A stretch of DNA of 64,000 nt, from assembly GCA_018268595.1 (NCBI GenBank), contig JAFDWH010000009.1, positions 186,001-250,000 of the forward strand, in the 5' to 3' direction. The translations under genes and the position numbers were made by a program. The number at the start of each line of letters is the position of its first letter. Position 1 is the stretch's first letter. A model generated the notes under the pieces. The model did no database searches. It worked only from the letters and a program-made list of their open reading frames with translations, and was not told where the DNA came from. The stretch is from Actinomycetota bacterium (lineage in GTDB: Bacteria; Actinomycetota; Thermoleophilia; Solirubrobacterales; Solirubrobacteraceae). Of the stretch, positions 1-64,000 are shown one piece after another.

Positions 1-438
1 GCCCCGGAGCCGCTCGTCGCGACCGTCAGCCGCAGCGGCGAGCTGCCGCTCGACATCCCCCTGTTCCAGGAGCCGGGGGCCGACGTGGTCGTGTTCGCGC
101 CGAGCGAGACGCCGGAGCCGGACTGTCCCGCGTGCGTGACGCTCGTGCGGCTCGACCCCGCCGAGCTGACGCTCACGAGCGCGCTGCGCCACCTGCGCGC
201 CGAGCGCCACGTGCGCTCGCTGCTGTGCGAGGGCGGCCCGACGCTGATGGGCGCGCTGCTGCACGAGGGGCTCGTCGACGAGCTGTTCCTGACGCTCGCC
301 CCGCAGCTCGCCGGCGGCGGCACCGGACCGACGATGAGCAGCGGCCCGGCGCTCGCCGCGCCGGCCGGCCTCGAGCTCGTGTGGGCGCTCGAGCGGGGCG
401 GCTCGCTGTACCTCCGCTACGCCGTCAGACGCGGCTGA
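1..438 (+). CDS. RibD C-terminal / dihydrofolate reductase-like protein, 5' truncated
   Basis: The reading frame is open from the first base of the window, so the start codon lies upstream and only the last 145 residues are present. The segment CEGGPTLMGALL followed by DELFLTLAP is the typical end of the RibD C-terminal (pyrimidine reductase/DHFR-like) fold, where the GGP loop contacts NADPH. Stand-alone members reduce flavin or pterin precursors, but many have no assigned substrate. It ends 46 bases before rpiB on the same strand, so it may be cotranscribed with the pentose phosphate genes. The family call is firm; the substrate is unknown. Confidence 0.75.
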   Translation, partial: APEPLVATVSRSGELPLDIPLFQEPGADVVVFAPSETPEPDCPACVTLVRLDPAELTLTSALRHLRAERHVRSLLCEGGPTLMGALLHEGLVDELFLTLAPQLAGGGTGPTMSSGPALAAPAGLELVWALERGGSLYLRYAVRRG

Positions 439-484
439 GCAGCGGTTTCTGCCGCGTACGACGGGGCATGTAGCCTGGGTGCGG

Positions 485-967
485 ATGAGGATCGCCTGCG
501 GTTTCGACCATGCCGGCGCACCGCTGCGCGACGTCGTCGTCGCGGCGTTGGAGCAGGACGGCCACGAGGTGCTCGACGCGGGCACCTACGACGACTACCC
601 GTTCGCCGCCGCCGCCGTCGCACGCGCGCTGCACGACGACGAGGGCGCCGAGCGCGCCGTGCTCGTGTGCGGCTCGGGCGCAGGCGTCGCCGTCGCCGCC
701 TCCAAGCTCCCCGGCCTGCGCGCGGCGGCGATCCACGACGGCTACACGGCGCATCAGAGCGTCGAGCACGACGACCTCAACGTCGCCTGCCTCGGCGCGC
801 GCGTGATCGGCCCGGCGCTCGCGCGCGAGCTCGTGCAGGCGTTCGCCGCCGCCCGCTTCAGCGGCGAGGAGCGTCACGTCCGCCGCCTCGGCCAGGTCGC
901 CGCGCTCGAGCGCGACGGCCTGCGCGCCCTCGACCCAGACCCCGCGACAGGAGATCCCCAGCCATGA
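485..967 (+). CDS. rpiB: Ribose 5-phosphate isomerase B
   Basis: Interconverts ribose 5-phosphate and ribulose 5-phosphate in the cytoplasmic pentose phosphate pathway. The N-terminus MRIACGFDHAGAPLRD matches the RpiB/LacAB family, including its conserved GxDHAG sugar-phosphate loop. VLVCGSGAGVAVAASK carries the active-site Cys of the RpiB type, and HDDLNVACLGARVIG is also typical. The length of 160 residues is normal. ATG at 485 is chosen; an in-frame GTG at 479 is possible. A TAGCCT box ends 8 bases before the ATG. The stop overlaps the next start by 4 bases (ATGA), so it is translationally coupled to tal-pgi. Confidence 0.93.
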   Translation: MRIACGFDHAGAPLRDVVVAALEQDGHEVLDAGTYDDYPFAAAAVARALHDDEGAERAVLVCGSGAGVAVAASKLPGLRAAAIHDGYTAHQSVEHDDLNVACLGARVIGPALARELVQAFAAARFSGEERHVRRLGQVAALERDGLRALDPDPATGDPQP

Positions 968-3717
968 GCACCGTCCCCGCGACGACGCCGATCGGACGAC
1001 TCGCCGAGCTCGGCACGAGCGCCTGGCTCGACTCGATCCGCCGCTCGATGCTCACCGGCGGCGACCTCAGACGGCTGGTCGAGGAGGACGGCGTCGTCGG
1101 CGTCACGTCGAACCCGTCGATCTTCGAGCAGGCGATCCTCGGCAGCCCCGACTACGACGCCCGGCTGGCGGAGCTGACGCATGACGGCGACGGCGTCGAG
1201 GAGATCTACTGGACGCTCGCGATCGAGGACGTGCAGGGCGCCGCCGACGTGCTGCGCCCGGTGTGGGACCGCACCGACGGCCTCGACGGCTACGTCTCGC
1301 TGGAGGTCTCCCCCTACGTCGCGAGCGACACGGAGGCCACGCTCGCGATGGTGCGCGACCTGTGGCGCCGCTGCGACCGCCCCAACGTGATGATCAAGAT
1401 CCCGGGCACGCCGGAGGGCGTCCCGGCGATCCGCCGGGCGATCGCCGACGGGATCAACGTCAACGTCACGCTGCTGTTCTCGCTCGACGCGTGGGCGGCG
1501 ATCGCGGAGGCGTGGCTCGCCGGCCTGGAGGATCGCGCCGCCGCCGGCGAGCCGGTCGACGGGATCGCGTCGGTCGCCTCGTTCTTCGTCTCGCGCGTCG
1601 ACACCGCGACCGACAAGCGGCTGAAGGCGCTCGGGCGCGAGGACCTGCTGGGCAGAGCCGCCGTCGCCAACGCGCAGCTCGCCTACGAGCGCTGGCGCGA
1701 GCTCGTCGGCGGCGAGCGCTTCGCCGCCATGCGCGCGCTCGGCGCGAGGCCGCAGCGGCTGCTGTGGGCCTCCACCGGCACGAAGGACCCGTCGTACTCC
1801 GACGTCAAGTACGTCGCCGAGCTGGCCGGCCCGGAGACGGTCAACACGATGCCGCTCGCGACGCTGCTCGCCTACCAGGACCACGGCGAGGTCGCGGAGC
1901 CGCTGCTGCCCGACGCGGCGTCCGCCGCGCACGCGGCGATCGAGGCGGTCGAGGCGGCCGGCGTCTCGCTGCAGGAGGTCACCGACGAATTGCTCGAGGC
2001 CGGCATCGTCCAGTTCGCCGAGGCGATGGACCGCCTGCTGGCGGGCGTGGAGCGCCGCCGCGCCGCCGTGATCGCCGGCGAGCCGGCGAGCGTCGAGGCG
2101 CGCCTGACCGACGCGCAGGCGCAGGCGATCGGCGCGCGCGCCGCGTGGGCGCACGAGCAGCACGTGCTGCGGCGCGTGTGGGCGAAGGACGACGCGCTGT
2201 GGCCGGCCGGCGACGACAAGCCGTCGCAGCGGCTCGGCTGGCTGGGCGTCGCGGACCAGTCGCTGGAGCAACTCGGCGACGTGCTGGAGCTCGCGCGCGA
2301 GCTGCACGCGGAGGGCTTCACGGACTGCGCGCTGCTGGGCATGGGCGGCTCCTCGCTCGCCCCCGAGGTGCTGTCGCGGACGTTCGGCGCCTCGGGGCTG
2401 CGACTGCACGTGCTGGACTCGACGCACCCCGACGCGGTCGCCGCGCTGGAGGCCGCGCTGCCGCTCGACAGAACCCTGTTCCTCGTCTCCTCGAAGTCGG
2501 GCGGGACGCTCGAGCCGCGCGCGATGCACGCGCACTTCCACGCGCGCGTGCCGGACGGCCGCCACTGGGCCGCGATCACCGACCCCGGCACGTCGCTCGA
2601 GCAGCTCGCGCGCGAGCAGGGCTTCCGCCGCGTCGTCCACGGCGCGCCCGACATCGGCGGGCGCTACTCGGTGCTGTCCGCGTTCGGCGTCGTGCCGGCG
2701 GCGCTGATCGGCGCGGACGTGCGCGGGCTGCTGGCGCGCGCCGAGGTCGCGGCGCGCGCGGCCGACCCGTCGCTGCCGCCCGGGCACGCCCCGGCGCTGT
2801 GGCTCGGCGTCGCGCTCGGCGAGCTGGCGAACGGCGGCCGCGACAAGCTGACGCTGGTGGTCGACGAGCCGCTGGAGTCGTTCGGGCTGTGGCTGGAGCA
2901 GCTCGTCGCCGAGTCGACCGGCAAGCGCGGCAAGGGGATCGTCCCGGTCGCCGGCGAGCCGCTTGGCGCGCCGGAGGAGTACGGCGAGGACCGCGTGTTC
3001 GTGCACCTGCAGCGCACGAGCGGCGAGGGCGACGCCGACGTCGCCGCGAAGCTCGACGCGCTCGTAGGGGCCGGCCACCCGGTGATCGCGTTCCCGTTCG
3101 ACGAGCCGCTCGACCTCGGCGCGCAGTTCTTCCACTGGGAGCTGGCGGTCGCGGTCGCCGGCGCGGTGATCGGCGTCAACCCGTTCGACCAGCCGGACGT
3201 GCAGTCGGCCAAGGACGCGACCGTCGCGACGATCGAGGCGTACGTGCGCGACGGCTCGCTCCCCGAGGAGCCGGCGGTCTCCGGGGCGCAGGCGGCGGAG
3301 GCGCTGCGCGAGCTGCTCGATGCGCACGCGCAGGCCGGCGCCTACGTCGCGACAATGGCCTACCTGGCGCCCGACCCCGCCGTGGACGACGCGCTGACCG
3401 CGCTGCGCACGGCGATCCGCCGGCGCACGCAGGCGGCGACGACCGTCGGCTACGGACCGCGCTTCCTGCACTCGACCGGCCAGCTGCACAAGGGCGGCCC
3501 CCCGACCGGCGTGTTCGTGCAGCTCGTCGACCGCAGCGACACGCAGGTCGACGTCCCCGGTGAGCGCTACGACTTCGCGACGCTCGTGCGCGCGCAGGCG
3601 ATCGGCGACGGGCAGGCGCTGCGCGCACGCGGGCTGCCGTTCCTGCGCGTCGAGCTGGACGGCGGGACGGACGGGATCGCGTCCGCGATCGAGGTGCTCG
3701 CCGCGGCGATCACGTGA
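964..3717 (+). CDS. tal-pgi: Bifunctional transaldolase / glucose-6-phosphate isomerase
   Basis: A single 917-residue protein joins two cytoplasmic enzymes. Residues 1 to about 370 are transaldolase, with VTSNPSIFE near residue 48 and the Schiff-base lysine in NVMIKIPGT near residue 146. Residues from about 420 to the end are phosphoglucose isomerase, with LGMGGSSLAPEVL and the SKSGGT sugar-phosphate loop near residue 510. Fusion would link fructose 6-phosphate made by transaldolase to its conversion to glucose 6-phosphate, the substrate of the next gene product, Zwf. The start overlaps the rpiB stop and the stop overlaps the zwf GTG start. Such fusions are known in some actinobacteria and other bacteria. 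Confidence 0.93.
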   Translation: MSTVPATTPIGRLAELGTSAWLDSIRRSMLTGGDLRRLVEEDGVVGVTSNPSIFEQAILGSPDYDARLAELTHDGDGVEEIYWTLAIEDVQGAADVLRPVWDRTDGLDGYVSLEVSPYVASDTEATLAMVRDLWRRCDRPNVMIKIPGTPEGVPAIRRAIADGINVNVTLLFSLDAWAAIAEAWLAGLEDRAAAGEPVDGIASVASFFVSRVDTATDKRLKALGREDLLGRAAVANAQLAYERWRELVGGERFAAMRALGARPQRLLWASTGTKDPSYSDVKYVAELAGPETVNTMPLATLLAYQDHGEVAEPLLPDAASAAHAAIEAVEAAGVSLQEVTDELLEAGIVQFAEAMDRLLAGVERRRAAVIAGEPASVEARLTDAQAQAIGARAAWAHEQHVLRRVWAKDDALWPAGDDKPSQRLGWLGVADQSLEQLGDVLELARELHAEGFTDCALLGMGGSSLAPEVLSRTFGASGLRLHVLDSTHPDAVAALEAALPLDRTLFLVSSKSGGTLEPRAMHAHFHARVPDGRHWAAITDPGTSLEQLAREQGFRRVVHGAPDIGGRYSVLSAFGVVPAALIGADVRGLLARAEVAARAADPSLPPGHAPALWLGVALGELANGGRDKLTLVVDEPLESFGLWLEQLVAESTGKRGKGIVPVAGEPLGAPEEYGEDRVFVHLQRTSGEGDADVAAKLDALVGAGHPVIAFPFDEPLDLGAQFFHWELAVAVAGAVIGVNPFDQPDVQSAKDATVATIEAYVRDGSLPEEPAVSGAQAAEALRELLDAHAQAGAYVATMAYLAPDPAVDDALTALRTAIRRRTQAATTVGYGPRFLHSTGQLHKGGPPTGVFVQLVDRSDTQVDVPGERYDFATLVRAQAIGDGQALRARGLPFLRVELDGGTDGIASAIEVLAAAIT

Positions 3718-5264
3718 GCACCGCGCAGGCACCCGTCGCCGTTCCCGCGAACCCGTTCGCGCAGGACGTCGACGAGCGCCTGCCGCCGCCGTCAACGCTC
3801 GTGCTGTTCGGCGCGACCGGCGACCTCGCCGCGCGCAAGCTGCTGCCGGCGGTCTACGACCTGCTCGCCGACGGCCGCCTGCCGGAGCGCTTCCGCCTGC
3901 TCGCGGTGGTGCGCGGCACGTACGACGACGCGTCGTTCCGGACGCACGCGCGCGAGGCGATCGACGCGCACGCGCGGCGCGACCTCGACGAGCGGCTGTG
4001 GAGCGCGCTCGAGCCGCGCATCGACGTGGTCTCCGGCGACTACGGCTCGCCGGAGCTGTTCGAGGCGCTCGCCGCGCGCCTCGACGCGGGCGACCGCGAG
4101 GACGGCGCGCCCTCGCAACGCCTCTTCTACCTCGCGATCTCGCCCGCGTTCTTCGCCGACACCGCGCGCGGCCTGTGCGCGGCCGGGCTCGGCCGCGGCG
4201 CCGACCCGCCGACGCGGCTGCTGATCGAGAAGCCGTTCGGGCACGACCTCGCCAGCGCCCGCGAGCTGAACGCGGCGATCGAGGCGGCCTTCGACGAGCA
4301 GCAGGTCTTCCGCATCGACCACTACCTCGGCAAGGAGACCGTCCAGAACCTGCTGGTGCTGCGCTTCGGCAACGGCATCTTCGAGCCGCTGTGGAACCGC
4401 ACGGCGATCGACCACGTGCAGATCACCGTGGCGGAGGACCTCGGCATCGGCCGCCGCGCCGGCTACTACGACCGCGCCGGCGCGCTGCGCGACGTGATCC
4501 AGAACCACGCGCTGCAGCTGCTGAGCCTCGTGGCGATGGAGCCGCCGGCGAGCTTCGACGCGCAGCTCGTGCGCGACGAGAAGGCGAAGGCGCTGCGCGC
4601 CGTGCGCGCGCTCGACCCGGCGCGCGACGCGGTCCGCGGCCAGTACACGGCGGGCTGGCTCGCCGGCGAGCAGGTGCCGGGCTACCGCGAGGAGGAGGAC
4701 GTGCCGGCCGACTCGCGCACCGAGACGTACGCCGCGCTGCGCGTCGAGGTCGACAACTGGCGCTGGGCCGGCGTGCCGTTCTACCTGCGCAGCGGCAAGC
4801 GCCTACCGCTGCGCACGACCGAGATCGCGATCGCCTTCAAGCCGGTGCCGCACCAGCCGTTCCGCGACCTCGACGCGCCGCCGCCGCCGAACGAGCTGGT
4901 GATCTCGGTGCAGCCGAACGAGGGCGCGACGCTCCAGGTCGCGGCGAAGATGCCCGGCACGGCGCTGCGCATGCGGCCGGTGCAGATGGACTTCCAGTAC
5001 GGCACGTCGTTCCTGCGCGAGTCGCCGGAGGCGTACGAGCGGCTGCTGCACGACGCGCTGCTCGGCGACGCGACGCTGTTCACGCGCGCGGACGAGGTCG
5101 AGGCGGCGTGGGAGATCGTCGACCCGGTGCTGAGCGCGTGGGCGGCGGCACCTCCGGCAGAGCCGGTGGTGGGTCAGCCGGAGCCGTATCCGGCCGGCAC
5201 GTCCGGCCCGGCGTCGGCCGACGCGCTGCTGGCGCGCGACGGGCGCGCATGGAGGCCGCTGTGA
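3714..5264 (+). CDS. zwf: Glucose-6-phosphate 1-dehydrogenase
   Basis: Oxidises glucose 6-phosphate to 6-phosphogluconolactone with NAD(P)+, the entry step of the oxidative pentose phosphate pathway. GATGDLAARKLLPA near residue 32 is the nucleotide-binding fingerprint, and RIDHYLGKE near residue 200 is the active-site signature with catalytic His and substrate-binding Lys. Its 516 residues are normal for the family. The GTG start overlaps the tal-pgi stop by 4 bases. It is followed directly by opcA, the actinobacterial and cyanobacterial assembly factor for this enzyme, which supports the call. Confidence 0.96.
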   Translation: MSTAQAPVAVPANPFAQDVDERLPPPSTLVLFGATGDLAARKLLPAVYDLLADGRLPERFRLLAVVRGTYDDASFRTHAREAIDAHARRDLDERLWSALEPRIDVVSGDYGSPELFEALAARLDAGDREDGAPSQRLFYLAISPAFFADTARGLCAAGLGRGADPPTRLLIEKPFGHDLASARELNAAIEAAFDEQQVFRIDHYLGKETVQNLLVLRFGNGIFEPLWNRTAIDHVQITVAEDLGIGRRAGYYDRAGALRDVIQNHALQLLSLVAMEPPASFDAQLVRDEKAKALRAVRALDPARDAVRGQYTAGWLAGEQVPGYREEEDVPADSRTETYAALRVEVDNWRWAGVPFYLRSGKRLPLRTTEIAIAFKPVPHQPFRDLDAPPPPNELVISVQPNEGATLQVAAKMPGTALRMRPVQMDFQYGTSFLRESPEAYERLLHDALLGDATLFTRADEVEAAWEIVDPVLSAWAAAPPAEPVVGQPEPYPAGTSGPASADALLARDGRAWRPL

Positions 5265-6292
5265 GCGCGCTCGCCGGCGTCGACGGCCGCGAGCGCAGCG
5301 AGTGGCGCGGCGAGGACGTCTCCGCGGCGGAGGTCGCCGAGCGGCTGCTGGCGCTCAACCGCGAGCATGCGCGCCACGAGCACGGCCACGCCGCCACGCG
5401 CACGCTGAACCTGCTCGTCGCGCCGGGCGACGACGTCGCCCGCGAGCGGCTCGCGGCGCAGCTCGCGGGGCTCGCCGACCGCCACCCGTCGCGCACGATC
5501 GTCGTGCGCGAGCACGCCGCGCCGCGACTCGACGCGCACGTCGCGATCGACTGCACGATCGGCTCGCGCGCGGGCGGCGCCGGCCACTGCCACGACATGG
5601 CGCTGCTCGTCGCCGACGCCGAGCGGCTGCGGCACGCCGACTCGCTCGTGCGGCCGCTGCGCGTCGCCGGCCTGCCGACCGTGCTGTGGCTGCCGGGCCT
5701 GCGCGCGAGCGACGCGCAGGCTCCCCTCGCCGCGCTCGCGCAGGCGTTCGTGCTCGACTCGGGCGTCGCGAGCGGCGCCGCGCTGCCGGCCGCGTTCGCG
5801 CGCGCCGCCGCGCTCGAGCTGGAGCGCGTGCGCGACGTCGCGTGGCTGCGGCTCGCGCGCTGGCGCCGGCACGTCGCGGCGCGCTTCGACGAGCCTGATG
5901 CGCGGCGACTGCTCGAACGCGTCGAGCGCGTCGAGCTGCGCGCGTGCGCGTCCCATCAGGCGAGCGCACTGCTGCTGGCCGGCTGGATCGCCGCGCGCGC
6001 CGGCTGGACGATCGAGCGGCTGACGCCGGCCGGGAACGGCTGGGAGGGCTGCGCCCGCCGGCCTGACGGCGGCGCGGTCGCGCTCGTGCTGGGGGCGCCC
6101 GAGCAGCCGGAGCGCACCGGCATCCACGCGCTGGCGCTGCACGCGGGCGAGCAGGCGGTCGCGCTGCGCGCGCCGGTCGCCGCGCCGGACGCGGCGCGTG
6201 CGTTCGCGGCGGCGCTCGGCATGTTCGACACGGCGACGCCCGGCTACGCGCCCGCGTTGGCCGCGCTGCTCGCCGGGATGGGCGGCGCATGA
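5249..6292 (+). CDS. opcA: Glucose-6-phosphate dehydrogenase assembly protein OpcA
   Basis: OpcA proteins promote oligomerisation and activity of glucose-6-phosphate dehydrogenase and lack catalytic residues of their own. The segments AATRTLNLLV, the histidine-containing HCHDMALLV, and RPLRVAGLPTVLWLPG are typical of the family. ATG at 5249 gives 347 residues. GTG at 5261 would give the same 4-base overlap with the zwf stop that recurs throughout this operon and may be the real start. The stop overlaps the pgl ATG. Membership in the operon makes the role secure. Confidence 0.9.
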   Translation: MEAAVSALAGVDGRERSEWRGEDVSAAEVAERLLALNREHARHEHGHAATRTLNLLVAPGDDVARERLAAQLAGLADRHPSRTIVVREHAAPRLDAHVAIDCTIGSRAGGAGHCHDMALLVADAERLRHADSLVRPLRVAGLPTVLWLPGLRASDAQAPLAALAQAFVLDSGVASGAALPAAFARAAALELERVRDVAWLRLARWRRHVAARFDEPDARRLLERVERVELRACASHQASALLLAGWIAARAGWTIERLTPAGNGWEGCARRPDGGAVALVLGAPEQPERTGIHALALHAGEQAVALRAPVAAPDAARAFAAALGMFDTATPGYAPALAALLAGMGGA

Positions 6293-7029
6293 TCGAGCTG
6301 ACGGTCGTGGAGGACGCCGAGGCGGCCGCGCGCACGTGCGCGCGGCGGATCGCCGCCGCGATCGAGACGGCGCGCGTCGAGCGCGGCGTCGCGCACGTCG
6401 CGCTGTGCGGCGGCGAGACGCCCGGGCGCATGTACGAGCTGCTGCCCGACCACGTCGACGACTGGCGCGACGTGCACCTGTGGTTCGGCGACGAGCGCTG
6501 CGTGCCGCTCGACGACCCCGACAGCAACCACCGCCTCGTCACGCACACGCTGCTGGCGCAGCTCCACGCGGGCACCGTGCCGCCGGTCGTCCACCCCGTC
6601 GCCGGCGCCGGCGACGGCGACCCGCCGGCGGCCGCCGCCGCGTACGAGGCCGCCCTGCGCGCGCACGTCCCGGCGGGAGCGGCGGCGGCCGCTCAGCTGC
6701 CCGTGCTCGACGTCGCGCTGCAGGGGATCGGGCCCGACGGCCACACCGCGTCGCTGTTCCCCGACGACCCGGCGCTCGCGGAGCGCGAGCGGCTGGTCGT
6801 CGCCGTGCTGCATGCGAGAAAGCCGCCGCCCGAGCGCGTCACGATGACGCTGCCGCTGCTGCGCGCCGCGCGCTCGCTCGTCCTGCTGGTGGCGGGCGCG
6901 GGCAAGGCGGACGCGGTCGCCGCCACGCTCGCCGGGCCCAGCCCGCACGTGCCGGCGAGCCTGCTCGGCGAGGGCGCGCGCGTCGAGCTGATCGCCGACC
7001 GCGCCGCGGCGGCGGCCGTGGCGCGTTGA
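6289..7029 (+). CDS. pgl: 6-phosphogluconolactonase
   Basis: Hydrolyses 6-phosphogluconolactone, the product of Zwf, to 6-phosphogluconate. This is a DevB/SOL-type enzyme of 246 residues. VALCGGETPGRMYELL is the N-terminal phosphate loop, WFGDERCVP and DSNH are family blocks, and GIGPDGHTASLFP carries the catalytic histidine region. The ATG overlaps the opcA stop. It is the last gene of the rpiB-tal/pgi-zwf-opcA-pgl operon. A small GC-rich hairpin lies just downstream. A 6-phosphogluconate dehydrogenase gene is not in this window. Confidence 0.94.
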   Translation: MIELTVVEDAEAAARTCARRIAAAIETARVERGVAHVALCGGETPGRMYELLPDHVDDWRDVHLWFGDERCVPLDDPDSNHRLVTHTLLAQLHAGTVPPVVHPVAGAGDGDPPAAAAAYEAALRAHVPAGAAAAAQLPVLDVALQGIGPDGHTASLFPDDPALAERERLVVAVLHARKPPPERVTMTLPLLRAARSLVLLVAGAGKADAVAATLAGPSPHVPASLLGEGARVELIADRAAAAAVAR

Positions 7030-7045
7030 CGCCTGTCCCCGTGGG

Positions 7046-7061
7046 CGGGCGAACGCGCCCG
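7046..7061 (+). terminator. Candidate hairpin terminator after pgl
   Basis: CGGGCG and CGCCCG form a perfect 6-bp stem with an AACG loop, followed by ATTCCTT. It lies 16 bases past the pgl stop and before egtB. The T-tract is weak, so termination is an inference. Confidence 0.35.
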
Positions 7062-7133
7062 ATTCCTTACGATTCGGAGAAGCTCAACCCCCAGGTGGTT
7101 TGAGATCGACCGCTACCTGACAGACTGACGGGG

Positions 7134-8429
7134 ATGCCGAGCGAGACGGCAGCGCCGCCGGGCGCGACAGGGGACGTGCTCGAGGCCCTGCAGGACACGC
7201 GCGATCGCACGCTCGCGCTCGTCGCCCACTTGGACGACGACGCGCTCGAACGCGTCCACTCGCCGCTGATGAGCCCGCTCGTGTGGGACCTCGGCCACAT
7301 CGCAGCGTTCGAGGACCTGTGGCTCGCTCGCCGCGGCGCCGGCCTGGAGCTGCTGCGCGCCGACCTCGCCGAGGTCTACGACGCGTTCGAGACGCCGCGC
7401 GCGCAGCGCGGCGAGCTGCCCTACCTGCGGCGCGACGAGGCGATCGCCTACCTGGCGGACGTGCGCGAGCGCGCGCTGCAGGCGGGGACGCGCGACCCGC
7501 TGCTGTTGGAGCTGGTGCTGCGCCACGAGCAGCAGCACACCGAGACGATGCTGCAGACGATGGAGCTGGCGCGCCTGCCCGCCCCGCATGCGCCGCTCGA
7601 CGCGCCCGCGACAGCGGACCCCGCGCTCGCCGGCCTGAGCGGCCTCGAGCTGGTCGAGGTCCCGGCCGGCCCCTGCACGCTCGGCGCCGGCGCCGACGGC
7701 TTCGCCTACGACAACGAGCGCCCCCGCCACGCGCGCGAGCTGCCCGCCTTCCGGATCGGCCGCGCGCCGGTCACGAACGAGGCGTTCATGGCGTTCGTCG
7801 CTGGCGGCGGCTACGAGCGACCCGAATGGTGGTCGCGCGAGGCGTGGGCGTGGAAGGAGCAGTACGACATCGAGCGCCCCGCCGGGTGGACGACCGACGG
7901 GCGCGAGTGGCGGATGGACCGCTGCGTGCCGCTCGACCCGCGCAAGCCGGTCGTCCACGTCTCCTGGTTCGAGGCCGACGCCTTCGCCCGCGCGCACGGC
8001 GCGCGGCTGCCGACGGAGGCGGAGTGGGAGAAGGCGGCGACCTGGGACCAGGGGACGCAGGCGGCCCGCCCGCAGCCGTGGGGCGCCGAGCCGGCGAGCG
8101 ACGCGATCGCCTCGCACGCGAACGTCGACCAGCGCGCGTTCGGGACCGTGCCGGTCGGCAGCCATCCCGGCGGCGCCTCCCCGGCCGGCTGCCTCGGCAT
8201 GATCGGCGACGTGTGGGAGTGGACCGCGAGCCGCTTCGACGGCTACCCCGGCTTCGCCGCACACCCCTACCGCGAGTACTCCGAGGTCTTCTTCGGCGGC
8301 GACTACCGCGTGCTGCGCGGCGGCTCGTGGGCGACGCGCGCGCGCGTCGCGACGCCGACGTTCCGCAACTGGGACCACCCGCAGCGCCGGCAGATCTTCG
8401 CCGGGCTGCGCATAGCGAAGGATGCGTGA
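7134..8429 (+). CDS. egtB: Ergothioneine biosynthesis sulfoxide synthase EgtB
   Basis: EgtB is a non-haem iron enzyme that joins trimethylhistidine (hercynine) to a thiol donor with oxygen, the central step of ergothioneine synthesis. Residues 1 to about 170 are a DinB-like helical bundle with the iron-binding RHEQQHTETM motif. The rest is a formylglycine-generating-enzyme fold, with LPTEAEWEKAA, GDVWEWTAS and VLRGGSWATR. The length of 431 residues is typical. It is followed after 3 bases by egtD, so the two form an operon. No egtA, egtC or egtE homologue is adjacent, so the identity of the thiol donor cannot be told from this locus. Confidence 0.95.
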   Translation: MPSETAAPPGATGDVLEALQDTRDRTLALVAHLDDDALERVHSPLMSPLVWDLGHIAAFEDLWLARRGAGLELLRADLAEVYDAFETPRAQRGELPYLRRDEAIAYLADVRERALQAGTRDPLLLELVLRHEQQHTETMLQTMELARLPAPHAPLDAPATADPALAGLSGLELVEVPAGPCTLGAGADGFAYDNERPRHARELPAFRIGRAPVTNEAFMAFVAGGGYERPEWWSREAWAWKEQYDIERPAGWTTDGREWRMDRCVPLDPRKPVVHVSWFEADAFARAHGARLPTEAEWEKAATWDQGTQAARPQPWGAEPASDAIASHANVDQRAFGTVPVGSHPGGASPAGCLGMIGDVWEWTASRFDGYPGFAAHPYREYSEVFFGGDYRVLRGGSWATRARVATPTFRNWDHPQRRQIFAGLRIAKDA

Positions 8430-8432
8430 CCC

Positions 8433-9437
8433 ATGGCGATCTCCCCCACCTGCCAGCCCGACATCACGATCGACGACCACCTCGACGTCGCGCACGAGCG
8501 CGGGCTCGCCGAGGACGTCCTCGACGGTCTCACCCGCCCATTCAAGGAGCTGCCGCCGAAGCACTTCTACGACGAGCGCGGCTGCGAGCTGTTCGACCGC
8601 ATCACCGAGCTGCCGGAGTACTACCCGACGCGCGCCGAGCGGGCGATCCTCGAGGCGGACGCGGAGGCGATCGTCGCCGCCACCGGCGCCGCCGAGCTGG
8701 TCGAGCTGGGGTCCGGCACCGCCGCGAAGACGCGCGTGCTGCTCGACGCGATGGCCGCCGCCGAGACGCTGCGCCGCTTCGTCCCGTTCGACGTCGCCGA
8801 GTCGGTCGTGCGCGCGAGCGCCGAGGCGCTCGTCGAGGAGTATCCGGGCCTGCGCGTGCACGGCGTGATCGGCGACTTCGAGCGCCACCTCGACCGCATC
8901 CCGCCGCCGGTGCCCGGCGAGCCGCGCGTCGTCGCGCTGCTCGGCGGCACGATCGGCAACTTCCCGCCGGGCAGCCGTCGCCGCCTGCTGCGCGAGATCG
9001 CCGCCCTGCTCGGGCCGGAGGACCGCCTGCTGCTCGGCACCGACCTCGTCAAGGACAGCGGGACGCTCGAGGCCGCCTACGACGACGCGGCCGGCGTGAC
9101 GGCGGAGTTCAACCGCAACGTGCTGCGCGTGCTGAACCGCGAGCTCGACGCCGACTTCCCGCTCGAGGACTTCGAGCACGTCGCCTTCTTCGACCGCCGC
9201 AACGAATGGATCGAGATGCGGCTGCGCGCCCGCCGCGCGTGCACCGTGCGGATCGCGACGCTCGCGCTGGACGTCGAGCTGGCGGCCGGCGAGGAGATCC
9301 GCACCGAGATCAGCGCGAAGTTCACGCGGCGGCGCGTTGCCGAGGACTGCGCGGCGGCGGGGCTGCGACTCGACGGCTGGCACACCGACGCCGAGCGGCG
9401 CTTCGCGCTCTCGCTGGCGGCGCCGGTCGCCGTCTGA
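8433..9437 (+). CDS. egtD: L-histidine N-alpha-methyltransferase EgtD
   Basis: Uses three S-adenosylmethionine molecules to convert histidine to hercynine, the substrate of EgtB. LVELGSGTAAKTRVLLDAM near residue 90 is the SAM-binding loop, and GGTIGNFPPG and GTDLVKDSGTLEAAYDD are family blocks. FNRNVLRVLNRELDADF and the late EIRTEISAKF also match EgtD. The length of 334 residues fits. It starts 3 bases after the egtB stop. The order egtB-egtD with no further ergothioneine genes is a reduced arrangement seen outside the mycobacterial five-gene cluster. Confidence 0.95.
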   Translation: MAISPTCQPDITIDDHLDVAHERGLAEDVLDGLTRPFKELPPKHFYDERGCELFDRITELPEYYPTRAERAILEADAEAIVAATGAAELVELGSGTAAKTRVLLDAMAAAETLRRFVPFDVAESVVRASAEALVEEYPGLRVHGVIGDFERHLDRIPPPVPGEPRVVALLGGTIGNFPPGSRRRLLREIAALLGPEDRLLLGTDLVKDSGTLEAAYDDAAGVTAEFNRNVLRVLNRELDADFPLEDFEHVAFFDRRNEWIEMRLRARRACTVRIATLALDVELAAGEEIRTEISAKFTRRRVAEDCAAAGLRLDGWHTDAERRFALSLAAPVAV

Positions 9438-9507
9438 CACGCCCGTCCGGTGGCGGGACTCGCCGCCAACCTTTGTCTGGGTTCGGCGTTGCCAGTGTCG
9501 TGACGCT

Positions 9508-9513
9508 CATAAT
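9508..9513 (+). promoter_or_regulatory. Candidate -10 element of the sigma factor gene
   Basis: CATAAT ends exactly 6 bases before the ATG at 9520, the spacing expected if transcription begins at the start codon (leaderless mRNA). No ribosome binding site is visible between the two. Confidence 0.4.
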
Positions 9514-9519
9514 GCCGGT

Positions 9520-11031
9520 ATGCAGAACGTCGTCGTGGATCGTCCCCCGGTGCGTCTGCGCCGGCCGGCTCGCCTGCTGCGACTCGCGAGCGACGAGCGC
9601 CTCGTGGCGCTGGTGCGCAGCGGCGACGAGGGTGCGTTCGAGGCGCTCTACGACCGGCACCATCCGCCGCTGCTGGGCTTCTGCCGCCACATGCTCGGCA
9701 CGCGCGAGGAGGCCGAGGACGCGGTCCAGCACACCTTCCTCGCCGCGTTCCGCGACCTCGTCCGCAGCGACAAGCAGATCGACCTGCGCCCCTGGCTGTT
9801 CGCGATCGCCCGCAATCGCTGCCTCTCGATGCTGCGCGCGCGGCGCCCGCACGTCGCGATCGAGGCGGCGGAGCCCGCGACGGACGGCCTCGCCGCGACG
9901 GTCGAACAGCGCGAGGACCTGCGCGAGCTGCTGGCCGACCTCGCGTCCCTGCCCGAGGAGCAGCGCGCCGCGCTGCTGCTGGCCGAGCTGGGCGCGCTCG
10001 ACCACGCCGGCATCGCGAGCGTGCTCGGCTGTCCGCGGGAGAAGGTGAAGGCGCTCGTGTTCCAGGCGCGCACGTCGCTCGTCGCCAGCCGCGAGGCGCG
10101 CGCCACGCCGTGCGAGCAGATCCGGCTGGAGCTGGCGTCGGCCAGCGGGGCCGCGCTGCGGCGAGGGGCGCTGCGGCGGCATTTGCGTGCGTGCGAAGGC
10201 TGCCGCGCCTTCAAGGTCGAGGTCGCGACGCAGCGCAAGCTGCTCGCGCTCGCGCTGCCGGTGGTGCCGAGCGTGGCGCTCAAGGGCAGCGTGCTTGGCG
10301 GAAGCGGCGCGTCGGCAGCCGCCGGCGGCGGCGTGGCCGCGAGCGGCGGCGCCGCGGCCGGCGCGGCGAGCGCGGCGGCGAGCGCGGGGAACGGCGCGCT
10401 CGGCGGGCTGCTGGGAACCGTCGCCTCGACGGGCGCCGGAAAGCTCGCGGTGTCGCTCGCAGTCGCCGGCGTGGTCGCCGGCGGCGGCGCGCTGACCGCC
10501 GAGCTGGCGCACCGGCACGCGCTCTCGGCCCCGCGCCCGGCGCCCCCCCATGCCGGCACCGCGCCCGGCGTCAGCTCGGCGCCGGGGGCGCGCGCGACGG
10601 CTGCGCCGACCGGCGGCACGCACGCGCTGCCGGCGACCGCGGCGCGGCCGCATTCCCGCCGCGCGGCGGACCGGCCGGCGACAGTCGGCGCCGGCGGCCC
10701 GTCGACGACCGGCCCGAGCCGGAGCGCGAGCGGCCTCGCGCACGCGCCCTCCCCGGCCCTCAGCGCGCCGCCGGTGCGCTCGGGCAGAGCCGGCGGTCGC
10801 TCGGGCAGCACGCCGGCGCCGCAGCGCCCGGCGCCGGCGAGAGGCGGGGGCGCCGACGCGCCGCCGCAGAGTCCGGACGCGAGAGGCACACAGCAGGGCA
10901 GCTCCTCCGCGGGCGCCGGCGGTCAGGGCGCCCCCGCGCCCAGAGTCGCCACCCCGCCCGCCGACGGCGGCGCCGGCTCCTCCGGCTCCGCGCGCGGCAG
11001 CTCCGGCGCGTCGCATGCGCACGGCGGCTGA
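9520..11031 (+). CDS. ECF-type RNA polymerase sigma factor with fused zinc-finger, hydrophobic segment and Pro/Ala/Ser tail
   Basis: Residues 20 to about 95 are sigma region 2 (DEGAFEALYDRHHPPLLGF, AEDAVQHTFLAAFRDL) and about 125-190 are region 4 (LPEEQRAALLLAEL, HAGIASVLGCPREKVKALVFQAR). Unlike a normal ECF factor, the chain continues to 503 residues. RRHLRACEGC has the H-x3-C-x2-C spacing of zinc-binding anti-sigma domains, residues about 310-330 are hydrophobic and could span the membrane, and the last 170 or so are Ala/Pro/Ser/Gly-rich. This looks like a sigma and its anti-sigma in one polypeptide. The regulon is unknown. No separate anti-sigma gene is adjacent. Confidence 0.85.
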   Translation: MQNVVVDRPPVRLRRPARLLRLASDERLVALVRSGDEGAFEALYDRHHPPLLGFCRHMLGTREEAEDAVQHTFLAAFRDLVRSDKQIDLRPWLFAIARNRCLSMLRARRPHVAIEAAEPATDGLAATVEQREDLRELLADLASLPEEQRAALLLAELGALDHAGIASVLGCPREKVKALVFQARTSLVASREARATPCEQIRLELASASGAALRRGALRRHLRACEGCRAFKVEVATQRKLLALALPVVPSVALKGSVLGGSGASAAAGGGVAASGGAAAGAASAAASAGNGALGGLLGTVASTGAGKLAVSLAVAGVVAGGGALTAELAHRHALSAPRPAPPHAGTAPGVSSAPGARATAAPTGGTHALPATAARPHSRRAADRPATVGAGGPSTTGPSRSASGLAHAPSPALSAPPVRSGRAGGRSGSTPAPQRPAPARGGGADAPPQSPDARGTQQGSSSAGAGGQGAPAPRVATPPADGGAGSSGSARGSSGASHAHGG

Positions 11032-11075
11032 CGCATGCAACCAACCTCGCCAGAAGCGCCGCGTTCCAATACCGT

Positions 11076-11106
11076 GGGAAGCATCCACAAGATGTGAGGC
11101 TTTCCC
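11076..11106. terminator. Stem-loop between convergent genes
   Basis: GGGAAGC and GCTTTCCC with an inner CACA/TGTG pairing form an imperfect stem-loop 45 bases past the sigma gene stop. The intergenic stretch 11032-11248 separates convergent genes, so a terminator is plausible, but no long T-tract follows. I see nothing else in this gap. Confidence 0.35.
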
Positions 11107-11248
11107 CGAGGCGGTCCCGCTCCCGATGCTGGACCGCGGCTGACGTCGGGTGGCTGGCCCTGAACTCTCTGCCGGGGCCGGCCGCCCGGCGGGTGCCGCC
11201 CGCGCTCGCCGGGCCGAACGGACCCGGCTCGAGCCCGTCTCGCGGGAT

Positions 11249-11524
11249 CTACCGGCGCCAGTTGTACGGGTGCACGCGCTGTCCGCGCGCTCGCCGGATC
11301 CCCCACAGGATCAGCGTCGCGCACACGACGGAGACGAGGATCCCGGGACCGGCGGCGTGGAACAGGACGCGCACGACGACGCCGCCGACGATCGCCCCGG
11401 CCAGCCCCAGCCCGATCGTCGCCGGGATCGACATCGGATCGGGTCCGGGCAGCGCGAGGCGCGCGAGCGCGCCGATCAACAGCCCGCTGAGGGCGAGCAG
11501 CAACAGGTAGACGAGCAGGCTCAT
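11249..11524 (-). CDS. GlsB/YeaQ/YmgE family stress-response membrane protein
   Basis: A 91-residue protein with three hydrophobic segments: LVYLLLLALSGLLIGALARL, the glycine-rich TIGLGLAGAIVGGVVVRVLF, and ILVSVVCATLILWGI. This spacing, the central GLxGAIVGG block and the size fit the transglycosylase-associated (YeaQ/GlsB) family of small inner membrane proteins linked to stress, whose biochemical role is not established. On the complement, TAGGCT (11531-11536) ends 6 bases before the ATG, so it probably has its own leaderless promoter and is not read only from the upstream thiolase gene. Confidence 0.82.
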   Translation of the reverse strand: MSLLVYLLLLALSGLLIGALARLALPGPDPMSIPATIGLGLAGAIVGGVVVRVLFHAAGPGILVSVVCATLILWGIRRARGQRVHPYNWRR

Positions 11525-11553
11525 GGAGCGAGCCTACCCGTCCACCTCGTCCG

Positions 11554-12747
11554 TCAGCTCAAGCGCTCCACGATCATCGCCATGCCCATCCCGCCGGCGA
11601 CGCACATCGTCTCGAGGCCGACCGTCTTGTCGAGCGTCTCGAGGTCGTTGAGCAGCGTCGTCATGATGCGGGCGCCGGTCATCCCGAACGGGTGGCCGAG
11701 CGCGATCGCGCCGCCGAACGGGTTGAGCTTCTCGTCGGCGATGCCCCACTCCTCCTGGCACGGCACGACCTGCGCGGCGAACGCCTCGTTCAGCTCGACC
11801 ACGTCGACGTCGTCCATCGTCATGCCGGACTGCTTGAGCACGTTGCGCACGGCCGGGATCGGGCCGAGGCCCATGTACTCCGGCTCGATCGAGGCGACGG
11901 CGGAAGCGACGATACGCGCCTTCGGCGTCAGCCCCAGCTCGCGCGCCTTCTCCTCGGCCATCACGAGCACGGCGGCGGCGCCGTCGTTGAGCGGGCAGGC
12001 GTTGCCGGCGGTGACGGTGCCGTCCGGCCTGAACGCCGGTCTGAGCTGGGCGAGCTTCTCCTCGGTCGTGCCGGGGCGCGGCCCGTCGTCCTTCGCGACG
12101 ATCGCCTCCGGAACGGTGATCTGCTCGCCGTTCTCGTCCGTCGCGGTGTGCTCCGGCACGAGGACCGGCACGATCTCCCTGGCGAAGTGGCCGGACTCCT
12201 GCGCCGCGACCGCGCGCTGCTGGGAGATCGCCGCCCAGCGATCCTGCGCCTCGCGCGAGACGCCCTCGCGCTCCGCCACGTTCTCGGCCGTGAAGCCCAT
12301 CGGGATGTAGACGTTCACGAGCGAGCCCGGCGAGCCGTCGAGCTGCGGGTGGAACGGCACCGGCGAGCCGCCGCCGAGGCGCGAGACGGCCTCGACGCCG
12401 GACGCGACGTACGTGTCGCCCTCACCCGCGGTGATCGCGTGGAAGGCCATGCGGATCGTCTGCAGCGAGGAGGCGCAGAAGCGGTTGACGGTCGTGCCGG
12501 GCACGGACACCGGGTAGCCGGCGAGCAGCAGCGCGTTGCGGGCCACGTTGTAGCCCTGCTCGCCCTCGCCCGAGGCTGCCCCCATCATCACGTCGACGAT
12601 CGTCGCCGGATCGAGTTGGGGGTTCCGGTCGAGCAATGCTCTCAACGGGACGGCGGCGAGGTCGTCGGCGCGCACGTCCTTCAGCGAGCCCTTGACGGCA
12701 CGGCCGATCGGGGTCCGGACCGCGTCGACGATGACGGCGTTGGACAT
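11554..12747 (-). CDS. Acetyl-CoA acyltransferase (thiolase)
   Basis: A 397-residue thiolase that condenses or cleaves acyl-CoA and acetyl-CoA, the last step of beta-oxidation or the first of polyketide-like condensation. The nucleophilic cysteine lies in NRFCASSLQTIRMA near residue 90, the active-site histidine in ALGHPFGMTG near residue 351, and the second catalytic cysteine in CVAGGMGMAM near the C-terminus. ATG at 12747 is preceded by AAGGA at the right distance, so this gene has a classical ribosome binding site. Substrate chain length cannot be told. The leader carries a repeat and hairpin (separate entry). Confidence 0.93.
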   Translation of the reverse strand: MSNAVIVDAVRTPIGRAVKGSLKDVRADDLAAVPLRALLDRNPQLDPATIVDVMMGAASGEGEQGYNVARNALLLAGYPVSVPGTTVNRFCASSLQTIRMAFHAITAGEGDTYVASGVEAVSRLGGGSPVPFHPQLDGSPGSLVNVYIPMGFTAENVAEREGVSREAQDRWAAISQQRAVAAQESGHFAREIVPVLVPEHTATDENGEQITVPEAIVAKDDGPRPGTTEEKLAQLRPAFRPDGTVTAGNACPLNDGAAAVLVMAEEKARELGLTPKARIVASAVASIEPEYMGLGPIPAVRNVLKQSGMTMDDVDVVELNEAFAAQVVPCQEEWGIADEKLNPFGGAIALGHPFGMTGARIMTTLLNDLETLDKTVGLETMCVAGGMGMAMIVERLS

Positions 12748-12769
12748 GGTGATTCCTTTCGGTGAGGTG

Positions 12770-12837
12770 CCCGGCGGTCGCACTCCACGGGCGTTGTCAT
12801 CCCCGGCGGTCGCACTCCACGGGGGCCTGCCGTGGAG
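12770..12837 (-). repeat. 32-base-period direct repeat with hairpin in the thiolase leader
   Basis: Two identical 22-base copies occupy 12770-12791 and 12802-12823. The second copy runs into its own inverted partner: CTCCACGG (12815-12822) and CCGTGGAG (12830-12837) form a perfect 8-bp stem with a 7-base loop. The element sits between the thiolase start and the upstream zincin gene, where an operator or leader structure would lie. Function is not known. Confidence 0.6.
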
Positions 12838-12881
12838 GATAGGACGAACGGTGCCGTTCAGACGCCGGTTCCCGGGCGCGG

Positions 12882-13538
12882 CTACAGCCCGAGCCCGCGC
12901 ACGCCGTCCTCGTCCCAGCCGAGGTGGTGTGCGAGCTCGTGGCGGACGGTGCGCACGACGTGCGAGCGCAGCAGGTCGAGGTCGTGGCCGAAGTCGCGGA
13001 CCATCGTGTCCTGGAAGATCACGATGCGGGCGAAGCCGTCGTGCGCGACCGTCGCGCCGTGGTAGAGCCCGTAGGCGTTGTGCTTGCGGCCTTCGCTGCC
13101 GACGACGACGGCGACGTGCTCGAGCGCGCGGTGGAACTCCAGCGGCAGCTCGTCGAGGGCGGAGCGCACGAGCGCCTTGAAGTCCTCCTCGTTCCACGGG
13201 TCGATGCCCGGGTCGTCGTCCTCGTCGAAGTCGTCGTCGTACTCGTCGTCGCCTTCGCCGGAGAGCCCCTCGCGCGCGAGCTGCTCGCTGCGCTCGACGA
13301 GCGCGTCGAAGTCGTGCTCGGAGCGGGGGTTGCGCCAGTCCGCGAGACGGCCGGTCACGAGCGCCAGCACGAACGTGATCACGAGCGCGCCGGCCAGCGC
13401 GACGGCGATCCCCTGCAACAGGCGCAGCGGATAGGTCGTCGCGAGCCCTTCGACGGCGGTGATCGCGAGGATCGCGAGCGTGAAGGCGGCGAGCGCCGAC
13501 CAGGCGACCTGCGCGCCGGTCGGAAGTCTCGAGAACAT
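12882..13538 (-). CDS. Membrane-anchored zincin-like metallopeptidase family protein
   Basis: A 218-residue protein. Two hydrophobic segments lie at about residues 10-32 and 42-63, followed by an acidic linker rich in Asp and Glu near residues 95-112. The C-terminal domain ends with VRHELAHHLGWDEDG, an HExxH zinc motif of the minimal zincin (PF06262-like) family. That family is usually about 120 soluble residues, so the N-terminal membrane part is an addition. Protease activity has been predicted for the family but substrates are unknown. TACGCT on the complement (13545-13550) ends 6 bases before the ATG, which suggests a leaderless mRNA. Confidence 0.82.
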   Translation of the reverse strand: MFSRLPTGAQVAWSALAAFTLAILAITAVEGLATTYPLRLLQGIAVALAGALVITFVLALVTGRLADWRNPRSEHDFDALVERSEQLAREGLSGEGDDEYDDDFDEDDDPGIDPWNEEDFKALVRSALDELPLEFHRALEHVAVVVGSEGRKHNAYGLYHGATVAHDGFARIVIFQDTMVRDFGHDLDLLRSHVVRTVRHELAHHLGWDEDGVRGLGL

Positions 13539-13544
13539 CGTCCG

Positions 13545-13550
13545 AGCGTA
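13545..13550 (-). promoter_or_regulatory. Candidate -10 element of the zincin gene
   Basis: TACGCT on the complement with a 6-base gap to the start codon; no ribosome binding site fits in between. Confidence 0.4.
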
Positions 13551-13593
13551 GCCGCTCGGCTGCCGCGCGGCGACCGCAGCCGCCGGGCGGCCG

Positions 13594-14748
13594 CTAGCGC
13601 AGCGTGCGCGCGATCACGAGGCGCTGGATCTCGTTCGTGCCCTCGTAGATCTGCGTGATCTTCGCGTCGCGCATCATGCGCTCGACCGGGTACTCGCTCA
13701 CGTACCCGTAGCCGCCCAGCACCTGCACCGCCTCGACGGTGACGCGCATGGCGTTGTCGGAGTTGAACAGCTTCGCCATCGCCGAGTACTTGCCGCGGTC
13801 TCTGTCGCCGCGGTCGGCCTTCGCGGCCGCCTGGTAGAGCAGCTCGCGGCCGGCGGCCGTCTGCGTCTCCATGTCGGCGAGCTTGAACTGGATCGCCTGG
13901 AAGGCGTTGATCGGCTGGCCGAACTGTCTGCGCTCGCGCGCGTAGGCGGCGGCGTAGTCGGTCGCGCCCTGGGCGATCCCGAGCGCCTGCGCGGCGATCC
14001 CGAGGCGCGAGTAGTCGAGCGTGCCGAGCGCGACGTGCATTCCCCTGCCGACCTCGCCGATCAGGTTCCCGGCCGGCACGCGCACGTCCTCGAAGATCGG
14101 CTGGCCGGTCGGCGAGCCCTTGATGCCGAGCTTTCTCTCGAGCTTGCCGACGGAGAAGCCCGGGCGGTCTCTCTCGACCACGAACGCGCTGATGCCGCGC
14201 GAGTGCCCGGCCGCGGGATCGGTGACGGCGAAGACGACGTAGAAGTCGGCGACGCCGAGGTTCGTGATCCAGTTCTTGGTGCCGTTGATGACCCACTCGT
14301 CGCCGTCGCGCACGGCCTTCGTGATCATGCCGCCGGGGTCGGAGCCGGCCTCCGGCTCGGACAGCGCGAACGCCGGCGACCACTCGCCCGTCGCGCAGCG
14401 CGGCAGGAAGCGCGCCTTCAGCTCCTCGCTGCCGAACAGTCTGATCGGCAGCGTGCCGAGGTCGTGCACCGCCAGCATCAAGGAGCTGGATGCGCACGCC
14501 TTCGCGACCTCCTCGATCGCGATGCAGAGCATCAGCGCGCCGGTGCCGGTGCCGCCGTGCTGCTCCTCGAACGGCAGCCCGAACAGGTCATGCTCGGCGA
14601 ACAGCCGGCGCAGGTCCCACGGGTACTCGGCCCGCTCGTCGATCTCCGCGGCGCGCGGCGCGACGCGCTCGCGCACCATCTGGCGGATCGTGTCGCGGAA
14701 CGCGAGCTGGTCGTCGGTCAGGGCGTAGGCATCGGCGAGTGCGGACAT
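13594..14748 (-). CDS. Acyl-CoA dehydrogenase
   Basis: FAD enzyme of 384 residues introducing a trans-2 double bond into acyl-CoA in the cytoplasm. FALSEPEAGSDPGG and WVINGTKNWITN are the FAD and substrate signatures, RRQFGQPINAFQ is the C-terminal family block, and YEGTNEIQRLVIAR near the end carries the usual catalytic glutamate. Short- or branched-chain type is likely from length and motifs, but substrate is not determined. On the complement TAGCAT lies 7 bases before the ATG. It stands alone between the zincin and MMPL genes on the same strand. Confidence 0.93.
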   Translation of the reverse strand: MSALADAYALTDDQLAFRDTIRQMVRERVAPRAAEIDERAEYPWDLRRLFAEHDLFGLPFEEQHGGTGTGALMLCIAIEEVAKACASSSLMLAVHDLGTLPIRLFGSEELKARFLPRCATGEWSPAFALSEPEAGSDPGGMITKAVRDGDEWVINGTKNWITNLGVADFYVVFAVTDPAAGHSRGISAFVVERDRPGFSVGKLERKLGIKGSPTGQPIFEDVRVPAGNLIGEVGRGMHVALGTLDYSRLGIAAQALGIAQGATDYAAAYARERRQFGQPINAFQAIQFKLADMETQTAAGRELLYQAAAKADRGDRDRGKYSAMAKLFNSDNAMRVTVEAVQVLGGYGYVSEYPVERMMRDAKITQIYEGTNEIQRLVIARTLR

Positions 14749-14816
14749 GCCGCCGATGCTAGCTGCGCAGCCAGGACCGGCACGCCGGTTGGCCGACGCA
14801 CCGGCACGCCGGCTGC

Positions 14817-16994
14817 CTACGCGACCGGGACCTTCAGCGGCTCCTCCCGCCGGTCGACGCCTTCGACGAGGTGCCCCTCGAGCGAGACGTTCGGCAGCAC
14901 GCGGTCGAGCCACGCCGGCAGCCACCACGCGCGGTCGCCGAGGAGCGTCACGACCGCGGGCGCGACGACGAGCCGCACGATCAGGACGTCGATCAGGATC
15001 GCGAGGCCGAGCCCGAGGCCCATCATCTTCCCGATCACGTCCGGCTGACTCACGAACGAGAGGAAGACGGCCGCCATGATCAGCCCGGCGAACAGCACGA
15101 CCTTGCCGATCCGCGCCATCCCGTGGATCACGCTCTCGCGCGGGCGGTCGCCGTGGTTGTACGCCTCGTGGATGCGCGAGAGCAGGAAGACGTTGTAGTC
15201 CATGCTCAGCCCGAACAGGATCGCGAACAGCATCACGGGGATGAACGAGACGACCGGGATGCCGCTGTCGACGCCGAGCAGGCTCGCGCCCAAGCCGTCT
15301 TGGAAGACGGCCGTCACGACGCCGTAGGCGGCGCCGATCGACAGCAGGTTGAAGACGGCCGACACGAGCGGGATCCACAGCGAGCGGAACGCGACCGTCA
15401 GCAGCAGCACCGACAGGCCGATCACCATCGCGATGAACAGCGGCAGGCGCGAGGCGACCTTGTCGGAGAAGTCCACGAAGCCGGCCGTGTTGCCGCCGAC
15501 GTAGACCTTCAGCCGCGTGCCGGCGACGGCCTGCGGGATGACGTCCTCGCGCAGCCGCTCGAGCAGGTCGCTCGTGCGCCGGTCCTGAGGCGACGTTCTC
15601 GGCGTCGCGGTGATCGTCGCCATCGCGTCGTCTCTGGACGGGACCGCCGGCGAGACGGACGCGACGCCCGGCGCGGCGGCGACCGCTCTGCGCAGCGCGT
15701 CGAGCGCCGCGGTCGCGTGCGCGGCGCCGCCCGGCGTGTCGACGGCGAGCAGGAAGGGCCCGTTCGAGCCGGGACCGAACGCCTCGCTGAGGCGGTCGTA
15801 GGCGACCCGCTGCGTGCGCGACTCCGGCTGGTTGCCGTCGTCCGGCTGGCCGAGCCGCAGGTGCGTGACGGGGAAGGCGAAGATCAGCAGCAGCAGCGCG
15901 CCGGCGGCGATCGACAGCCACGGCCGGCGCGTCACGAGACCGCCCCAGCGCTCGAACGCCGCCGAGGCCTCCACGTGCGCGGCCTGCTTGGGCCGCAGCC
16001 AGCGCGCGAGCGCGCCCATCATGACCGGCAGGATCGTCAACGCCGAGATGACGACGGCGGCGACGCCGATCGCCGCGCCGATGCCCATCTTGCCGATCAG
16101 CGGGACGCCCACGACGAGCAGCCCGGCGATCGCGACCATGACGATCAGGCCCGCGGCGACGACGGACGCGCCCGACGTCGCGGCGGCCTTCGCGGACGCG
16201 TCGCGGACCGAGTCGCCGACTGCGAGCTGCTCGCGGAAGCGCGCGACGATCAGCAGCGAGTAGTCGATCCCCGCGCCGAGGCCGAGCATCACCGCGATCG
16301 TCGCGGCGAACTCCGGCAGGCCGAGCGGCTTCGACAGCGCCGCCAGCAGGATCTGGCCGACCATCACGCCGATCAGCGCGCCGGCGAGCGTCGCCCCCAT
16401 CGCCGCGCCCGAGCGGAACAGCAGCGTCAGCAGCACGATCGCGATCGCGACGCCGATCAGCTCGCCGACGGGCGCGTCCTGCTGCTGGCCGGCGTCGACG
16501 ACGACGCCGCGCATCGCGACCTGCACGCCGCCGCTCTCCGCCGTGCGCGCGGCAGCTTCGAGGCGCTGGCCGTCCTGCTTGTCGATCTTGGACGGGTCGG
16601 TCGTGTAGCGCACGTCGACCGACGCGAGCCGTCCGTCGGGCGAGAGGCCCGAGCCGCTCGCGCCGAACGGATCGCCCACCTCGGCGACGCCCGGCAGTCT
16701 CGCGACCCGCGCAAGCGCGTCTCTCACCGCCGTCGCGTTCCGCGCGTCGGTGATCCTGCCCCGCTGCACGCTGAAGACGAGCGTCGAGTCCGCGCCGGCG
16801 AGCGCCGGCGTGTGCGCGCGGAAGAGGTCGATCGCGTGCTGGGACTCGGTGCCGGGGATCTCGAAGTCGTCAGCCGCGGAGCCGCCGGCGCCGGCGAGCA
16901 CGCCGAGCACGAAGATCGTCGCGAGCGCGCCCAGCAGGCCGCGCTTCCAGTGGTGGGTGAGAGCGCGGGCGATGCGCGCGAGCAGGAAGGACAT
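14817..16994 (-). CDS. MMPL family transporter
   Basis: A 725-residue inner membrane protein with the RND layout of two halves, each with one isolated membrane helix, a large extracytoplasmic loop and five further helices. GLGAGIDYSLLIVARFREQL in the first half and FGLSMDYNVFLLSRIHE in the second carry the Asp-Tyr pair thought to relay protons in MmpL proteins. Substrates of this family are usually lipids or hydrophobic drugs. ATG at 16994 is preferred over a TTG at 17012. It is transcribed divergently from a TetR regulator with a palindrome between them, the usual arrangement for regulator-controlled efflux. Confidence 0.9.
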   Translation of the reverse strand: MSFLLARIARALTHHWKRGLLGALATIFVLGVLAGAGGSAADDFEIPGTESQHAIDLFRAHTPALAGADSTLVFSVQRGRITDARNATAVRDALARVARLPGVAEVGDPFGASGSGLSPDGRLASVDVRYTTDPSKIDKQDGQRLEAAARTAESGGVQVAMRGVVVDAGQQQDAPVGELIGVAIAIVLLTLLFRSGAAMGATLAGALIGVMVGQILLAALSKPLGLPEFAATIAVMLGLGAGIDYSLLIVARFREQLAVGDSVRDASAKAAATSGASVVAAGLIVMVAIAGLLVVGVPLIGKMGIGAAIGVAAVVISALTILPVMMGALARWLRPKQAAHVEASAAFERWGGLVTRRPWLSIAAGALLLLIFAFPVTHLRLGQPDDGNQPESRTQRVAYDRLSEAFGPGSNGPFLLAVDTPGGAAHATAALDALRRAVAAAPGVASVSPAVPSRDDAMATITATPRTSPQDRRTSDLLERLREDVIPQAVAGTRLKVYVGGNTAGFVDFSDKVASRLPLFIAMVIGLSVLLLTVAFRSLWIPLVSAVFNLLSIGAAYGVVTAVFQDGLGASLLGVDSGIPVVSFIPVMLFAILFGLSMDYNVFLLSRIHEAYNHGDRPRESVIHGMARIGKVVLFAGLIMAAVFLSFVSQPDVIGKMMGLGLGLAILIDVLIVRLVVAPAVVTLLGDRAWWLPAWLDRVLPNVSLEGHLVEGVDRREEPLKVPVA

Positions 16995-17014
16995 GGCGCA
17001 GGACCCTAGCAAAT

Positions 17015-17031
17015 ATTGCGCTCACTGCAAT
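17015..17031. promoter_or_regulatory. Candidate TetR operator between MMPL and TetR genes
   Basis: ATTGC and GCAAT flank a 7-base spacer (ATTGCGCTCACTGCAAT), a 17-base inverted repeat in a locally AT-rich patch. It lies 20 bases upstream of the MMPL start and 54 bases upstream of the TetR start. TTGC-N7-GCAA dyads are a common form of TetR-family operator in actinobacteria. Confidence 0.6.
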
Positions 17032-17072
17032 TCTGCACTCTGTGGTATGATTTATTCACCTGTGACGATCGG

Positions 17073-17078
17073 TACGTT
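17073..17078 (+). promoter_or_regulatory. Candidate -10 element of the TetR gene
   Basis: TACGTT with a 7-base gap to the ATG at 17086, which favours that start over the in-frame ATG at 17047. Confidence 0.35.
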
Positions 17079-17085
17079 CCCCGAC

Positions 17086-17727
17086 ATGTCCTCGGAGGAG
17101 CCCGGCCTGCGTGCGCGCAAGAAGCAGCGCACGCGCGAGACGATCGTCGAGGTCGCGATGCGGCTGTTCGCCGAGCGCGGCTTCGACGGAACGACGATCG
17201 CCGACATCGCCGCGGCCGCCGACATCGCCCCGCGCACGTTCTTCGGCTACTTCCCCTCCAAGGAGGCCGTCGTCTTCCACGAGCACGACGAGCTGCTCGC
17301 AAGCTTCGCCGCCCGCCTGCAGGCGCGCCGGCCGGGCGAGACGGCGTTCGACGCGCTGCGCGCCTGGCTGCTGGAGCTGATCGCGACGCTCGGAGTCGAC
17401 GACCCGCACGGCGACGTGCGGCGCCGGCTGATCGCCGAGACGCCCGCGCTCGCGGCCCACGACCGCGCGAACCGGGCGCAGCTCGAGACGGTGTTGGCGG
17501 AGGCGGTGGCGGTCGACCTCGGCACGAGCGCCGACGCGCTCGCCCCGCACCTCGCCGCCGCCGCGGCAATCGCGACGCTCGACGCGCTCGACCGCTACTA
17601 CGACGGCCACGCGCAACCCGAAGCCGTCAAGGGGATCCTCGACGAGGCGCTCGCGTTCCTGCACGGCGGCCTGCGTGCCCTGCCGCGGAAGCCCGCCGCC
17701 GGCGCCCGCGGGAAACGCCGGCCGTAG
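17086..17727 (+). CDS. TetR family transcriptional regulator
   Basis: A 213-residue repressor-type protein. Residues about 10-60 form the DNA-binding domain: RETIVEVAMRLFAERGFDGT, then TIADIAAAADIAPRTFFGYF as the recognition helix region, and SKEAVVF. The rest is a helical ligand-binding domain with no recognisable specificity. The divergent MMPL gene is the likely target, and the palindrome at 17015-17031 the likely site, so autoregulation is also probable. The start at 17086 is chosen for its promoter spacing; an upstream ATG at 17047 would add 13 residues. Confidence 0.88.
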   Translation: MSSEEPGLRARKKQRTRETIVEVAMRLFAERGFDGTTIADIAAAADIAPRTFFGYFPSKEAVVFHEHDELLASFAARLQARRPGETAFDALRAWLLELIATLGVDDPHGDVRRRLIAETPALAAHDRANRAQLETVLAEAVAVDLGTSADALAPHLAAAAAIATLDALDRYYDGHAQPEAVKGILDEALAFLHGGLRALPRKPAAGARGKRRP

Positions 17728-17733
17728 GCGCGG

Positions 17734-18768
17734 CTACAAGCCGCTCGGGTGCCGGACGACGTAGCCGTCGCCGGAGCGCATGTCCGACTGCCAGCGCGAG
17801 GGGCTCGCGCCGCTCGTGTCGAAGCGCAGGCCCGCGACGACCATGTACGCGTGGCCGGCGTTGGCGTAGATCGTGATCCAGCGGCCGCGCCCGCGCGAGC
17901 CGTAGGACTCGAAGCCGGTCGAGTCGAGCTGCGTGTTGATCAGGCTGCCGCCGTGCAGCGCGTAGCTGACCGAGCCGGAGCAGTCGTAGCCGTTGTCGTT
18001 CCAGGTCCCGTGGCCGCCGCCGTAGACGTACGGCTTCGTCGCGATGCGGTTGCCGGCGGCGATCACGCCCTTGATCGCGGCCGGCGCATCAGCCGGCGCG
18101 ACCGCCGTGCCGTCGGCGCGCAGCCGCGCGTGGCCGATGGGCGCCGGCGACGCGTCTCCGCTGTCGCCGGCGCTCCCGACTTCCCCGATGCGACGCAAGA
18201 TCTGCACGGTCGAAGGCCCGACGATCCCGTCCGCCGTCAGGCCATTCGCCCGCTGAAAGCGCTTCACGTTCGCCTTCGTGCCAGGCCCGAAGACGCCGTC
18301 GACCGGCGTCGCGATCCCGGCGCGCGTGAGGTAGTCCTGCAGCACGCGCACGTCGTGGCCGCGCATGCCCTTTCTGAGCGTGCGGTCGCCCATGTGCTGC
18401 GACGGGCCGGCGCCCGGGTCGGCGGCGCGCTGCTTGGCGGCGGCGCGCCGCGCGGTGGCAATCCGCAGCGCCTTCGCCGTGCCCGCGCCGACGACGCCGT
18501 CGACGCCGAGGTGCTGCGCGCGCTGGAAGCGCTTGACGTTGCGCAGCGTCTGCGGGCCGAAGACGCCGGCGATCGGCGTGGCATAGCCGGCGCGCGTGAG
18601 GAAGTCCTGCAGCACGCGCACGTCGTGACCGCGGTCGCCCTCGTGGAGGGCGCGGTCACCGAGGTGCTGGGCGGCGAGCACGCTCGCCGGTGCAAGCGCA
18701 GCGGCGAGCAGGGCGATCCAGATGGCGAGATGCAACCGCCGGCGAACCGGCGCAAAGACGGGCGACAC
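17734..18768 (-). CDS. Secreted peptidoglycan hydrolase with two PG-binding domains and an NlpC/P60-like domain
   Basis: A 344-residue exported protein. Residues 1-33 are a signal peptide ending SVLAAQ. Two peptidoglycan-binding type 1 repeats follow (GHDVRVLQDFLTRAGY, VFGPQTLRNVKRFQR; then GHDVRVLQDYLTRAGI, VFGPGTKANVKRFQR). The C-terminal domain has NGYDCSGSVSYALHGG with the nucleophile cysteine and NAGHAYMVV with the histidine of NlpC/P60 cysteine peptidases. It should cleave peptide cross-bridges outside the membrane. The GTG start lies 16 bases after a c-di-AMP riboswitch, which matches known control of wall hydrolases in actinobacteria. Confidence 0.9.
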   Translation of the reverse strand: MSPVFAPVRRRLHLAIWIALLAAALAPASVLAAQHLGDRALHEGDRGHDVRVLQDFLTRAGYATPIAGVFGPQTLRNVKRFQRAQHLGVDGVVGAGTAKALRIATARRAAAKQRAADPGAGPSQHMGDRTLRKGMRGHDVRVLQDYLTRAGIATPVDGVFGPGTKANVKRFQRANGLTADGIVGPSTVQILRRIGEVGSAGDSGDASPAPIGHARLRADGTAVAPADAPAAIKGVIAAGNRIATKPYVYGGGHGTWNDNGYDCSGSVSYALHGGSLINTQLDSTGFESYGSRGRGRWITIYANAGHAYMVVAGLRFDTSGASPSRWQSDMRSGDGYVVRHPSGL

Positions 18769-18784
18769 GGGCGCAAACCCCTTC

Positions 18785-18931
18785 TCTTTCGGGCGCCTGC
18801 GGGGTTAGCTGACGGGCTCGCGCAGAAAGAGCAGCGCTACGTCGCGACCGTGCGACGATTCGCCCCGAGGGCCCGTGTCGGGCCCCACTGGTTCCCCCGC
18901 TCCCCGGCTTTTGCAGTGCCGGAGACTCGGC
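18785..18931 (-). ncRNA. c-di-AMP riboswitch (ydaO-yuaA type)
   Basis: Read on the complement, the leader contains the conserved blocks of this class in order: GCCGAGTCTCCGG at the 5' end, GCCGGGGAGCGGGGGAACCA, GGGGCGAATC, and GCCCGTCAGCTAACCCCGCA followed by GGCG and GAAAGAGAAG. The GGGGAACCA, GGCGAAT and GTCAGCTAACC strings are hallmark elements of the ydaO motif. It lies directly upstream of an NlpC/P60-like wall hydrolase, one of the commonest genes under this switch in actinobacteria. High c-di-AMP normally turns such genes off. Boundaries are approximate. Confidence 0.92.
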
Positions 18932-19064
18932 TGGGTACAAGCGAAGTGCGGCAGACTAACGACTTCGACGCAGGAATGTCGTGCTCCTGCGCGAATGGCG
19001 CGTGCACGCGCCGCGACCTGGACGTCTGTCGGAGGCGCGCGACAGGCCGGTAGGGTCGCTCGCG

Positions 19065-20306
19065 ATGGTCGCTCCTTCCGCCGACGCGCTCGCCCGCCTG
19101 GACCGCGCGACGGCCGCGCTCGACCCGCCGTTCGCCGTCGTCGACCTGGACGCGCTGCGCGCGAACGCACGCGACCTGCTGCGGCGTGCGGGCGGCACGC
19201 CGATCCGGCTGGCGAGCAAGTCGATCCGCTGCCGCGCGCTGCTCGAGCGCACGCTCGCCTCCGACCCCGGCTTCCGCGGCACGCTCGCGTACACGCTGCC
19301 GGAGGCGCTGTGGCTCGCAGACCACGGCCTGCGCGACCTCGTCGTCGCCTACCCCACCGTCGACCGCGCGGCGCTGGCCGCGCTGGCGGCGCGCGAGGAC
19401 GACGCCGGCATCGCGCTGATGGTCGACGACGTCGCGCAGCTCGAGCTGATCGAGGCGGCCGTGCGCGCGGCACGGGGCGGGTCGCCGGCGGGCGGCGCCG
19501 ATGCGCGGCCGATCCGCGTGTGCATCGACGCGGACGCCTCGTGGCGCCCGCTCGGCGGGCGGCTGCACGTCGGCGTCAAGCGCTCGCCGCTGCACGCGCC
19601 GGAGCAGGTCGCCGCGCTCGCGCGCGAGATCGTCGCGCGACCGGCGCTGCGCCTCGTCGGGCTGATGGCGTACGAGGCGCAGATCGCCGGGCTCGGCGAC
19701 CGCCCGCCGGGCAGGCCGCTGCTGGGGCTGGCGCTGCGGGCGGTGCAGCGCGCCTCCGCACGCGAGCTGGCGGAGCGGCGCGCGGCGATCGTCGCGGCGG
19801 TGCGGGCGGTCGCGGGCGCGGACGGGCTCGCGTTCGTCAACGGCGGCGGCACCGGCTCGCTCGAGTCGACGGCGACCGAGCCGGCGGTGACCGAGGTCGC
19901 GGCCGGCTCGGGCCTCTACGGACCGACGCTGTTCGACGCCTACAGCCGCTTCAGACCCCTTCCGGCGGCGCTGTTCGCGCTGCCCGTCGTGCGGCGGCCG
20001 GGGCCGGGCGTCGTGACGGCGCTGGGCGGCGGCTACCTCGCCTCCGGCGCCGGCGACCGCGCGCGGCTGCCGCGACCGGTGCTTCCGGCGGGGCTGCGGC
20101 TCGACGCCCGCGAGGGCGCGGGCGAGGTGCAGACGCCGCTGCTCGGAGCGGCCGCCGACCGCCTGCGGATCGGCGACCGCGTCTGGTTCCGCCACGCGAA
20201 GGCGGGCGAGTTGTGCGAGCGCTTCGAGCGGCTGCACCTGGTCGAGGGCGACCACGTGGTCGAGACCGTGCCGACGTACCGCGGCGAGGGCCGGTGCTTC
20301 TTGTGA
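19065..20306 (+). CDS. Amino acid deaminase/aldolase (alanine racemase-like fold type III PLP enzyme)
   Basis: A 413-residue PLP enzyme of the D-threonine aldolase/D-serine deaminase-like group. FAVVDLDALRANARDLLRRA and PIRLASKSIRC near residues 24-58 hold the PLP lysine, as in the N-terminal barrel of alanine racemases. EVAAGSGLYGPTLFDAY and ALGGGYLASG are group blocks. VWFRHAKAGELCERF and the GEGRCFL end match the C-terminal metal-binding region typical of D-threonine aldolases. Actual substrate is not known. TAGGGT lies 8 bases before the ATG, so the mRNA probably has almost no leader. Confidence 0.83.
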   Translation: MVAPSADALARLDRATAALDPPFAVVDLDALRANARDLLRRAGGTPIRLASKSIRCRALLERTLASDPGFRGTLAYTLPEALWLADHGLRDLVVAYPTVDRAALAALAAREDDAGIALMVDDVAQLELIEAAVRAARGGSPAGGADARPIRVCIDADASWRPLGGRLHVGVKRSPLHAPEQVAALAREIVARPALRLVGLMAYEAQIAGLGDRPPGRPLLGLALRAVQRASARELAERRAAIVAAVRAVAGADGLAFVNGGGTGSLESTATEPAVTEVAAGSGLYGPTLFDAYSRFRPLPAALFALPVVRRPGPGVVTALGGGYLASGAGDRARLPRPVLPAGLRLDAREGAGEVQTPLLGAAADRLRIGDRVWFRHAKAGELCERFERLHLVEGDHVVETVPTYRGEGRCFL

Positions 20307-20356
20307 CCGGCTGATGCCGCAGATTTGCAGCACTTAAGGTGCATTTCACCGCTGAT

Positions 20357-20374
20357 ACGCATCACTTGATGCGT
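20357..20374. promoter_or_regulatory. Palindromic operator of the VapBC-like pair
   Basis: ACGCATCA and TGATGCGT are perfect 8-bp arms around a 2-base centre. The palindrome lies 32-49 bases upstream of the antitoxin ATG at 20406, where an autorepressing ribbon-helix-helix antitoxin complex would bind. Its right arm also provides a TTGATG that could serve as a -35 box. Confidence 0.65.
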
Positions 20375-20405
20375 CAGTGTTCCGGCCATGGTAGCTTCGC
20401 TTCTG

Positions 20406-20753
20406 ATGGCCCCCACGAGAAGATCCGCGCGCAGGCCCCGCGCCCCCAGACGTACCGGCGCGCGCACGACCCTGCGCGTCCCCGACGACCTCGCCGAGAC
20501 GGTCGCCCGCTACGCCGAGCAGCACCGCACGAGCACGAACGACGCGCTCATCCGCTTGGCGTACGACGGCGCCAGACGCTACGACTACAGACACACGGTG
20601 GAGGAGCTGGCCGCCGGGCGCCGCGCGGCGCTCGACCGCCTGGAGGACCAGGAGATCCCTCCGGACGCGGGCGACCTGACCGGCGAGGAGACCGCACGCG
20701 CGATTCTCGGCTTCCGACTCGGCCTCTACGACGAGGAGACGTACGGTGCCTGA
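20406..20753 (+). CDS. Antitoxin with ribbon-helix-helix N-terminus (VapB-like)
   Basis: A small basic protein of 115 residues. ARTTLRVPDDLAETVARYAEQH, followed by TSTNDALIRLAY, has the strand-helix-helix form of ribbon-helix-helix DNA-binding antitoxins. The C-terminal half is acidic (LEDQEIPPDAGDLTGEETAR) and could wrap the toxin. ATG at 20406 is preferred because TAGCTT precedes it by about 9 bases; ATG at 20388 would add six residues. The stop overlaps the toxin GTG start by 8 bases. A palindrome upstream suggests autoregulation. Family assignment is by pattern, not by clear homology. Confidence 0.72.
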   Translation: MAPTRRSARRPRAPRRTGARTTLRVPDDLAETVARYAEQHRTSTNDALIRLAYDGARRYDYRHTVEELAAGRRAALDRLEDQEIPPDAGDLTGEETARAILGFRLGLYDEETYGA

Positions 20754-21237
20754 CGCATGGGACACCTCGATCGCGTCGCGGATCGCGGCCGACGAGCGGC
20801 ACGCCTCGCTGCTTGCCACGCACCTGCGCGAGGGCATCCCGGTGGCCCTCCCGGCGCCGACGGTTCAAGAGATCGTGCGCGGCCTTCGGGCGCCGGCGGC
20901 CGACGGCGCGCGCACGCGGCTCAAGCGCCGCTGGTTCGCCGGCCTCTTTCGGCACCCGCTGACGATCGTGGTTCCGTTCGACCGCAGCGCCGCCGAGTTG
21001 ACGGGCCACCTGCTGGCCCGCCTGCCCCATCCGCCGACGCACAACCACCGCCGGCACGGCACGCGCGCGCAGCAACGCGCGGCGTGGGCGCTCGACGTGC
21101 AGATCGCGGCGTGCGCGTTCGCGGGCGGCTACGGCCTGCTGACCGAGAACGTCCACGACTTCGCCGTGCTGCGTGACGCGATCGCGGAACTGCTGCCCGA
21201 GGTGCCGCCGCTGGCGGTCACAGACGCGCGAGCCTAA
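20746..21237 (+). CDS. PIN-domain toxin (VapC-like ribonuclease)
   Basis: A 163-residue PIN domain. The acidic metal-binding residues are all visible: AWDTSIAS near residue 6, VQEIVRGL near residue 42, ALDVQIAACA near residue 115 and LLTENVHDF near residue 134. VapC toxins cut structured RNAs such as tRNA or rRNA; the target here is unknown. Its GTG overlaps the antitoxin stop, giving the usual antitoxin-first order. The 3' end overlaps the convergent oxidase gene by 4 bases. Confidence 0.8.
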   Translation: MPDAWDTSIASRIAADERHASLLATHLREGIPVALPAPTVQEIVRGLRAPAADGARTRLKRRWFAGLFRHPLTIVVPFDRSAAELTGHLLARLPHPPTHNHRRHGTRAQQRAAWALDVQIAACAFAGGYGLLTENVHDFAVLRDAIAELLPEVPPLAVTDARA

Positions 21238-22550
21238 CCCTCGACTCGAACGTTAGACAGACTGCCCAGGACGCCGTCGGTGTAGGCGTTTCCGAAGCGT
21301 CCGCCGGGATCGAGCTGCGCGCGGATCGCCTGGAAATCGTCCCAACGCGGATAGCGCGGACGCAGCGTCTCCGCGGTCTGGAAATGGCGCTTGCCCCAGT
21401 GCGGACGCCCCTCGCAGTCGTCCATGATCGCCTCGACCGCGCGGAAGTACGGCTCCCACGCCATCCCCTTGAACATGTGCACGGCGACGTAGCCGGTCGG
21501 CCGCCCGTGCGCGGGGCTCAGCAGCGCGTCGTCCGCCGCGACGAGCCGCACCTCGATCGGGAACGGCACCGCGAAGCCGCGGCGGGGGATCAGCGCCATC
21601 ACCCGGCGCACCGCCTCGGCGGTGCGCTCGCGCGGCAGCGCGTACTCCATCTCGGTGAATCTGACGAGCCGCGGCGAGGCGAAGATGCGGTCGCTGCGGT
21701 CGACGCGCGTCGAGGAGCCGGCCAGGCGCGTGACGGTGCGGTTGAGCGCCGGGATGAAGCGCGGCAGCGCGCGGCCGGCGAGGCAGAAGGCGTGGAAAGC
21801 GTGGTTGGTCAGCAGCACGTCGTTCGCCCAGGCGCTGGCGCGCGAGCGCGGCCGCGGCGGCTCCTCGACGCGGTTGTTCGTGCGCGTCAGCGCGGTGTCG
21901 CAGTGCGGGAAGACGAACAGCTCGAAGTGGTCGTTCTCCGCTCCCAGCTCCTCCAGGCGGTCGAGCGTCTCGCCCAGCGGCGCCGGCCGGTCCACCCCGC
22001 GCAGCGTGAAGGCCGGCACCGCGCGCAGCGTCACGGCCGCGATCACGCCGAGGCTGCCGACGCTCACGCGCGCCGCCTGCCAGGCGGTCGGGTCGGCGTC
22101 GCGCGCCGAGCAGACGCGCGTCGAGCCGTCCGCCAGCACCAGCTCGACCGCCTCGACCTGCGCGGAGATGTTGCGCAGGCGCGCACCGGTGCCGTGCGTC
22201 GCGGTCGAGATCGCGCCCGCGATCGTCTGCGCGTCGACGTCGCCGAGGTTCTCAAGCGCGAGCCCGTGCGCCGCGAGCGCCGCGCTCAGCGCGTGGACCG
22301 TGATGCCGCCCTCGACGCGCACGAGCCCGCTCGCGCGGTCGACGTCGAGCACGCGGTCCATCCGCTCGAGGCGCAGCATCCGCCCGTCGGTGCAGGCGGC
22401 GTCGGTGAACGAGTGGCCGCTGCCGGCGACGCGGACGCGCTGGCCCGCGGCGGCTGCCCGCTCGAGCGCCGCCGCGATCTCGCGCACGCTGCCCGGCCGC
22501 TCGACCGCGGCCGGCGCGCAGCGCTGGTCTCCCGCCCAGTTGCGCCACAT
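21234..22550 (-). CDS. FAD-linked sugar-lactone oxidase (D-arabinono-1,4-lactone oxidase family)
   Basis: A 438-residue flavoprotein. Residues about 12-180 are the FAD-binding PCMH domain (VRVAGSGHSFTDAACTDG, TIAGAISTATHGTG). The C-terminal half is the ALO domain, with GRPHWGKRHF holding the HWGK motif of aldonolactone oxidases and PRYPRWDDF near the end. Members oxidise L-gulono-, D-arabinono- or related lactones using oxygen or a dehydrogenase acceptor; which one applies here is unknown. On the complement TAGGCT (22557-22562) stands exactly 6 bases before the ATG. Confidence 0.87.
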   Translation of the reverse strand: MWRNWAGDQRCAPAAVERPGSVREIAAALERAAAAGQRVRVAGSGHSFTDAACTDGRMLRLERMDRVLDVDRASGLVRVEGGITVHALSAALAAHGLALENLGDVDAQTIAGAISTATHGTGARLRNISAQVEAVELVLADGSTRVCSARDADPTAWQAARVSVGSLGVIAAVTLRAVPAFTLRGVDRPAPLGETLDRLEELGAENDHFELFVFPHCDTALTRTNNRVEEPPRPRSRASAWANDVLLTNHAFHAFCLAGRALPRFIPALNRTVTRLAGSSTRVDRSDRIFASPRLVRFTEMEYALPRERTAEAVRRVMALIPRRGFAVPFPIEVRLVAADDALLSPAHGRPTGYVAVHMFKGMAWEPYFRAVEAIMDDCEGRPHWGKRHFQTAETLRPRYPRWDDFQAIRAQLDPGGRFGNAYTDGVLGSLSNVRVEG

Positions 22551-22556
22551 GACCCC

Positions 22557-22562
22557 AGCCTA
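22557..22562 (-). promoter_or_regulatory. Candidate -10 element of the lactone oxidase gene
   Basis: TAGGCT on the complement with a 6-base gap to the ATG; it overlaps the 3' end of the upstream kinase gene, so this gene may be transcribed separately and without a leader. Confidence 0.4.
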
Positions 22563-24122
22563 TGCGCGCCGCGTCGCCGCGGGCGCGTTTGCCGGGCCGG
22601 CCTGCACGGGAGCGCCGACGCGCCACGGGCCTGCACGCGCGGCCGCTCTGAAGCCAGGCAGGCGGAACGCGACGCGCGCCCCGCCCTCCGGCGAGGTCCC
22701 CGCCGCGATGCGGCCGCCGTGCGCCTCGACGATCGCACGCGCGATCGCGAGGCCGAGCCCCGCGCCGCCCTTGCCGCGGGCGCGCGAGCTGTCGAGGCGG
22801 TGGAAGCGGTCGAACACGCGGTCGCGCTGCTCCTGCGGGATCCCCGGGCCGTCGTCCTCGACGGCGATCTCCAGCCAGCCGCGCGGCTGCGCCGTCACGC
22901 ACAGGCGCACGAGCCCGTCGGGCGCGGTGTGCTCGACGGCGTTGCGGGCGAGGTTGCGGACGACCTGCGCGAGCCGGTCCTCGTCGGCGCGCAGCGTCCC
23001 CTCCGGCACGTCGCCCAGCTCGAAGCGGCGCTCCGCGGTGAGCGTCAGCGAGTCGAACAGCTCCGTCACGAACGGCCGCAGCTCGAGCGTCTCGGCGCGC
23101 AGCAGCTCGCCCTCGTCGGCGCGCGCGAGCAGCAGCAGGTCCTCGACGAGCCGCTCCATCCGCACGACCTCGGTCGTGACGACCTGGTTGACGCGGCGCA
23201 CGTCCTCGGTCGTGACCTCGCGCTGGCGCGCGAGCACCTCCAGCTGCCCGCGGATCACCGTCAGCGGGGTGCGCAGCTCGTGAGAGGCGTCGGCGACGAA
23301 CCCGCGCTGGCGCGCGAACGCGTCTTCGAGGCGGTCGAGCATGCGGTCGAACGAGTCGGCCAGCACGCGCACCTCGTCGTGCCGGCCGCGCGCGCCGATC
23401 CGCTGCGAGAGGTCGCCCGCGCGCACCTGCGCGGCCGTCGCCGCCATCCGCCGCAGCGGGCGCGAGAGGCGCGAGGCGAACGCGAAGCCGAGCACGATCG
23501 CGGCCAGCAGCGTGGCGGTGCCGGCGAACACGAACGTGCGCGCGACGCCGCTCTGCGCGCGCGCGACGCCCTCGGTCGGCTCGCCGACGCCGATCGAGGC
23601 GACGGGTCTGCCGTCGCGCAGCACGGGGATCACGTACAGGCGCACCGGCTCGCCGCCGACGGTGACGTCCGAGAAGTCGAGCGGCGCGGTGCGCACGGCG
23701 CGCGCCTCCGGGCTCTCGCGGTGCGGCCCCGCGACGTTGCGGTCGAGCGCGCTGTTCTCGGCCGGGTTGAGCTCCGGCAGGTTCGAGACGATCCCGCCGC
23801 CGGCGACGCGCACGACGTACAGGCGCGGCGTGACCGTGAAGGTCACCTGGTCGGCGATGTAGCGCTGTGCCGCGCGCGTGACGCGTCCGCGCGTGACTCT
23901 GTAGACGGGGATCTTCTGCTCGAACGCCGTCGCCTCCTGGCGCAGGTCCTGGTCGATCTGCGCCTGCACCTGCGTGCCGGTGCCGCGGTAGGTCGCGACG
24001 AACGCGGTCCCCAGCGCCGCGACGAGGATCACCGCGATCGCGATCGCGAGGCGCGCCCGCAGGCTGCGGAACCAGGAGACGCGGGCGCCGATCGCGGGGT
24101 CGCTGTCGCTCCGGCGCGCCAT
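22560..24122 (-). CDS. Sensor histidine kinase
   Basis: A 520-residue membrane kinase. A first membrane helix (IAIAVILVAALGTAFVAT) is followed by an extracytoplasmic sensor region of about 145 residues, a second helix (FAGTATLLAAIVLGFAFA), HAMP, then HisKA with FVADASHELRTPLTVIRG holding the phosphorylated His. The ATPase domain shows NLARNAVEHTAP (N box), VEDDGPGIP (G1) and GGAGLGLAIARAI (G2). The signal sensed is unknown. Its start lies 6 bases after the upstream response regulator gene, so the two form one transcription unit. Confidence 0.95.
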   Translation of the reverse strand: MARRSDSDPAIGARVSWFRSLRARLAIAIAVILVAALGTAFVATYRGTGTQVQAQIDQDLRQEATAFEQKIPVYRVTRGRVTRAAQRYIADQVTFTVTPRLYVVRVAGGGIVSNLPELNPAENSALDRNVAGPHRESPEARAVRTAPLDFSDVTVGGEPVRLYVIPVLRDGRPVASIGVGEPTEGVARAQSGVARTFVFAGTATLLAAIVLGFAFASRLSRPLRRMAATAAQVRAGDLSQRIGARGRHDEVRVLADSFDRMLDRLEDAFARQRGFVADASHELRTPLTVIRGQLEVLARQREVTTEDVRRVNQVVTTEVVRMERLVEDLLLLARADEGELLRAETLELRPFVTELFDSLTLTAERRFELGDVPEGTLRADEDRLAQVVRNLARNAVEHTAPDGLVRLCVTAQPRGWLEIAVEDDGPGIPQEQRDRVFDRFHRLDSSRARGKGGAGLGLAIARAIVEAHGGRIAAGTSPEGGARVAFRLPGFRAAARAGPWRVGAPVQAGPANAPAATRRA

Positions 24123-24128
24123 CGCGGC

Positions 24129-24803
24129 TCAGGAGCGCGTCGTGAGGCGGTAGCCGACGGAGCGCAGCGTGTCGATCGGCGCGGGGCGCCCGGGCAGCTC
24201 GAGCTTGCGCCGCAGGTAGCGCACGTAGACCTCGACGACGTTCGTGCCCGGGTCGAAGTCGTAGCCCCACACGGACGACAGGATCTGCTGGCGGCTGAGC
24301 GCCTGGTCGGGGTGGCGCAGGAAGTAGGCGAGCAGGTCGAACTCGCGCGCGGACAGGCGCAGCTCGACGCCGTCGCGCGTGACCTTGCGGCCGAGCAGGT
24401 CGAGCTCGATGCCGGCGGCCGACAGCGTCGTCGCGTCGCGCTGCCTCGGCGTGCGCAGATGCGCACGCACGCGCGCGGCCAGCTCGTCGAAGCTGAACGG
24501 CTTCGTGACGTAGTCGGTCGCGCCGCCGTCGAGCCCGGCGACGCGGTCGTCGACCGCCGCGCGGGCGCTCAGCATCACGACCGGCAGCTCCGGCTTCTCG
24601 CGGCGGATCGCGGACAGCACGCCGAGGCCGTCCTTGCCGGGCAGCATCACGTCGAGGATCACGAGGTCGACGTCGTCGGCGAGCGCGCGCCGCTCGCCCT
24701 CCAGCCCGTCGCCCGCGCACGAGACGGCGTGCCCTTCCGCCTGCAGCCCGCGCTGGATGAAGTCCGCGATCGCCGTCTCGTCCTCCACCACCAGGATGCG
24801 CAT
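24129..24803 (-). CDS. OmpR/PhoB-family response regulator
   Basis: A 224-residue two-domain regulator. The receiver domain has the acidic pocket (VVEDETA) and the phosphorylated Asp in LVILDVMLPGKDG near residue 54; TKPFSFDELAARV is the conserved Lys end. The winged-helix DNA-binding domain follows (LSAREFDLLAYFLRHPDQ, LSRQQILSSVWGYDF, VEVYVRYLRRKL). It is the partner of the kinase encoded next. TACGAT on the complement (24810-24815) lies 6 bases before the ATG, again a leaderless arrangement. Confidence 0.95.
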   Translation of the reverse strand: MRILVVEDETAIADFIQRGLQAEGHAVSCAGDGLEGERRALADDVDLVILDVMLPGKDGLGVLSAIRREKPELPVVMLSARAAVDDRVAGLDGGATDYVTKPFSFDELAARVRAHLRTPRQRDATTLSAAGIELDLLGRKVTRDGVELRLSAREFDLLAYFLRHPDQALSRQQILSSVWGYDFDPGTNVVEVYVRYLRRKLELPGRPAPIDTLRSVGYRLTTRS

Positions 24804-24809
24804 GGGGAG

Positions 24810-24815
24810 ATCGTA
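24810..24815 (-). promoter_or_regulatory. Candidate -10 element of the two-component operon
   Basis: TACGAT on the complement with a 6-base gap to the response regulator ATG. Confidence 0.4.
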
Positions 24816-24821
24816 CGGCGG

Positions 24822-25835
24822 TCAGGCAACCGTCCACGTGTCGCCGGCGTGGAGCAAGGCGTCGAGCGCGGCCGTGTCGGCGACCGTGCGCTCGCGGTCG
24901 CGCGTCGCCGCGGCCCCGTGCAGCGGCCGCTCGACGGCGCGGAAGACGCCGATCGGCGTCGGGCCGGTCGGGCGCTCGGCGAGGCGCGCGAGCGCGAACG
25001 CGAGGCTCGGGTCCTCGCGGTGGGCGTCGTGCACGAGCAGCGCGTCCTCGCCGGCGTCGGCGACGTCGACGATCCGCAGGTCGCCGTCCGCTTCGCGCAC
25101 GACGCCGCGTTCCAGCCCCGCGCCGAAGCGGATCGGCGCGCCGTGCACGAGCGGGATGCGGTTGGCCGCGCCCTGCGCGCGGTCGCGCAGCACGTCGAAC
25201 GCGCCGTCGTTGAAGACCGGGCAGTTCTGGTAGATCTCGACGAACGCCGCGCCCGCGTGCGCGGCGGCCGCCCGCAGCACCTCGGGCAGGTGCTGCCTGT
25301 CGGTGTCGAGCGTGCGCGCGACGAACGTCGCCTCCGCGCCGAGCGCCAGCGCGAGCGGGTCGAAGGGCCGGTCGTGCGAGCCGAACGGCGTCGACTTCGT
25401 GATCTTTCCGCGCTCGCTGGTCGGCGACGCCTGCCCCTTCGTGAGCCCGTAGATCTGGTTGTTGAACAGCAGGATCTTCACCGGCACGTTGCGGCGCAGC
25501 GCGTGGATCAGGTGGTTGCCGCCGATCGAGAGCGCGTCGCCGTCGCCGGTGACGACCCAGATCGAGAGGTCCGCGCGCGTCGTCGCCAGCCCGGTCGCGA
25601 GCGCGGGCGCGCGGCCGTGGATGCCGTGCATCCCGTACGTGTCCATGTAGTAGGCGAAGCGACCGGCGCAGCCGATGCCGGTCATGAAGACGATCCGCTC
25701 CGGCGGGATCCCCAGCTCCGGCAGGAAGCCCTGGACGGCCGACAGGATCGCGTAGTCGCCGCAGCCCGGGCACCAGCGCGTCTCCTGGTCGGACTGGAAG
25801 TCGGCCTTCGTCAGCGCGTCGCCGAGCGCGGTCAC
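24822..25835 (-). CDS. korB: 2-oxoacid:ferredoxin oxidoreductase, beta subunit
   Basis: A 337-residue thiamine diphosphate subunit. WCPGCGDYAIL near residue 22, GIGCAGRFAYY, TGDGDALSIGGNH with the GDG-type ThDP/magnesium site, and FNNQIYGLTKGQ are signatures of the KorB/PorB group. With KorA it converts 2-oxoglutarate or a similar 2-oxoacid and CoA to the acyl-CoA, CO2 and reduced ferredoxin. The GTG start overlaps the korA stop by 4 bases. The CxxC at the start is in the position used to bind the iron-sulfur cluster of two-subunit enzymes. Confidence 0.92.
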   Translation of the reverse strand: MTALGDALTKADFQSDQETRWCPGCGDYAILSAVQGFLPELGIPPERIVFMTGIGCAGRFAYYMDTYGMHGIHGRAPALATGLATTRADLSIWVVTGDGDALSIGGNHLIHALRRNVPVKILLFNNQIYGLTKGQASPTSERGKITKSTPFGSHDRPFDPLALALGAEATFVARTLDTDRQHLPEVLRAAAAHAGAAFVEIYQNCPVFNDGAFDVLRDRAQGAANRIPLVHGAPIRFGAGLERGVVREADGDLRIVDVADAGEDALLVHDAHREDPSLAFALARLAERPTGPTPIGVFRAVERPLHGAAATRDRERTVADTAALDALLHAGDTWTVA

Positions 25836-27673
25836 GCGAGCGCCTCCAGGATCGCCGTCTCCAGCTCCGCGGCGAACAGCGGCTGGCCGCTGACCTTCGC
25901 GTGCGAGCGCACGTCGACGAGGAAGCGCGCCCGCAGCAGGTAGGCGAGCTGGCCCGTGTTCAGCTCGGGCACGAGCACGCGCGGGAACGCGCGCAGCACG
26001 TCGCCGACGTTCGGCGGCAGCGGCTCCAGGTGGCGCAGGTGGGCGCGCGCCACCGGCACGCCGCGGTCGCGCACGCGCCGCACCGCCGCGCGGATCGCGC
26101 CGTAGCTCGAGCCCCAGCCGAGCACGAGCAGCTCCGCGCCGTCGTCCGCGTCGAGCTCCAGCGGCGGCAGCTCGCGCGCGATCGCGGCGATCCGCTGTGC
26201 GCGCAGCCGCGTCATCGTCGCGTGGTTGGCGGGGTCGTAGGAGATCGCGCCGCTGCCGTCCTGCTTCTCGAGTCCACCGATGCGGTGCTGGAGGCCGGGC
26301 GTGCCGGGCGGCGCCCACGGCCGCACGCCGCGCGCGTCGCGCGCGTAGGGCAGGAACGGCGTGCCGTTCGACGGCGCGGTCGCGAACGCGGGGTCGATCG
26401 CCGGCAGCGCGGTCGCGTCGGGGATCCGCCACGGCTCCGAGCTGTTCGACAGGAAGCCGTCGCTCAGCAGGATCACGGGCGTGCGATGCTCGATCGCCAG
26501 CCGCGCCGCCTCGAACGCCGTCTCGAAGCAGTCGCCCGGCGTCGCGGCCGCGAGCACCGGCAGCGGCGACTCGCCGTGGCGGCCGTGCAGCGCCATCAGC
26601 AGGTCGGACTGCTCGGTCTTCGTCGGCATGCCGGTCGAGGGCCCGGCGCGCTGCACGTCGATCACGACGAGCGGCAGCTCGAGCATCGCGGCGAGCCCGA
26701 TCGTCTCGGCCTTCAGGTCCATCCCCGGCCCGCTCGTGGCGGTCACGCCGAGGTGGCCGCCGTAGGCGGCGCCGAGCGCCATCCCGACGGCGGCGATCTC
26801 GTCCTCGGCCTGGACCGTGCGCACGCCCGCGCCCTCGTGGCGCGAGAGCTCGTGCAGCAGCTCGGAGGCGGGCGTGATCGGGTAGCTCGCGAGCAGCAGC
26901 GGCAGCCCGCTGCGCACGGACGCCGCGATCAGCCCGAGCGCGGTCGCGGTCGTGCCGTTGACCTGGCGGTAGGTGCCGGGCGCGACGTCGGTCGCCGGGT
27001 CGACGCGGTACTGCACCTCGAGCAGCTCGGTCGTCTCGCCGAAGCTCCAGCCGGCGCGGAAGGCCGCGAGGTTCGCGTCGCGCGCGGCCGGGCGCCTTGC
27101 GAACTTCGCCTCGATCCAGCGCTCGGTGCCGTCCGTCGGACGGCCGTAGAGCCACGACAGCAGCCCCAGCGCGAAGAGGTTCTTCGCTCTCGCCGCGTCG
27201 CGCGTGCCGACGCCCTCCAGCCCCTCCGCCGCGCGCGTCGTGAGCGTCGTCATCGGCACCCGGTGGACGCGGAAGTCGGCGAGCGCGTCGTCCTCCAGCG
27301 GGTTGGACGCGTAGCCGGCCCTCTCGAGGTTGCGGCGCGTGAACGCGTCCTCGTTGGCGATGATCGTCGCGCCGCGCTCGAGCGTCGCGAGGTTCGCCTT
27401 CAGCGCCGCCGGGTTCATCGCGACGAGCACGTTCGGCGTGTCGCCCGGCGTCAGGATGTCGCGCGAGGCGAAGTGGATCTGGAACGCCGAGACGCCGGGG
27501 ATCGTGCCGGCCGGCGCGCGGATCTCGGCCGGGAAGTCCGGCAGCGTCGCGAGGTCGTTGCCGAGCAGCGCGGTGGCGTCGGTGAAGCGCCCACCGACGA
27601 GCTGCATGCCGTCCCCCGAGTCGCCCGCGAAGCGCACGACCACGCGCTCGCGCTGCTCGACCGTCTTGCCCAC
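25832..27673 (-). CDS. korA: 2-oxoacid:ferredoxin oxidoreductase, fused gamma-alpha subunit
   Basis: A 613-residue subunit. Residues 1 to about 190 form the gamma domain (VRFAGDSGDGMQLVGG, VLVAMNPAAL). The following alpha domain carries NGTTATALGLIAASVRSG, YPITPASELLHELSRH, DEIAAVGMALGAAYGG and TSGPGMDLKAE, then VIDVQRAGPSTGMPTKTEQS. This fusion is the common KorA form in actinobacteria. It is the first gene of the korA-korB operon and provides a CoA-dependent, ferredoxin-reducing alternative to 2-oxoglutarate dehydrogenase. On the complement TAGGAT lies about 33 bases before the ATG and could be its -10 box. Confidence 0.93.
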   Translation of the reverse strand: MGKTVEQRERVVVRFAGDSGDGMQLVGGRFTDATALLGNDLATLPDFPAEIRAPAGTIPGVSAFQIHFASRDILTPGDTPNVLVAMNPAALKANLATLERGATIIANEDAFTRRNLERAGYASNPLEDDALADFRVHRVPMTTLTTRAAEGLEGVGTRDAARAKNLFALGLLSWLYGRPTDGTERWIEAKFARRPAARDANLAAFRAGWSFGETTELLEVQYRVDPATDVAPGTYRQVNGTTATALGLIAASVRSGLPLLLASYPITPASELLHELSRHEGAGVRTVQAEDEIAAVGMALGAAYGGHLGVTATSGPGMDLKAETIGLAAMLELPLVVIDVQRAGPSTGMPTKTEQSDLLMALHGRHGESPLPVLAAATPGDCFETAFEAARLAIEHRTPVILLSDGFLSNSSEPWRIPDATALPAIDPAFATAPSNGTPFLPYARDARGVRPWAPPGTPGLQHRIGGLEKQDGSGAISYDPANHATMTRLRAQRIAAIARELPPLELDADDGAELLVLGWGSSYGAIRAAVRRVRDRGVPVARAHLRHLEPLPPNVGDVLRAFPRVLVPELNTGQLAYLLRARFLVDVRSHAKVSGQPLFAAELETAILEALA

Positions 27674-27734
27674 GTCCTGCCTTTCCCCCTCGTGGCCTTG
27701 CGTTCGATCCTACAGGCGTGTGCCCTTAAACACG

Positions 27735-27758
27735 GAAGGCCCCCGGACGGGAGCCTTC
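27735..27758 (-). terminator. Intrinsic terminator of the cold-shock gene
   Basis: On the complement GAAGGC-T-CCC and GGG-G-GCCTTC form a 10-position stem with a single central mismatch and a 4-base loop, followed by CGTGTTTAAG. It lies 40 bases past the cold-shock stop codon, in the gap before korA. Confidence 0.6.
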
Positions 27759-27797
27759 GAGCGTGCGACGGCGGGCGCGAGCCCGCGGTACGGATGC

Positions 27798-28001
27798 CTA
27801 GATGGCGTGGACGTTGACCGCCTTCGGCCCCTTGTCGCCCTGCTCCTCCTCGTAGCTCACCTTCGAGCCCTCGGCGAGCGAGCGGTACCCGTCCGCGGTG
27901 ATGCCGGTGTGATGGACGAACAAGTCGCGGCTGCCCTCGTCGGGCGTGATGAAGCCGAAGCCCTTCTCGTCGCTGAACCACTTCACGGTTCCGGTCGGCA
28001 C
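27798..28001 (-). CDS. Cold-shock domain protein (CspA family)
   Basis: A 67-residue single-stranded nucleic-acid-binding protein. [20 protein letters not shown] holds RNP1, and DLFVHHTGI holds RNP2. The GTG at 28001 is chosen because GGAGGAT stands 7 bases upstream on the complement and the resulting length equals that of typical Csp proteins; a longer in-frame ORF from 28055 is unlikely. It acts as an RNA chaperone. A long leader precedes it and an intrinsic terminator follows, so it is monocistronic. Confidence 0.95.
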
Positions 28002-28179
28002 GTTGCTGATCCTCCACTGCTGATGTGCTGCATGCGCGGAGGGTGCTGTGAGCAACGGCCCGCGTACGTCGCACTGCTTTTGCGCCGGCTGATCCCCGGC
28101 CTTACGCGGGAGAACGTAGCAGGAGCCACAGCGGGCCGCCAGTCGTGGCGGGCCGGCGCCTGCGCGAACGCGGCGCCCG
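28002..28179 (-). promoter_or_regulatory. Long 5' leader region of the cold-shock gene
   Basis: 178 bases separate the cold-shock start from the upstream gene on the same strand. No ORF with coding character is visible. Csp mRNAs commonly have long structured leaders that respond to temperature, and this space could hold one, but I cannot define a fold or the transcription start. Confidence 0.3.
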
Positions 28180-28470
28180 TCAGTCGCCGAGGCGCGAGAT
28201 GCGCGCGAGCGCCTCGTGGCACTCGACGACGCGCCGGCGCACCGGGTCGTCGCCGGGACGGTCGTGCACGAGGTCCCACGTGCGGTCGGCGACGTCGCGC
28301 GCGTTCTCGGCCGTCGCCGACTCCCACAGGCGCTCCACCAGCAGCAGCTCGAACTGCTGCACCTGCTGGTCCGGCGGGCCCGGCTGGAGTCTCGGCAGCG
28401 GCTCCCCCGTGACCTCTCGCCACATGCCGGTCGCGACGAGCAGTCGGTTGCGCAGCGTCACGGGATCCAT
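28180..28470 (-). CDS. Hypothetical protein, 96 residues
   Basis: I do not recognise this protein. It is predicted soluble and mostly helical, with segments [37 protein letters not shown] and [15 protein letters not shown]. The codon pattern has strong third-position GC, as in real genes here. On the complement TAGGAT ends 9 bases before the ATG, supporting an independent promoter with an almost absent leader. It lies between the cold-shock gene and a divergent CAP-domain gene, neither of which suggests a role. Confidence 0.6.
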
Positions 28471-28542
28471 GTCGGCGGCATCCTAGACAGGATCGTGCCG
28501 CGCGAGCGCGCCGGTCGGAGGGCCCGTCGGGGTCGGACATTC

Positions 28543-28558
28543 GTCCAGCGATCTGGAC
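28543..28558. promoter_or_regulatory. Palindrome upstream of the CAP-domain gene
   Basis: GTCCAG-CGAT-CTGGAC is a perfect 6-bp dyad with a 4-base centre, 43 bases before the CAP gene ATG and in the gap between two divergent genes. It may be an operator; the regulator is unknown. Confidence 0.35.
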
Positions 28559-28601
28559 ATCCGCAGAATCCTGACGGTCAGCGGTCGATGGCTCGGGGCG
28601 A

Positions 28602-29189
28602 ATGCTCCCTCCGCGCCACGCGCCCCGCCGCCTCCTCGCTTTGCTCGCCCTCGCCGCCGCCGCGGCGCTGCTCGCCTCCTCGCCGGCCGGCGCGCGCCAG
28701 CACGGCCATCGGCTGCACCGCGCGGTCGGCGCCTGCAGCGCCTCGCACGCGCCGGTGCGCGCGGCGACGATCCGCCGCTCGCGCGACGCGACGCTGTGCC
28801 TGCTCAACCGCGTGCGCGCGCAGCACGGGCTGCCGCCGCTGCGCCTCGACGCGCGGCTCTCGCACGCGGCCGGCCAGCACTCGCGCGAGATGGTCCGCCG
28901 CCGCTACTTCGGGCACGACTCGGCGAACGGCCGCTCGCCGTTCGACCGCATGCGCGCCACGCACTACGTGCCGCGCAACGCGAGCTGGTCGCTGGGCGAG
29001 AACATCGGCTGGGGCAGCGGCGCGTTCGCCGAGCCGATCGCGATGGTGCGCGCGTGGATGCACAGCCCGCCGCACCGCGCGAACATCCTCAGCCGCACGT
29101 TCCGCGACATCGGCATCGGGATCGCGCCCGGCGCGCCCCTCGGCGGCCGCGGCGCGACGTACACGACCGATTTCGGTCGCCACTCCTGA
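28602..29189 (+). CDS. Secreted CAP (SCP/PR1-like) domain protein
   Basis: A 195-residue exported protein. Residues 1-32 are a signal peptide (RRLLALLALAAAAALLASSPAGA). The CAP domain follows with LLNRVRAQHGLPPLRLDARL, HSREMVRRRYFGHD, SLGENIGWG and MVRAWMHSPPHRANIL, matching the conserved GENI, W-x-x-S-P-x-H and FGHD positions. Bacterial CAP proteins are extracellular; their activity is unsettled and may involve lipid or sterol binding or proteolysis. It is a single gene with its own upstream region. Confidence 0.88.
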   Translation: MLPPRHAPRRLLALLALAAAAALLASSPAGARQHGHRLHRAVGACSASHAPVRAATIRRSRDATLCLLNRVRAQHGLPPLRLDARLSHAAGQHSREMVRRRYFGHDSANGRSPFDRMRATHYVPRNASWSLGENIGWGSGAFAEPIAMVRAWMHSPPHRANILSRTFRDIGIGIAPGAPLGGRGATYTTDFGRHS

Positions 29190-29222
29190 CACGCCCACGC
29201 GGGCGGCGGGGCGCGCGGGCGG

Positions 29223-29228
29223 TAGCGT
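29223..29228 (+). promoter_or_regulatory. Candidate -10 element of the histidine phosphatase gene
   Basis: TAGCGT with a 6-base gap to the ATG at 29235 and no ribosome binding site in between. Confidence 0.4.
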
Positions 29229-29234
29229 GCCGCC

Positions 29235-29825
29235 ATGCGCTCGAACGAGCTGTGGCTCGCGCGCCACGGCGAGACCGCGTGGAGCCTCGCGGGCCGGCAC
29301 ACCGGCCGCACCGACGTGCCGCTGACGCCGCGCGGCGAGCGGCAGGCGCGCGCGCTCGGCGAGCGGCTGCGCGGCGCGGCGTTCGCGCTCGTGCTGGCGA
29401 GCCCGCTGGAGCGGGCGCGGCGCACGGCCGAGCTGGCCGGCTTCGGCGACGCGCTCGCGCTCGACGCCGACCTCGTCGAGCTCGACTACGGCGCCTACGA
29501 GGGGCGCACGCGGGCGGAGATCCAGCGCGCGCGGCCCGACTGGGACCTGTGGCGGGACGGCTGCCCCGGCGGCGAGACGCTCGCGCAGGCGGCGGCCCGC
29601 GCCGAGCGCGTGCTGGAGCGCGTGCGCGCGGTCGACGGGGCGGTGCTGCTGGTCGGCCACGGCCACTTCACGCGCACGCTCGCCACACGCGCGCTGGCGC
29701 TCTCCCCCGACCACGGCCGCCACCTCGCGCTCGACCCCGCCGGCCTCTCGATCGTCGGCGCCGAGCACGCCACGCCCGCGATCCGGCTGTGGAACGACGC
29801 GCGCCACCTGCCCGACTTCGACTGA
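29235..29825 (+). CDS. Histidine phosphatase family protein
   Basis: A 196-residue phosphoglycerate-mutase-like protein. LARHGETAW near residue 8 contains the RHG with the phosphorylated histidine; SPLERARRTAELAGFG, ELDYGAYEGRT and LLVGHGHFTRTLATR hold the other active-site residues. Members include cofactor-dependent mutases, alpha-ribazole phosphatase and broad phosphatases; the substrate here cannot be told, but the short length argues against a glycolytic mutase. It is probably translated from a leaderless mRNA. Confidence 0.9.
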   Translation: MRSNELWLARHGETAWSLAGRHTGRTDVPLTPRGERQARALGERLRGAAFALVLASPLERARRTAELAGFGDALALDADLVELDYGAYEGRTRAEIQRARPDWDLWRDGCPGGETLAQAAARAERVLERVRAVDGAVLLVGHGHFTRTLATRALALSPDHGRHLALDPAGLSIVGAEHATPAIRLWNDARHLPDFD

Positions 29826-29865
29826 CGGCCTTCGGCGCCCGCCGATGCACTAGCCTCGCCGCAGC

Positions 29866-30613
<748 letters not shown>

Positions 30614-30624
<11 letters not shown>

Positions 30625-31561
30625 CGGCCGCTTCGCCCCCAGTCTTGGTGGGGCCGGGCGCTTTGCGCCCAGCCCCACTGGTCCGCTGCACCTCGGCAAC
30701 CTGCGCACCGCGCTGCTCGCGTGGCTGTTCGCGCGCAGCGCGGGGGCGCACTTCCTGCTGCGGATCGAGGACCTCGACCCCGGCCGCTCGCGGCGCGAGC
30801 ACGAGGCCGGGCAGCTCGCCGACCTGGCCGCGCTCGGGCTCGACTGGGACGGGCCGGTCGTGCGCCAGTCGCAGCGGCGCGAGCGCCACCGCGCGGCGCT
30901 GGAGGCGCTGCGCGCGAGCGGGCGTGTCTACCCGTGCTGGTGCACGCGCGCGGAGATCCGCGAGGCCGCCTCGGCTCCGCACGGGGCGGGTGGGGCGGGA
31001 TCAGGCGCCTATCCCGGCACGTGCCGCCGGCTGACCGCCGCGCAGCGCGCCGAGCGCGAGCGCTCGGGTTCGCCGCGGGCGCTGCGGCTCGACGCCGGCG
31101 GCGAGCGGATCGCGTTCGCCGACCGCCTGCACGGGACGGTCGAGGCGGCCGTCGACGACCTCGTGCTGTGGAGAGGCGACGACACGCCCGCCTACAACCT
31201 CGCGGTCGTGGTCGACGACGCCGACCAGCGGATCGGCGAGGTCGTGCGCGGCGACGACCTGCTCGACACGACGCCGCGCCAGCTGCTGCTGCAGCGGCTG
31301 CTCGGGCTGGAGCAGCCCGCCTACGCGCACGTGCCGCTGGTGCTGGGCCCGGACGGCGCGCGGCTCGCCAAGCGCCACGGCGCGGTCACGCTCGCCGACC
31401 GCGCCGCGCACGGCGAGGCGCCGGCCGACGTGCTGGCGTGGATGGCGCGCAGCCTCGGGCTCGCGCGCGCGGGCGAGCGCGTCGAGCTGCCGCTGCTACT
31501 GGAGCGCTTCGACCCGGACGCGCTGCCGCGCGCGGCGACGACGTTCAGGGGCTCGCCGTGA
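30614..31561 (+). CDS. gluQ: Glutamyl-Q tRNA(Asp) synthetase
   Basis: A 315-residue truncated glutamyl-tRNA synthetase paralogue that charges glutamate onto queuosine at the wobble base of tRNA(Asp). GRFAPSPTGPLHLGNLRTAL holds the HIGH-like motif and LAKRHGAVTL the KMSKS-like motif. The zinc ligands CWC and YPGTC are present, and the anticodon-binding domain of full GluRS is missing, as expected. GTG at 30614 gives 14 extra residues before the usual GRFAPSPTG start; that extension repeats the phrase RFAPS and lies over a strong hairpin, so the true start is uncertain. Confidence 0.88.
30647..30679 (+). repeat. Strong stem-loop at the 5' end of gluQ
   Basis: GTGGGGC-C-GGGCGC and GCGCCC-A-GCCCCAC pair as a 14-position stem with one C/A mismatch around a TTT loop (30648-30678, plus a G-T pair outside). 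It overlaps codons just before and within the conserved N-terminus of GluQ. Confidence 0.6.
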
Positions 31562-32069
31562 ACGCGACCGGCCCGCTGTCGCCGCTGCACGTGACGCTCG
31601 CGCGCTCGCCGGCGAGCGTGGCGCTGCAGCTGTAGCCCCCCGCCTGGATCGTGCTGTCGGGCGCGGCGCCGCCGTGGACGGCGGCGAACCAGGCGCTCGC
31701 GACCGTGCGCGCGACGCCGCAGTCGGACGCGCGCAGGTCGCGGATGAAGCCGCCGACCGCGTTCGGGCAGCCGGCGGGCGCGCCGCCGGAGGGCTGCGTC
31801 GTGGTGGCGCCGCCGGACGCGTGCGACGAGGTCGTCGGGGTCGTGGACAGGGCCGTCGGGGTCGTGCTCGTCGCGGCCGGGGCGGTCGTCGTCGGCGCGG
31901 TCGTCGTGACGACGGTCGCGGTCGTCGGCGACGTCGTCGTGTCGCTTGCGATCGGGGGCGCCGCGACCGTCGCGGCGCTCTTGTCGCCGCCGCAGGCGGC
32001 CAGCGCGAGCGCGCAGGCGCACCCCAGCAGGAACGCGGGAACGGCGAGGCGACGCGGCATCGCAGGCAT
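31545..32069 (-). CDS. Predicted lipoprotein with threonine-rich linker
   Basis: A 174-residue protein with no recognised domain. The N-terminus is a lipoprotein signal with ALALAACGG, placing the lipidated Cys at residue 26. About 60 residues of Thr/Ser/Ala/Pro follow, a typical cell-wall spanning linker, then a C-terminal domain of about 75 residues with four cysteines (GCPNAVGG, ASDCGVART, YSCSATL, VTCSGDSG) that could form two disulfides. ATG at 32060 is an alternative start. It converges on gluQ with a 17-base overlap. Confidence 0.72.
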   Translation of the reverse strand: MPAMPRRLAVPAFLLGCACALALAACGGDKSAATVAAPPIASDTTTSPTTATVVTTTAPTTTAPAATSTTPTALSTTPTTSSHASGGATTTQPSGGAPAGCPNAVGGFIRDLRASDCGVARTVASAWFAAVHGGAAPDSTIQAGGYSCSATLAGERASVTCSGDSGPVAFTASP

Positions 32070-32140
32070 GCTAGCGCGCGTAATCGGTGGCACCGCTCTC
32101 GCGCTTGAGGTACGCTCGCGTCCCCGGAGCGAGCCAATGG

Positions 32141-32155
32141 GTGGGACGCTCCCAC
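32141..32155. promoter_or_regulatory. Palindrome upstream of the PadR gene
   Basis: GTGGGA-CGC-TCCCAC is a perfect 6-bp dyad about 50 bases before the PadR start. It may be an operator or leader hairpin for the PadR/ABC operon. Confidence 0.35.
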
Positions 32156-32203
32156 GATCCCCGTCTCGGAGCGCGAGGCGGCCAAGGTGGTGCAATCGAC
32201 CCG

Positions 32204-32803
32204 ATGTCGGTGAAGTACGCAGTCCTCGGCCTGCTCGCGCAGCGACGCGGCTACGGCTACGACCTCGTGCAGCGCTTCGAGGAGCAGGTCGGTCCGGCGT
32301 GGCAGCTCAACGCCGGCGCGATCTACGTCGCGCTCGACAAGCTGGAGCAGGAAGGGCTCGTGCGCCCGCTCGCCGACCGCGGCGGCGACGCGCCGCCGAG
32401 CCGCCGGCGCACCGTCCGCGGCGCCCCGCGCGTCATCTACGAGGCGACGCCCGAGGGGCTCGAACGCTTCGAGGACTGGATGGCGACCGGCTCCTCGATG
32501 TCGCCGCTGCGCGAGCAGCTCCACCTCAAGCTCGCGCTCTCGCAGCCGCGCAACCTGCCGCGCCTGATCGAGCTGACCTACGAGCAGGAGCAGGCGTGCC
32601 TCGAGCGGCTCGAGCAGCACCTCGGCGGCGCCCCCTTCGAGGAGCTGCTCTCCTCCACTCCCCAGTGGTCCGCCGTCGCGAGCGTGATGGTGCGCGACGC
32701 CGAGATCGCCCATCTGCAGGCGACGGTCGAATGGCTGCGCCGCATCCGCGAGGCGATGCGCTGGCTGCACGAGCGGCCCGAGGCGCTGCGCTCGCGCACC
32801 TGA
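32204..32803 (+). CDS. PadR family transcriptional regulator
   Basis: A 199-residue winged-helix regulator. KYAVLGLLAQRRGYGYDLVQRFEE followed by LNAGAIYVALDKLEQEGLVRP is the PadR DNA-binding domain; the C-terminal helices (RLIELTYEQEQACLERL, AEIAHLQATVEWLRRI) are the dimerisation domain of PadR subfamily 2. It is the first gene of an operon with two ABC ATPases and a large permease, starting 1 base after its stop, so it probably controls that exporter. Inducer unknown. Confidence 0.9.
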   Translation: MSVKYAVLGLLAQRRGYGYDLVQRFEEQVGPAWQLNAGAIYVALDKLEQEGLVRPLADRGGDAPPSRRRTVRGAPRVIYEATPEGLERFEDWMATGSSMSPLREQLHLKLALSQPRNLPRLIELTYEQEQACLERLEQHLGGAPFEELLSSTPQWSAVASVMVRDAEIAHLQATVEWLRRIREAMRWLHERPEALRSRT

Positions 32804-32804
32804 C

Positions 32805-33551
32805 ATGACCCTGCTCTCGCTCGACGGCGTGACGAAGCGCTATGCCCGCGGGTTCCGCGAGGTCGAGGCGCTGGCCGGGATCGAGCTCGACGTCGAGGCG
32901 GGCGACTTCGTCGCGATCTGGGGCGGCAGCCGCTCCGGCAAGACGACGCTGCTGCGGATCGCCGCCGGCATCGAGCCGCCCGACGGCGGGCGCGTCGTGT
33001 TCGACGGCCACGACCTCGGGACGCTCGCGCGCAAGGCGCGCGCCCGCCTGCTGCTGACGGACATCGGCTGCGTCTGGCAGACCGGCCGCATCACGCGCGG
33101 CCTGTCGGTGCTCGACCACGTCGCGCTGCCGCGCTTCAAGGAGCGCAGCCACGCGCAGGCGCGCCGCGAGGCGCACGACGTGCTCGAGCGGGTCGGCGTC
33201 GCGCAGTGCGCGCACGCGCGCTGGCACGAGCTGTCCGACGGCGAGCGCACGCGCGTCGCGCTCGCGCACGCGCTGATCCGCCGGCCGCGGCTGCTGCTGG
33301 CCGACGAGCCGACCGCGAACCTCAACATGATCGAGCGCGAGCAGGTGCTGGGCGTGCTGCGCTCGGTCGCGGAGGAGGCCGGCGTCGCGATCGTCATGAC
33401 GGCGCCGGACGCGCCGAACCTGCTGCAGTCGCACCGGCTGATGGCGCTCGACGCCGGGCGCCTGATCAAGCCGCGCTCAGAGCAGCGCGGCACGCTGATC
33501 GACTTCCCGGGATCGCGTCCGGCGAGCGGGCAGGCCAGCCGCGGCCGCTAG
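32805..33551 (+). CDS. ABC transporter ATP-binding protein with degenerate catalytic motifs
   Basis: A 248-residue MacB/LolD-like ATPase. Walker A is GGSRSGKT, the signature reads LSDGERTRVALAHAL, and Walker B is LLLADEPT. Two conserved positions are altered: the D-loop reads ANLNM instead of the usual GNLD, and the H-loop region reads IVMTAPDAPN with no switch histidine. ATP binding is likely but hydrolysis at its own site may be lost. It is immediately followed by a canonical ATPase, so the two could form an asymmetric heterodimer driving the permease encoded next. Confidence 0.88.
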   Translation: MTLLSLDGVTKRYARGFREVEALAGIELDVEAGDFVAIWGGSRSGKTTLLRIAAGIEPPDGGRVVFDGHDLGTLARKARARLLLTDIGCVWQTGRITRGLSVLDHVALPRFKERSHAQARREAHDVLERVGVAQCAHARWHELSDGERTRVALAHALIRRPRLLLADEPTANLNMIEREQVLGVLRSVAEEAGVAIVMTAPDAPNLLQSHRLMALDAGRLIKPRSEQRGTLIDFPGSRPASGQASRGR

Positions 33552-33557
33552 CCGGCG

Positions 33558-34268
33558 ATGCTGGAGCTGCGCGCGGTCAGCAAGGCGTTCGCCGGCCCCG
33601 ACGGCGAGACGATCCGCGCGGTCGACCGCGTCTCGCTGACGGTCGCCGCCGGCGAGCTGGTCGCGCTCTACGGTCCGAGCGGCTCCGGCAAGTCGACGCT
33701 GCTGTTCCTCGCGGCCGGGATCGCGCAGCCCGACGCGGGCGCCGTGCTGTTCGACGGACATGACCTCGCGTCGCTCTCGCGGCGCGCCGCCGCCCGTCAC
33801 CGCCGCACGGAGCTGGGCTTCGTGTTCCAGTCGACGCGGCTCGTGCCCGGCCTCTCCGCGATCGACAACGCCGCCCTGAAGCTGATGGCGGAGGGCGCGA
33901 CGCGCACGGAGGCGCGGCGGCGCGTCGCCCCGCTGCTCGAACGGCTCGGCGTCGTCGCGCGCGCGGAGCATCGCGCCACGCAGCTGTCGCGCGGCGAGCG
34001 CCACCGCGTCGCGCTGGCGCGCGCGCTGTCGAACGACCCGCGGCTCGTGCTGGCCGACGAGCCGACCGGCAGCCTCGACTCGCAGCGCAGCCAGGAGGTG
34101 CTCGCGCTGCTGGCCGAGGTCTGCCGCGAGCGGGCGATCGCCGTCGTGCTCGTCACGCACGACCCGGCCGGGGCCGCGGTCGCCGACCGCGTGCAGCGCC
34201 TGCGCGACGGCCGTCTGACGGAGACGACGGGCGCGGTCGCGCCGGTCGCGGCGCCGCAGCTGCGATGA
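33558..34268 (+). CDS. ABC transporter ATP-binding protein (canonical)
   Basis: A 236-residue ATPase of the LolD/MacB export type. Walker A GPSGSGKST near residue 39, Q-loop FVFQSTRLVPGLSA, signature LSRGERHRVALARAL, Walker B RLVLADEPTGSLD and the switch histidine in VLVTHDPAG are all intact. It starts 6 bases after the preceding ATPase gene and its stop overlaps the permease ATG. Together the two ATPases and the single permease form one exporter or mechanotransmission complex at the inner membrane. Confidence 0.93.
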   Translation: MLELRAVSKAFAGPDGETIRAVDRVSLTVAAGELVALYGPSGSGKSTLLFLAAGIAQPDAGAVLFDGHDLASLSRRAAARHRRTELGFVFQSTRLVPGLSAIDNAALKLMAEGATRTEARRRVAPLLERLGVVARAEHRATQLSRGERHRVALARALSNDPRLVLADEPTGSLDSQRSQEVLALLAEVCRERAIAVVLVTHDPAGAAVADRVQRLRDGRLTETTGAVAPVAAPQLR

Positions 34269-36793
34269 GGACGCGCAACCTGCTGTTCCTCTACGTCCAG
34301 CGGGTCCGCACGCACCCGCTGCAGGAGCTGCTGGCGCTGCTCGGGATCGCGATCGGCGTCGCGCTGATGTTCGCGGTGCTGGTCGCGAACGCGAGCGTGA
34401 CCGGGTCGGTCGAGCAGCTGATGCGCGGCACGACCGGCCGCGCGCAGCTGCAGGTGACGGCGCGCGACGAGCACGGCTTCGACGCCGCGATCGCGCGGCG
34501 GATCGCGGACGCGCCGGGCGTGCGCGCGGCGGCGCCGGTCGTCGACGTGCGCACGACGCTGACGGGCCGTGGCGGGAGCGCGCGCACGGTCGACCTGATC
34601 GGCGGCGACGCGCGGCTCGTGTCGCTCGGCGGCAGCCTGCTGCGCGAGCTGGTCTCGCCGCACATCCACCTCAGCGACGCGATCGCGCTGCCGAGCCCGC
34701 TCGCGGGCGAGCTCGGCGTGCACGGCGGCGACACGGTGCGGATCACGAGCGGCGCGCAGGTGCGGACGGTGACGGTCGCGACGCTGCTCGACAACGACCA
34801 GCTCGGCGCGCTCGTCGACAGCCCGATCGCGCTCGCGCCGCTCGCCTACGCGCAGGTCCTCGCCGGACTCGGCGACCGCTACACGCGCGTGCTGGTGGAG
34901 GCGCAGCCGGGACGGCTCGCGCAGGCGCGCGCGGCGCTCGACCGGATCGCGGCCGACCGCCTCAACGTCGCGCGCGCCGACCACGAGGCGCAGCTGCTGC
35001 GCCGCGCGGCTGCCCCGAACGACCAGTCGACCGCGCTGTTCGCGGCGATCAGCGCGCTCGTCGGGCTGCTGTTCGCGTTCAACGCGATGCTGCTGACGGT
35101 GCCGGAGCGCCGGCGCTTCATCGCGGATCTGCGGCTCGAGGGGCTCGGCGACCTGACCGTCGTGCGGCTCGTGCTGTTCGACGCGCTCGTGCTCGGCCTC
35201 GCCGCGTCGCTCGTCGGGCTGCTGCTCGGCGACCTGCTCTCGCGCGACGCGTTCCACGCGACGCCCGGCTACCTGTCGTACGCGTTCGCCGTCGGCGACC
35301 AGCGGATCGTCTCGCCGACGGCCGTGCTGCTGGCGGCCGCGGGCGGTCTCGCCGCGACCTTCATCGCCGCGCTGCGCCCGCTCAGCGACCTGCTCTCGCG
35401 CCGCCCGCTCGACGACGCGTACCGCGAGGAGGACGAGCGCACCGACGCGGCCGTCGTCCCGCGGCGCTGGCTGCCGCTCGCCGGCAGCCTGCTGGTGGCG
35501 GCGGCGACGGGCGTGCTGCTGACGGCGCCGCACGCGACGATCGTCGGGATCGGGCTGCTGGTCGGCGCGATGCTGCTGCTGATCCCGGGCCTGCTCACGA
35601 CCGGCCTGCGCGGCGTGGACCTCGTCAGCCGGCACCTGCGCAGCCCGCTGCTCGTGATCGCCGTCGGCGAGCTGCGCGCCTCGACGACGCGCGCGATCGC
35701 GCTCGCCGCGACCGGCGCGCTCGCCGTCTTCGGCAGCGTCGCGGTCGAGGGCTCGCACTTCGACCTGCAGCGCGGGCTCGACACCGACGCGCACGCGTTC
35801 AACCACCGCGCCGACCTGTGGATCGCGCCGAGCGGCGCCGCCAACGAGCTGGCGACCGTCTCCTTCCGGCCGCCGCCGGCGGCCGCGCGGATCGCGTCGC
35901 TGCCGGGCGTGCGGGCGGTGCACGTCTACCGCGGCGGCTTCCTCGACGTGAACGACCGGCGCGTGTGGGTCGTCGCGCCGTCGCGCGAGGACCGGCGACC
36001 GCTGCTGCCGAGCCAGTTGCTCCACGGCGACCTGACGACGGCGAACGCGCGCCTGCACGGCCACGGCTGGGTCGGCCTCTCGCGGGCGCTCGCGCACGGC
36101 CTGAGCGTCGGCGACCGCGTGACGCTGCCGACGCCGCGGCCGCTGCGCCTGCGGCTGGCGGCGATCCTGACGAACCTCGGCTGGAGCTCGGGCGCGGTGC
36201 TGATGAACGCCGACGACTTCAGCCGCGGATGGGGCAGCAACGACGCCGGCGCGTTGCAGGTGCTGCTCGACCCCGGCGTGTCCGCGACCGCGGCGGCCGC
36301 GCGCGTGCGGGCGCTGCTGGGCGCCCAGCAGGGGCTCGCGGTCGAGACGGCCGCGCAGCGCGAGCAGCGCTTCCGCGCCTCGACGCGGCAGGGCCTCGGG
36401 CGCCTCACGCAGATCGCGCGGCTCGTGCTGGTGGCGGCCGCGCTCGCGCTCGCGGCGGCGCTCGGCGGCGTCGTGTGGAGCCGGCGGCCGCGGCTCGCGT
36501 CGCTCAAGTTGAGCGGCTTCGGCGACGGCGACGTGTGGCGGGCGCTGATGCTCGAGAGCGCGATCGTGCTCGCGATCGGCTGCTCGATCGGCGCGCTGTT
36601 CGGGCTCTACGGCCAGTTCATGCTGACGCGCTGGTTGAGCGACTCGACCGGCTTCCCGACGGCGTACGCGCCGGCCTGGACGCTCGCGCTCTCAACGTTC
36701 GCGGGCATCACGCTCGTCGCGGTCGCGATCGCGGCGCTGCCGGGCTTCGCGGCCGCGCGCGTGTCGCCCGCCGCGACGCCCGTCGAGGATTAA
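34265..36793 (+). CDS. FtsX-like ABC transporter permease
   Basis: An 842-residue inner membrane protein with two FtsX/MacB-type repeats. A first helix near residues 15-35 (LLALLGIAIGVALMFAVLVAN) is followed by an extracytoplasmic domain, then three helices (AISALVGLLFAFNAML, LVLFDALVLGLAASLVGLLL). The second half repeats this layout, ending with LVAVAIAALPGFAAARVSP. Such permeases export lipids or peptides or regulate extracellular enzymes. ATG overlaps the preceding stop. The substrate cannot be told from the sequence. Confidence 0.9.
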   Translation: MRTRNLLFLYVQRVRTHPLQELLALLGIAIGVALMFAVLVANASVTGSVEQLMRGTTGRAQLQVTARDEHGFDAAIARRIADAPGVRAAAPVVDVRTTLTGRGGSARTVDLIGGDARLVSLGGSLLRELVSPHIHLSDAIALPSPLAGELGVHGGDTVRITSGAQVRTVTVATLLDNDQLGALVDSPIALAPLAYAQVLAGLGDRYTRVLVEAQPGRLAQARAALDRIAADRLNVARADHEAQLLRRAAAPNDQSTALFAAISALVGLLFAFNAMLLTVPERRRFIADLRLEGLGDLTVVRLVLFDALVLGLAASLVGLLLGDLLSRDAFHATPGYLSYAFAVGDQRIVSPTAVLLAAAGGLAATFIAALRPLSDLLSRRPLDDAYREEDERTDAAVVPRRWLPLAGSLLVAAATGVLLTAPHATIVGIGLLVGAMLLLIPGLLTTGLRGVDLVSRHLRSPLLVIAVGELRASTTRAIALAATGALAVFGSVAVEGSHFDLQRGLDTDAHAFNHRADLWIAPSGAANELATVSFRPPPAAARIASLPGVRAVHVYRGGFLDVNDRRVWVVAPSREDRRPLLPSQLLHGDLTTANARLHGHGWVGLSRALAHGLSVGDRVTLPTPRPLRLRLAAILTNLGWSSGAVLMNADDFSRGWGSNDAGALQVLLDPGVSATAAAARVRALLGAQQGLAVETAAQREQRFRASTRQGLGRLTQIARLVLVAAALALAAALGGVVWSRRPRLASLKLSGFGDGDVWRALMLESAIVLAIGCSIGALFGLYGQFMLTRWLSDSTGFPTAYAPAWTLALSTFAGITLVAVAIAALPGFAAARVSPAATPVED

Positions 36794-36862
36794 TCGACTG
36801 CCTTAACGTTCTTTGCGAGGCCGGTCGATACGACCGGGGAGCTTCCTACGCTCTGTCGTTGA

Positions 36863-38056
36863 ATGCGATCGGTCGCCGAGGTGTCGCAGGGATCCCGCGC
36901 GCGCGAGCTCGCCGCGCTCGCCGTCGTGATGGCGCGCTTCTGGCTGCTCGTGCTGCCGGCCGCGCGCACGGAGCTGCGCGGGTGGGAGCGGGCGGCGGCG
37001 GCGATCCCGCACCCGGGGTTGCGCGCGCAGGCGCTCGCGACGCTCGACAGCGAGCGGCTCAGCGTCGCCGGCGCCGCGCTGTTCGCCGCGACGACGCCGC
37101 GCCGGCGCGATCCCGCGCTCGTGCGCGCGCTCGTCGCCTACCAGGTGATCTGCGACTACCTCGACACGCTCTCCGAGCAGCCGAGCGCCGACCCGGTCGG
37201 CAACGGCGCGCAGCTCCACCGCGCGCTCGCCGACGCCGTCGGCGAGGGGCCCGTCGCCGACCACTACAGCCGCCACGCCGTGCGCGACGACGGCGGCTAC
37301 CTGGCGGCGCTCGTGGCGGCCTGCCGCGAGGGCTGCGCGGCGCTGCCGGCGTTCGCGCCGGTGCGCGCGGCGGCGGTCCGCGAGGCGCGTCGCAACGAGG
37401 TGCAGGGGATCAACCACGCGCCCGCCGCGGTGCGCGAGCCGGCGCTGCGCGCGTGGGCGGGGGACGCTACTCGCGCCGACGACGCGGCCGGCGACGCGAG
37501 CTGGTTCGAGCTGGCGGCGGCCGGCAGCTCCTCGCTGGCGGTGCTGGCGCTGATCGCGGCGGCCGCCGACCCGGCGACGACGACGGACGCCGCGGAGCGG
37601 GTGCGGCGCGCGTACTTCCCCTGGATCGAGGCGCTCAGCACGCTGCTCGACAGCGTCGCCGACCACGCCGACGACGCGCGGACCGGGGAGCTGAGCTTCG
37701 TCGGCCAGTACCCGTCGCGGAGGGCCGCCGTCGCGCGGCTGCGCGCGGTGACCGCGCGCGCGGTCGCGGGCGCGCGCTCGCTGCCGCGCGGCGAGCGCCA
37801 CGTCGTGCTGGTCGCCGGCATGATCGCGATGCACGTCTCCGAGCCCGGCGCGTGGCTGCCGGCGGCGCGACCGGCGACGCGCGCGGTGCTGCGCGCCGCC
37901 GACACGGTCCTGATGCCGCTGCTGCTCCTGCTGCTGCGCGGCTGGCGCGGCGCGCGCTGCGCGCGCCGCTACGCCCGCGCGGGCGGTGCCGGCGGGGGCG
38001 CGCCGGCGCCGACGCCGATCGGGCAGCTGACGCCCGTGCCGCCGAGCCCGCAGTAG
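36863..38056 (+). CDS. DUF2600 family protein (large terpene synthase-like)
   Basis: A 397-residue helical protein of the family that includes Bacillus YtpB (tetraprenyl-beta-curcumene synthase). [17 protein letters not shown] near residue 98 provides an aspartate motif comparable to the magnesium-binding DYLD of that enzyme, and [18 protein letters not shown] near residue 255 a second acidic motif. It may cyclise a long-chain prenyl diphosphate; this is family-based inference. TACGCT lies 10 bases before the ATG. The C-terminal 29 codons overlap the end of msrA on the other strand. Confidence 0.85.
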
Positions 38057-38655
38057 CCGAACGGGTTCTTCGCGAGGTACTGCTGGTGGTAGTCCTCGGC
38101 GTAGTAGAAGCCGTCCGGCGCGAGCTGTGCGATCTCGGTGGTGATCTCGCCGTAGCCGGCCTGCGCGAGCGTCTGCTGGTACGCCTCGCGCGAGGCGAGC
38201 GCGGCGTCGCGCTGCGCGTCGCTCGTCCAGTAGATCGCGGAGCGGTACTGCGTGCCGACGTCGTTGCCCTGCCGCATGCCCTGGGTCGGGTCGTGCCCCT
38301 CCCAGAACAGCTTCAGCAGCGCGTCGTAGGACGTTCTCGCGGGGTCGAAGACGACCAGCACGACCTCCGTGTGGCCGGTCTGCGTGGAGCAGACCTCCTC
38401 GTAGGTCGGGTTCGGCGTGAAGCCGCCGGCGTAGCCGACCGCGGTCGTGTGGACGCCCGGCGCCTGCCAGAAGATCCGCTCGGCGCCCCAGAAGCAGCCG
38501 AGGCCGAAGACGGCCGTCTCGTGCCCGGCCGGGAACGGCGGCTTGAGCGGCGTGCCGAGCACGTCGTGCGTGGTCGAGGTGGGGATCGGCTGCGCGCGGC
38601 CGGCCAGCGCGCGATCCGCGTCCACCATGTCGGTCTTGCGGGTGAGGAAGCGCAT
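37969..38655 (-). CDS. msrA: Peptide methionine sulfoxide reductase MsrA
   Basis: A 228-residue repair enzyme reducing methionine-S-sulfoxide in proteins. [17 protein letters not shown] near residue 50 contains the catalytic Cys; [29 protein letters not shown] and [11 protein letters not shown] are family blocks, and [15 protein letters not shown] near the end holds the resolving cysteines. The short Ala/Pro tail after that lies in the overlap with DUF2600. TAGATT on the complement (38662-38667) lies 6 bases before the ATG, so the mRNA is probably leaderless. No msrB is adjacent. Confidence 0.95.
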
Positions 38656-38661
38656 GCCCTG

Positions 38662-38667
38662 AATCTA
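38662..38667 (-). promoter_or_regulatory. Candidate -10 element of msrA
   Basis: TAGATT on the complement with a 6-base gap to the msrA ATG; it overlaps the stop of the upstream permease gene. Confidence 0.4.
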
Positions 38668-39513
38668 GCCGGCGGCGGCGGCGCGACCCTTACGAGTCGA
38701 TGACGCCGCCGCGCCGAGCCGCGCGAGCAGGTACGCGGCGACGAGCAGGCCGGCAATCGACGCGCCGGCCGCGACGCGCGCGTAGTAGGACAGGTAGAGG
38801 CCGCCGACGCCCGCGAGCGCGCCGAGCAGCACGGCGAGCGCCATCATCGGCGCGAGCCGCTGCGTGAGCCGCCGCGCCGCCGCCGCGGGCGCGACAAGCA
38901 CCGCGACGACGAGCAGGTTGCCGAGCCCCTGCACGGCGACCAGCACGGCGAGCGCGACGAGCCCGAGCAGCAGCACGTCGACCGCGAGCGACGGGACGCC
39001 GAGCGCGCGCGCGCCGTCGCGGTCGAAGCCGGCCGCGAGCAGCCGCCAGTGCGCCGCCCGCAGCGCGAGCAGCACGACCGCGGCGAGCGCGCCGCCGGCC
39101 AGCAGGTCGGCGCCCGTGGTGCTCAAGACGTCCCCGAACAGCAGGCCCTGGATCCCGACCGGCGTGCGCGGCGAGAGCGCCAGCAGCGCGCCCGCTCCGA
39201 ACAGCGTCGTGACGGCGACCGCGACCGCGTCGTCGCGCCCGATCCGCCCGCGCCCGACCTGCCCGGCAAGCGCGACCGCGAGCGCCGCGACGAGGATCCC
39301 GGCCGCGCCGCCGAGCAGCAGCGGCACGCCGGCGAGCGACGCCAGCACGAGCCCGGGGAACATTCCGTGCGCGAGCGACTCGGCGCCGTAGGACAGCTCG
39401 CCGAGCACGATCCAGCAACCGAGCGTCCCGCCGACGAGCGCGAGCAAGAGCACCTCGAGCAGCGCCCGCTGCATCAGGCCCTGGGCGAACGGCTCGGTCA
39501 GCGCGTGCAGCAC
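38665..39513 (-). CDS. Metal ABC transporter permease (ZnuB-like), copy 2
   Basis: A 282-residue permease of the ABC-3 family for zinc or manganese. Eight or so hydrophobic helices are visible; GTLGCWIVLGELSYGAESLAHGMFP contains the typical early family block with the conserved histidine, and GLLFGDVLSTTGADLL and ARALGVPSLAVDVLLL are further blocks. GTG at 39513 lies 3 bases past the ATPase stop. It is the third gene of a permease-ATPase-permease operon, so the channel is probably a heterodimer with the first permease. Confidence 0.88.
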   Translation of the reverse strand: MLHALTEPFAQGLMQRALLEVLLLALVGGTLGCWIVLGELSYGAESLAHGMFPGLVLASLAGVPLLLGGAAGILVAALAVALAGQVGRGRIGRDDAVAVAVTTLFGAGALLALSPRTPVGIQGLLFGDVLSTTGADLLAGGALAAVVLLALRAAHWRLLAAGFDRDGARALGVPSLAVDVLLLGLVALAVLVAVQGLGNLLVVAVLVAPAAAARRLTQRLAPMMALAVLLGALAGVGGLYLSYYARVAAGASIAGLLVAAYLLARLGAAASSTRKGRAAAAG

Positions 39514-39515
39514 GG

Positions 39516-40280
39516 TCAGTGGTGATGGTGGTGCGGCGGCAGGATCGCCTCCTGCGGCCCCGGGGCGCCGGCGTGGGCGGGCGGCAGCGTCACGATCGCG
39601 CCGCCGTAGGTGGCGGCGAGCACGTCGTGCGTCAGCGTCGCGGCGGGGACGCCGAACGCGATCTGGCGGCCGTTGACACACAGCACGCGGTCCCACCGGC
39701 GCGCCTGCTCGAGGTCGTGCGTCGCGATCAGCACGCCGCGCCCCTCGCCGGCCAGCTCGGCCAGCAGCGCCTCCAGGCGCGCGGCGCTCGTCGCGTCGAG
39801 GCCGGTGAACGGCTCGTCGAGCAGCAGCACCTCGGCGTCCTGCACGAGCGCGCGCGCGATCAGCACGCGCTGGCGCTGGCCGCCCGACAGCTCGCCGTAG
39901 GTGCGCGCGGCGCGGTCGGCGAGGTCGACGCGCGCCAGCGCGGCGCGCGCGGCGGCGCGGTCGGCGCGGCTCGGGCGCCGCCACCACGCGCGGCCGGGGA
40001 TCGTCCCCATCAGCGCGACGTCGAGCGCGCTGACGGGGAAGTCGAGGCGCGAGCGCTCGGTCTGCGGGACGCTCGCGCAGCGACCGGCGACGCGCAGCGT
40101 GCCGGCGGCGGGGCGCAGCTCGCCGAGCAGCGCGCGGAACAGCGTCGTCTTGCCGCCGCCGTTGGGGCCCAGCACGGCGATCCGCTCGCCGGGTCGCAGG
40201 TCGAAGCCGACGCCGGCGAGCGCGGGCTCGCCGCCGCCGTAGGAGACGGCGAGGTCGCTCGCCGCGACGAGCGCGCTCAC
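39516..40280 (-). CDS. Metal ABC transporter ATP-binding protein (ZnuC-like) with penta-histidine tail
   Basis: A 254-residue ATPase of the zinc/manganese importer class. Walker A GPNGGGKTT, Q-loop VPQTERSRLDFPVS, signature ELSGGQRQRVLIARAL, Walker B EVLLLDEPFTGLD and switch histidine in IATHDLEQ are intact. The chain ends in PPHHHHH, a possible metal-binding tail. The GTG start overlaps the upstream permease stop by 4 bases. No solute-binding protein gene is in the operon. Confidence 0.92.
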   Translation of the reverse strand: MSALVAASDLAVSYGGGEPALAGVGFDLRPGERIAVLGPNGGGKTTLFRALLGELRPAAGTLRVAGRCASVPQTERSRLDFPVSALDVALMGTIPGRAWWRRPSRADRAAARAALARVDLADRAARTYGELSGGQRQRVLIARALVQDAEVLLLDEPFTGLDATSAARLEALLAELAGEGRGVLIATHDLEQARRWDRVLCVNGRQIAFGVPAATLTHDVLAATYGGAIVTLPPAHAGAPGPQEAILPPHHHHH

Positions 40281-41101
40281 GCGGCCGCCTCCCGCGCGCG
40301 CGGCAGCAGCGCGACGAGCGCGAAGACGGCGCCGGCGACGACCGCGACCGTCGCGCCGGGCGGCGCGTTCAGCTCGACCGCCAGCCACACGCCGAGCGCG
40401 CCCTCCGCGGCGGCGAGCGCGACCGTCGCGAGCTGCCAGGCGCCGACGCGGTCGCTCAGCAGGCGCGCGGTCGCGGCCGGCACGACCAGCAGCGCGGTCG
40501 CGAGCAGCGCGCCGACGGCGGCGAGCACGGCGACGGCGGCGAGCGCGACGAGCACGAGCAGCAGCGTGTCGGGCACGCGCGAGCGGACGCCGAGCGCGCG
40601 CGCGGCCTGCGGGTCGAAGCCGGTCGCGAGCCAGCGCGTGCCGAGCAGCCACGTCGCCGCGAGCGCGACGAGCGCGGCGGCGGCGGCAAGGCGCACGTCG
40701 CCGGCGCCGATCGCCAGCAGGCTGCCGAACAGCAGCGACTCGACCGAGGCGGGCGAGTGGAACACGTCGGACGCCAGCACGATGCCGGTCGCGAGCGCGG
40801 CGACGAGCACGAGCGCGGTGAGCGTCCCGTCGCCGCCGCCGTGGTCGCGGTCGCGGCGCGCGCCGAGACGGCCGACCGCGAGCGCGAACAGCAGCGCGGC
40901 GCCGAAGCCGCCGAGCGTCGCCGCGAAGCCGAGGCCGTCGGCGAGCACGAGGCCGGGGAAGGCAGCGGCGGCCGCGCCGTGAGCGGCGAACGCGAGCCCG
41001 CGCAGCACGATCCAGCAGCCGAGCGTGCCGGCCAGCACGGCCAGCAGCAGCAGCTCCACGAGCGCGCGCTGGACGAAGGGGAGCTGGAACGGCTCGAGCA
41101 T
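40277..41101 (-). CDS. Metal ABC transporter permease (ZnuB-like), copy 1
   Basis: A 274-residue permease of the same ABC-3 family as the last gene of this operon. GTLGCWIVLRGLAFAAHGAA and ESLLFGSLLAIGAGDV with ARALGVRSRVPDTLLL parallel the second permease. ATG at 41101 is chosen; TATGCT on the complement lies 9 bases upstream, and the Fur-family box at 41116-41134 overlaps that promoter, so zinc-dependent repression of the whole operon is likely. First gene of the operon, divergent from the Fur/Zur regulator. Confidence 0.9.
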   Translation of the reverse strand: MLEPFQLPFVQRALVELLLLAVLAGTLGCWIVLRGLAFAAHGAAAAAFPGLVLADGLGFAATLGGFGAALLFALAVGRLGARRDRDHGGGDGTLTALVLVAALATGIVLASDVFHSPASVESLLFGSLLAIGAGDVRLAAAAALVALAATWLLGTRWLATGFDPQAARALGVRSRVPDTLLLVLVALAAVAVLAAVGALLATALLVVPAATARLLSDRVGAWQLATVALAAAEGALGVWLAVELNAPPGATVAVVAGAVFALVALLPRAREAAA

Positions 41102-41115
41102 CGGCCGCCCAGCAT

Positions 41116-41134
41116 AATGAGAATGAGTCTGATT
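41116..41134. promoter_or_regulatory. Fur-family (probable Zur) box
   Basis: AATGAGAATGAGTCTGATT is a 19-base imperfect palindrome (AAT.AGA.T.A.TCT.ATT) in an AT-rich patch between the divergent permease and Fur-family genes. Size and sequence resemble Zur and Fur operators. It is placed to cover the permease -10 region. Confidence 0.65.
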
Positions 41135-41184
41135 TGCATCCGGGCGCGCGGCGAGCGCGCGCCCGCCGCTACGATCGGGCTTCG

Positions 41185-41646
41185 ATGGCCGGCACGAGAG
41201 CGACACGCACGAGCTGGCGCGAGCACACGCTCGCGACGCTCGCCGACGCCGGCTACCGCCGCGGCGGCGCGCGCAACGCGGTCGTCGAGCTGCTCGACCG
41301 CGAGGACTGCGCGCTGACCGCCCAGGAGATCGACGACCGCCTGCGCGCGGACGGGCGCGGCGTCGGGCGCGCGAGCGTCTACCGGATTCTCGAGCTGCTG
41401 ACCGAGCTGCGGCTCGTGCAGCGGATCGACGTCGGCCAGGGCGTCGCGCGCTACGAGCGCCACCTGCCCGACGGCGACCACCATCACCACCTCGTGTGCG
41501 ACAGCTGCGGGCAGATCGAGCCGTTCGAGGACCCCGCGCTCGAGCAGGCGATCGAGCGCGTCTCGCGCACGCTCAGCTTCGCCGTCGACGACCACGACGT
41601 CGTCCTGCACGGCGCCTGCAGCGACTGCCGCGACGCGGCGGCGTAG
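41185..41646 (+). CDS. Fur family regulator (probable Zur)
   Basis: A 153-residue metal-responsive repressor. The winged helix shows ALTAQEIDDRLRADGRGVGRASVYRILELL. The His-rich ligand segment DGDHHHHLVCDSCGQIEPF and the C-terminal CSDCRDAAA supply two CxxC pairs for structural zinc. Divergent orientation from a zinc-type ABC operon across a Fur-family box points to Zur rather than Fur or PerR. TACGAT ends 9 bases before the ATG. Confidence 0.9.
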   Translation: MAGTRATRTSWREHTLATLADAGYRRGGARNAVVELLDREDCALTAQEIDDRLRADGRGVGRASVYRILELLTELRLVQRIDVGQGVARYERHLPDGDHHHHLVCDSCGQIEPFEDPALEQAIERVSRTLSFAVDDHDVVLHGACSDCRDAAA

Positions 41647-41662
41647 CGGCTCTCAGCCAGCT

Positions 41663-41711
41663 CCCAGGGTCCCTTGACCGTTCCTTGGGCGCCCGCTTAC
41701 GGGACCTTGGG
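41663..41711 (+). repeat. Long inverted repeat upstream of the ApbE operon
   Basis: CCCAGGGTCCC (41663-41673) and GGGACCTTGGG (41701-41711) pair over 11 positions with one G-T pair, enclosing a 27-base loop that itself contains the palindrome GGGCGCCC. It starts 17 bases after the fur stop and ends 24 bases before the next ATG, so it could be the fur terminator or a leader or operator of the electron-transfer operon. Confidence 0.6.
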
Positions 41712-41734
41712 GTCGCCGGCGCAAGATTGAGCGC

Positions 41735-42079
41735 ATGCCGATCCCCCAGCAGCCGACCGGCGACCCCGCGGCCGCACGCGACGCCGGCGTGCGGCGCGTG
41801 CGCCACACGACCCGCTGGCTGCTCGCCGGCGCCGTCGGCCTGACCGGGGCGCTCGCCGCCGTCGCCGCGCAGCAGACGCCGCCGTCGAGCGCCGCCGCCG
41901 CGAGTGCGAGCGGCGGCACCAGCGGTAGCAGCGGCAGCGACAGCGGCTCCACGTACGAAGACGGCGGCTCCGGCTACGAGGACGACGGCGGCTACGCCGC
42001 CTCCCCGCAGGCGCCCGCGCAGGCGCCGCAGGCGGCGTCCCCGTCGGTCACGCCGAACGCCTCCTCGGGGGCCTCGTGA
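41735..42079 (+). CDS. Small membrane-anchored protein with low-complexity tail, first gene of the ApbE operon
   Basis: I do not recognise a domain. The 114 residues comprise a basic N-terminus (about 28 residues), one hydrophobic helix (WLLAGAVGLTGALAAVAA), then an extracytoplasmic Gly/Ser/Tyr/Asp-rich and Ala/Pro-rich tail. The last seven residues, NASSGAS, resemble the D-x-x-(S/T)-G-A-T motif that ApbE flavinylates, with Asn for Asp and Ser for Thr. The stop overlaps the apbE ATG by 4 bases. In related clusters this position holds an FMN-binding domain protein, so a carrier role is possible but unproven. Confidence 0.7.
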   Translation: MPIPQQPTGDPAAARDAGVRRVRHTTRWLLAGAVGLTGALAAVAAQQTPPSSAAAASASGGTSGSSGSDSGSTYEDGGSGYEDDGGYAASPQAPAQAPQAASPSVTPNASSGAS

Positions 42080-43059
42080 GCGCGACCGCGAGCTGGCGCG
42101 CACTCGGCACGAGCGCGACCGTCGCGACCGCCGCCGCGGACGCGCTGCCCGCGGCGCGCGCCGCGGTCGAGCGCGAGCTCGCGGCGATCGACCTCGCGTG
42201 CAGCCGCTTCCGCGACGACTCCGAGCTGACGGCGCTGAACGCCGCCGCGGGCGCGCCCGTGCCGGTGAGCCCGCTGCTCGCGCAGGCGGTCGCTGTCGCG
42301 CTGCGCGCCGCCCGCGCGACCGGCGGCGTGGTCGACCCGACGCTCGGCGCGGAGCTGGTGCGCGCCGGCTACGACCGCGACTTCGGCGAGCTGGCCGCGC
42401 TGAGCGCAGGACAGGCTCCCGCCGCGCGCGCGGCCGGCGAGGCGGGGTCGCGCGGCGTGGGCGCTGGCGGCGCGCCACGCCGCCGCCCCGCCTGGCCGGC
42501 CGTGCGGCTCGACCGCGCTCGCGGCACCGTGACGCTCCCCGCCGGCGTCGCGCTCGACCTCGGCGCGACGGCGAAGGCGCTCGCGGCCGACCGCGCCGCG
42601 CGGGCGGCCCACGCCGCCGCCGGCTGCGGCGTGCTCGTGAGCCTCGGCGGCGACGTCGCGGTCGCCGGCCCGGCGCCCGGCGACGGCTGGGCGATCCGCG
42701 TGACCGAGGACCACGCCGCGCCGGCGGAGGCCGCCGGGCAGGTCGTGACGATCCCCGCTGGCGGCCTCGCGACGTCCGGCACGACGGTGCGCCGCTGGCA
42801 GGCCGGCGGCGTGCCGCGCCACCACCTGCTCGACCCGCGCACGGGCGAGCCCGCGGCCGTCGTCTGGCGCACGGCGAGCGTCGCGGCGGCGAGCTGCGTC
42901 GACGCGAACACCGCCTCGACCGCGGCGATCGTGCTCGGTGCGAGCGCCGCTCCGTGGCTGCTGCGCCACGGCCTGCCGGCGCGGCTCGTGTCCGCGCGCG
43001 GGCGCGTGCTGCTGATCGGCGCGTGGCCGCGCCGCCTGCCGCAGGAGCGGGCGGCATGA
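42076..43059 (+). CDS. apbE: FAD:protein FMN transferase
   Basis: A 327-residue enzyme that transfers FMN from FAD to a Thr or Ser of extracytoplasmic target proteins. CSRFRDDSELTALNA, GGVVDPTLGAELV, LDLGATAKALAADRAA, VSLGGDVAVAG, GLATSGTTVRRW, HHLLDPRTGEP and VDANTASTAAIVLG are the family blocks in order, including the magnesium-binding Asp region. No signal peptide is evident. It overlaps both neighbours by 4 bases (ATGA), fixing it within a five-gene operon. Confidence 0.94.
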   Translation: MSATASWRALGTSATVATAAADALPAARAAVERELAAIDLACSRFRDDSELTALNAAAGAPVPVSPLLAQAVAVALRAARATGGVVDPTLGAELVRAGYDRDFGELAALSAGQAPAARAAGEAGSRGVGAGGAPRRRPAWPAVRLDRARGTVTLPAGVALDLGATAKALAADRAARAAHAAAGCGVLVSLGGDVAVAGPAPGDGWAIRVTEDHAAPAEAAGQVVTIPAGGLATSGTTVRRWQAGGVPRHHLLDPRTGEPAAVVWRTASVAAASCVDANTASTAAIVLGASAAPWLLRHGLPARLVSARGRVLLIGAWPRRLPQERAA

Positions 43060-43622
43060 GCGCGACCTGGATGCTCACGCGCGCGACCGGCGCCGTCAGC
43101 CTGCTGCTGCTGACCGCCACGTTCGCGCTCGGGATCGCCGACGTCTCGCGCTGGCGCAGCCGCCGCTGGCCGCGCTTCGCGATCGACGCGCTGCACCGCA
43201 ACGTCGCGCTGCTGTCGGTCGCGTTCGTCGCCATGCACGTGCTCACGACGCTGCTCGACCGCTTCGTCTCGATCGGCGTGCTGGCCGCGTTCGTGCCGTT
43301 CAGCGGCAGCTATCGCCCGTTCTGGCTGGGCCTCGGCGCGCTCGCGCTCGACCTGCTGCTGGCGCTGATCGCGACGAGCGCGCTGCGCCGGCACGTCGGC
43401 GCGCGCGCGTGGCGCGCCGTCCACTGGGCCGCGTACGCGTGCTGGCCGCTCGCGCTGCTGCACGCGCTCGGCACCGGCAGCGACGCCGCGCGGCCGTGGC
43501 TGCAGGGCCTCGCGATCGGCTGCCTCGCCGTGATGGCGGGCGCCGTGGCGACGCGCGTCGCCGGGCGCGGCGGACGTAAGCAGGCCGCGCGCGGCGGGCG
43601 CGGCGAGGTGCTCGCGCGATGA
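43056..43622 (+). CDS. Ferric reductase-like transmembrane protein
   Basis: A 188-residue inner membrane protein with about five or six helices. Histidines sit within or near helices in pairs typical of haem-ligating ferric-reductase-like cores: ALHRNVALLSVAFVAMHVL and WRAVHWAAYACWPLALLHAL. It should carry electrons across the membrane via b-type haem. Translational coupling to apbE and to a NuoF-like gene suggests that electrons from NADH on the inside reach a flavinylated carrier outside. Confidence 0.87.
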   Translation: MSATWMLTRATGAVSLLLLTATFALGIADVSRWRSRRWPRFAIDALHRNVALLSVAFVAMHVLTTLLDRFVSIGVLAAFVPFSGSYRPFWLGLGALALDLLLALIATSALRRHVGARAWRAVHWAAYACWPLALLHALGTGSDAARPWLQGLAIGCLAVMAGAVATRVAGRGGRKQAARGGRGEVLAR

Positions 43623-44932
43623 GCGCGGCGGCCCTCCCCCGCCTGCTGGCCGGCGCCGACCCGCACGGCGGCGCGACACTGCGCGCGCATCTCGACCGCC
43701 ACGGGCTCGCGGCGCCGACGGAGGTCGATCCGAAGTGGCTGGTCGCGGAGGTCGAGCGCGCCGGCCTGCGCGGACGCGGCGGCGCCGCCTTCCCGACCGC
43801 GACGAAGCTCGCGGTCGTCGGCCACGGCCGCCGCCGGCCGGTCGTCGTCGCGAACGGCAGCGAGGGCGAGCCGGCCAGCGCGAAGGACGCGACGCTGCTG
43901 GCGCAGGTCCCCCACCTCGTGCTCGACGGGCTGGCGCTCGCGGTCGTGGCGACGGGCGCCGGGAGCGCGCACCTGTGCGTCGCCGCAGGCGCCCCCGCCG
44001 CCCGCGACGCGCTCGCCGCGGCGCTCGCCGAGCGAGCCGCGGCCGGTCGCGACGCGGTCGCGGCGGAGCTGGTGGCGGTTCCCGACGGCTACGTGTCGGG
44101 CGAGGAGAGCGCGCTCGTGCACCTGCTGAACGGCGGCCGGGCGGTGCCGACGGCGGTGCCGCCACGGCCGTTCGAGCGCGGCGTCGGCGGCCGTCCGACG
44201 CTGATCCAGAACGTCGAGACGCTCGCGCACGTGGCGCTGATCGCGCGCCACGGCGCCGACTGGCACCGCGCGATCGGCACGCCGCACGACCCCGGCAGCG
44301 CGCTCGTGACGCTGCGCGGCGCGGTCGCCCGGCCCGGCGTGCGCGAGATCGCGCTCGGCACCTCGCTGGAGTCGCTCGTCGCGCACGGCGGCGGCGAGCT
44401 GGCGCGCTCGCGCGGCGTGCTGCTCGGCGGCTACTTCGGCACCTGGCTCGACCCCACCGAGGCGCGCCGCGTGACGCTCGACGCCGAGTCGCTGCGCACG
44501 CGCGGCGCCTCGCTCGGCTGCGGCGTCGTCGCGGTGCTGCCGGCGGACGCCTGCCCGGTCGCGGAGACGGTGCGGATCGTGCGCTGGCTCGCGGGCGAGT
44601 CGGCCGGCCAGTGCGGCCCGTGCGTGTTCGGGCTCGCGGCGATCGCCGACGCGCTCGAGCAGGTCGCCGACGGGCGCGCGCGCGGCCGCGGCTTCGGGCG
44701 CGGACGGCGCGGCGACGACCCGCTCGCGCGCGTGCGGCGCTGGTGCGGCGAGGTCGCCGGGCGCGGCGCCTGCCGCCATCCCGACGGCGCGGTGCGGCTG
44801 GTCGCGAGCGCGCTGAAGACGTTCGACGCCGACTTCGAGGACCACCTGCGGAACGGTCCCTGCGGCGCGTGCGCGCGCCCGTCGAGCTTCCCGCTGCCGC
44901 AGTTCGGCGGGGCGCTGGAGGCGGCCGCATGA
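43619..44932 (+). CDS. NADH:ubiquinone oxidoreductase subunit F-like flavoprotein
   Basis: A 437-residue NuoF-like protein. GLRGRGGAAFPTATKL near residue 45 is the FMN/NADH site, VVVANGSEGEPASAKD and DGYVSGEESALVHLLN are further blocks, and GGRPTLIQNVETLAHV precedes an SLBB segment. GQCGPCVFGLAAIADAL plus the later RGACRHP and GPCGACARP supply cysteines for a 4Fe-4S cluster. It is likely a cytoplasmic NAD(P)H dehydrogenase module feeding the membrane protein. It lacks other complex I partners nearby. Confidence 0.9.
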   Translation: MSAAALPRLLAGADPHGGATLRAHLDRHGLAAPTEVDPKWLVAEVERAGLRGRGGAAFPTATKLAVVGHGRRRPVVVANGSEGEPASAKDATLLAQVPHLVLDGLALAVVATGAGSAHLCVAAGAPAARDALAAALAERAAAGRDAVAAELVAVPDGYVSGEESALVHLLNGGRAVPTAVPPRPFERGVGGRPTLIQNVETLAHVALIARHGADWHRAIGTPHDPGSALVTLRGAVARPGVREIALGTSLESLVAHGGGELARSRGVLLGGYFGTWLDPTEARRVTLDAESLRTRGASLGCGVVAVLPADACPVAETVRIVRWLAGESAGQCGPCVFGLAAIADALEQVADGRARGRGFGRGRRGDDPLARVRRWCGEVAGRGACRHPDGAVRLVASALKTFDADFEDHLRNGPCGACARPSSFPLPQFGGALEAAA

Positions 44933-45171
44933 GGAGCGAGCCGCCGCGGCTGCGGGTCGACCCGATCGCCTGCACGGCGCACGGCCTGTGCGCCGAGCTG
45001 CTGCCCGAGCGCGTGCGGCTCGACGACTGGGGCTATCCGATCGTCGACGGCGCGCCGCTGGAGCCGGAGCTGGTCGCTCACGCGCGGCGGGCCGCGGCGG
45101 CCTGCCCGACGCTGGCGCTCAAGCTCGAGGCCGGCGCGGGCGCGCGCGCGACGACGCGGTCGACGAGGTAG
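44929..45171 (+). CDS. Ferredoxin ([3Fe-4S] type)
   Basis: An 80-residue acidic protein. Cysteines occur as CTAHGLC (C-x5-C) and a distant CP, three in all, the pattern of single-cluster [3Fe-4S] ferredoxins. RVDPIACTAHGLCAELLPE matches the N-terminus of that group. The ATG overlaps the NuoF-like stop, so it closes the five-gene operon and may pass electrons to or from it. The last 31 codons overlap the convergent glycosyltransferase gene by 94 bases. Confidence 0.87.
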   Translation: MRSEPPRLRVDPIACTAHGLCAELLPERVRLDDWGYPIVDGAPLEPELVAHARRAAAACPTLALKLEAGAGARATTRSTR

Positions 45172-46091
45172 AGCGGGCGCCCGAGCGACTGCTCGTGCAC
45201 GCGCGCGAGGTAGCGGCCGATGATGCCCGCGCTGACGAGCTGCGCGCCGCCGAGGAACAGCACGGCGATCAGGATCCACGTCGCGCTCGAGGCGACGACC
45301 ACGCCGGTCGCGGTCAGCAGCAGCACGACCGCCGCCAGCAGCGCGCTCAGCGCCGAGAGCGTGACGCCGAGCCAGCTCGCGAGCCGCAGCGGCACGTCGG
45401 AGAACGACGCGAGCGCCTCGAACGCGAGCCGGAAGAGGGCCGGGTAGGAGGCGCCGCGACCCGACTGACGGCCGGCGCGGCGGTACTCGACCGGCACCTG
45501 CTCGAAGCCGACCCACGCGACCATCCCGCGCAGGAAGCGGCGCCGCTCGGGCATCGTGCGCAGCGCCTCGACGGTGCGCCGCGACATCAGGCGGAAGTCG
45601 CCCGCCTGGCCCTGGTACGGCGTGCGCGCGAGCCGCTCCATCAGCCGGTAGAAGGCGGTCGCGAGCGTGCGCTTGAGCAGGCTCTCGTCGCGCCCGATGC
45701 GGCGCGCGTAGACGACGTCGGCGCCGTTGCGCGCGCGCACGAGCATCTCCGTGATCAGCTCCGGCGGGTCCTGCAGGTCGGCGTGCAGCAGCGCGACGTA
45801 GTCGCCGCGCGCGTGGTCCATGCCGGCCGACATCGCGATCTCCATGCCGAAGTTGCGCGACAGCCGCACGAGCACGACGTCGTCGCGCTCGCGCGCGAGC
45901 GCTTCGAGCAGCGCCGCCGAGCCGTCGGCCGAGCCGTCGTCGACGTAGACGACCTCGACGCCGCCCTCGACCGCGCCGAGCGCCTCGTCGACGCGGCGCT
46001 GCAGCTCGGGCAGCCCCTCCTCCTCGTTGAAGACGGGCACGACGATCGAGACGACCGGCGTCCGCCCGCCATCCGCTGGGCCCTCAGGCAT
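45078..46091 (-). CDS. Glycosyltransferase family 2 (polyprenyl-phosphate glycosyltransferase, GtrB-like)
   Basis: A 337-residue protein. The GT-A domain shows SIVVPVFNEEEGLPEL, VVYVDDGSADGSAALL with the acidic nucleotide-binding residues, and ALLHADLQDPPELI with DLQDP typical of DPM1/GtrB enzymes. Two C-terminal helices (LSALSALLAAVVLLLTATGVVV, WILIAVLFLGGAQLVSAGII) anchor it in the inner membrane, where it should move a sugar from a nucleotide donor to undecaprenyl phosphate. The C-terminal 25 or so residues after YLVDRVV lie in the overlap with the ferredoxin gene. Confidence 0.9.
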   Translation of the reverse strand: MPEGPADGGRTPVVSIVVPVFNEEEGLPELQRRVDEALGAVEGGVEVVYVDDGSADGSAALLEALARERDDVVLVRLSRNFGMEIAMSAGMDHARGDYVALLHADLQDPPELITEMLVRARNGADVVYARRIGRDESLLKRTLATAFYRLMERLARTPYQGQAGDFRLMSRRTVEALRTMPERRRFLRGMVAWVGFEQVPVEYRRAGRQSGRGASYPALFRLAFEALASFSDVPLRLASWLGVTLSALSALLAAVVLLLTATGVVVASSATWILIAVLFLGGAQLVSAGIIGRYLARVHEQSLGRPLYLVDRVVARAPAPASSLSASVGQAAAARRA

Positions 46092-46173
46092 GAATTCACC
46101 GTCTCCGGTCGAGCTGACGAACGCGGCCAGTTCTCCCCCGAGCCGAGCGCGTCGATTAACCGGATTCTAGCAT

Positions 46174-47208
46174 TCAACGGGAGGCGGCAGGCGCGGATCT
46201 CGTCCCGCGCCGCGCCAGCTCCGCGGCGGCGTCGATGATCATGTCCTCCTGGCCGCCGACGATGCGGCGGCGGCCGAGCTCCATCAGCACCGCGCGCGGC
46301 TCGACGCCGAACTTCGCGCCGGCGCGCTCGGCGTGCAGCAGGAACGAGCTGTAGACGCCGGCGTAGCCGAGCGAGAGCGCGGTCTTGTCGATCACCTGCG
46401 CGCGCGGCATCAGCGGTGCGACGACGTCCTCGGCGACGTCCATCAGCGGGAACAACTCGGCGTTGCTCTCGTGTCCGGAGCGCTCCAGCGCAGCCGCGAG
46501 CACCTCCAGCTGGGCGTTGCCGGCGCCGGCGCCGAGCCCGCGCAGCGAGCCGTCGAGCCACGTCGCCCCCGCCTCCACGGCGGCGAGCGCGTTCCCGACC
46601 CCGCAGCCGAGGTTGTTGTGCGCGTGGAAGCCGACCGCGACCTCGGCGGGGAGCGCCGCGCGCAGCGCCCGCACGCGCTCCGCCGCGCTCGCCGGCACGA
46701 GCGCCCCGGCCGAGTCGACCACGTAGACGACGCGCGCGCCGTAGGACGCCATCAGCGCTGCCTGCTCGGCGAGCGCCGCCGGCTCCAGCATGTGGCTCAT
46801 CATCAGGAAGCCGACCGCGAGCATCCCGTGCCCCGCCGCCCACTCGACGTGCTGCTGCGCGATGTCCGCCTCGGTGCAGTGCGTCGCCACACGTGCGACG
46901 GAGGCGCCGAGCGCCTGCGCCTCCTTCAGCTCCTCCAGCGTGCCGATCCCCGGCAGCAGCAGCGCCGCGATCCGCGCGCGCTCGACCGCCCCGGCCGCCG
47001 CGGCGATCAGCTCGCGGTCGTGGTGCGCCGAGCGGCCGTACTGGATCGAGGAGCCGCCGACGCCGTCGCCGTGCGAGACCTCCACGACGTCGATCCCGGC
47101 CGCCTCCAGCCCCGCCGCGACGGCGGCGACCTGCTCCGGCGTGAAGGCGTGCCTGACGGAGTGCATCCCGTCGCGCAGCGAGGAGTCGACGAGCGTGACG
47201 TGCGTCAT
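46174..47208 (-). CDS. dmpG: 4-hydroxy-2-oxovalerate aldolase
   Basis: A 344-residue metal-dependent aldolase that splits 4-hydroxy-2-oxovalerate to pyruvate and acetaldehyde, at the end of aromatic meta-cleavage and sterol ring degradation. [18 protein letters not shown] at the N-terminus holds the active-site Arg and metal Asp of the DmpG family, [19 protein letters not shown] the metal-binding His pair, and [18 protein letters not shown] is also typical. The start overlaps the stop of the partner dehydrogenase gene, with which it channels acetaldehyde in a known complex. Confidence 0.94.
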
Positions 47209-48110
47209 CGGGAGGTCACCTCGTGCAGCGGGTCGGGCCGCGTGTCGGCGGCGTCGAGCATGCGCCGCGCGATCTGCTCCCCCACGCGCGCGGCCGCGGC
47301 CGTCATCACGTCGAGGTTGCCGGCGTAGGGCGCCAGGAAGTCGCCGGCGCCCTCAACCTCCAGCAGCACGGTCACGAGGTCGCCGTCCACGTCGCACAGC
47401 TTCAGCCGGTAGCCGGGGACGTAGGCGGCGACCGCATCCGCCATCGCGCGCACCGACGCCTCGATCGCGGCGGCGTCCGGCTCGCGCACGCGCGCGAAGA
47501 CGGTGTCGCGCATCAGGATCGGCGGGTCGGCCGGGTTGAGGATGATGATCGCCTTCGCCTGCTCGGCGCCGCCGACCAGCTCCAGCCCGCGCGCGGTCGC
47601 GACCGTGAACTCGTCGATGTTCTGGCGCGTGCCCGGCCCGGCCGACGCGCTCGCGATCGTCGCGACGATCTCGCCGTAGGCGACGTCGGCGACGCGGTCG
47701 ATCGCGTGCATCATCGGGATCGTCGCCTGCCCGCCGCAGGTGACGAGGTTCACGTTCGGCGCGCTCAGGTGGCGCGCGAGGTTGACCTCGGGTACGACGT
47801 AGGGGCCGACCGCGGCCGGCGTCAGGTCGACGACGACTTTGCCGGCGGCGCGCAGGCGCGGCGCGTTCGCGAGGTGCGCCCTCGCGCCGGTCGCCTCGAA
47901 CACGAGCGTGACGTCGTCGCGCTCCAGCACCGCCTCGACGCCGTCGGCGCTCGCCTCGACGCCCAGCTCGCGGGCGCGCGCGAGGCCCGGCGAGTCCGCG
48001 TAGATGCCGACCATCAGCGCGGTCTCGATCGCCGCGCTGCGCTGCAGCTTCATCAGCAGGTCGGTGCCGATGTTGCCGGGGCCGATCACGGCCGCCTTGA
48101 TCCTGCGCAT
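47205..48110 (-). CDS. dmpF: Acetaldehyde dehydrogenase (acylating)
   Basis: A 301-residue enzyme converting acetaldehyde, NAD+ and CoA to acetyl-CoA. [17 protein letters not shown] is the Rossmann motif; [16 protein letters not shown] near residue 127 carries the catalytic Cys; [14 protein letters not shown] is a family block. ATG at 48110 has GGGGATGG upstream and is preferred over a longer GTG form. It overlaps the aldolase start by 4 bases, and the pair forms the channelling DmpFG complex. The upstream hydratase and dioxygenase of the pathway are not adjacent. Confidence 0.94.
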
Positions 48111-48144
48111 GCGCCCATCCCCCTGGGTCGACCGGCCGAGCGTA

Positions 48145-49074
48145 TCAGCGCTGCGCAAGCGCCTCGCGGACTGCGTCGTCGAAGCCGAGCGGCGCGTCGT
48201 TGACGCCGGGCGGCGGTGGCGTGCGCACGATCATCTCCTCGCGCAGGCCGTCGATGAGCGGGCGCACGAGGCCGGCGTCGACCGGCGTCACCAGTTGCAC
48301 CCAGTATGAGGAGAGGCGCGGGGTGAGGACCGGCACGCGCAGGACGAGCGGCGGACGGCGGCCGAGGATCCGCGCGGTGCGCTCCATCATCTCGCGGTAG
48401 CTGAGGACGTCGGCGCCGCCCAGCTCGACGTCCCCGGCGACGTCGGAGCGGTCGCGCAGCGCGCGCAGCGCACCGACGACGTCCCGCAGCGCGACCGGCT
48501 GCGTGCGCGTGTCGATCCAGCGCGGGCAGACCATCGCCGGCAGCCGCTCGACGAGCGCGCGCAGCATCTCGAACGACGCGCCGCCCGGGCCGACGATCAT
48601 CGCCGCGCGCACGTGCACGAGCTGCGGCACGTGCGCGGCGAGGATCTCGGCGACCTCCTCACGGCTGCGCAGGTGCTCAGACGAGCCCGTGCCGGCGAGC
48701 CCGCCGAGGTAGATCACCCGCGGCACGCCGGCGCGCGCGGCGGCGGCGCCGAACCTCGCGGCCGCCTGCCGGTCGCGCGCGGCGAAGTCGGCGGCGGAGC
48801 CGCTCCCCATCGAGTGGACCAGGTAGTAGGCGACCTCGACGCCGTCGAGCGCGGCGGCGAGGCCTTCGCCGGTGACGACGTCGCCGCGGACGGCGTGGCG
48901 GCGCACCGCCTCCGTCGCCCGCTCGGGCCTGCGCACGAGCGCGCGCAGCTCACCGGGCCGGCCGTCCGCCGCCAGGAGCGGCAGCAGGCGGCCGCCGACG
49001 TAGCCGGTGGCTCCGGTGAGCAGGACGGCGGGTATGAGGGAGATACGTTCCCCGTTCCGCCGGCGGTTGCACAC
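48145..49074 (-). CDS. NAD(P)-binding (SDR-like, NmrA-type) protein
   Basis: A protein of about 300 residues. [20 protein letters not shown] is the Rossmann glycine motif, and [13 protein letters not shown] and [19 protein letters not shown] are blocks of atypical SDR proteins related to NmrA and complex I assembly or epimerase-like enzymes. The catalytic Tyr-x3-Lys of classical SDRs is not evident, so a regulatory or reductase role is open. No good start codon is visible close to the Rossmann motif; GTG at 49074 is the nearest in-frame choice. It is divergent from the VOC dioxygenase gene. Confidence 0.82.
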
Positions 49075-49097
49075 ACCGACTTGCCGGCGGGTAGACT

Positions 49098-49115
49098 GAT
49101 TGCACAGGCAACTAC
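49098..49115. promoter_or_regulatory. Candidate MarR-type operator
   Basis: GATTGCACAGGCAACTAC contains TTGC-N4-GCAA; the right half read on the complement, GTAGTTGCC, matches the half-site common in MarR-family operators of actinobacteria. It lies just downstream of a TAGACT box (49092-49097) and upstream of the dioxygenase ribosome binding site, between divergent genes. Confidence 0.45.
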
Positions 49116-49128
49116 TTTGGAGGCGGCG

Positions 49129-50121
49129 GTGCAGCTCGACGGCATCCACCACATCACGTGCATCACCGGCGACGCGCCGCGCAACGTCGACTTCTACGTG
49201 CGCGTGCTCGGCCTGCGCATGGCGAAGAAGACCGTCAACCAGGACGACCCGACCGTCTACCACCTCTTCTACGCCGACGACAGAGGCAGCCCCGGCGCCG
49301 ACCTGACGTTCTTCGAGTACCCGAACGCGCGCCCCGGGCGCGACGGCGCCGGCATGATCCACCGCATCGCGTTCCGCGTCGCCGACGCGGCGGCGCTCGA
49401 CTTCTGGGCCGACCGGCTCGGCGGCGAGGGGATCGCGGTCGAGCGCGTCGGTGACGGCGCGCTGCGCTTCGCCGACCCGGAGGGGCTGGGGCTCGAGCTG
49501 CTGGCCGACGACTCCGGCGACGAGCCGCTGACGGCCGCCGCGCCCGACATCCCCGCGGCGCACGCGCTGCGCGGCTTCGCCGGCGTGCGCGCCTACAGCG
49601 CCGACCCGGCGGCCAGCACGGCGCTGCTGCGCGACGTGCTCGGCTTCGAGCCGCTCGACGGAGGCGCAAGGGGTGCCGGAGCCGACCACGTGGCCGGCGC
49701 AGGCGGGCCCCCCGACGGGTTCGCGAGCGAGTGGGTCTCGCGCGGCCCGCGCCGCGGCGGCTTCTACGGCTACGACCCGGCGCCGGAGGCGCGCGGTGTG
49801 GGCGGCGCCGGCACCGTGCACCACATCGCCTGGACCGCCGAGGACGAGGACATCGAGGCGTGGGACGAGCGCTACCGCGCCGCCGGGCGCCACACCTCCG
49901 GCCTCGTCGACCGCTTCTACTTCAGAAGCGTCTACTCGCGCGAGCCGAGCGGCGTGCTGTTCGAGATCGCGACGCGCGGGCCGGGCTTCGCCGCCGACGA
50001 GCCGCCGGAGGCGATCGGCCGCAGACTGTCGCTGCCGCCGAAGCTGGAGCACCTGCGCGAGCAGATCGAGGCGACGCTGACGCCGCTGCCCGCCGACCCG
50101 CGGGCCGCGCGGGTTCCGTAG
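49129..50121 (+). CDS. VOC family ring-cleaving dioxygenase (glyoxalase/hydroquinone dioxygenase-like)
   Basis: A 330-residue protein of two vicinal-oxygen-chelate modules. GIHHITCITGDAPRNVDFYV begins the first with a metal His; GAGTVHHIAWTAEDEDIEAW is the corresponding strand in the second, and VLFEIATRGPGF holds the metal Glu. These blocks, KKTVNQDDPTVYHLFYAD and DLTFFEYPNA match the LinE/MhqO group, which opens hydroquinones or protects against quinones. GTG at 49129 is preceded by TTGGAGG. A MarR-like operator overlaps its leader, consistent with quinone-responsive control. Confidence 0.88.
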   Translation: MQLDGIHHITCITGDAPRNVDFYVRVLGLRMAKKTVNQDDPTVYHLFYADDRGSPGADLTFFEYPNARPGRDGAGMIHRIAFRVADAAALDFWADRLGGEGIAVERVGDGALRFADPEGLGLELLADDSGDEPLTAAAPDIPAAHALRGFAGVRAYSADPAASTALLRDVLGFEPLDGGARGAGADHVAGAGGPPDGFASEWVSRGPRRGGFYGYDPAPEARGVGGAGTVHHIAWTAEDEDIEAWDERYRAAGRHTSGLVDRFYFRSVYSREPSGVLFEIATRGPGFAADEPPEAIGRRLSLPPKLEHLREQIEATLTPLPADPRAARVP

Positions 50122-50169
50122 CTCCGGCCCTGCTGCGGGCGGGTCCTGTCGCCTCCGGGCGCGCGCACA

Positions 50170-50184
50170 CCGGCCTGCGGCCGG
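50170..50184 (+). terminator. Short GC hairpin after the dioxygenase gene
   Basis: CCGGCC-TGC-GGCCGG is a perfect 6-bp stem 48 bases past the dioxygenase stop. There is no T-tract, so its role as terminator is uncertain. Confidence 0.25.
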
Positions 50185-50254
50185 CGCACGTGCGTCCTCG
50201 GCCCCACCCGCCCGATCGGCCGCTGCGTGGGACGCCTCGCTACAGTCCGCGGCC

Positions 50255-51847
50255 GTGTCGGGACCGATGGATCGTCGTGAGCTGCTGTGGCGTGCCGGGC
50301 TGGGCGCGGCGGCGGCCGGGGCGAGCGTCGCCGCCGGCTGCGGCGCGGGCGGCGGCGAGGCCGCCACGACCGCGACGCGGCCCGCCGCGACCGCCGAGAC
50401 GCTCACTGCCGCGCAGACGCGCGCGCAGACGTCCGCGGCGATCCGCGCGGCGCGCGTGCGGAAGGTCAAGCGCGGCGAGGCGCCCAACCTGCTGCTGGTG
50501 ATCGTCGACTCGATCCGCGCCGACCACCTCGGCTCCTACGGCCGCCGCGACGCGCACACGCCGAACCTCGACGCGCTCGCGCGAGAGAGCCTGCGCTTCA
50601 CGCACGTCTACCCGGAGGCGTTCCCGACCGGGCCGGCGCGCGCGACGATCTACGGCGGGCGGCGGATCTTCCCGTTCGCCGACTGGAGAGCGCCCCCGCC
50701 CGACATGCCCGGCACGCCCGGATGGCAGGACATCCCGGTGCAGAACCTCGTCACGACGCTGCGCGGGGCCGGCTGGTTCACCGCGCTCGCGGTCGACACG
50801 CCGTGGGTGCTGGTGCCGTCGCAGCAACCGTTCCAGCAGGCGCTGCACCGCTACGTCCCGATCCCCGGCCAGACCGGCACGGCCACGCATCCGGCGAGCC
50901 TGATCTCCGACGCCGAGCTGGAGCGGCACGTGCCGCCGAGGATCCTGCACTCCAGCTCCGGGCAGAAGATGCGCCAGTACCTCGCCAACCAGGTCGGGCG
51001 CAGATCGGAGGCCGACTACCTGCCGGCGAAGGTCTTCACCGCCGGCATGCGGTTGCTGGAGGAGTGCAACCGGCAGCGCAAGCCGTTCGCGCTGATGCTC
51101 GACTGCTTCGACCCGCACGAGCCGTGGGACCCGCCCGCGAGATACATCAAGCTGCACGGCGGCTCGCTCGACCGTGCCTGGGATCCCGGCACGGTGCTCA
51201 ACGGCACGACCAGGACGAACGGGCTCGGGCCGGACGACGTCGCGCAGATGAAGGCGCTCTACCGCGCCGAGCTGTCGATGAGCGACCACTGGTTCGGCAA
51301 CTTCATGCAGCGCCTCCACGACCTCAGGCTCGAACGCGAGACGCTGATCCTGTTCCTGTCCGACCACGGCTTCCTGCTCGGCGAGCGCGGCTACGTCGCG
51401 AAGATGGCGACGCAGTGCCACCCGGAGCTGATCCACGTGCCGCTGATGATCCGCTCGCCCGACGGACGCGGCGCCGGCAAAACGACCGACTACCTCACGC
51501 AGACGCAGGACGTCGCGACGACGCTGCTGCGCGCGGGGACCGTGCGCAGACCGGACTTCATGGACGGCCAGGACCTGCTGCCGCTGCTCGACGGCGCGCG
51601 CGGCAAGCGCAAGCTGAAGCGGCGCGAGTACGTGACCGGCTCCTACAGCTCGATCGTCTTCGCACGCGACCGCCGCTGGTCGTACATCGGCGACAACCAG
51701 AACGCCGACCCGCAGCTGTTCGACCACCGCCGCGACCCGCACGAGCTGCGCGACCTGGCGGCGAGCCGGCCGGCGCAGGTGCGCCGCATGTACGACGGCA
51801 TGGTCGTCAGGGACAACGGCGGCAGAGCGCTGCCGAAGTTCGGCTGA
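50255..51847 (+). CDS. Exported sulfatase-fold hydrolase with Thr at the nucleophile position
   Basis: A 530-residue alkaline phosphatase superfamily protein. The N-terminus has a twin-arginine-like DRRELLWRAG and a lipobox VAAGC with Cys29, so it is probably a membrane-anchored lipoprotein. NLLLVIVDSIRADHLGSYGR and TPNLDALARESLRFTHVY are the sulfatase metal-binding start. Where sulfatases read C/S-x-P-x-R, this protein reads FPTGPARATIYGG, with Thr125. LILFLSDHGFLLGERGY holds the later metal residues. The formylglycine mechanism is thus unlikely and a phosphodiester or phosphotransfer reaction is more plausible. TACAGT lies 8 bases before the GTG start. Confidence 0.85.
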   Translation: MSGPMDRRELLWRAGLGAAAAGASVAAGCGAGGGEAATTATRPAATAETLTAAQTRAQTSAAIRAARVRKVKRGEAPNLLLVIVDSIRADHLGSYGRRDAHTPNLDALARESLRFTHVYPEAFPTGPARATIYGGRRIFPFADWRAPPPDMPGTPGWQDIPVQNLVTTLRGAGWFTALAVDTPWVLVPSQQPFQQALHRYVPIPGQTGTATHPASLISDAELERHVPPRILHSSSGQKMRQYLANQVGRRSEADYLPAKVFTAGMRLLEECNRQRKPFALMLDCFDPHEPWDPPARYIKLHGGSLDRAWDPGTVLNGTTRTNGLGPDDVAQMKALYRAELSMSDHWFGNFMQRLHDLRLERETLILFLSDHGFLLGERGYVAKMATQCHPELIHVPLMIRSPDGRGAGKTTDYLTQTQDVATTLLRAGTVRRPDFMDGQDLLPLLDGARGKRKLKRREYVTGSYSSIVFARDRRWSYIGDNQNADPQLFDHRRDPHELRDLAASRPAQVRRMYDGMVVRDNGGRALPKFG

Positions 51848-51850
51848 GCC

Positions 51851-51879
51851 GTATACGAATCCGACACAGCTTCGTATAC
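51851..51879. promoter_or_regulatory. Palindromic operator-promoter of the MazEF-like pair
   Basis: GTATACGAA (51851-51859) and TTCGTATAC (51871-51879) are perfect 9-bp arms with an 11-base spacer. The right arm contains most of the TATACT -10 box (51875-51880), which ends 6 bases before the antitoxin ATG. Binding of the antitoxin complex here would cover the promoter completely. Confidence 0.75.
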
Positions 51880-51886
51880 TCGCGTC

Positions 51887-52129
51887 ATGGCTTCCACCGT
51901 GACCATCCGCGCGACGACCGAGACACGCGACGCGCTCAACGAGCTGGCGAAGCAGGACGGCATCTCGGTGCCGGACCTGCTCGGGCGCCTCGCCGAGCGC
52001 GAGCACGAACGCCGGCTGCTCCACGAGGGGCTTGCGACGCTCGCGGAGATGGGCGACGCCACGCGCGAGGCGTACCTTGGCGAGTGGAACGAGTGGGCCG
52101 AGGCGCCGCTCGACGAGCCGCTCGCATGA
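51887..52129 (+). CDS. Antitoxin with ribbon-helix-helix N-terminus (MazE/MazE9-like)
   Basis: An 80-residue protein. VTIRATTETRDALNELAKQDG followed by SVPDLLGRLAEREHERRLL has the strand-helix-helix form of ribbon-helix-helix antitoxins that accompany MazF toxins in actinobacteria; the acidic tail (EWNEWAEAPLDEPLA) should bind the toxin. The ATG directly follows a TATACT box by 6 bases, so the message is probably leaderless. Its stop overlaps the toxin ATG by 4 bases. Confidence 0.85.
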   Translation: MASTVTIRATTETRDALNELAKQDGISVPDLLGRLAEREHERRLLHEGLATLAEMGDATREAYLGEWNEWAEAPLDEPLA

Positions 52130-52473
52130 GCCCGCCGCGCCAGGGCGAGATCTGGTGGGTCCGCCTCGATCCGACCGAGGGCGGCGAGATCCGCAAGACG
52201 CGCCCGGCGCTCGTGCTGAGCAACGACGGCCTGCATCGCCTGCCGCTGCAGCTCGCGATCGTGGCGCCGCTCACGACGACGCCGACGGGGAGCGCGCTCC
52301 ATGTCGAGATCCGGCTGCCGCACGAGGGCACCGAGCGCGTGACCTACGCGTTGCCGGAGCAAGTCCGCGCGATCTCCCACACGCGGCTCGTGAGGCGGAT
52401 CGGCCGTGCCACGCCTGCCGCGCTCGCCGCCACGCGCAGTCGCGTCAACCTGCTGTTGCGCGACGACCTGTAG
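52126..52473 (+). CDS. mazF: MazF/PemK family endoribonuclease toxin
   Basis: A 115-residue toxin. RQGEIWWVRLDPTEGGEIRKTRPALVL contains the N-terminal strand-loop with the conserved Arg-Pro, followed by AIVAPLTTTP and the late EQVRAISHTRLVRRIG, all typical of MazF. These enzymes cut mRNA or tRNA at short sequences; the specificity here is unknown. It is coupled to the antitoxin gene by an ATGA overlap. It converges with the MerR gene, with one base between them. Confidence 0.93.
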   Translation: MSPPRQGEIWWVRLDPTEGGEIRKTRPALVLSNDGLHRLPLQLAIVAPLTTTPTGSALHVEIRLPHEGTERVTYALPEQVRAISHTRLVRRIGRATPAALAATRSRVNLLLRDDL

Positions 52474-52474
52474 C

Positions 52475-53203
52475 TCAGCCCTTCAGCGTCTTCTGCAGCT
52501 GGCGCTCGACGGCGGCCGTCATCGTCTGCTGGAAGGCGGCGCGGACGGCCTCGCTCGCGAGCGGGCGCAGGCGCGCGAGCGCGTCGCTCAGCAGCGCCCA
52601 CTCCTGCGGCGTGCGCTTCGCCGGGTCGAGCTCGCCGCCGGCGACGTCCTCGACGAACAGGCGCACGAACTGGTCGGCGATCGCGCGCGCGTGGCGCTGC
52701 GTCTGCTCCGCGACCGCGAGCGCGTGCATCGGCGGCACGCCCATCGCCGCCAGCTCCTCCCCCGCGCGCAGCAGCGTCGGGCTCGGCACCTCGTAGCGGC
52801 CGTCGCCGAGCGGGCGGATCAGCTCGAGCCGCTCGGCCTTCTTGATCGCGCGCTGGTCCGTGCTGCCGAGGCGCGCCGTCAGCTCCTCGAGCGTCGTCAG
52901 CTCGGGCTCCTCCTCGGCGAACGCGGTCAGCACCTGGCGGCCGAACGCGAGCACCTCCTCGCTCGCGCCGTTCGCGGCGCCGATCAGCCGCTCGATCGCC
53001 TTGAGGTTGAAGCCCTCGGCCTGCAGGTCCTGGATCAGCCGCAGCCGCGCGACGTGCTCAGGCCCGTAGTAGCCGGTGCGGGCGCGCACCTCCGGCGGCG
53101 GCAGCAGGCCGCGCGACTGGTGCGCGCGGATGTTGCGGACCGTCATGCCGGTCTCGCGCGCGAGCTCGTCGATCGTCAGCTCGCCAGCGCGCCGGTCGCT
53201 CAT
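52475..53203 (-). CDS. MerR family transcriptional regulator
   Basis: A 242-residue regulator. TIDELARETGMTVRNIRAHQSRGLLPPP is the winged-helix domain, followed by RTGYYGPEHVARLRLIQDLQ. No metal-binding cysteines are present, and the long helical C-terminal part (about 150 residues) is of unknown ligand type. ATG at 53203 is chosen because TAGGAT on the complement (53211-53216) lies 7 bases upstream. It is divergent from a large membrane protein gene, and the dyad at 53254-53272 in the shared region is the likely target. Confidence 0.9.
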   Translation of the reverse strand: MSDRRAGELTIDELARETGMTVRNIRAHQSRGLLPPPEVRARTGYYGPEHVARLRLIQDLQAEGFNLKAIERLIGAANGASEEVLAFGRQVLTAFAEEEPELTTLEELTARLGSTDQRAIKKAERLELIRPLGDGRYEVPSPTLLRAGEELAAMGVPPMHALAVAEQTQRHARAIADQFVRLFVEDVAGGELDPAKRTPQEWALLSDALARLRPLASEAVRAAFQQTMTAAVERQLQKTLKG

Positions 53204-53253
53204 CGGGCACATCCTACGGAGCGTTCGCGGCCGGCCGGCGAGCCCACACGCTG

Positions 53254-53272
53254 ACATTGCAGGTTTGAATGT
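53254..53272. promoter_or_regulatory. Dyad in the divergent MerR/membrane protein promoter region
   Basis: ACATT and AATGT flank a 9-base spacer (19 bases in total), embedded in a wider TGACA...TGTCA frame (53252-53276). It overlaps the TTGAAT -35 candidate (53265-53270) of the membrane protein gene, a placement like that of MerR-family sites. Confidence 0.5.
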
Positions 53273-53286
53273 GTCATGGATCGATG

Positions 53287-53292
53287 TAGCAT
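53287..53292 (+). promoter_or_regulatory. Candidate -10 element of the His-rich membrane protein gene
   Basis: TAGCAT, 16 bases after TTGAAT (53265-53270). It abuts the ATG at 53293 and lies 6 bases before the in-frame ATG at 53299, so the second ATG may be the leaderless start. Confidence 0.45.
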
Positions 53293-55236
53293 ATGGGCAT
53301 GCACTTCTTCCTCGCCCTCGCGGCCGCCGCGCCGCCCGCCGCCCCGCCCGCCGGCGGCGCCGCGCTCGGCCAGGTCGCCGGCATGACGGCGGCCGTCACG
53401 CTCTTCACCGCGGCGCTGCTGTGGCTCGGGCTCGGGCACCGCTCCGGCCGCGTGGCCGCGCTCGGCCGCGCCGCCGACGCGCTCGGGCGCCTCACCGGGC
53501 TGCCCGCCTGGGCCGCCCTCCCGCTCGCGCTGTCGGGCAGCTCGCTGCTGCTCGCCGTGATCGGCCTCTACTGGGACGTCTCGCTGCACATCGACCAGGG
53601 CCGCGACCCCGGCCCGCTCGCGAACCCCGCGCACTACTTCATCCTCGTCGGGCTGTACGGGATCTTCGCCGCAGGCTTCCTCGCGATCGCGCTGCCGCGC
53701 GAGCGCCCGGCGACCACGGCGGTGCGGATCGCGCCGGACTGGCACGCGCCGGTCGGCGGCCTGCTGATGGCGGCGTGCGCGTCGTTCGCGCTGCTCGGCT
53801 TCCCGCTCGACGACGTCTCGCACCGCCTGTTCGGCCAGGACGTGACGCTGTGGGGCCCGACGCACCTGATGATGCTCGGCGGCGCCGCGCTGACGCTGAT
53901 CGCCGCGCTCGTGCTGCTGGCGGAGGCGCGGCTGGCGCTGCGCGCGCAGGTGACGTCGCCGGAAGGCGGTCGCTCGCGACTGCCGCACGGCGAAACGCCG
54001 GTGGCCCCCACCGAGACGCCGCTCGCCGCGCGCCTGCGCCGCCTGCGCGTGATCGCCGCCTGCGGCGGGACGCTCGCCGGCCTGTCGATCTTCCAGGGCG
54101 AGTTCGACTACGGCGTGCCGCAGTTCAGCATGCTGTTCCACCCGCTGCTGATCGCGTTCGCCGCCGCGCTCGCGCTCGTGCTGGCGCGCACGCTGATCGG
54201 CCGTGGCGGCGCGCTCGCGGCGGTCGCCTTCTTCCTCGTGCTGCGCGGCGCGCTCGCGCTGCTCGTCGGCGCCGGCTTCGGCGAGACGGTCCCCCACTTC
54301 CCGCCGTACGTCGCCGAGGCGCTGCTGGTCGAGGCGGCCGCGCTGGCGATGGGGGCGGGCGCGATCCGCTCGTTCCGCTTCGGCGCGCTCGCGGGCGCGC
54401 TGATCGCGACGCTCGGCGTGCCGGCCGAGTGGGCTTGGAGCCACGTGTGGATGCCGCTGCCGTGGCCGGCGCACATCCTGCCGGAGGCGATCGCGCTCGC
54501 GCTGCCGGTCGCGATCGCCGGCGGCGTGCTGGGCGCGTTCGTCGCGGGCGGGCTGCGGCTCGACGCCGCGCTCGTCGGGCGCCCGCGCGCGTGGGCCGCG
54601 GCCGGCGCGAGCCTGCTGACGGTCGCGGGCGCGGTCGCGTTCCTGCTGCCGACGAGCGCGCCGACCGGCGCGCACGCGCGGATCGCGCTGCGCACCGTGC
54701 AGGCCGGCGGCGGCCCCGGCGAGGCGACCCGCACGGTCGCGGCGACGATCCGCTTCGAGCCGCCGAGCGCGGTCGCGCACGCCGAGTGGCTGACCGTGAC
54801 CGCGTGGCAGGGCCGCGGCAGACTCGTGGTCGACCGCCTGCGCCCGCTCGGCGGCGGCGCCTACGCGACCACGCGGCCGATCCCGATCGGCGGCGGCTGG
54901 AAGGCGATGATCCGCCTGAACCGCGGACGCGACCTCGCCGCGATCCCGCTCGCGCTGCCGGCCGACGCGGCGATCCCGGTGCCCGCTGTCCCCGCGCGCG
55001 CGCTCGCGACGCGCGCCTTCCAGCCCGACCGGCACGTGCTGCAGCGCGAGCGCAAGCGCGACGTGCCGGCGTACCTGTGGGGGCTCGCCGGGCTCGTCGT
55101 GCTGGGGATCACCTCAGCGCTGCTGCTCGTGCTGGGCTGGGGGCTCGTGCGGCTCGCGCGGCGGGGAGGCGCCCCCGCCAGGCCGGACCCGCAGCCGGCC
55201 GCCGCCGTGCCGCCGCGCGTGCTCACGCACGCGTAG
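53293..55236 (+). CDS. Unrecognised polytopic membrane protein with conserved-looking His/Asp motifs
   Basis: I do not recognise the family. The 647-residue chain has an Ala/Pro-rich N-terminus, about 12 hydrophobic segments up to residue 460, an extracytoplasmic beta-rich region of about 130 residues, then one last helix (LWGLAGLVVLGITSALLLVLG) and a short cytoplasmic tail. Charged and His residues cluster at segment ends: YWDVSLHIDQGRDPG, NPAHYF, PLDDVSHRLFGQD, GPTHLMML, LFHPLL and WSHVWMPLPWPAHILPEA. The pattern suggests metal or haem binding and a redox function, which is inference. Start is ATG 53293 or, by promoter spacing, ATG 53299. Confidence 0.85.
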   Translation: MGMHFFLALAAAAPPAAPPAGGAALGQVAGMTAAVTLFTAALLWLGLGHRSGRVAALGRAADALGRLTGLPAWAALPLALSGSSLLLAVIGLYWDVSLHIDQGRDPGPLANPAHYFILVGLYGIFAAGFLAIALPRERPATTAVRIAPDWHAPVGGLLMAACASFALLGFPLDDVSHRLFGQDVTLWGPTHLMMLGGAALTLIAALVLLAEARLALRAQVTSPEGGRSRLPHGETPVAPTETPLAARLRRLRVIAACGGTLAGLSIFQGEFDYGVPQFSMLFHPLLIAFAAALALVLARTLIGRGGALAAVAFFLVLRGALALLVGAGFGETVPHFPPYVAEALLVEAAALAMGAGAIRSFRFGALAGALIATLGVPAEWAWSHVWMPLPWPAHILPEAIALALPVAIAGGVLGAFVAGGLRLDAALVGRPRAWAAAGASLLTVAGAVAFLLPTSAPTGAHARIALRTVQAGGGPGEATRTVAATIRFEPPSAVAHAEWLTVTAWQGRGRLVVDRLRPLGGGAYATTRPIPIGGGWKAMIRLNRGRDLAAIPLALPADAAIPVPAVPARALATRAFQPDRHVLQRERKRDVPAYLWGLAGLVVLGITSALLLVLGWGLVRLARRGGAPARPDPQPAAAVPPRVLTHA

Positions 55237-55807
55237 CGGCCGGCGGCGCGGCCGCCTCGAGGCCCGCCACGAGCGTCGCGACGAGCTGCTCGAACGAGCG
55301 GTCGCGGTCGACCGGCTTGCGGAAGCCGCCCGCCAGCTCGATCGTCACGTAGCCGCGCAGCGCGCTGCGGATCGTGCGCACGACGTGGACCGCGTGGTCG
55401 CCGTCGAGGCCCCAGCCGGCGACGATCGCGGCGATCACCGCGACGACGTCGTCGCCCGCCCGCTGCAGCTCGGCGTCGCTCGCGGGGAAGGGGGCGAGCG
55501 TCGCCGCGTAGCTGCCGGGATGCGCGTGCGCGTAGACGCGGTAGGCGTGCGCGAGCGCCTCGAGCGCGTCGACGCGCGCGCGGCCGACGGCGGCGCGCCG
55601 CAGCGCGTCGCCCAGCTCACGCAGGCCGCGCAGCGTGATCGCGCGCAGCAGCGCCTCGCGGCCCGCGAGGTGGTTGTAGAGCGACGGGGCTCGCACGCCG
55701 AGCGCGGCGGCCACGCGTGCGAGCGTGACCGCCTCGAGTCCCTCCGCATCGGCGATGCGGACGGCCTCCTCGACCACCCGCTCGGCGTCGAGCCCCTGTC
55801 GCGGCAC
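55223..55807 (-). CDS. TetR/AcrR family regulator with WHG-type ligand domain
   Basis: A 194-residue regulator. VVEEAVRIADAEGLEAVTLARVAAALGVRAPSLYNHL is the DNA-binding domain, with the later ELGDALRRAA, HPGSYAATLAPFP and LRGYVTIELAGGF matching the C-terminal domain found with WHG motifs. The GTG start directly follows the stop of a small secreted protein gene, so both share a transcript. Its 3' end overlaps the convergent membrane protein gene by 14 bases. Targets are unknown; the membrane gene next door is a candidate. Confidence 0.87.
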   Translation of the reverse strand: MPRQGLDAERVVEEAVRIADAEGLEAVTLARVAAALGVRAPSLYNHLAGREALLRAITLRGLRELGDALRRAAVGRARVDALEALAHAYRVYAHAHPGSYAATLAPFPASDAELQRAGDDVVAVIAAIVAGWGLDGDHAVHVVRTIRSALRGYVTIELAGGFRKPVDRDRSFEQLVATLVAGLEAAAPPAATRA

Positions 55808-56302
55808 TCAGGCGGTCGCCTTCGGGGCGTGCACCACCAGCTTCTTGATCGTGAGCTGCGGCGTGAAGCCGGTCTGGTCGCAGCGCCGGCTCAGCTTCGT
55901 GACCTTCCCGATCACCTTCGCGCGGTCGCCCGCGGCGAGGTCGGTCAGGTCGACTCTGCCGTCGCCGTTCTGGTCGTCCAGCCCCAACACCACGCGCGCG
56001 TGGTCGAGCGTGTACGTCTTCGTCGTTCTCCTATCGCCCTTGGCGGCGCGGTTCGTCTTCGCGACGTCGATCGTCACGTCGCCGCTGTAGGTCGGCTTGG
56101 AGGCTCTGGCGTCCGCCGTGGCGGCGTCCTGCACGAGCGTCTGGCTGACGAGCGTGCCGGCCGCGACGTAGGCGACCTTGTGCGGCATGCACTTGTGCGA
56201 TCTCGCCGGCGGGGTCGGGTGGTCGCCTCTCCCGTGCGCCCAGGCGGGGCTTGTCGTCAGCGCGGCGGCGCATGCCGCGATCAGGACCTTCCGAACGATC
56301 AT
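55808..56302 (-). CDS. Small secreted protein with an EF-hand-like loop
   Basis: A 164-residue protein of no recognised family. ATG at 56302 is supported by AAGGAGAT upstream on the complement. Residues 1-23 are a signal peptide (VLIAACAAALTTSPAWAHG). The mature chain has two cysteines and one calcium-loop-like segment, LDDQNGDGRVDLTDL (D-x-N-x-D-G spacing), near residue 107. Strand-rich sequence around it (GDVTIDVAKTN, AKVIGKVTKLS) may form an OB-like or Ig-like fold. It precedes the TetR gene without a gap. Confidence 0.75.
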   Translation of the reverse strand: MIVRKVLIAACAAALTTSPAWAHGRGDHPTPPARSHKCMPHKVAYVAAGTLVSQTLVQDAATADARASKPTYSGDVTIDVAKTNRAAKGDRRTTKTYTLDHARVVLGLDDQNGDGRVDLTDLAAGDRAKVIGKVTKLSRRCDQTGFTPQLTIKKLVVHAPKATA

Positions 56303-56502
56303 CCGATCTCCTTCGTCGCGTTTCGCGAGCACGCCGTCCGTGACGTGTTCATGGCTGCTGAAACGCTTCGGATGCAGGGAAGTTGGCCGCGTCCAGGCGC
56401 GTGTGGACAGCGGCGCTGCCGGCGTCCGGACGCGCCAGAACGGCTACATTGACCCATGTCACGTTTCTAGACGCCCCTGCTCCGCAAAGGAATCCAGACG
56501 CC

Positions 56503-57753
56503 ATGGCATCGACGATCGACCTGCCCGAGGCCTCCGGCGAGACGACGTTCTCGCTCGAGCTGACCCAGGACCAGAAGGACGTGCGCGACTGGGTGCACGG
56601 CTTCGCGAGAGACGTCGTGCGCCCCGCCGCGTCCGAGTGGGACGAGCGCGAGGAGACGCCCTGGCCGATCATCCAGGAGGCCGCGAAGATCGGCCTCTAC
56701 GGCTTCGAGGGGCTCGCGCAGTTCTTCGCCGACCCGACCGGCCTCGGCCTGCCGATCGTCAACGAGGAGCTGTTCTGGGGCGACGCCGGCATCGGCATGG
56801 CGATCATGGGCTCCGGCCTCGCCGCCGCCGGCATCTTCGCGAACGGCACCGGCGAGCAGATCGGCGAGTGGATCCCGCAGTGCTTCGGCACCGCCGACGA
56901 CCCCAAGATCGCCGCCTTCTGCGTCTCCGAGCCGAACGCCGGAAGCGACGTGTCGGCACTGCGCACGCGCGCGAAGTACGACGAGGCGACCGACACGTGG
57001 GTCCTCAACGGCCAGAAGGCGTGGGCGACCAACGGCGGCATCGCGAACGTGCACGTGATCGTCGCCTCCGTCGACCCCGAGCTGGGCTCGCGCGGGCAGG
57101 CGTCGTTCGTGATCCCGCCCAACACGCCGGGCCTCGAGATGGGCACGAAGCTGAGAAAGCACGGCCTGCGGGCGTCGCACACGGCCGACGTGTTCCTCGA
57201 CGACTGCCGCATCCCCGGCTCGTGCCTGCTCGGCGGCAGAGAGAAGCTCGACGAGCGCCTCGCGCGCGCCCGCGAAGGCAGAAAGTCGCGCGGGCAGGCG
57301 GCGATGGCGACGTTCGAGGCCTCGCGTCCGACCGTCGGCGCGCAGGCGCTCGGGATCGCGCGCGCCGCCTACGAGTACGCGCTCGACTACGCGAGAGAGC
57401 GCGTCCAGTTCGGCAAGCCGATCATCGAGAACCAGGCGATCGCGTTCGCGCTCGCCGACATGAAGATGGAGATCGACGCCGCACGCCTGCTCGTGTGGCG
57501 CGCCTCCTGGATGGGCCGCAACCAGAAGCCGTTCAGAAACGCCGAGGGCTCGATGTCGAAGCTGAAGGCCGGCGAGGTGGCGGTGTGGGTCACCGAGCGG
57601 GCGATCCAGATCCTCGGCGGCAACGGCTACACGCGCGAGTTCCCGGTCGAGCGGATGCACCGCGACGCGAAGATCTACACGATCTTCGAGGGCACCTCCG
57701 AGATCCAGCGGCTCGTCATCGCGCGCGCGATCTCGGGCATGCAGATCAGATAG
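56503..57753 (+). CDS. Acyl-CoA dehydrogenase (long form)
   Basis: A 416-residue flavoenzyme. AAFCVSEPNAGSDVSAL and WVLNGQKAWATNGG are the FAD and acyl binding blocks, and IFEGTSEIQRLVIARAI near the end has the catalytic Glu position. Compared with the first acyl-CoA dehydrogenase in this window it carries an insert (REKLDERLARAREGRKSRG near residues 247-266). ATG at 56503 follows AAAGGA by 8 bases. The 200-base upstream gap contains the dyad ACAT-N6-ATGT (56447-56460), a possible operator; I see nothing else there. Confidence 0.93.
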   Translation: MASTIDLPEASGETTFSLELTQDQKDVRDWVHGFARDVVRPAASEWDEREETPWPIIQEAAKIGLYGFEGLAQFFADPTGLGLPIVNEELFWGDAGIGMAIMGSGLAAAGIFANGTGEQIGEWIPQCFGTADDPKIAAFCVSEPNAGSDVSALRTRAKYDEATDTWVLNGQKAWATNGGIANVHVIVASVDPELGSRGQASFVIPPNTPGLEMGTKLRKHGLRASHTADVFLDDCRIPGSCLLGGREKLDERLARAREGRKSRGQAAMATFEASRPTVGAQALGIARAAYEYALDYARERVQFGKPIIENQAIAFALADMKMEIDAARLLVWRASWMGRNQKPFRNAEGSMSKLKAGEVAVWVTERAIQILGGNGYTREFPVERMHRDAKIYTIFEGTSEIQRLVIARAISGMQIR

Positions 57754-57761
57754 CGCGCGCT

Positions 57762-57777
57762 CCCGGCAGCCGCCGGG
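57762..57777 (+). terminator. Terminator-like hairpin after the acyl-CoA dehydrogenase
   Basis: CCCGGC-AGCC-GCCGGG is a perfect 6-bp stem 8 bases past the stop, followed by CGTATTAT. It lies directly before a second, larger inverted repeat. Confidence 0.5.
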
Positions 57778-57785
57778 CGTATTAT

Positions 57786-57819
57786 CCCATTCGCCGGTGC
57801 ATCGCTGCCGGCGAATGGG
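57786..57819 (+). repeat. Perfect 12-bp inverted repeat in the leader of the first DUF2142 pair
   Basis: CCCATTCGCCGG (57786-57797) and CCGGCGAATGGG (57808-57819) are exact complements around a 10-base loop. The repeat follows a TATTAT box (57780-57785) and precedes the GGGGGGAAG ribosome binding site of the next gene, so it would sit at the 5' end of that mRNA. Confidence 0.75.
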
Positions 57820-57841
57820 GAGATGCGACCGGGGGGAAGCG

Positions 57842-58495
57842 ATGGAAGGTCGTGCGCGGCTGCCGATCCTCGCGATCGGGTGCGTCCTGATCGCCGCCGC
57901 GCTGGCGGCGGTGCTGGCGCAGTCCGGCGTGCGCCGGACCGGCCTGAACCGCGTGCGCGCAGTCGCGCAGCTCGGAACGCTGGAGCGCGGCCGGACGCTC
58001 TGCCAGCGCGGTGAGCTGGTGCCGGCCGGGACCGGCGCGATCTCCGTCTCGCTGCTGGCCCCGCCCGCCGGCGGCGGCGCCGTGCGCGTCGCCGTCGTCG
58101 CCCGCGACGGGACGACGCTCGCCGGCGGCGCGGCGCCCGCCGGCTGGGGCGGCGTGGCGCGCACGATCCCGCTGCGGCCGGTGCTCGCGCGCGACGCCGT
58201 CGCGCGCGTCTGCGTCACGGCGGCGGGCGGTGGGATCGTCGGGCTCGCCGGCGAAGGGGCCGCCGACGGGGGCGGCGGCCGCGCGGCGATCGGCCGCCGG
58301 GCGCTCGGCGGCGACCTGCGGCTCGTCTACCTGCGCGCGCACGCCGCCTCGTGGTGGAGCGAGGTCGCGACGGTCGCGCGGCGGATGGGCGCCGGGCATC
58401 CGCTCGGCGGGACGGCGCTGGCCGTGCTGACGGCCCTGCTGCTGACGGCCGCGGGCGCGCTCGCGGCGTGGCAGCTGCTGCGGGGTGCGCAATGA
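57842..58495 (+). CDS. Two-helix membrane protein paired with DUF2142 protein, copy 1
   Basis: A 217-residue protein of no recognised family. A short cytoplasmic start is followed by a helix (LPILAIGCVLIAAALAAVLA), an extracytoplasmic domain of about 140 residues, and a C-terminal helix (LAVLTALLLTAAGALAAWQLL). The outer domain has two cysteines (RTLCQRGE and VARVCVT) and ends with SWWSEVATVARRMGAGHP. ATG at 57842 follows GGGGGGAAG; the longer frame from 57797 overlaps the hairpin and is unlikely. The stop overlaps the DUF2142 start. It is a paralogue of the protein at 60095-60799. Confidence 0.8.
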   Translation: MEGRARLPILAIGCVLIAAALAAVLAQSGVRRTGLNRVRAVAQLGTLERGRTLCQRGELVPAGTGAISVSLLAPPAGGGAVRVAVVARDGTTLAGGAAPAGWGGVARTIPLRPVLARDAVARVCVTAAGGGIVGLAGEGAADGGGGRAAIGRRALGGDLRLVYLRAHAASWWSEVATVARRMGAGHPLGGTALAVLTALLLTAAGALAAWQLLRGAQ

Positions 58496-60015
58496 CCGCC
58501 TCGGCCGCCGGCGCACGGCGGGACGCCGCGCGCGCGGGGCGGGTCCGCGCCGCGCTCGCGCGCGTGCGCGCCGGCGCCGCGCGCGTGCCGCGCGCCGCCT
58601 GGGTCTGCGCGCTCGTGGCGGTCCTCAACGCGACCGCGTGGTCGCTCGTCACGCCGCCGTTCCAGATCGTCGACGAGCCGTGGCACTACGAGTACGTCGA
58701 GCACGTCGCGAACCACGGCCGCCCGCCGGCCCCCTCCCCTGCGCGCCTATCGCCGTCGGTGCAGATCGTGACCGAGGACCTCGACCTCGGCCGCGTGATC
58801 GGCGCGCCCGAGAACGGCACGATCTGGTCGCGCGCCGAGCGCGCCCGGCTGGCGCGCGACCAGGCGCGCGTGCGCAGCGAGCGCGGCAACGGCGGCTCGT
58901 ACGCCGACGTGCCCGAGCCGCCGCTCTACTACGCGCTCGAGGCGATCCCGTTCACGCTCGCGAGGGGCGCGACCGTGCTCGACCGGCTCGCGCTGATGCG
59001 GCTCGTCTCCGCGCTGCTGGCCGGCGTGACGGTGCTGGGCGTCTTCCTGTTCCTGCGCGAGGCGCTGCCGGCGCACCCGTGGACGTGGACGGTCGGGGCG
59101 CTCGGCGTCGCCTTCCTACCGCTGTTCGCGCTGATGGGCGGCGGGCTGAACCCCGACAACCTGCTGTACGCGACGGCCGCGTGGCTGTTCCTCGCGTTCG
59201 CGCGGATCTTCCGCCGCGGGCTGACGCCACGGCGCGCGGCGGCCGTCGGCGCGCTGCTGGCGACCGGCTACCTGGCGAAGATGAACTTCGTCGGGCTCGT
59301 GCCGGGCGCGCTGCTCGGGCTGCTGGTGGCCGGCGTGCGCGCGGAGGGTGCGCTGCGGCCGCGCGCGCTGCGGCTGCCGCTGCTCGCGCTGGGGGTCGCG
59401 GCGGCGCCGGCGCTGCTCGTCACGCTGCTGAACGTCGCGGCGTGGGACCGGCCCGCGTTCGGGCTCGGGGCGTACTCGACGAGCGGCGTGCACCCGACGC
59501 TCGGCCACGGCTTCGACTACGTGTGGCAGTTCTACCTGCCGCCGCTGCCGGGGATGTGGCGTGCGAGCGCCACGACGTTCGCGGCGCGCGACGTGTGGTT
59601 CGACGGCTTCGTCGGGCGCTTCGGCTGGATCGACACGCGGTTCGCCGGCTGGGTCTACGACGTGGCTGCGATCCCGGCGCTCGCGACGCTGGCGCTGTGC
59701 GTGCGCGCGCTCGTGCGCGGACGGCGTGCGCTGCGCGCGCGGCTGGCGGAGCTGATCGTCTACGCGGCGCTGGCGGCCGGCCTGCTGCTGCTCGTCGCGC
59801 TCGCCTCCTACAACCTGCTGCTGCGACGCGGCGGCGGCGCCGCGGAGGCGCGCTACCTGCTGCCGCTGCTGCCGCTCTACGGCGCGTTGCTGGTGCTGGC
59901 GACGCGCGGCGCCGGGCGGCGCTGGATGGGGGTCGCCGGCGTCGCGATCGTGATGCTGGCGTTCGCGCACGACCTCTTCGGGCTGCTGCTGGAGGTCTCG
60001 CGGTACTACGCGTGA
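58492..60015 (+). CDS. DUF2142 family polytopic membrane protein, copy 1
   Basis: A 507-residue protein with about 11 helices. LNATAWSLVTPPFQIVDEPWHYEYVEH near residue 45 places an Asp-Glu pair in the first outer loop, as in GT-C type glycosyltransferases that use polyprenyl-phosphate sugars. PEPPLYYALEAIP, LNPDNLLYATAAWL and ARYLLPLLPLYGALL are shared with copy 2. A sugar-transfer role on the outer face is plausible but not shown. It overlaps its small partner gene by 4 bases. Confidence 0.88.
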   Translation: MTASAAGARRDAARAGRVRAALARVRAGAARVPRAAWVCALVAVLNATAWSLVTPPFQIVDEPWHYEYVEHVANHGRPPAPSPARLSPSVQIVTEDLDLGRVIGAPENGTIWSRAERARLARDQARVRSERGNGGSYADVPEPPLYYALEAIPFTLARGATVLDRLALMRLVSALLAGVTVLGVFLFLREALPAHPWTWTVGALGVAFLPLFALMGGGLNPDNLLYATAAWLFLAFARIFRRGLTPRRAAAVGALLATGYLAKMNFVGLVPGALLGLLVAGVRAEGALRPRALRLPLLALGVAAAPALLVTLLNVAAWDRPAFGLGAYSTSGVHPTLGHGFDYVWQFYLPPLPGMWRASATTFAARDVWFDGFVGRFGWIDTRFAGWVYDVAAIPALATLALCVRALVRGRRALRARLAELIVYAALAAGLLLLVALASYNLLLRRGGGAAEARYLLPLLPLYGALLVLATRGAGRRWMGVAGVAIVMLAFAHDLFGLLLEVSRYYA

Positions 60016-60094
60016 GCGCGTGCGGCGGGGCTATAGTCGCCGGTGCGGTCGCCAACCGACCGTGCGGACGGTTCGAAGGGGGAACGGGGGAGCC

Positions 60095-60799
60095 TTGGAG
60101 GACGCAGCGCCGGCAGGCGCGCACGATCCGACGAGGGCGCGCGGGCGCCGGCTCGTCGTGGCGACGCTCGCGCTGTGCGCGCTCGCGCTCGCGGGCGGGC
60201 TCGTCGTCGTGCTCTCGCACGCGCAGGTGCACCAGACGGGGACGAACGACGTCCCGCTGTCGGTCCAGGTCGCGGCGTTGCAGGGCACGCAGCGCGTCTG
60301 CCAGGACGGCGAGCACACGGTCGCCGGGAGCGCCGCGCTGCGGCTGACCGGCGCCGGGGGCGGCGGCGGGGCGCCGGCGCCGGCGCTCGCCGTCGAGGTG
60401 CTCGACGCGGCGACGGGCGCGCCGCTCGCGCGCGGCGTCGCCGCGAGCTGGCAGGGGCTGCACGCGACCGCGCGCCTGCGGCCGCCGATCGCGCGCGAAC
60501 GGCCGGCGCGCGTGTGCGTGGCGCTTGCTGCGCCCGCGAGCGCCGGCGGTGCGGCGCTCTACGGCGCCACCGCCCCGCCCGCGCGCAGCGCGAGCGCCGG
60601 CGGCCGGCCGCTCGACGGCCGCTTCCGCGTCGAGTGGCTGGGCGCGCAGGCGCGCTCGTGGTGGTCGTTCGCGCCGACCGTCGTCGCCCGCGTCGGCCGC
60701 GGCCACGCCTTCCCCGGCGCGTGGGTGGCGCTCGCCGCCGCGCTGCTGACGTCGACGTCGATCGCGCTCGCGACATGGCTGCTGGTGCGCTCGAGCTGA
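60095..60799 (+). CDS. Two-helix membrane protein paired with DUF2142 protein, copy 2
   Basis: A 234-residue paralogue of the 57842 product. TTG at 60095 is chosen because a purine-rich GGGGGAG stands just before it. One helix (VVATLALCALALAGGLVVVL) is followed by an outer domain with QRVCQDGEHTVAGSAAL, parallel to copy 1, and ARVCVALAAP; SWWSFAPTVVARVGRGHAFPG precedes the C-terminal helix. TATAGT (60032-60037) may be its promoter. Its 3' end overlaps the next gene by 25 bases. Confidence 0.78.
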   Translation: MEDAAPAGAHDPTRARGRRLVVATLALCALALAGGLVVVLSHAQVHQTGTNDVPLSVQVAALQGTQRVCQDGEHTVAGSAALRLTGAGGGGGAPAPALAVEVLDAATGAPLARGVAASWQGLHATARLRPPIARERPARVCVALAAPASAGGAALYGATAPPARSASAGGRPLDGRFRVEWLGAQARSWWSFAPTVVARVGRGHAFPGAWVALAAALLTSTSIALATWLLVRSS

Positions 60800-62295
60800 C
60801 GCGCACGGCGCGCGTGCCGCGACGGCGGCGCCTCGCCGCGCTCGTGCGGCGCGTGCCGGCCGCCGCCTGGCTGTGCGCGCTCGCCGCGTTCCTGAACGCG
60901 ACCGCCTGGTCGCTGATCACGCCCGCCTTCCAGGTGCCGGACGAGCAGGCGCACTACGCCTACGCCGAGTTCCTCGCGCAACACGGGCGCCCGCCGGTCC
61001 CGCGCGCGCGGGACACGTTCTCGGGCTCGGAGCGCGCGGCGCTGCGCGACCTGAAGTTCGCCACGACGATGTTCGTGCCGCGCAACGGCGCGCTGTGGAA
61101 CCCGTGGGAGCAGGCGCGCCTGCAGCGCGACCTGCGGCTCGAGCGCGACCGCTCGGGCGGCAACGGCGCCGGCTCCGCGCTCGGCGGCGAGCCGCCGCTC
61201 TACTACGCGCTGGAGGCGATGCCCTATCGGCTCGCGGCCGGCGGCAGCGTGCTCGACCGGCTCGCGCTGATGCGGCTCGCCTCGGCGCTGATGACCGGCG
61301 CGACCGTGCTGCTCGTCTTCCTGTTCCTGCGCGAGCTGCTGCCCGGCCGCCCGTGGAGCTGGACGGTCGGCGCGCTCGGCGTCGCGTTCCAGCCGCTGTT
61401 CGCGTTCGTCGGCGGATCGGTCAACTCCGACGCGCTGCTGTACGCCGCCGCCGCGGCGATCTTCTACCTGCTCGCGCGCGCCTTCCGCCGCGGCCTCAGC
61501 GTCCGGCTCGCGGTCGCGCTCGGAGCGGCGACGGCGGTCGGGCTGATGACGAAGTTCAACGCGATGGGGCTCGTGCCGGGCGTGACGCTCGCGCTGCTGG
61601 CGCTCGCGATCCGGCAGGACGGCGGGCTGCGCCCGCGCACGCTGCGGCTGCCCGCGCTCGCGCTCGCGGTCGCGCTCGCCCCCGCGCTGATCGAGCTGGC
61701 GCTCAACGTCACCGTCTGGGACCGGCCGGCAATCGGCGCCTCCGCGAGCGCGTTCAGACTCGGCGGCGACATCCACCCCACGCTCCCCGGCGCGCTCGCC
61801 TACGCGTGGGAGTTCTACCTCGCGCCGCTGCCGGGGATGGCGTCGCCGCTCGGCCACCTGCCGCTGATGGACACGTGGGTCACCGGCTTCGTCGGCGTGT
61901 TCGGCTGGGTCGAAACCGAATGGCCGGTGGCGGTCTACCGCGCGGCGCTGGTCCCGCTCGCGGCGCTGGCGCTGCTGGCCGGGCGCGCGCTGCTCGCGCG
62001 GCGCGACGCGCTGCGCGCGCGGCGCGTGGAGCTGCTCGTCTACGCGACGACCGCGCTGCTGTTCGCGCTGTCGGTCGCGGGCGCCTCGTACGTCGGGCAC
62101 CTGCGCGATCACACGAACAACGCGCAGGCGCGCTACCTGCTGCCGCTGCTGCCGCTCTACGGCGCCCTGCTCGCGCTCGCGGTGCGCGGCGCCGGGCGGC
62201 GCTGGGCGCCGCTCGTGGGCGCCGCGATCGTCGCGCTCGCGATCGCCCACGACCTGTTCGCCCAGCTGCTCGTGCTCGCGCGCTACTACGCGTGA
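60775..62295 (+). CDS. DUF2142 family polytopic membrane protein, copy 2
   Basis: A 506-residue paralogue of the 58492 product. LNATAWSLITPAFQVPDEQAHYAYAE, GEPPLYYALEAMP, VNSDALLYAAAAA and ARYLLPLLPLYGALLALAVRGAGRRW repeat the signatures of copy 1 in the same order. ATG at 60775 lies 25 bases inside the partner gene and is the best in-frame start. The preserved pairing of both genes after duplication suggests that the small and large proteins work as a complex. Confidence 0.87.
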   Translation: MAAGALELTRTARVPRRRRLAALVRRVPAAAWLCALAAFLNATAWSLITPAFQVPDEQAHYAYAEFLAQHGRPPVPRARDTFSGSERAALRDLKFATTMFVPRNGALWNPWEQARLQRDLRLERDRSGGNGAGSALGGEPPLYYALEAMPYRLAAGGSVLDRLALMRLASALMTGATVLLVFLFLRELLPGRPWSWTVGALGVAFQPLFAFVGGSVNSDALLYAAAAAIFYLLARAFRRGLSVRLAVALGAATAVGLMTKFNAMGLVPGVTLALLALAIRQDGGLRPRTLRLPALALAVALAPALIELALNVTVWDRPAIGASASAFRLGGDIHPTLPGALAYAWEFYLAPLPGMASPLGHLPLMDTWVTGFVGVFGWVETEWPVAVYRAALVPLAALALLAGRALLARRDALRARRVELLVYATTALLFALSVAGASYVGHLRDHTNNAQARYLLPLLPLYGALLALAVRGAGRRWAPLVGAAIVALAIAHDLFAQLLVLARYYA

Positions 62296-62304
62296 GACGG
62301 GCGC

Positions 62305-63057
62305 TCAGCCTGCCGCGCGCTTGCTCATCCCCTCGAGCTTGTCGTAGGCGCAGCGGAACGCCTGCGGCTGACTGACCGGTTGCGAGCCGGCGAAGCCGCC
62401 GTGGTCGTGGTTGTCGTAGACGGTCACGTACTGGAGCGTCTCGGGGAACGGGTTGGCCGGCAGCGGGACCGGGTCCGGCTCGCCCTGCTTCGGGTCGCCG
62501 CGCGAGCCGTCGGTGACGCCCTCCGAGCCGGCCGCGGAGGAGCCGCCGGCGGTCGTGACGAGCGTCGCGCTCATCTCGCGCTTGTCCTTCATGCCGTCGC
62601 TCGGGTCGATGTCGATCACCGCCGTGAGCTGCGAGTCGTCGATCGTGGAGGACAGCTTCACGCGCGCGGCCGCGCCGATCAGCTGCGCGGCCGTCGGCAG
62701 GTAGCCGCCCTGCTCGATGCACTTCTGCGTCGCCCACGCGTAGTCGTTCTTGCCGATGTCGGCGTTGTCGAGCGGGTACGGCGAGGCGTCGAGGCACCAC
62801 GTGCCGAGGTCGACCTGCTCGGGCGCGCACGAGCCCTTGAGGTCGTCGGCGGTCGCGCGGCCGAGGCGGTCGGCACGCCGCGCGTGCGGGACGACCGGCA
62901 GCAGCTTCGCGGGGATGCGGCCGTTCGCGGCGAGCCGCACGACCTTGCCGGCCCGCGTCTTCCCGGCGCCGGCGTCGGAGGCGGTGGACAGCACGAGCGC
63001 AAGCAGCGCGACGAGCAGCGCCGCGACGCCCGCGCAGCGGTTCAGGCGTTCGATCAT
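62305..63057 (-). CDS. Secreted protein with a small SUMF/FGE-like segment
   Basis: A 250-residue exported protein. Residues 1-31 form a signal peptide or anchor (VAALLVALLALVLSTASDAGA). The region from about residue 80 (GSCAPEQVDLGTWCLDASPY, then YAWATQKCIEQGGYLPTAAQLIGAA) resembles the cysteine-containing start and the LPTxAE turn of formylglycine-generating-enzyme-like domains, here without an enzyme active site that I can identify. The C-terminal half is Gly/Pro/Asp-rich. ATG overlaps the stop of the upstream surface protein gene, so they form an operon. Confidence 0.75.
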   Translation of the reverse strand: MIERLNRCAGVAALLVALLALVLSTASDAGAGKTRAGKVVRLAANGRIPAKLLPVVPHARRADRLGRATADDLKGSCAPEQVDLGTWCLDASPYPLDNADIGKNDYAWATQKCIEQGGYLPTAAQLIGAAARVKLSSTIDDSQLTAVIDIDPSDGMKDKREMSATLVTTAGGSSAAGSEGVTDGSRGDPKQGEPDPVPLPANPFPETLQYVTVYDNHDHGGFAGSQPVSQPQAFRCAYDKLEGMSKRAAG

Positions 63058-64000
63058 CGGGGGCCTCCTGGGCGTCGGTGAGTGATGCTCGCGCTCGCGC
63101 GCGCGAGCGCGGCGCGACGGGGACGGTTGCGATGACGGTCGCGGGTGCGCACGCCGAGCGTCAGCGTCGCGCCCGCGAGCGCGGCGATCAGCGCGAGCCC
63201 GAGCAGCGCGGGGCCGAGCGGCTGGTGGTCGTCGGCGCGGTAGGCGGCGAACGCCGACTGCTGCTCGGGCGCGACCTCCTCCTCGCGCTTCTCCTCGTAC
63301 ACGCGCACGACCGCGCCGCCCGGCGGGATCGGCCGCGCGAACGAGCTGACCGGCGGCGGCGGCGTCACGCGCGGCGGCGGCGCGACCGGCGGCACGGCCG
63401 CCGGCACCGCCGCGAGCGACGGGAGCGGCAGGGGCTTTGGCGCGGCGTGCGGCGCCGGCGGAGGGGGCGGAGGCGGCGGGGGCGGCGCCGGGCTCGGCGC
63501 GACCGCCGGCGCGAGCGCCGGCGGCGGCGCGGTCGCCGGCGTGCCCGACGGCTGCGCTCTGAAGCGGCTCGGCTTCAGCGGGCGCGTGCCGCACGGCTGC
63601 TGCACGCTGCCGGCCTGCACCGTCACCTGCTGCGAGTAGGAGATCCCGCCCGCGCTGATCGTCAGCGTCGTCGTGCCCGGGTTGAACGCGCACAGCAGCC
63701 CGGAGCGCGCGTCGGTGACGACCTTGCCGTTCGCGTCGTGCAGCGGCTTGCGCAGGTTCGTCGTGTTGGGGTCGACCGCGACGAAGTCGGCGATGTCGTC
63801 GTCCGAGCTGGTGAACGTGTACTCGGGCGCGATCCGCGTGCCGCAGTTGGCCTGCTTGCAGAGCGCCGGCGGGAAGCTCGTGTACGGGTCCGAGCCGGCC
63901 GGGTTGGGGCTGCCGTCGGAGGCCGACAGCGGCCCCCAGCGGTCGCCGCCGCGCGGCCGGCGGCCGAGGCCGTCGAACAGCGCGGGCGCGCTGCGCCGCA
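63054..64000 (-). CDS. Proline-rich surface protein, 5' end beyond the window
   Basis: The frame stays open on the complement to the window end, so the start is outside and only the last 315 or so residues are seen. They contain a beta-rich region (EYTFTSSDDDIADFVAVDPN, TTTLTISAGGISYSQQVTV) like bacterial Ig-type repeats, cysteines in pairs, then about 60 residues of Pro/Ala, a further linker, one C-terminal helix (LGPALLGLALIAALAGATLTLGV) and a basic tail. This is the layout of a cell-wall-spanning anchored surface protein. It is followed by the SUMF-like gene with a 4-base overlap. Confidence 0.8.
   Translation of the reverse strand, partial: RRSAPALFDGLGRRPRGGDRWGPLSASDGSPNPAGSDPYTSFPPALCKQANCGTRIAPEYTFTSSDDDIADFVAVDPNTTNLRKPLHDANGKVVTDARSGLLCAFNPGTTTLTISAGGISYSQQVTVQAGSVQQPCGTRPLKPSRFRAQPSGTPATAPPPALAPAVAPSPAPPPPPPPPPPAPHAAPKPLPLPSLAAVPAAVPPVAPPPRVTPPPPVSSFARPIPPGGAVVRVYEEKREEEVAPEQQSAFAAYRADDHQPLGPALLGLALIAALAGATLTLGVRTRDRHRNRPRRAALARASASITHRRPGGPR

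What the first reader, a model, noticed from the sequence alone, without database searches (positions are those of the whole stretch)
52475..55236. MerR regulator divergent from an unrecognised His-rich 12-helix membrane protein
The 647-residue membrane protein matches no family I know. Asp, His and Trp-His motifs recur at helix ends (WDVSLHID, NPAHYF, LDDVSHRLF, GPTHLMM, LFHPLL, WSHVWMPLPWPAH) and an outer beta-rich domain precedes the last helix, as in membrane metalloenzymes or haem proteins. A MerR protein without metal-binding cysteines is divergent, with a dyad across the shared promoter region. A TetR gene and a secreted EF-hand-like protein gene lie directly behind. This could be a small, undescribed redox or resistance system.
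Basis: partly seen in the sequence, partly recalled or inferred. Interest (0 to 1): 0.62.

Follow-up and report, generated by a model that had tools for sequence, protein, structure and literature searches.

The report
Single-chain copper methane-monooxygenase relative in actinobacteria
The unrecognised membrane protein is a distant, one-piece relative of the copper enzymes that oxidise methane and ammonia, with their copper-binding residues almost fully kept, and it is common in soil actinobacteria and mycobacteria, where no annotation names it.

Summary
The 647-residue protein (53293-55236) matches no Pfam or NCBIfam family. It is a divergent, single-chain member of the copper membrane monooxygenase (pMMO/AMO) superfamily. 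Its N-terminal half, modelled alone, finds PmoC as the best match in the PDB. In the whole model the C-terminal half matches PmoA/AmoA chains, which fill the top eleven rows. Both PmoC copper sites are kept at nearly the same spacing: D95-x3-H99-x4-RD-x8-H114 (CuC) and D173-x3-H177-x13-H191 (CuD, Asn to Asp). The combined pattern occurs in 137 of 138 homologous loci and all 87 PmoC loci tested, and in no unrelated ORF. A 486-residue mycobacterial subfamily links the protein to AmoC by sequence, weakly but specifically.

The family occurs in 36 of 296 sampled Actinomycetota species and 81 of 118 species of what is probably Mycobacterium, where it forms an operon with a lipoprotein cupredoxin and a second membrane protein. 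In the window's lineage it is paired with MerR, and a palindrome at its start is unique in the genome. An orthologous acyl-CoA dehydrogenase lies nearby in both lineages. TetR and the secreted protein are not conserved neighbours.

Copper binding is strongly inferred; monooxygenase activity is likely but unproven; the substrate is unknown.

The parts
53293..55236 (+). Single-chain CuMMO-like membrane protein (PmoC-like half, PmoA-like half, beta domain, last TM); probable real start 53299
   Evidence: ORF; AF2 pLDDT 89.6; fold matches; motif test
53350..53991 (+). PmoC-like N-terminal half, residues 20-233
   Evidence: Modelled alone; best PDB match 7s4h_C (PmoC), Foldseek prob 0.99, VIA Z 10.6, rmsd 4.7 over 179 aa
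53575..53634 (+). CuC-like ligand motif D95-x3-H99-x4-R104-D105-x8-H114
   Evidence: Invariant; matches PmoC D156/H160/R165/H173 (ligands in PMC12576850)
53809..53865 (+). CuD-like ligand motif D173-x3-H177-x13-H191, with D183 and W187
   Evidence: Invariant; same spacing as PmoC N227-x3-H231-x13-H245
53992..54567 (+). PmoA/AmoA-like C-terminal half, residues 234-425
   Evidence: Eleven best VIA matches are PmoA/AmoA chains; e.g. 9cl6_B Z 12.3, rmsd 3.0 over 173 aa, model 241-423. Structure only
54661..55062 (+). Extracytoplasmic beta domain, residues 457-590; weak YtkA/FixH-like resemblance
   Evidence: AF2 secondary structure; weak Pfam YtkA/FixH hits in homologues
55069..55170 (+). C-terminal transmembrane helix, residues 593-626
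   Evidence: AF2 and hydropathy
52475..53257 (-). MerR-family regulator (probable start 53203)
   Evidence: PF13411 E 3e-21; homologue next to the membrane-protein gene in about 22 other loci
53270..53292 (+). Probable MerR operator overlapping the promoter: TGTGTCATGGATCGATGTAGCAT (consensus TGTNNCAT-N6-ATGTANCAT)
   Evidence: Only match in the genome and in the window, 0.02 expected; 16 homologous promoters, the window's own included, carry it, also where MerR is co-directional (L034)
56383..57753 (+). Acyl-CoA dehydrogenase, conserved neighbour
   Evidence: Homologue near the membrane-protein gene in Solirubrobacterales and mycobacteria; best of 24 hits in this genome to the mycobacterial neighbour, 57% against 42% for the next

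Best explanation
The protein is a single-chain, divergent copper membrane monooxygenase: one polypeptide carries a PmoC-like half, a PmoA-like half and an outer beta domain with a last helix, in the order of the xmoC-xmoA-xmoB operon. Copper is bound in the membrane by D95/H99/H114 (CuC-like) and D173/H177/H191 (CuD-like). As proposed for pMMO, copper at the CuD-like site would activate O2 with electrons from the quinol pool or a partner protein and hydroxylate a small hydrophobic substrate, whose product then reaches acyl-CoA metabolism (conserved acyl-CoA dehydrogenase). The linked MerR protein controls transcription from a palindrome overlapping a leaderless promoter. Shown here by computation: fold, ligand conservation, sequence bridge to AmoC, operator, synteny. 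Inferred: copper occupancy, O2 chemistry, electron source, MerR binding. Unknown: substrate.
For: Two halves of the protein pick two different subunits of the same enzyme: PmoC for the N-half modelled alone, PmoA/AmoA for the C-half in the whole model. The ends of the PmoC structural alignment (model 5-208 on chain 85-280) imply the register given by the motifs. Both ligand motifs keep PmoC spacing; the combined pattern is in 137/138 homologous loci and 87/87 PmoC loci, no unrelated ORF of about 6200, and 0 of 200000 shuffles. A 486-aa mycobacterial subfamily is hit by the family's HMM, is the only hit of an XmoC HMM among 12045 ORFs (E 3e-4 to 0.01), and is matched weakly by Pfam AmoC over the same region (E 0.002 to 0.23). 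Copper context: operon with an HxH cupredoxin lipoprotein in nearly all mycobacterial loci; one operon with CopC/CopD and YcnI-type genes; CopC and CtaG-type genes beside the plasmid copy. Acyl-CoA dehydrogenase conserved nearby.
Against: No direct sequence or profile match of the protein itself to PmoC or PmoA reaches significance. The Pfam AmoC hits to the bridge are below the curated cut-off. The C-half rests on structure alone, and Z near 12-13 is at the level where helical bundles can match by chance. The CuD-like site has Asp in place of Asn. No CuB histidines are evident in the chain; the beta domain is not shown to be PmoB. The predicted copper geometry could not be measured. No biochemical data exist, and the copper-homeostasis neighbours also fit a handling role.
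Confidence: 0.6

Rival explanations
1. A CuMMO-derived copper-handling protein: it keeps the PmoC copper sites to take up, store, sense or hand over copper, for example to oxidases or a cupredoxin, without oxygenase chemistry.
For: Neighbours in several genomes are copper-homeostasis genes: CopC, CopD, YcnI-like DUF1775, CtaG, cupredoxin. MerR regulators often control metal genes. The outer beta domain weakly resembles YtkA/FixH.
Against: Retention of both PmoC sites and the whole PmoA-like half, with other acidic/polar residues conserved, suggests more than binding. The conserved acyl-CoA dehydrogenase neighbour is unexpected for copper handling. The MerR protein lacks metal-type cysteines.
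Confidence: 0.27
2. The resemblance to PmoC/PmoA is a coincidence of helical bundles; the protein is an unrelated transporter or other metalloenzyme such as a zinc or di-iron membrane enzyme.
For: No significant direct profile match; Foldseek E-values are weak; Z 10-13 can occur by chance for helical bundles.
Against: The two halves match two subunits of one complex; ligand spacing is nearly identical and specific; intermediates are hit by XmoC and Pfam AmoC models over exactly the ligand region.
Confidence: 0.08
3. An inactive scaffold or signalling remnant of a CuMMO that lost catalysis, under MerR control as a sensor or membrane anchor.
For: CuD Asn is Asp; no PmoB-like CuB site is evident; the partner cupredoxin is a separate lipoprotein.
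Against: Ligand residues stay nearly invariant across widely diverged homologues, which is not expected after loss of the site's function.
Confidence: 0.05

Closest known systems
Copper membrane monooxygenases XmoCAB (pMMO, AMO, actinobacterial Hmo/Bmo)
   Same: PmoC fold and CuC/CuD ligand motifs in the N-half; PmoA fold in the C-half; order C-A-(beta domain with TM); some copper-linked neighbours.
   Different: One polypeptide instead of three subunits; about 10% identity; Asp in place of Asn at CuD; no PmoB with CuB histidines in the chain; no Pfam hit; MerR or unknown regulation; no methanol dehydrogenase gene seen beside it, unlike the NBB4 hmo locus.
AmoC family PF04896
   Same: A 486-aa mycobacterial relative of this family matches it weakly over the CuC-CuD region (E 0.002).
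   Different: Below the curated cut-off; the window protein itself does not match.
PmoB (PF04744) and the HxH cupredoxin lipoprotein
   Same: In mycobacteria a small cupredoxin with invariant HxH follows the gene, reminiscent of the HxH of PmoB.
   Different: Separate lipoprotein; homology to PmoB not tested to a result; in this genome no cupredoxin gene was identified beside the membrane protein.
MerR_1 regulators (FtsR-like)
   Same: N-terminal MerR_1 DNA-binding domain over the cut-off.
   Different: Longer C-terminal part without metal-binding cysteines; only weak FtsR score, far below its cut-off.

Membership tests
Copper membrane monooxygenase (pMMO/AMO superfamily) | CuC ligands in PmoC (Asp, His, His; D-x3-H-x4-RD...H) | tested here: met
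   D95/H99/H114 with R104-D105, invariant (ligands)
Copper membrane monooxygenase (pMMO/AMO superfamily) | CuD ligands in PmoC (Asn227, His231, His245) | tested here: inconclusive
   Both His kept at identical spacing; Asn is Asp in the window protein and its alignment
Copper membrane monooxygenase (pMMO/AMO superfamily) | PmoC fold | tested here: met
   N-half best match 7s4h_C, prob 0.99; VIA Z 10.6 over 179 aa
Copper membrane monooxygenase (pMMO/AMO superfamily) | PmoA fold | tested here: met
   C-half: eleven best VIA matches are PmoA/AmoA, Z 8.4-12.8; structure only
Copper membrane monooxygenase (pMMO/AMO superfamily) | PmoB subunit with cupredoxin domains and CuB site | tested here: inconclusive
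   No PF04744 hit in the genome but no control rang; no profile match of the chain to PmoB
Copper membrane monooxygenase (pMMO/AMO superfamily) | Three separate genes xmoCAB in an operon | tested here: not met
   One ORF holds the C- and A-like parts
Copper membrane monooxygenase (pMMO/AMO superfamily) | Copper-dependent oxidation of methane, ammonia or alkanes | not testable with these tools
   Needs biochemistry
AmoC PF04896 | Score over Pfam cut-off | tested here: not met
   No hit for the window protein; bridge subfamily 11-18 bits against 26.7
MerR family | MerR DNA-binding domain over cut-off | tested here: met
   PF13411, 75.6 bits against 21.6
Metal-sensing MerR | Metal-binding cysteines in the C-terminal part | tested here: not met
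   No Cys after residue 17 in the translation

The most novel reading that the evidence does not exclude
An unrecognised, functional one-piece copper membrane monooxygenase is widespread in mycobacteria and soil actinobacteria, works with a stand-alone cupredoxin instead of PmoB, and oxidises a so far unknown small hydrophobic substrate (for example a trace alkane or a lipid-derived compound).
Probability: 0.4. Interest if true: 0.92.

Novelty: new variant of a known kind. Interest (0 to 1): 0.8.

Why it matters
Copper membrane monooxygenases control methane and ammonia oxidation, and which copper site is catalytic is still debated. A one-chain relative would give a simpler system for testing the roles of CuC and CuD, an outgroup for the evolution of the superfamily, and a candidate oxidation activity in about one in eight sampled Actinomycetota species and most sampled species of one large genus, probably Mycobacterium, where no annotation found here names the gene.

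Tried and rejected
Direct family searches: none in Pfam, NCBIfam or PDB sequences. Profile-profile comparison with small XmoC, XmoA and XmoB alignments was not significant; with a deeper family profile the best local alignment put the CuC motif in the expected register but at P 0.1. Viral structure library: nothing. Search for AmoC or PmoB models in this genome: no hit, but the controls do not prove absence. TetR and the secreted protein as part of the system: rejected, no conserved linkage. The 430-aa 'AHGLGG' partner as another PmoA/PmoC relative: no support. Haem protein: no support found. A 'fenitrothion hydrolase' lead for the partner, recalled from memory: paper search returned nothing useful. 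Searches for papers describing a fused or actinobacterial relative of this kind found none; only open-licence PMC papers are held. A phylum search with an alignment failed once for technical reasons.

Full report
Observation. The window holds a 647-aa ORF at 53293-55236 (+), a MerR gene divergent at 52475-53257, and TetR and secreted-protein genes downstream. The membrane protein has no Pfam or NCBIfam match, and neither it nor a 33-sequence profile matches a PDB sequence.

The family. Homologues occur in 37 of 61 relatives, 36 of 296 sampled genomes of the phylum and 81 of 118 species of one large genus, probably Mycobacterium, since the query was a Mycobacterium gastri protein and the best copy is 98% identical. 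The best 80 hits in a scan of 84,980 species genomes are actinobacterial, mostly Mycobacterium and Solirubrobacterales. One plasmid copy is annotated 'hypothetical protein'. In an alignment of 33, D95, H99, R104, D105, H114, D173, D174, H177, D183, W187, P189 and H191 are invariant; in 74 more diverse sequences the same columns, D174 aside, remain invariant or nearly so.

Structure. AlphaFold2 gave pLDDT 89.6. Against the PDB, the eleven best structural matches by VIA-align are PmoA or AmoA chains on model residues of about 234-425; for example 9cl6_B, Z 12.3, rmsd 3.0 over 173 residues. The N-terminal half was then modelled alone (pLDDT 90). Its first match by Foldseek is 7s4h chain C, PmoC (probability 0.99), and by VIA-align the same chain (Z 10.6, 179 residues, model 5-208 on PmoC 85-280). 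The tool warns that Z below about 13 can be chance for helical bundles, and unrelated helical bundles score close behind PmoC, so these scores alone do not prove homology. That the two halves choose two subunits of one enzyme is harder to explain by chance.

Copper ligands. In pMMO, CuC is held by PmoC Asp156, His160, His173 and CuD by Asn227, His231, His245, with Arg165 nearby (PMC12576850). The window protein has D95-x3-H99-x4-R104-D105-x8-H114 and D173-x3-H177-x13-H191. Known XmoC proteins from seven annotated plasmid loci show the same two motifs. The ends of the structural alignment (offsets 80 and 72) agree with the offsets of the motifs (80 at D95/D156, 73 at H191/H245). A pattern with both motifs was found in 137 of 138 homologous loci (the exception is a truncated ORF), in 87 of 87 XmoC loci, in no unrelated ORF of about 6200, and in none of 200,000 shuffles. 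The pattern was written after seeing both families, so the shuffle number overstates its independence; its specificity among unrelated ORFs is the fairer measure.

Sequence bridge. Direct profile comparisons were not significant. The genus search turned up a second, 486-aa mycobacterial subfamily. It is matched by the HMM of the window's family at E 3e-20 to 4e-27, is the only hit of an XmoC HMM among 12,045 ORFs (E 2.7e-4, 9e-4, 0.0098), and is matched by Pfam AmoC at E 0.002, 0.012 and 0.23, below the curated cut-off but over exactly the two-site region. Sequence and structure therefore point the same way.

Architecture. The order is PmoC-like, PmoA-like, beta domain plus last helix, which parallels the operon order xmoC-xmoA-xmoB (operons). 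Whether the beta domain derives from PmoB is not shown; the weak resemblances are to YtkA and FixH.

Neighbours. (a) MerR: a homologue adjoins the gene in about 22 other loci, mostly divergent. A palindrome, TGTNNCAT-N6-ATGTANCAT, lies just before the start codon in 16 loci, the window's included, also where MerR points the other way (L034). In this genome it occurs once, at 53270-53292. Spacing of TAnCAT and ATG suggests a leaderless mRNA starting at 53299. MerR binding is inferred. (b) Cupredoxin and a 430-aa membrane protein: in nearly all mycobacterial loci the gene is followed by a lipoprotein cupredoxin with a nearly invariant HxH and a polytopic protein; in Saccharopolyspora the pair is divergent. 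The 430-aa protein is more widespread than the family itself (55 of 61 relatives). (c) In one relative the gene heads a same-strand run with a CopC/CopD fusion, a YcnI-like protein and the 430-aa protein. (d) An acyl-CoA dehydrogenase gene lies within 3.9 kb in a few Solirubrobacterales and about a dozen mycobacterial loci. Of 24 matches in this genome to the mycobacterial one, the window's copy is by far the best (57% against 42%), so the proximity appears to be conserved between orthologues. TetR and the secreted protein are not conserved neighbours.

Mechanism. Most likely the protein binds copper at the two PmoC-like sites and, at the CuD-like site, uses O2 to hydroxylate a small hydrophobic substrate; the product would feed acyl-CoA metabolism. 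Fold and ligand conservation are shown by computation. Copper itself is inferred from homology and context. Chemistry and substrate are not shown. The main rival is a copper-handling protein derived from the same fold, which the copper-homeostasis neighbours also fit. My estimates: membership of the superfamily about 0.9; copper binding about 0.85; monooxygenase activity about 0.6.

Novelty. Descriptions of the superfamily speak of three genes, xmoC, xmoA and xmoB (PMC6215863). I found no paper describing a fused or actinobacterial relative of this kind, within an open-licence library only. I class it as a new variant of a known kind.

Noticed in passing
L255:2615-4069, L256:3743-5197, L257:2719-4173: A second, 486-aa mycobacterial subfamily with both PmoC motifs; in L255 it lies near thioredoxin-like and DsbD_TM genes. 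It bridges this family and AmoC.
   Followed up: partly
L260:2786-3919, L262:1-1029, L258/L259, L263: More distant relatives with altered motifs (for example WDVSWHVTIGRESFW..PPH), suggesting a larger unexplored superfamily.
   Followed up: no
L235:656-2344 (G000:C10:1001-2329) and 55 of 61 relatives: A 430-aa polytopic 'AHGLGG' membrane protein with no Pfam family, often beside an HxH cupredoxin and copper genes (CtaG, YcnI, CopC/D); function unknown.
   Followed up: partly
L026, L027, L030, L069, L094 upstream of the homologue: A different palindrome, GTACCGATCGGTAC, replaces the MerR-type operator, suggesting a switch of regulator in that lineage.
   Followed up: no
L043:6448-15211: In Mycobacterium gastri the operon sits between what look like biotin genes (bioB on one side; bioD, bioF, bioA on the other).
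   Followed up: no
G433:C72:38881-39530: A 3.2 Mb genome of the same genus carries a fragmented copy with stop codons, as in genome decay.
   Followed up: no
window 52127-52473 (+): A MazF/PemK-like toxin ORF, probably with an antitoxin just upstream, directly before the MerR gene.
   Followed up: no
window 48613-50121 (+): A glyoxalase/ring-cleaving dioxygenase-like gene whose homologue also lies near the membrane-protein gene in L031 (about 54% identity); possibly part of a wider conserved neighbourhood.
   Followed up: partly
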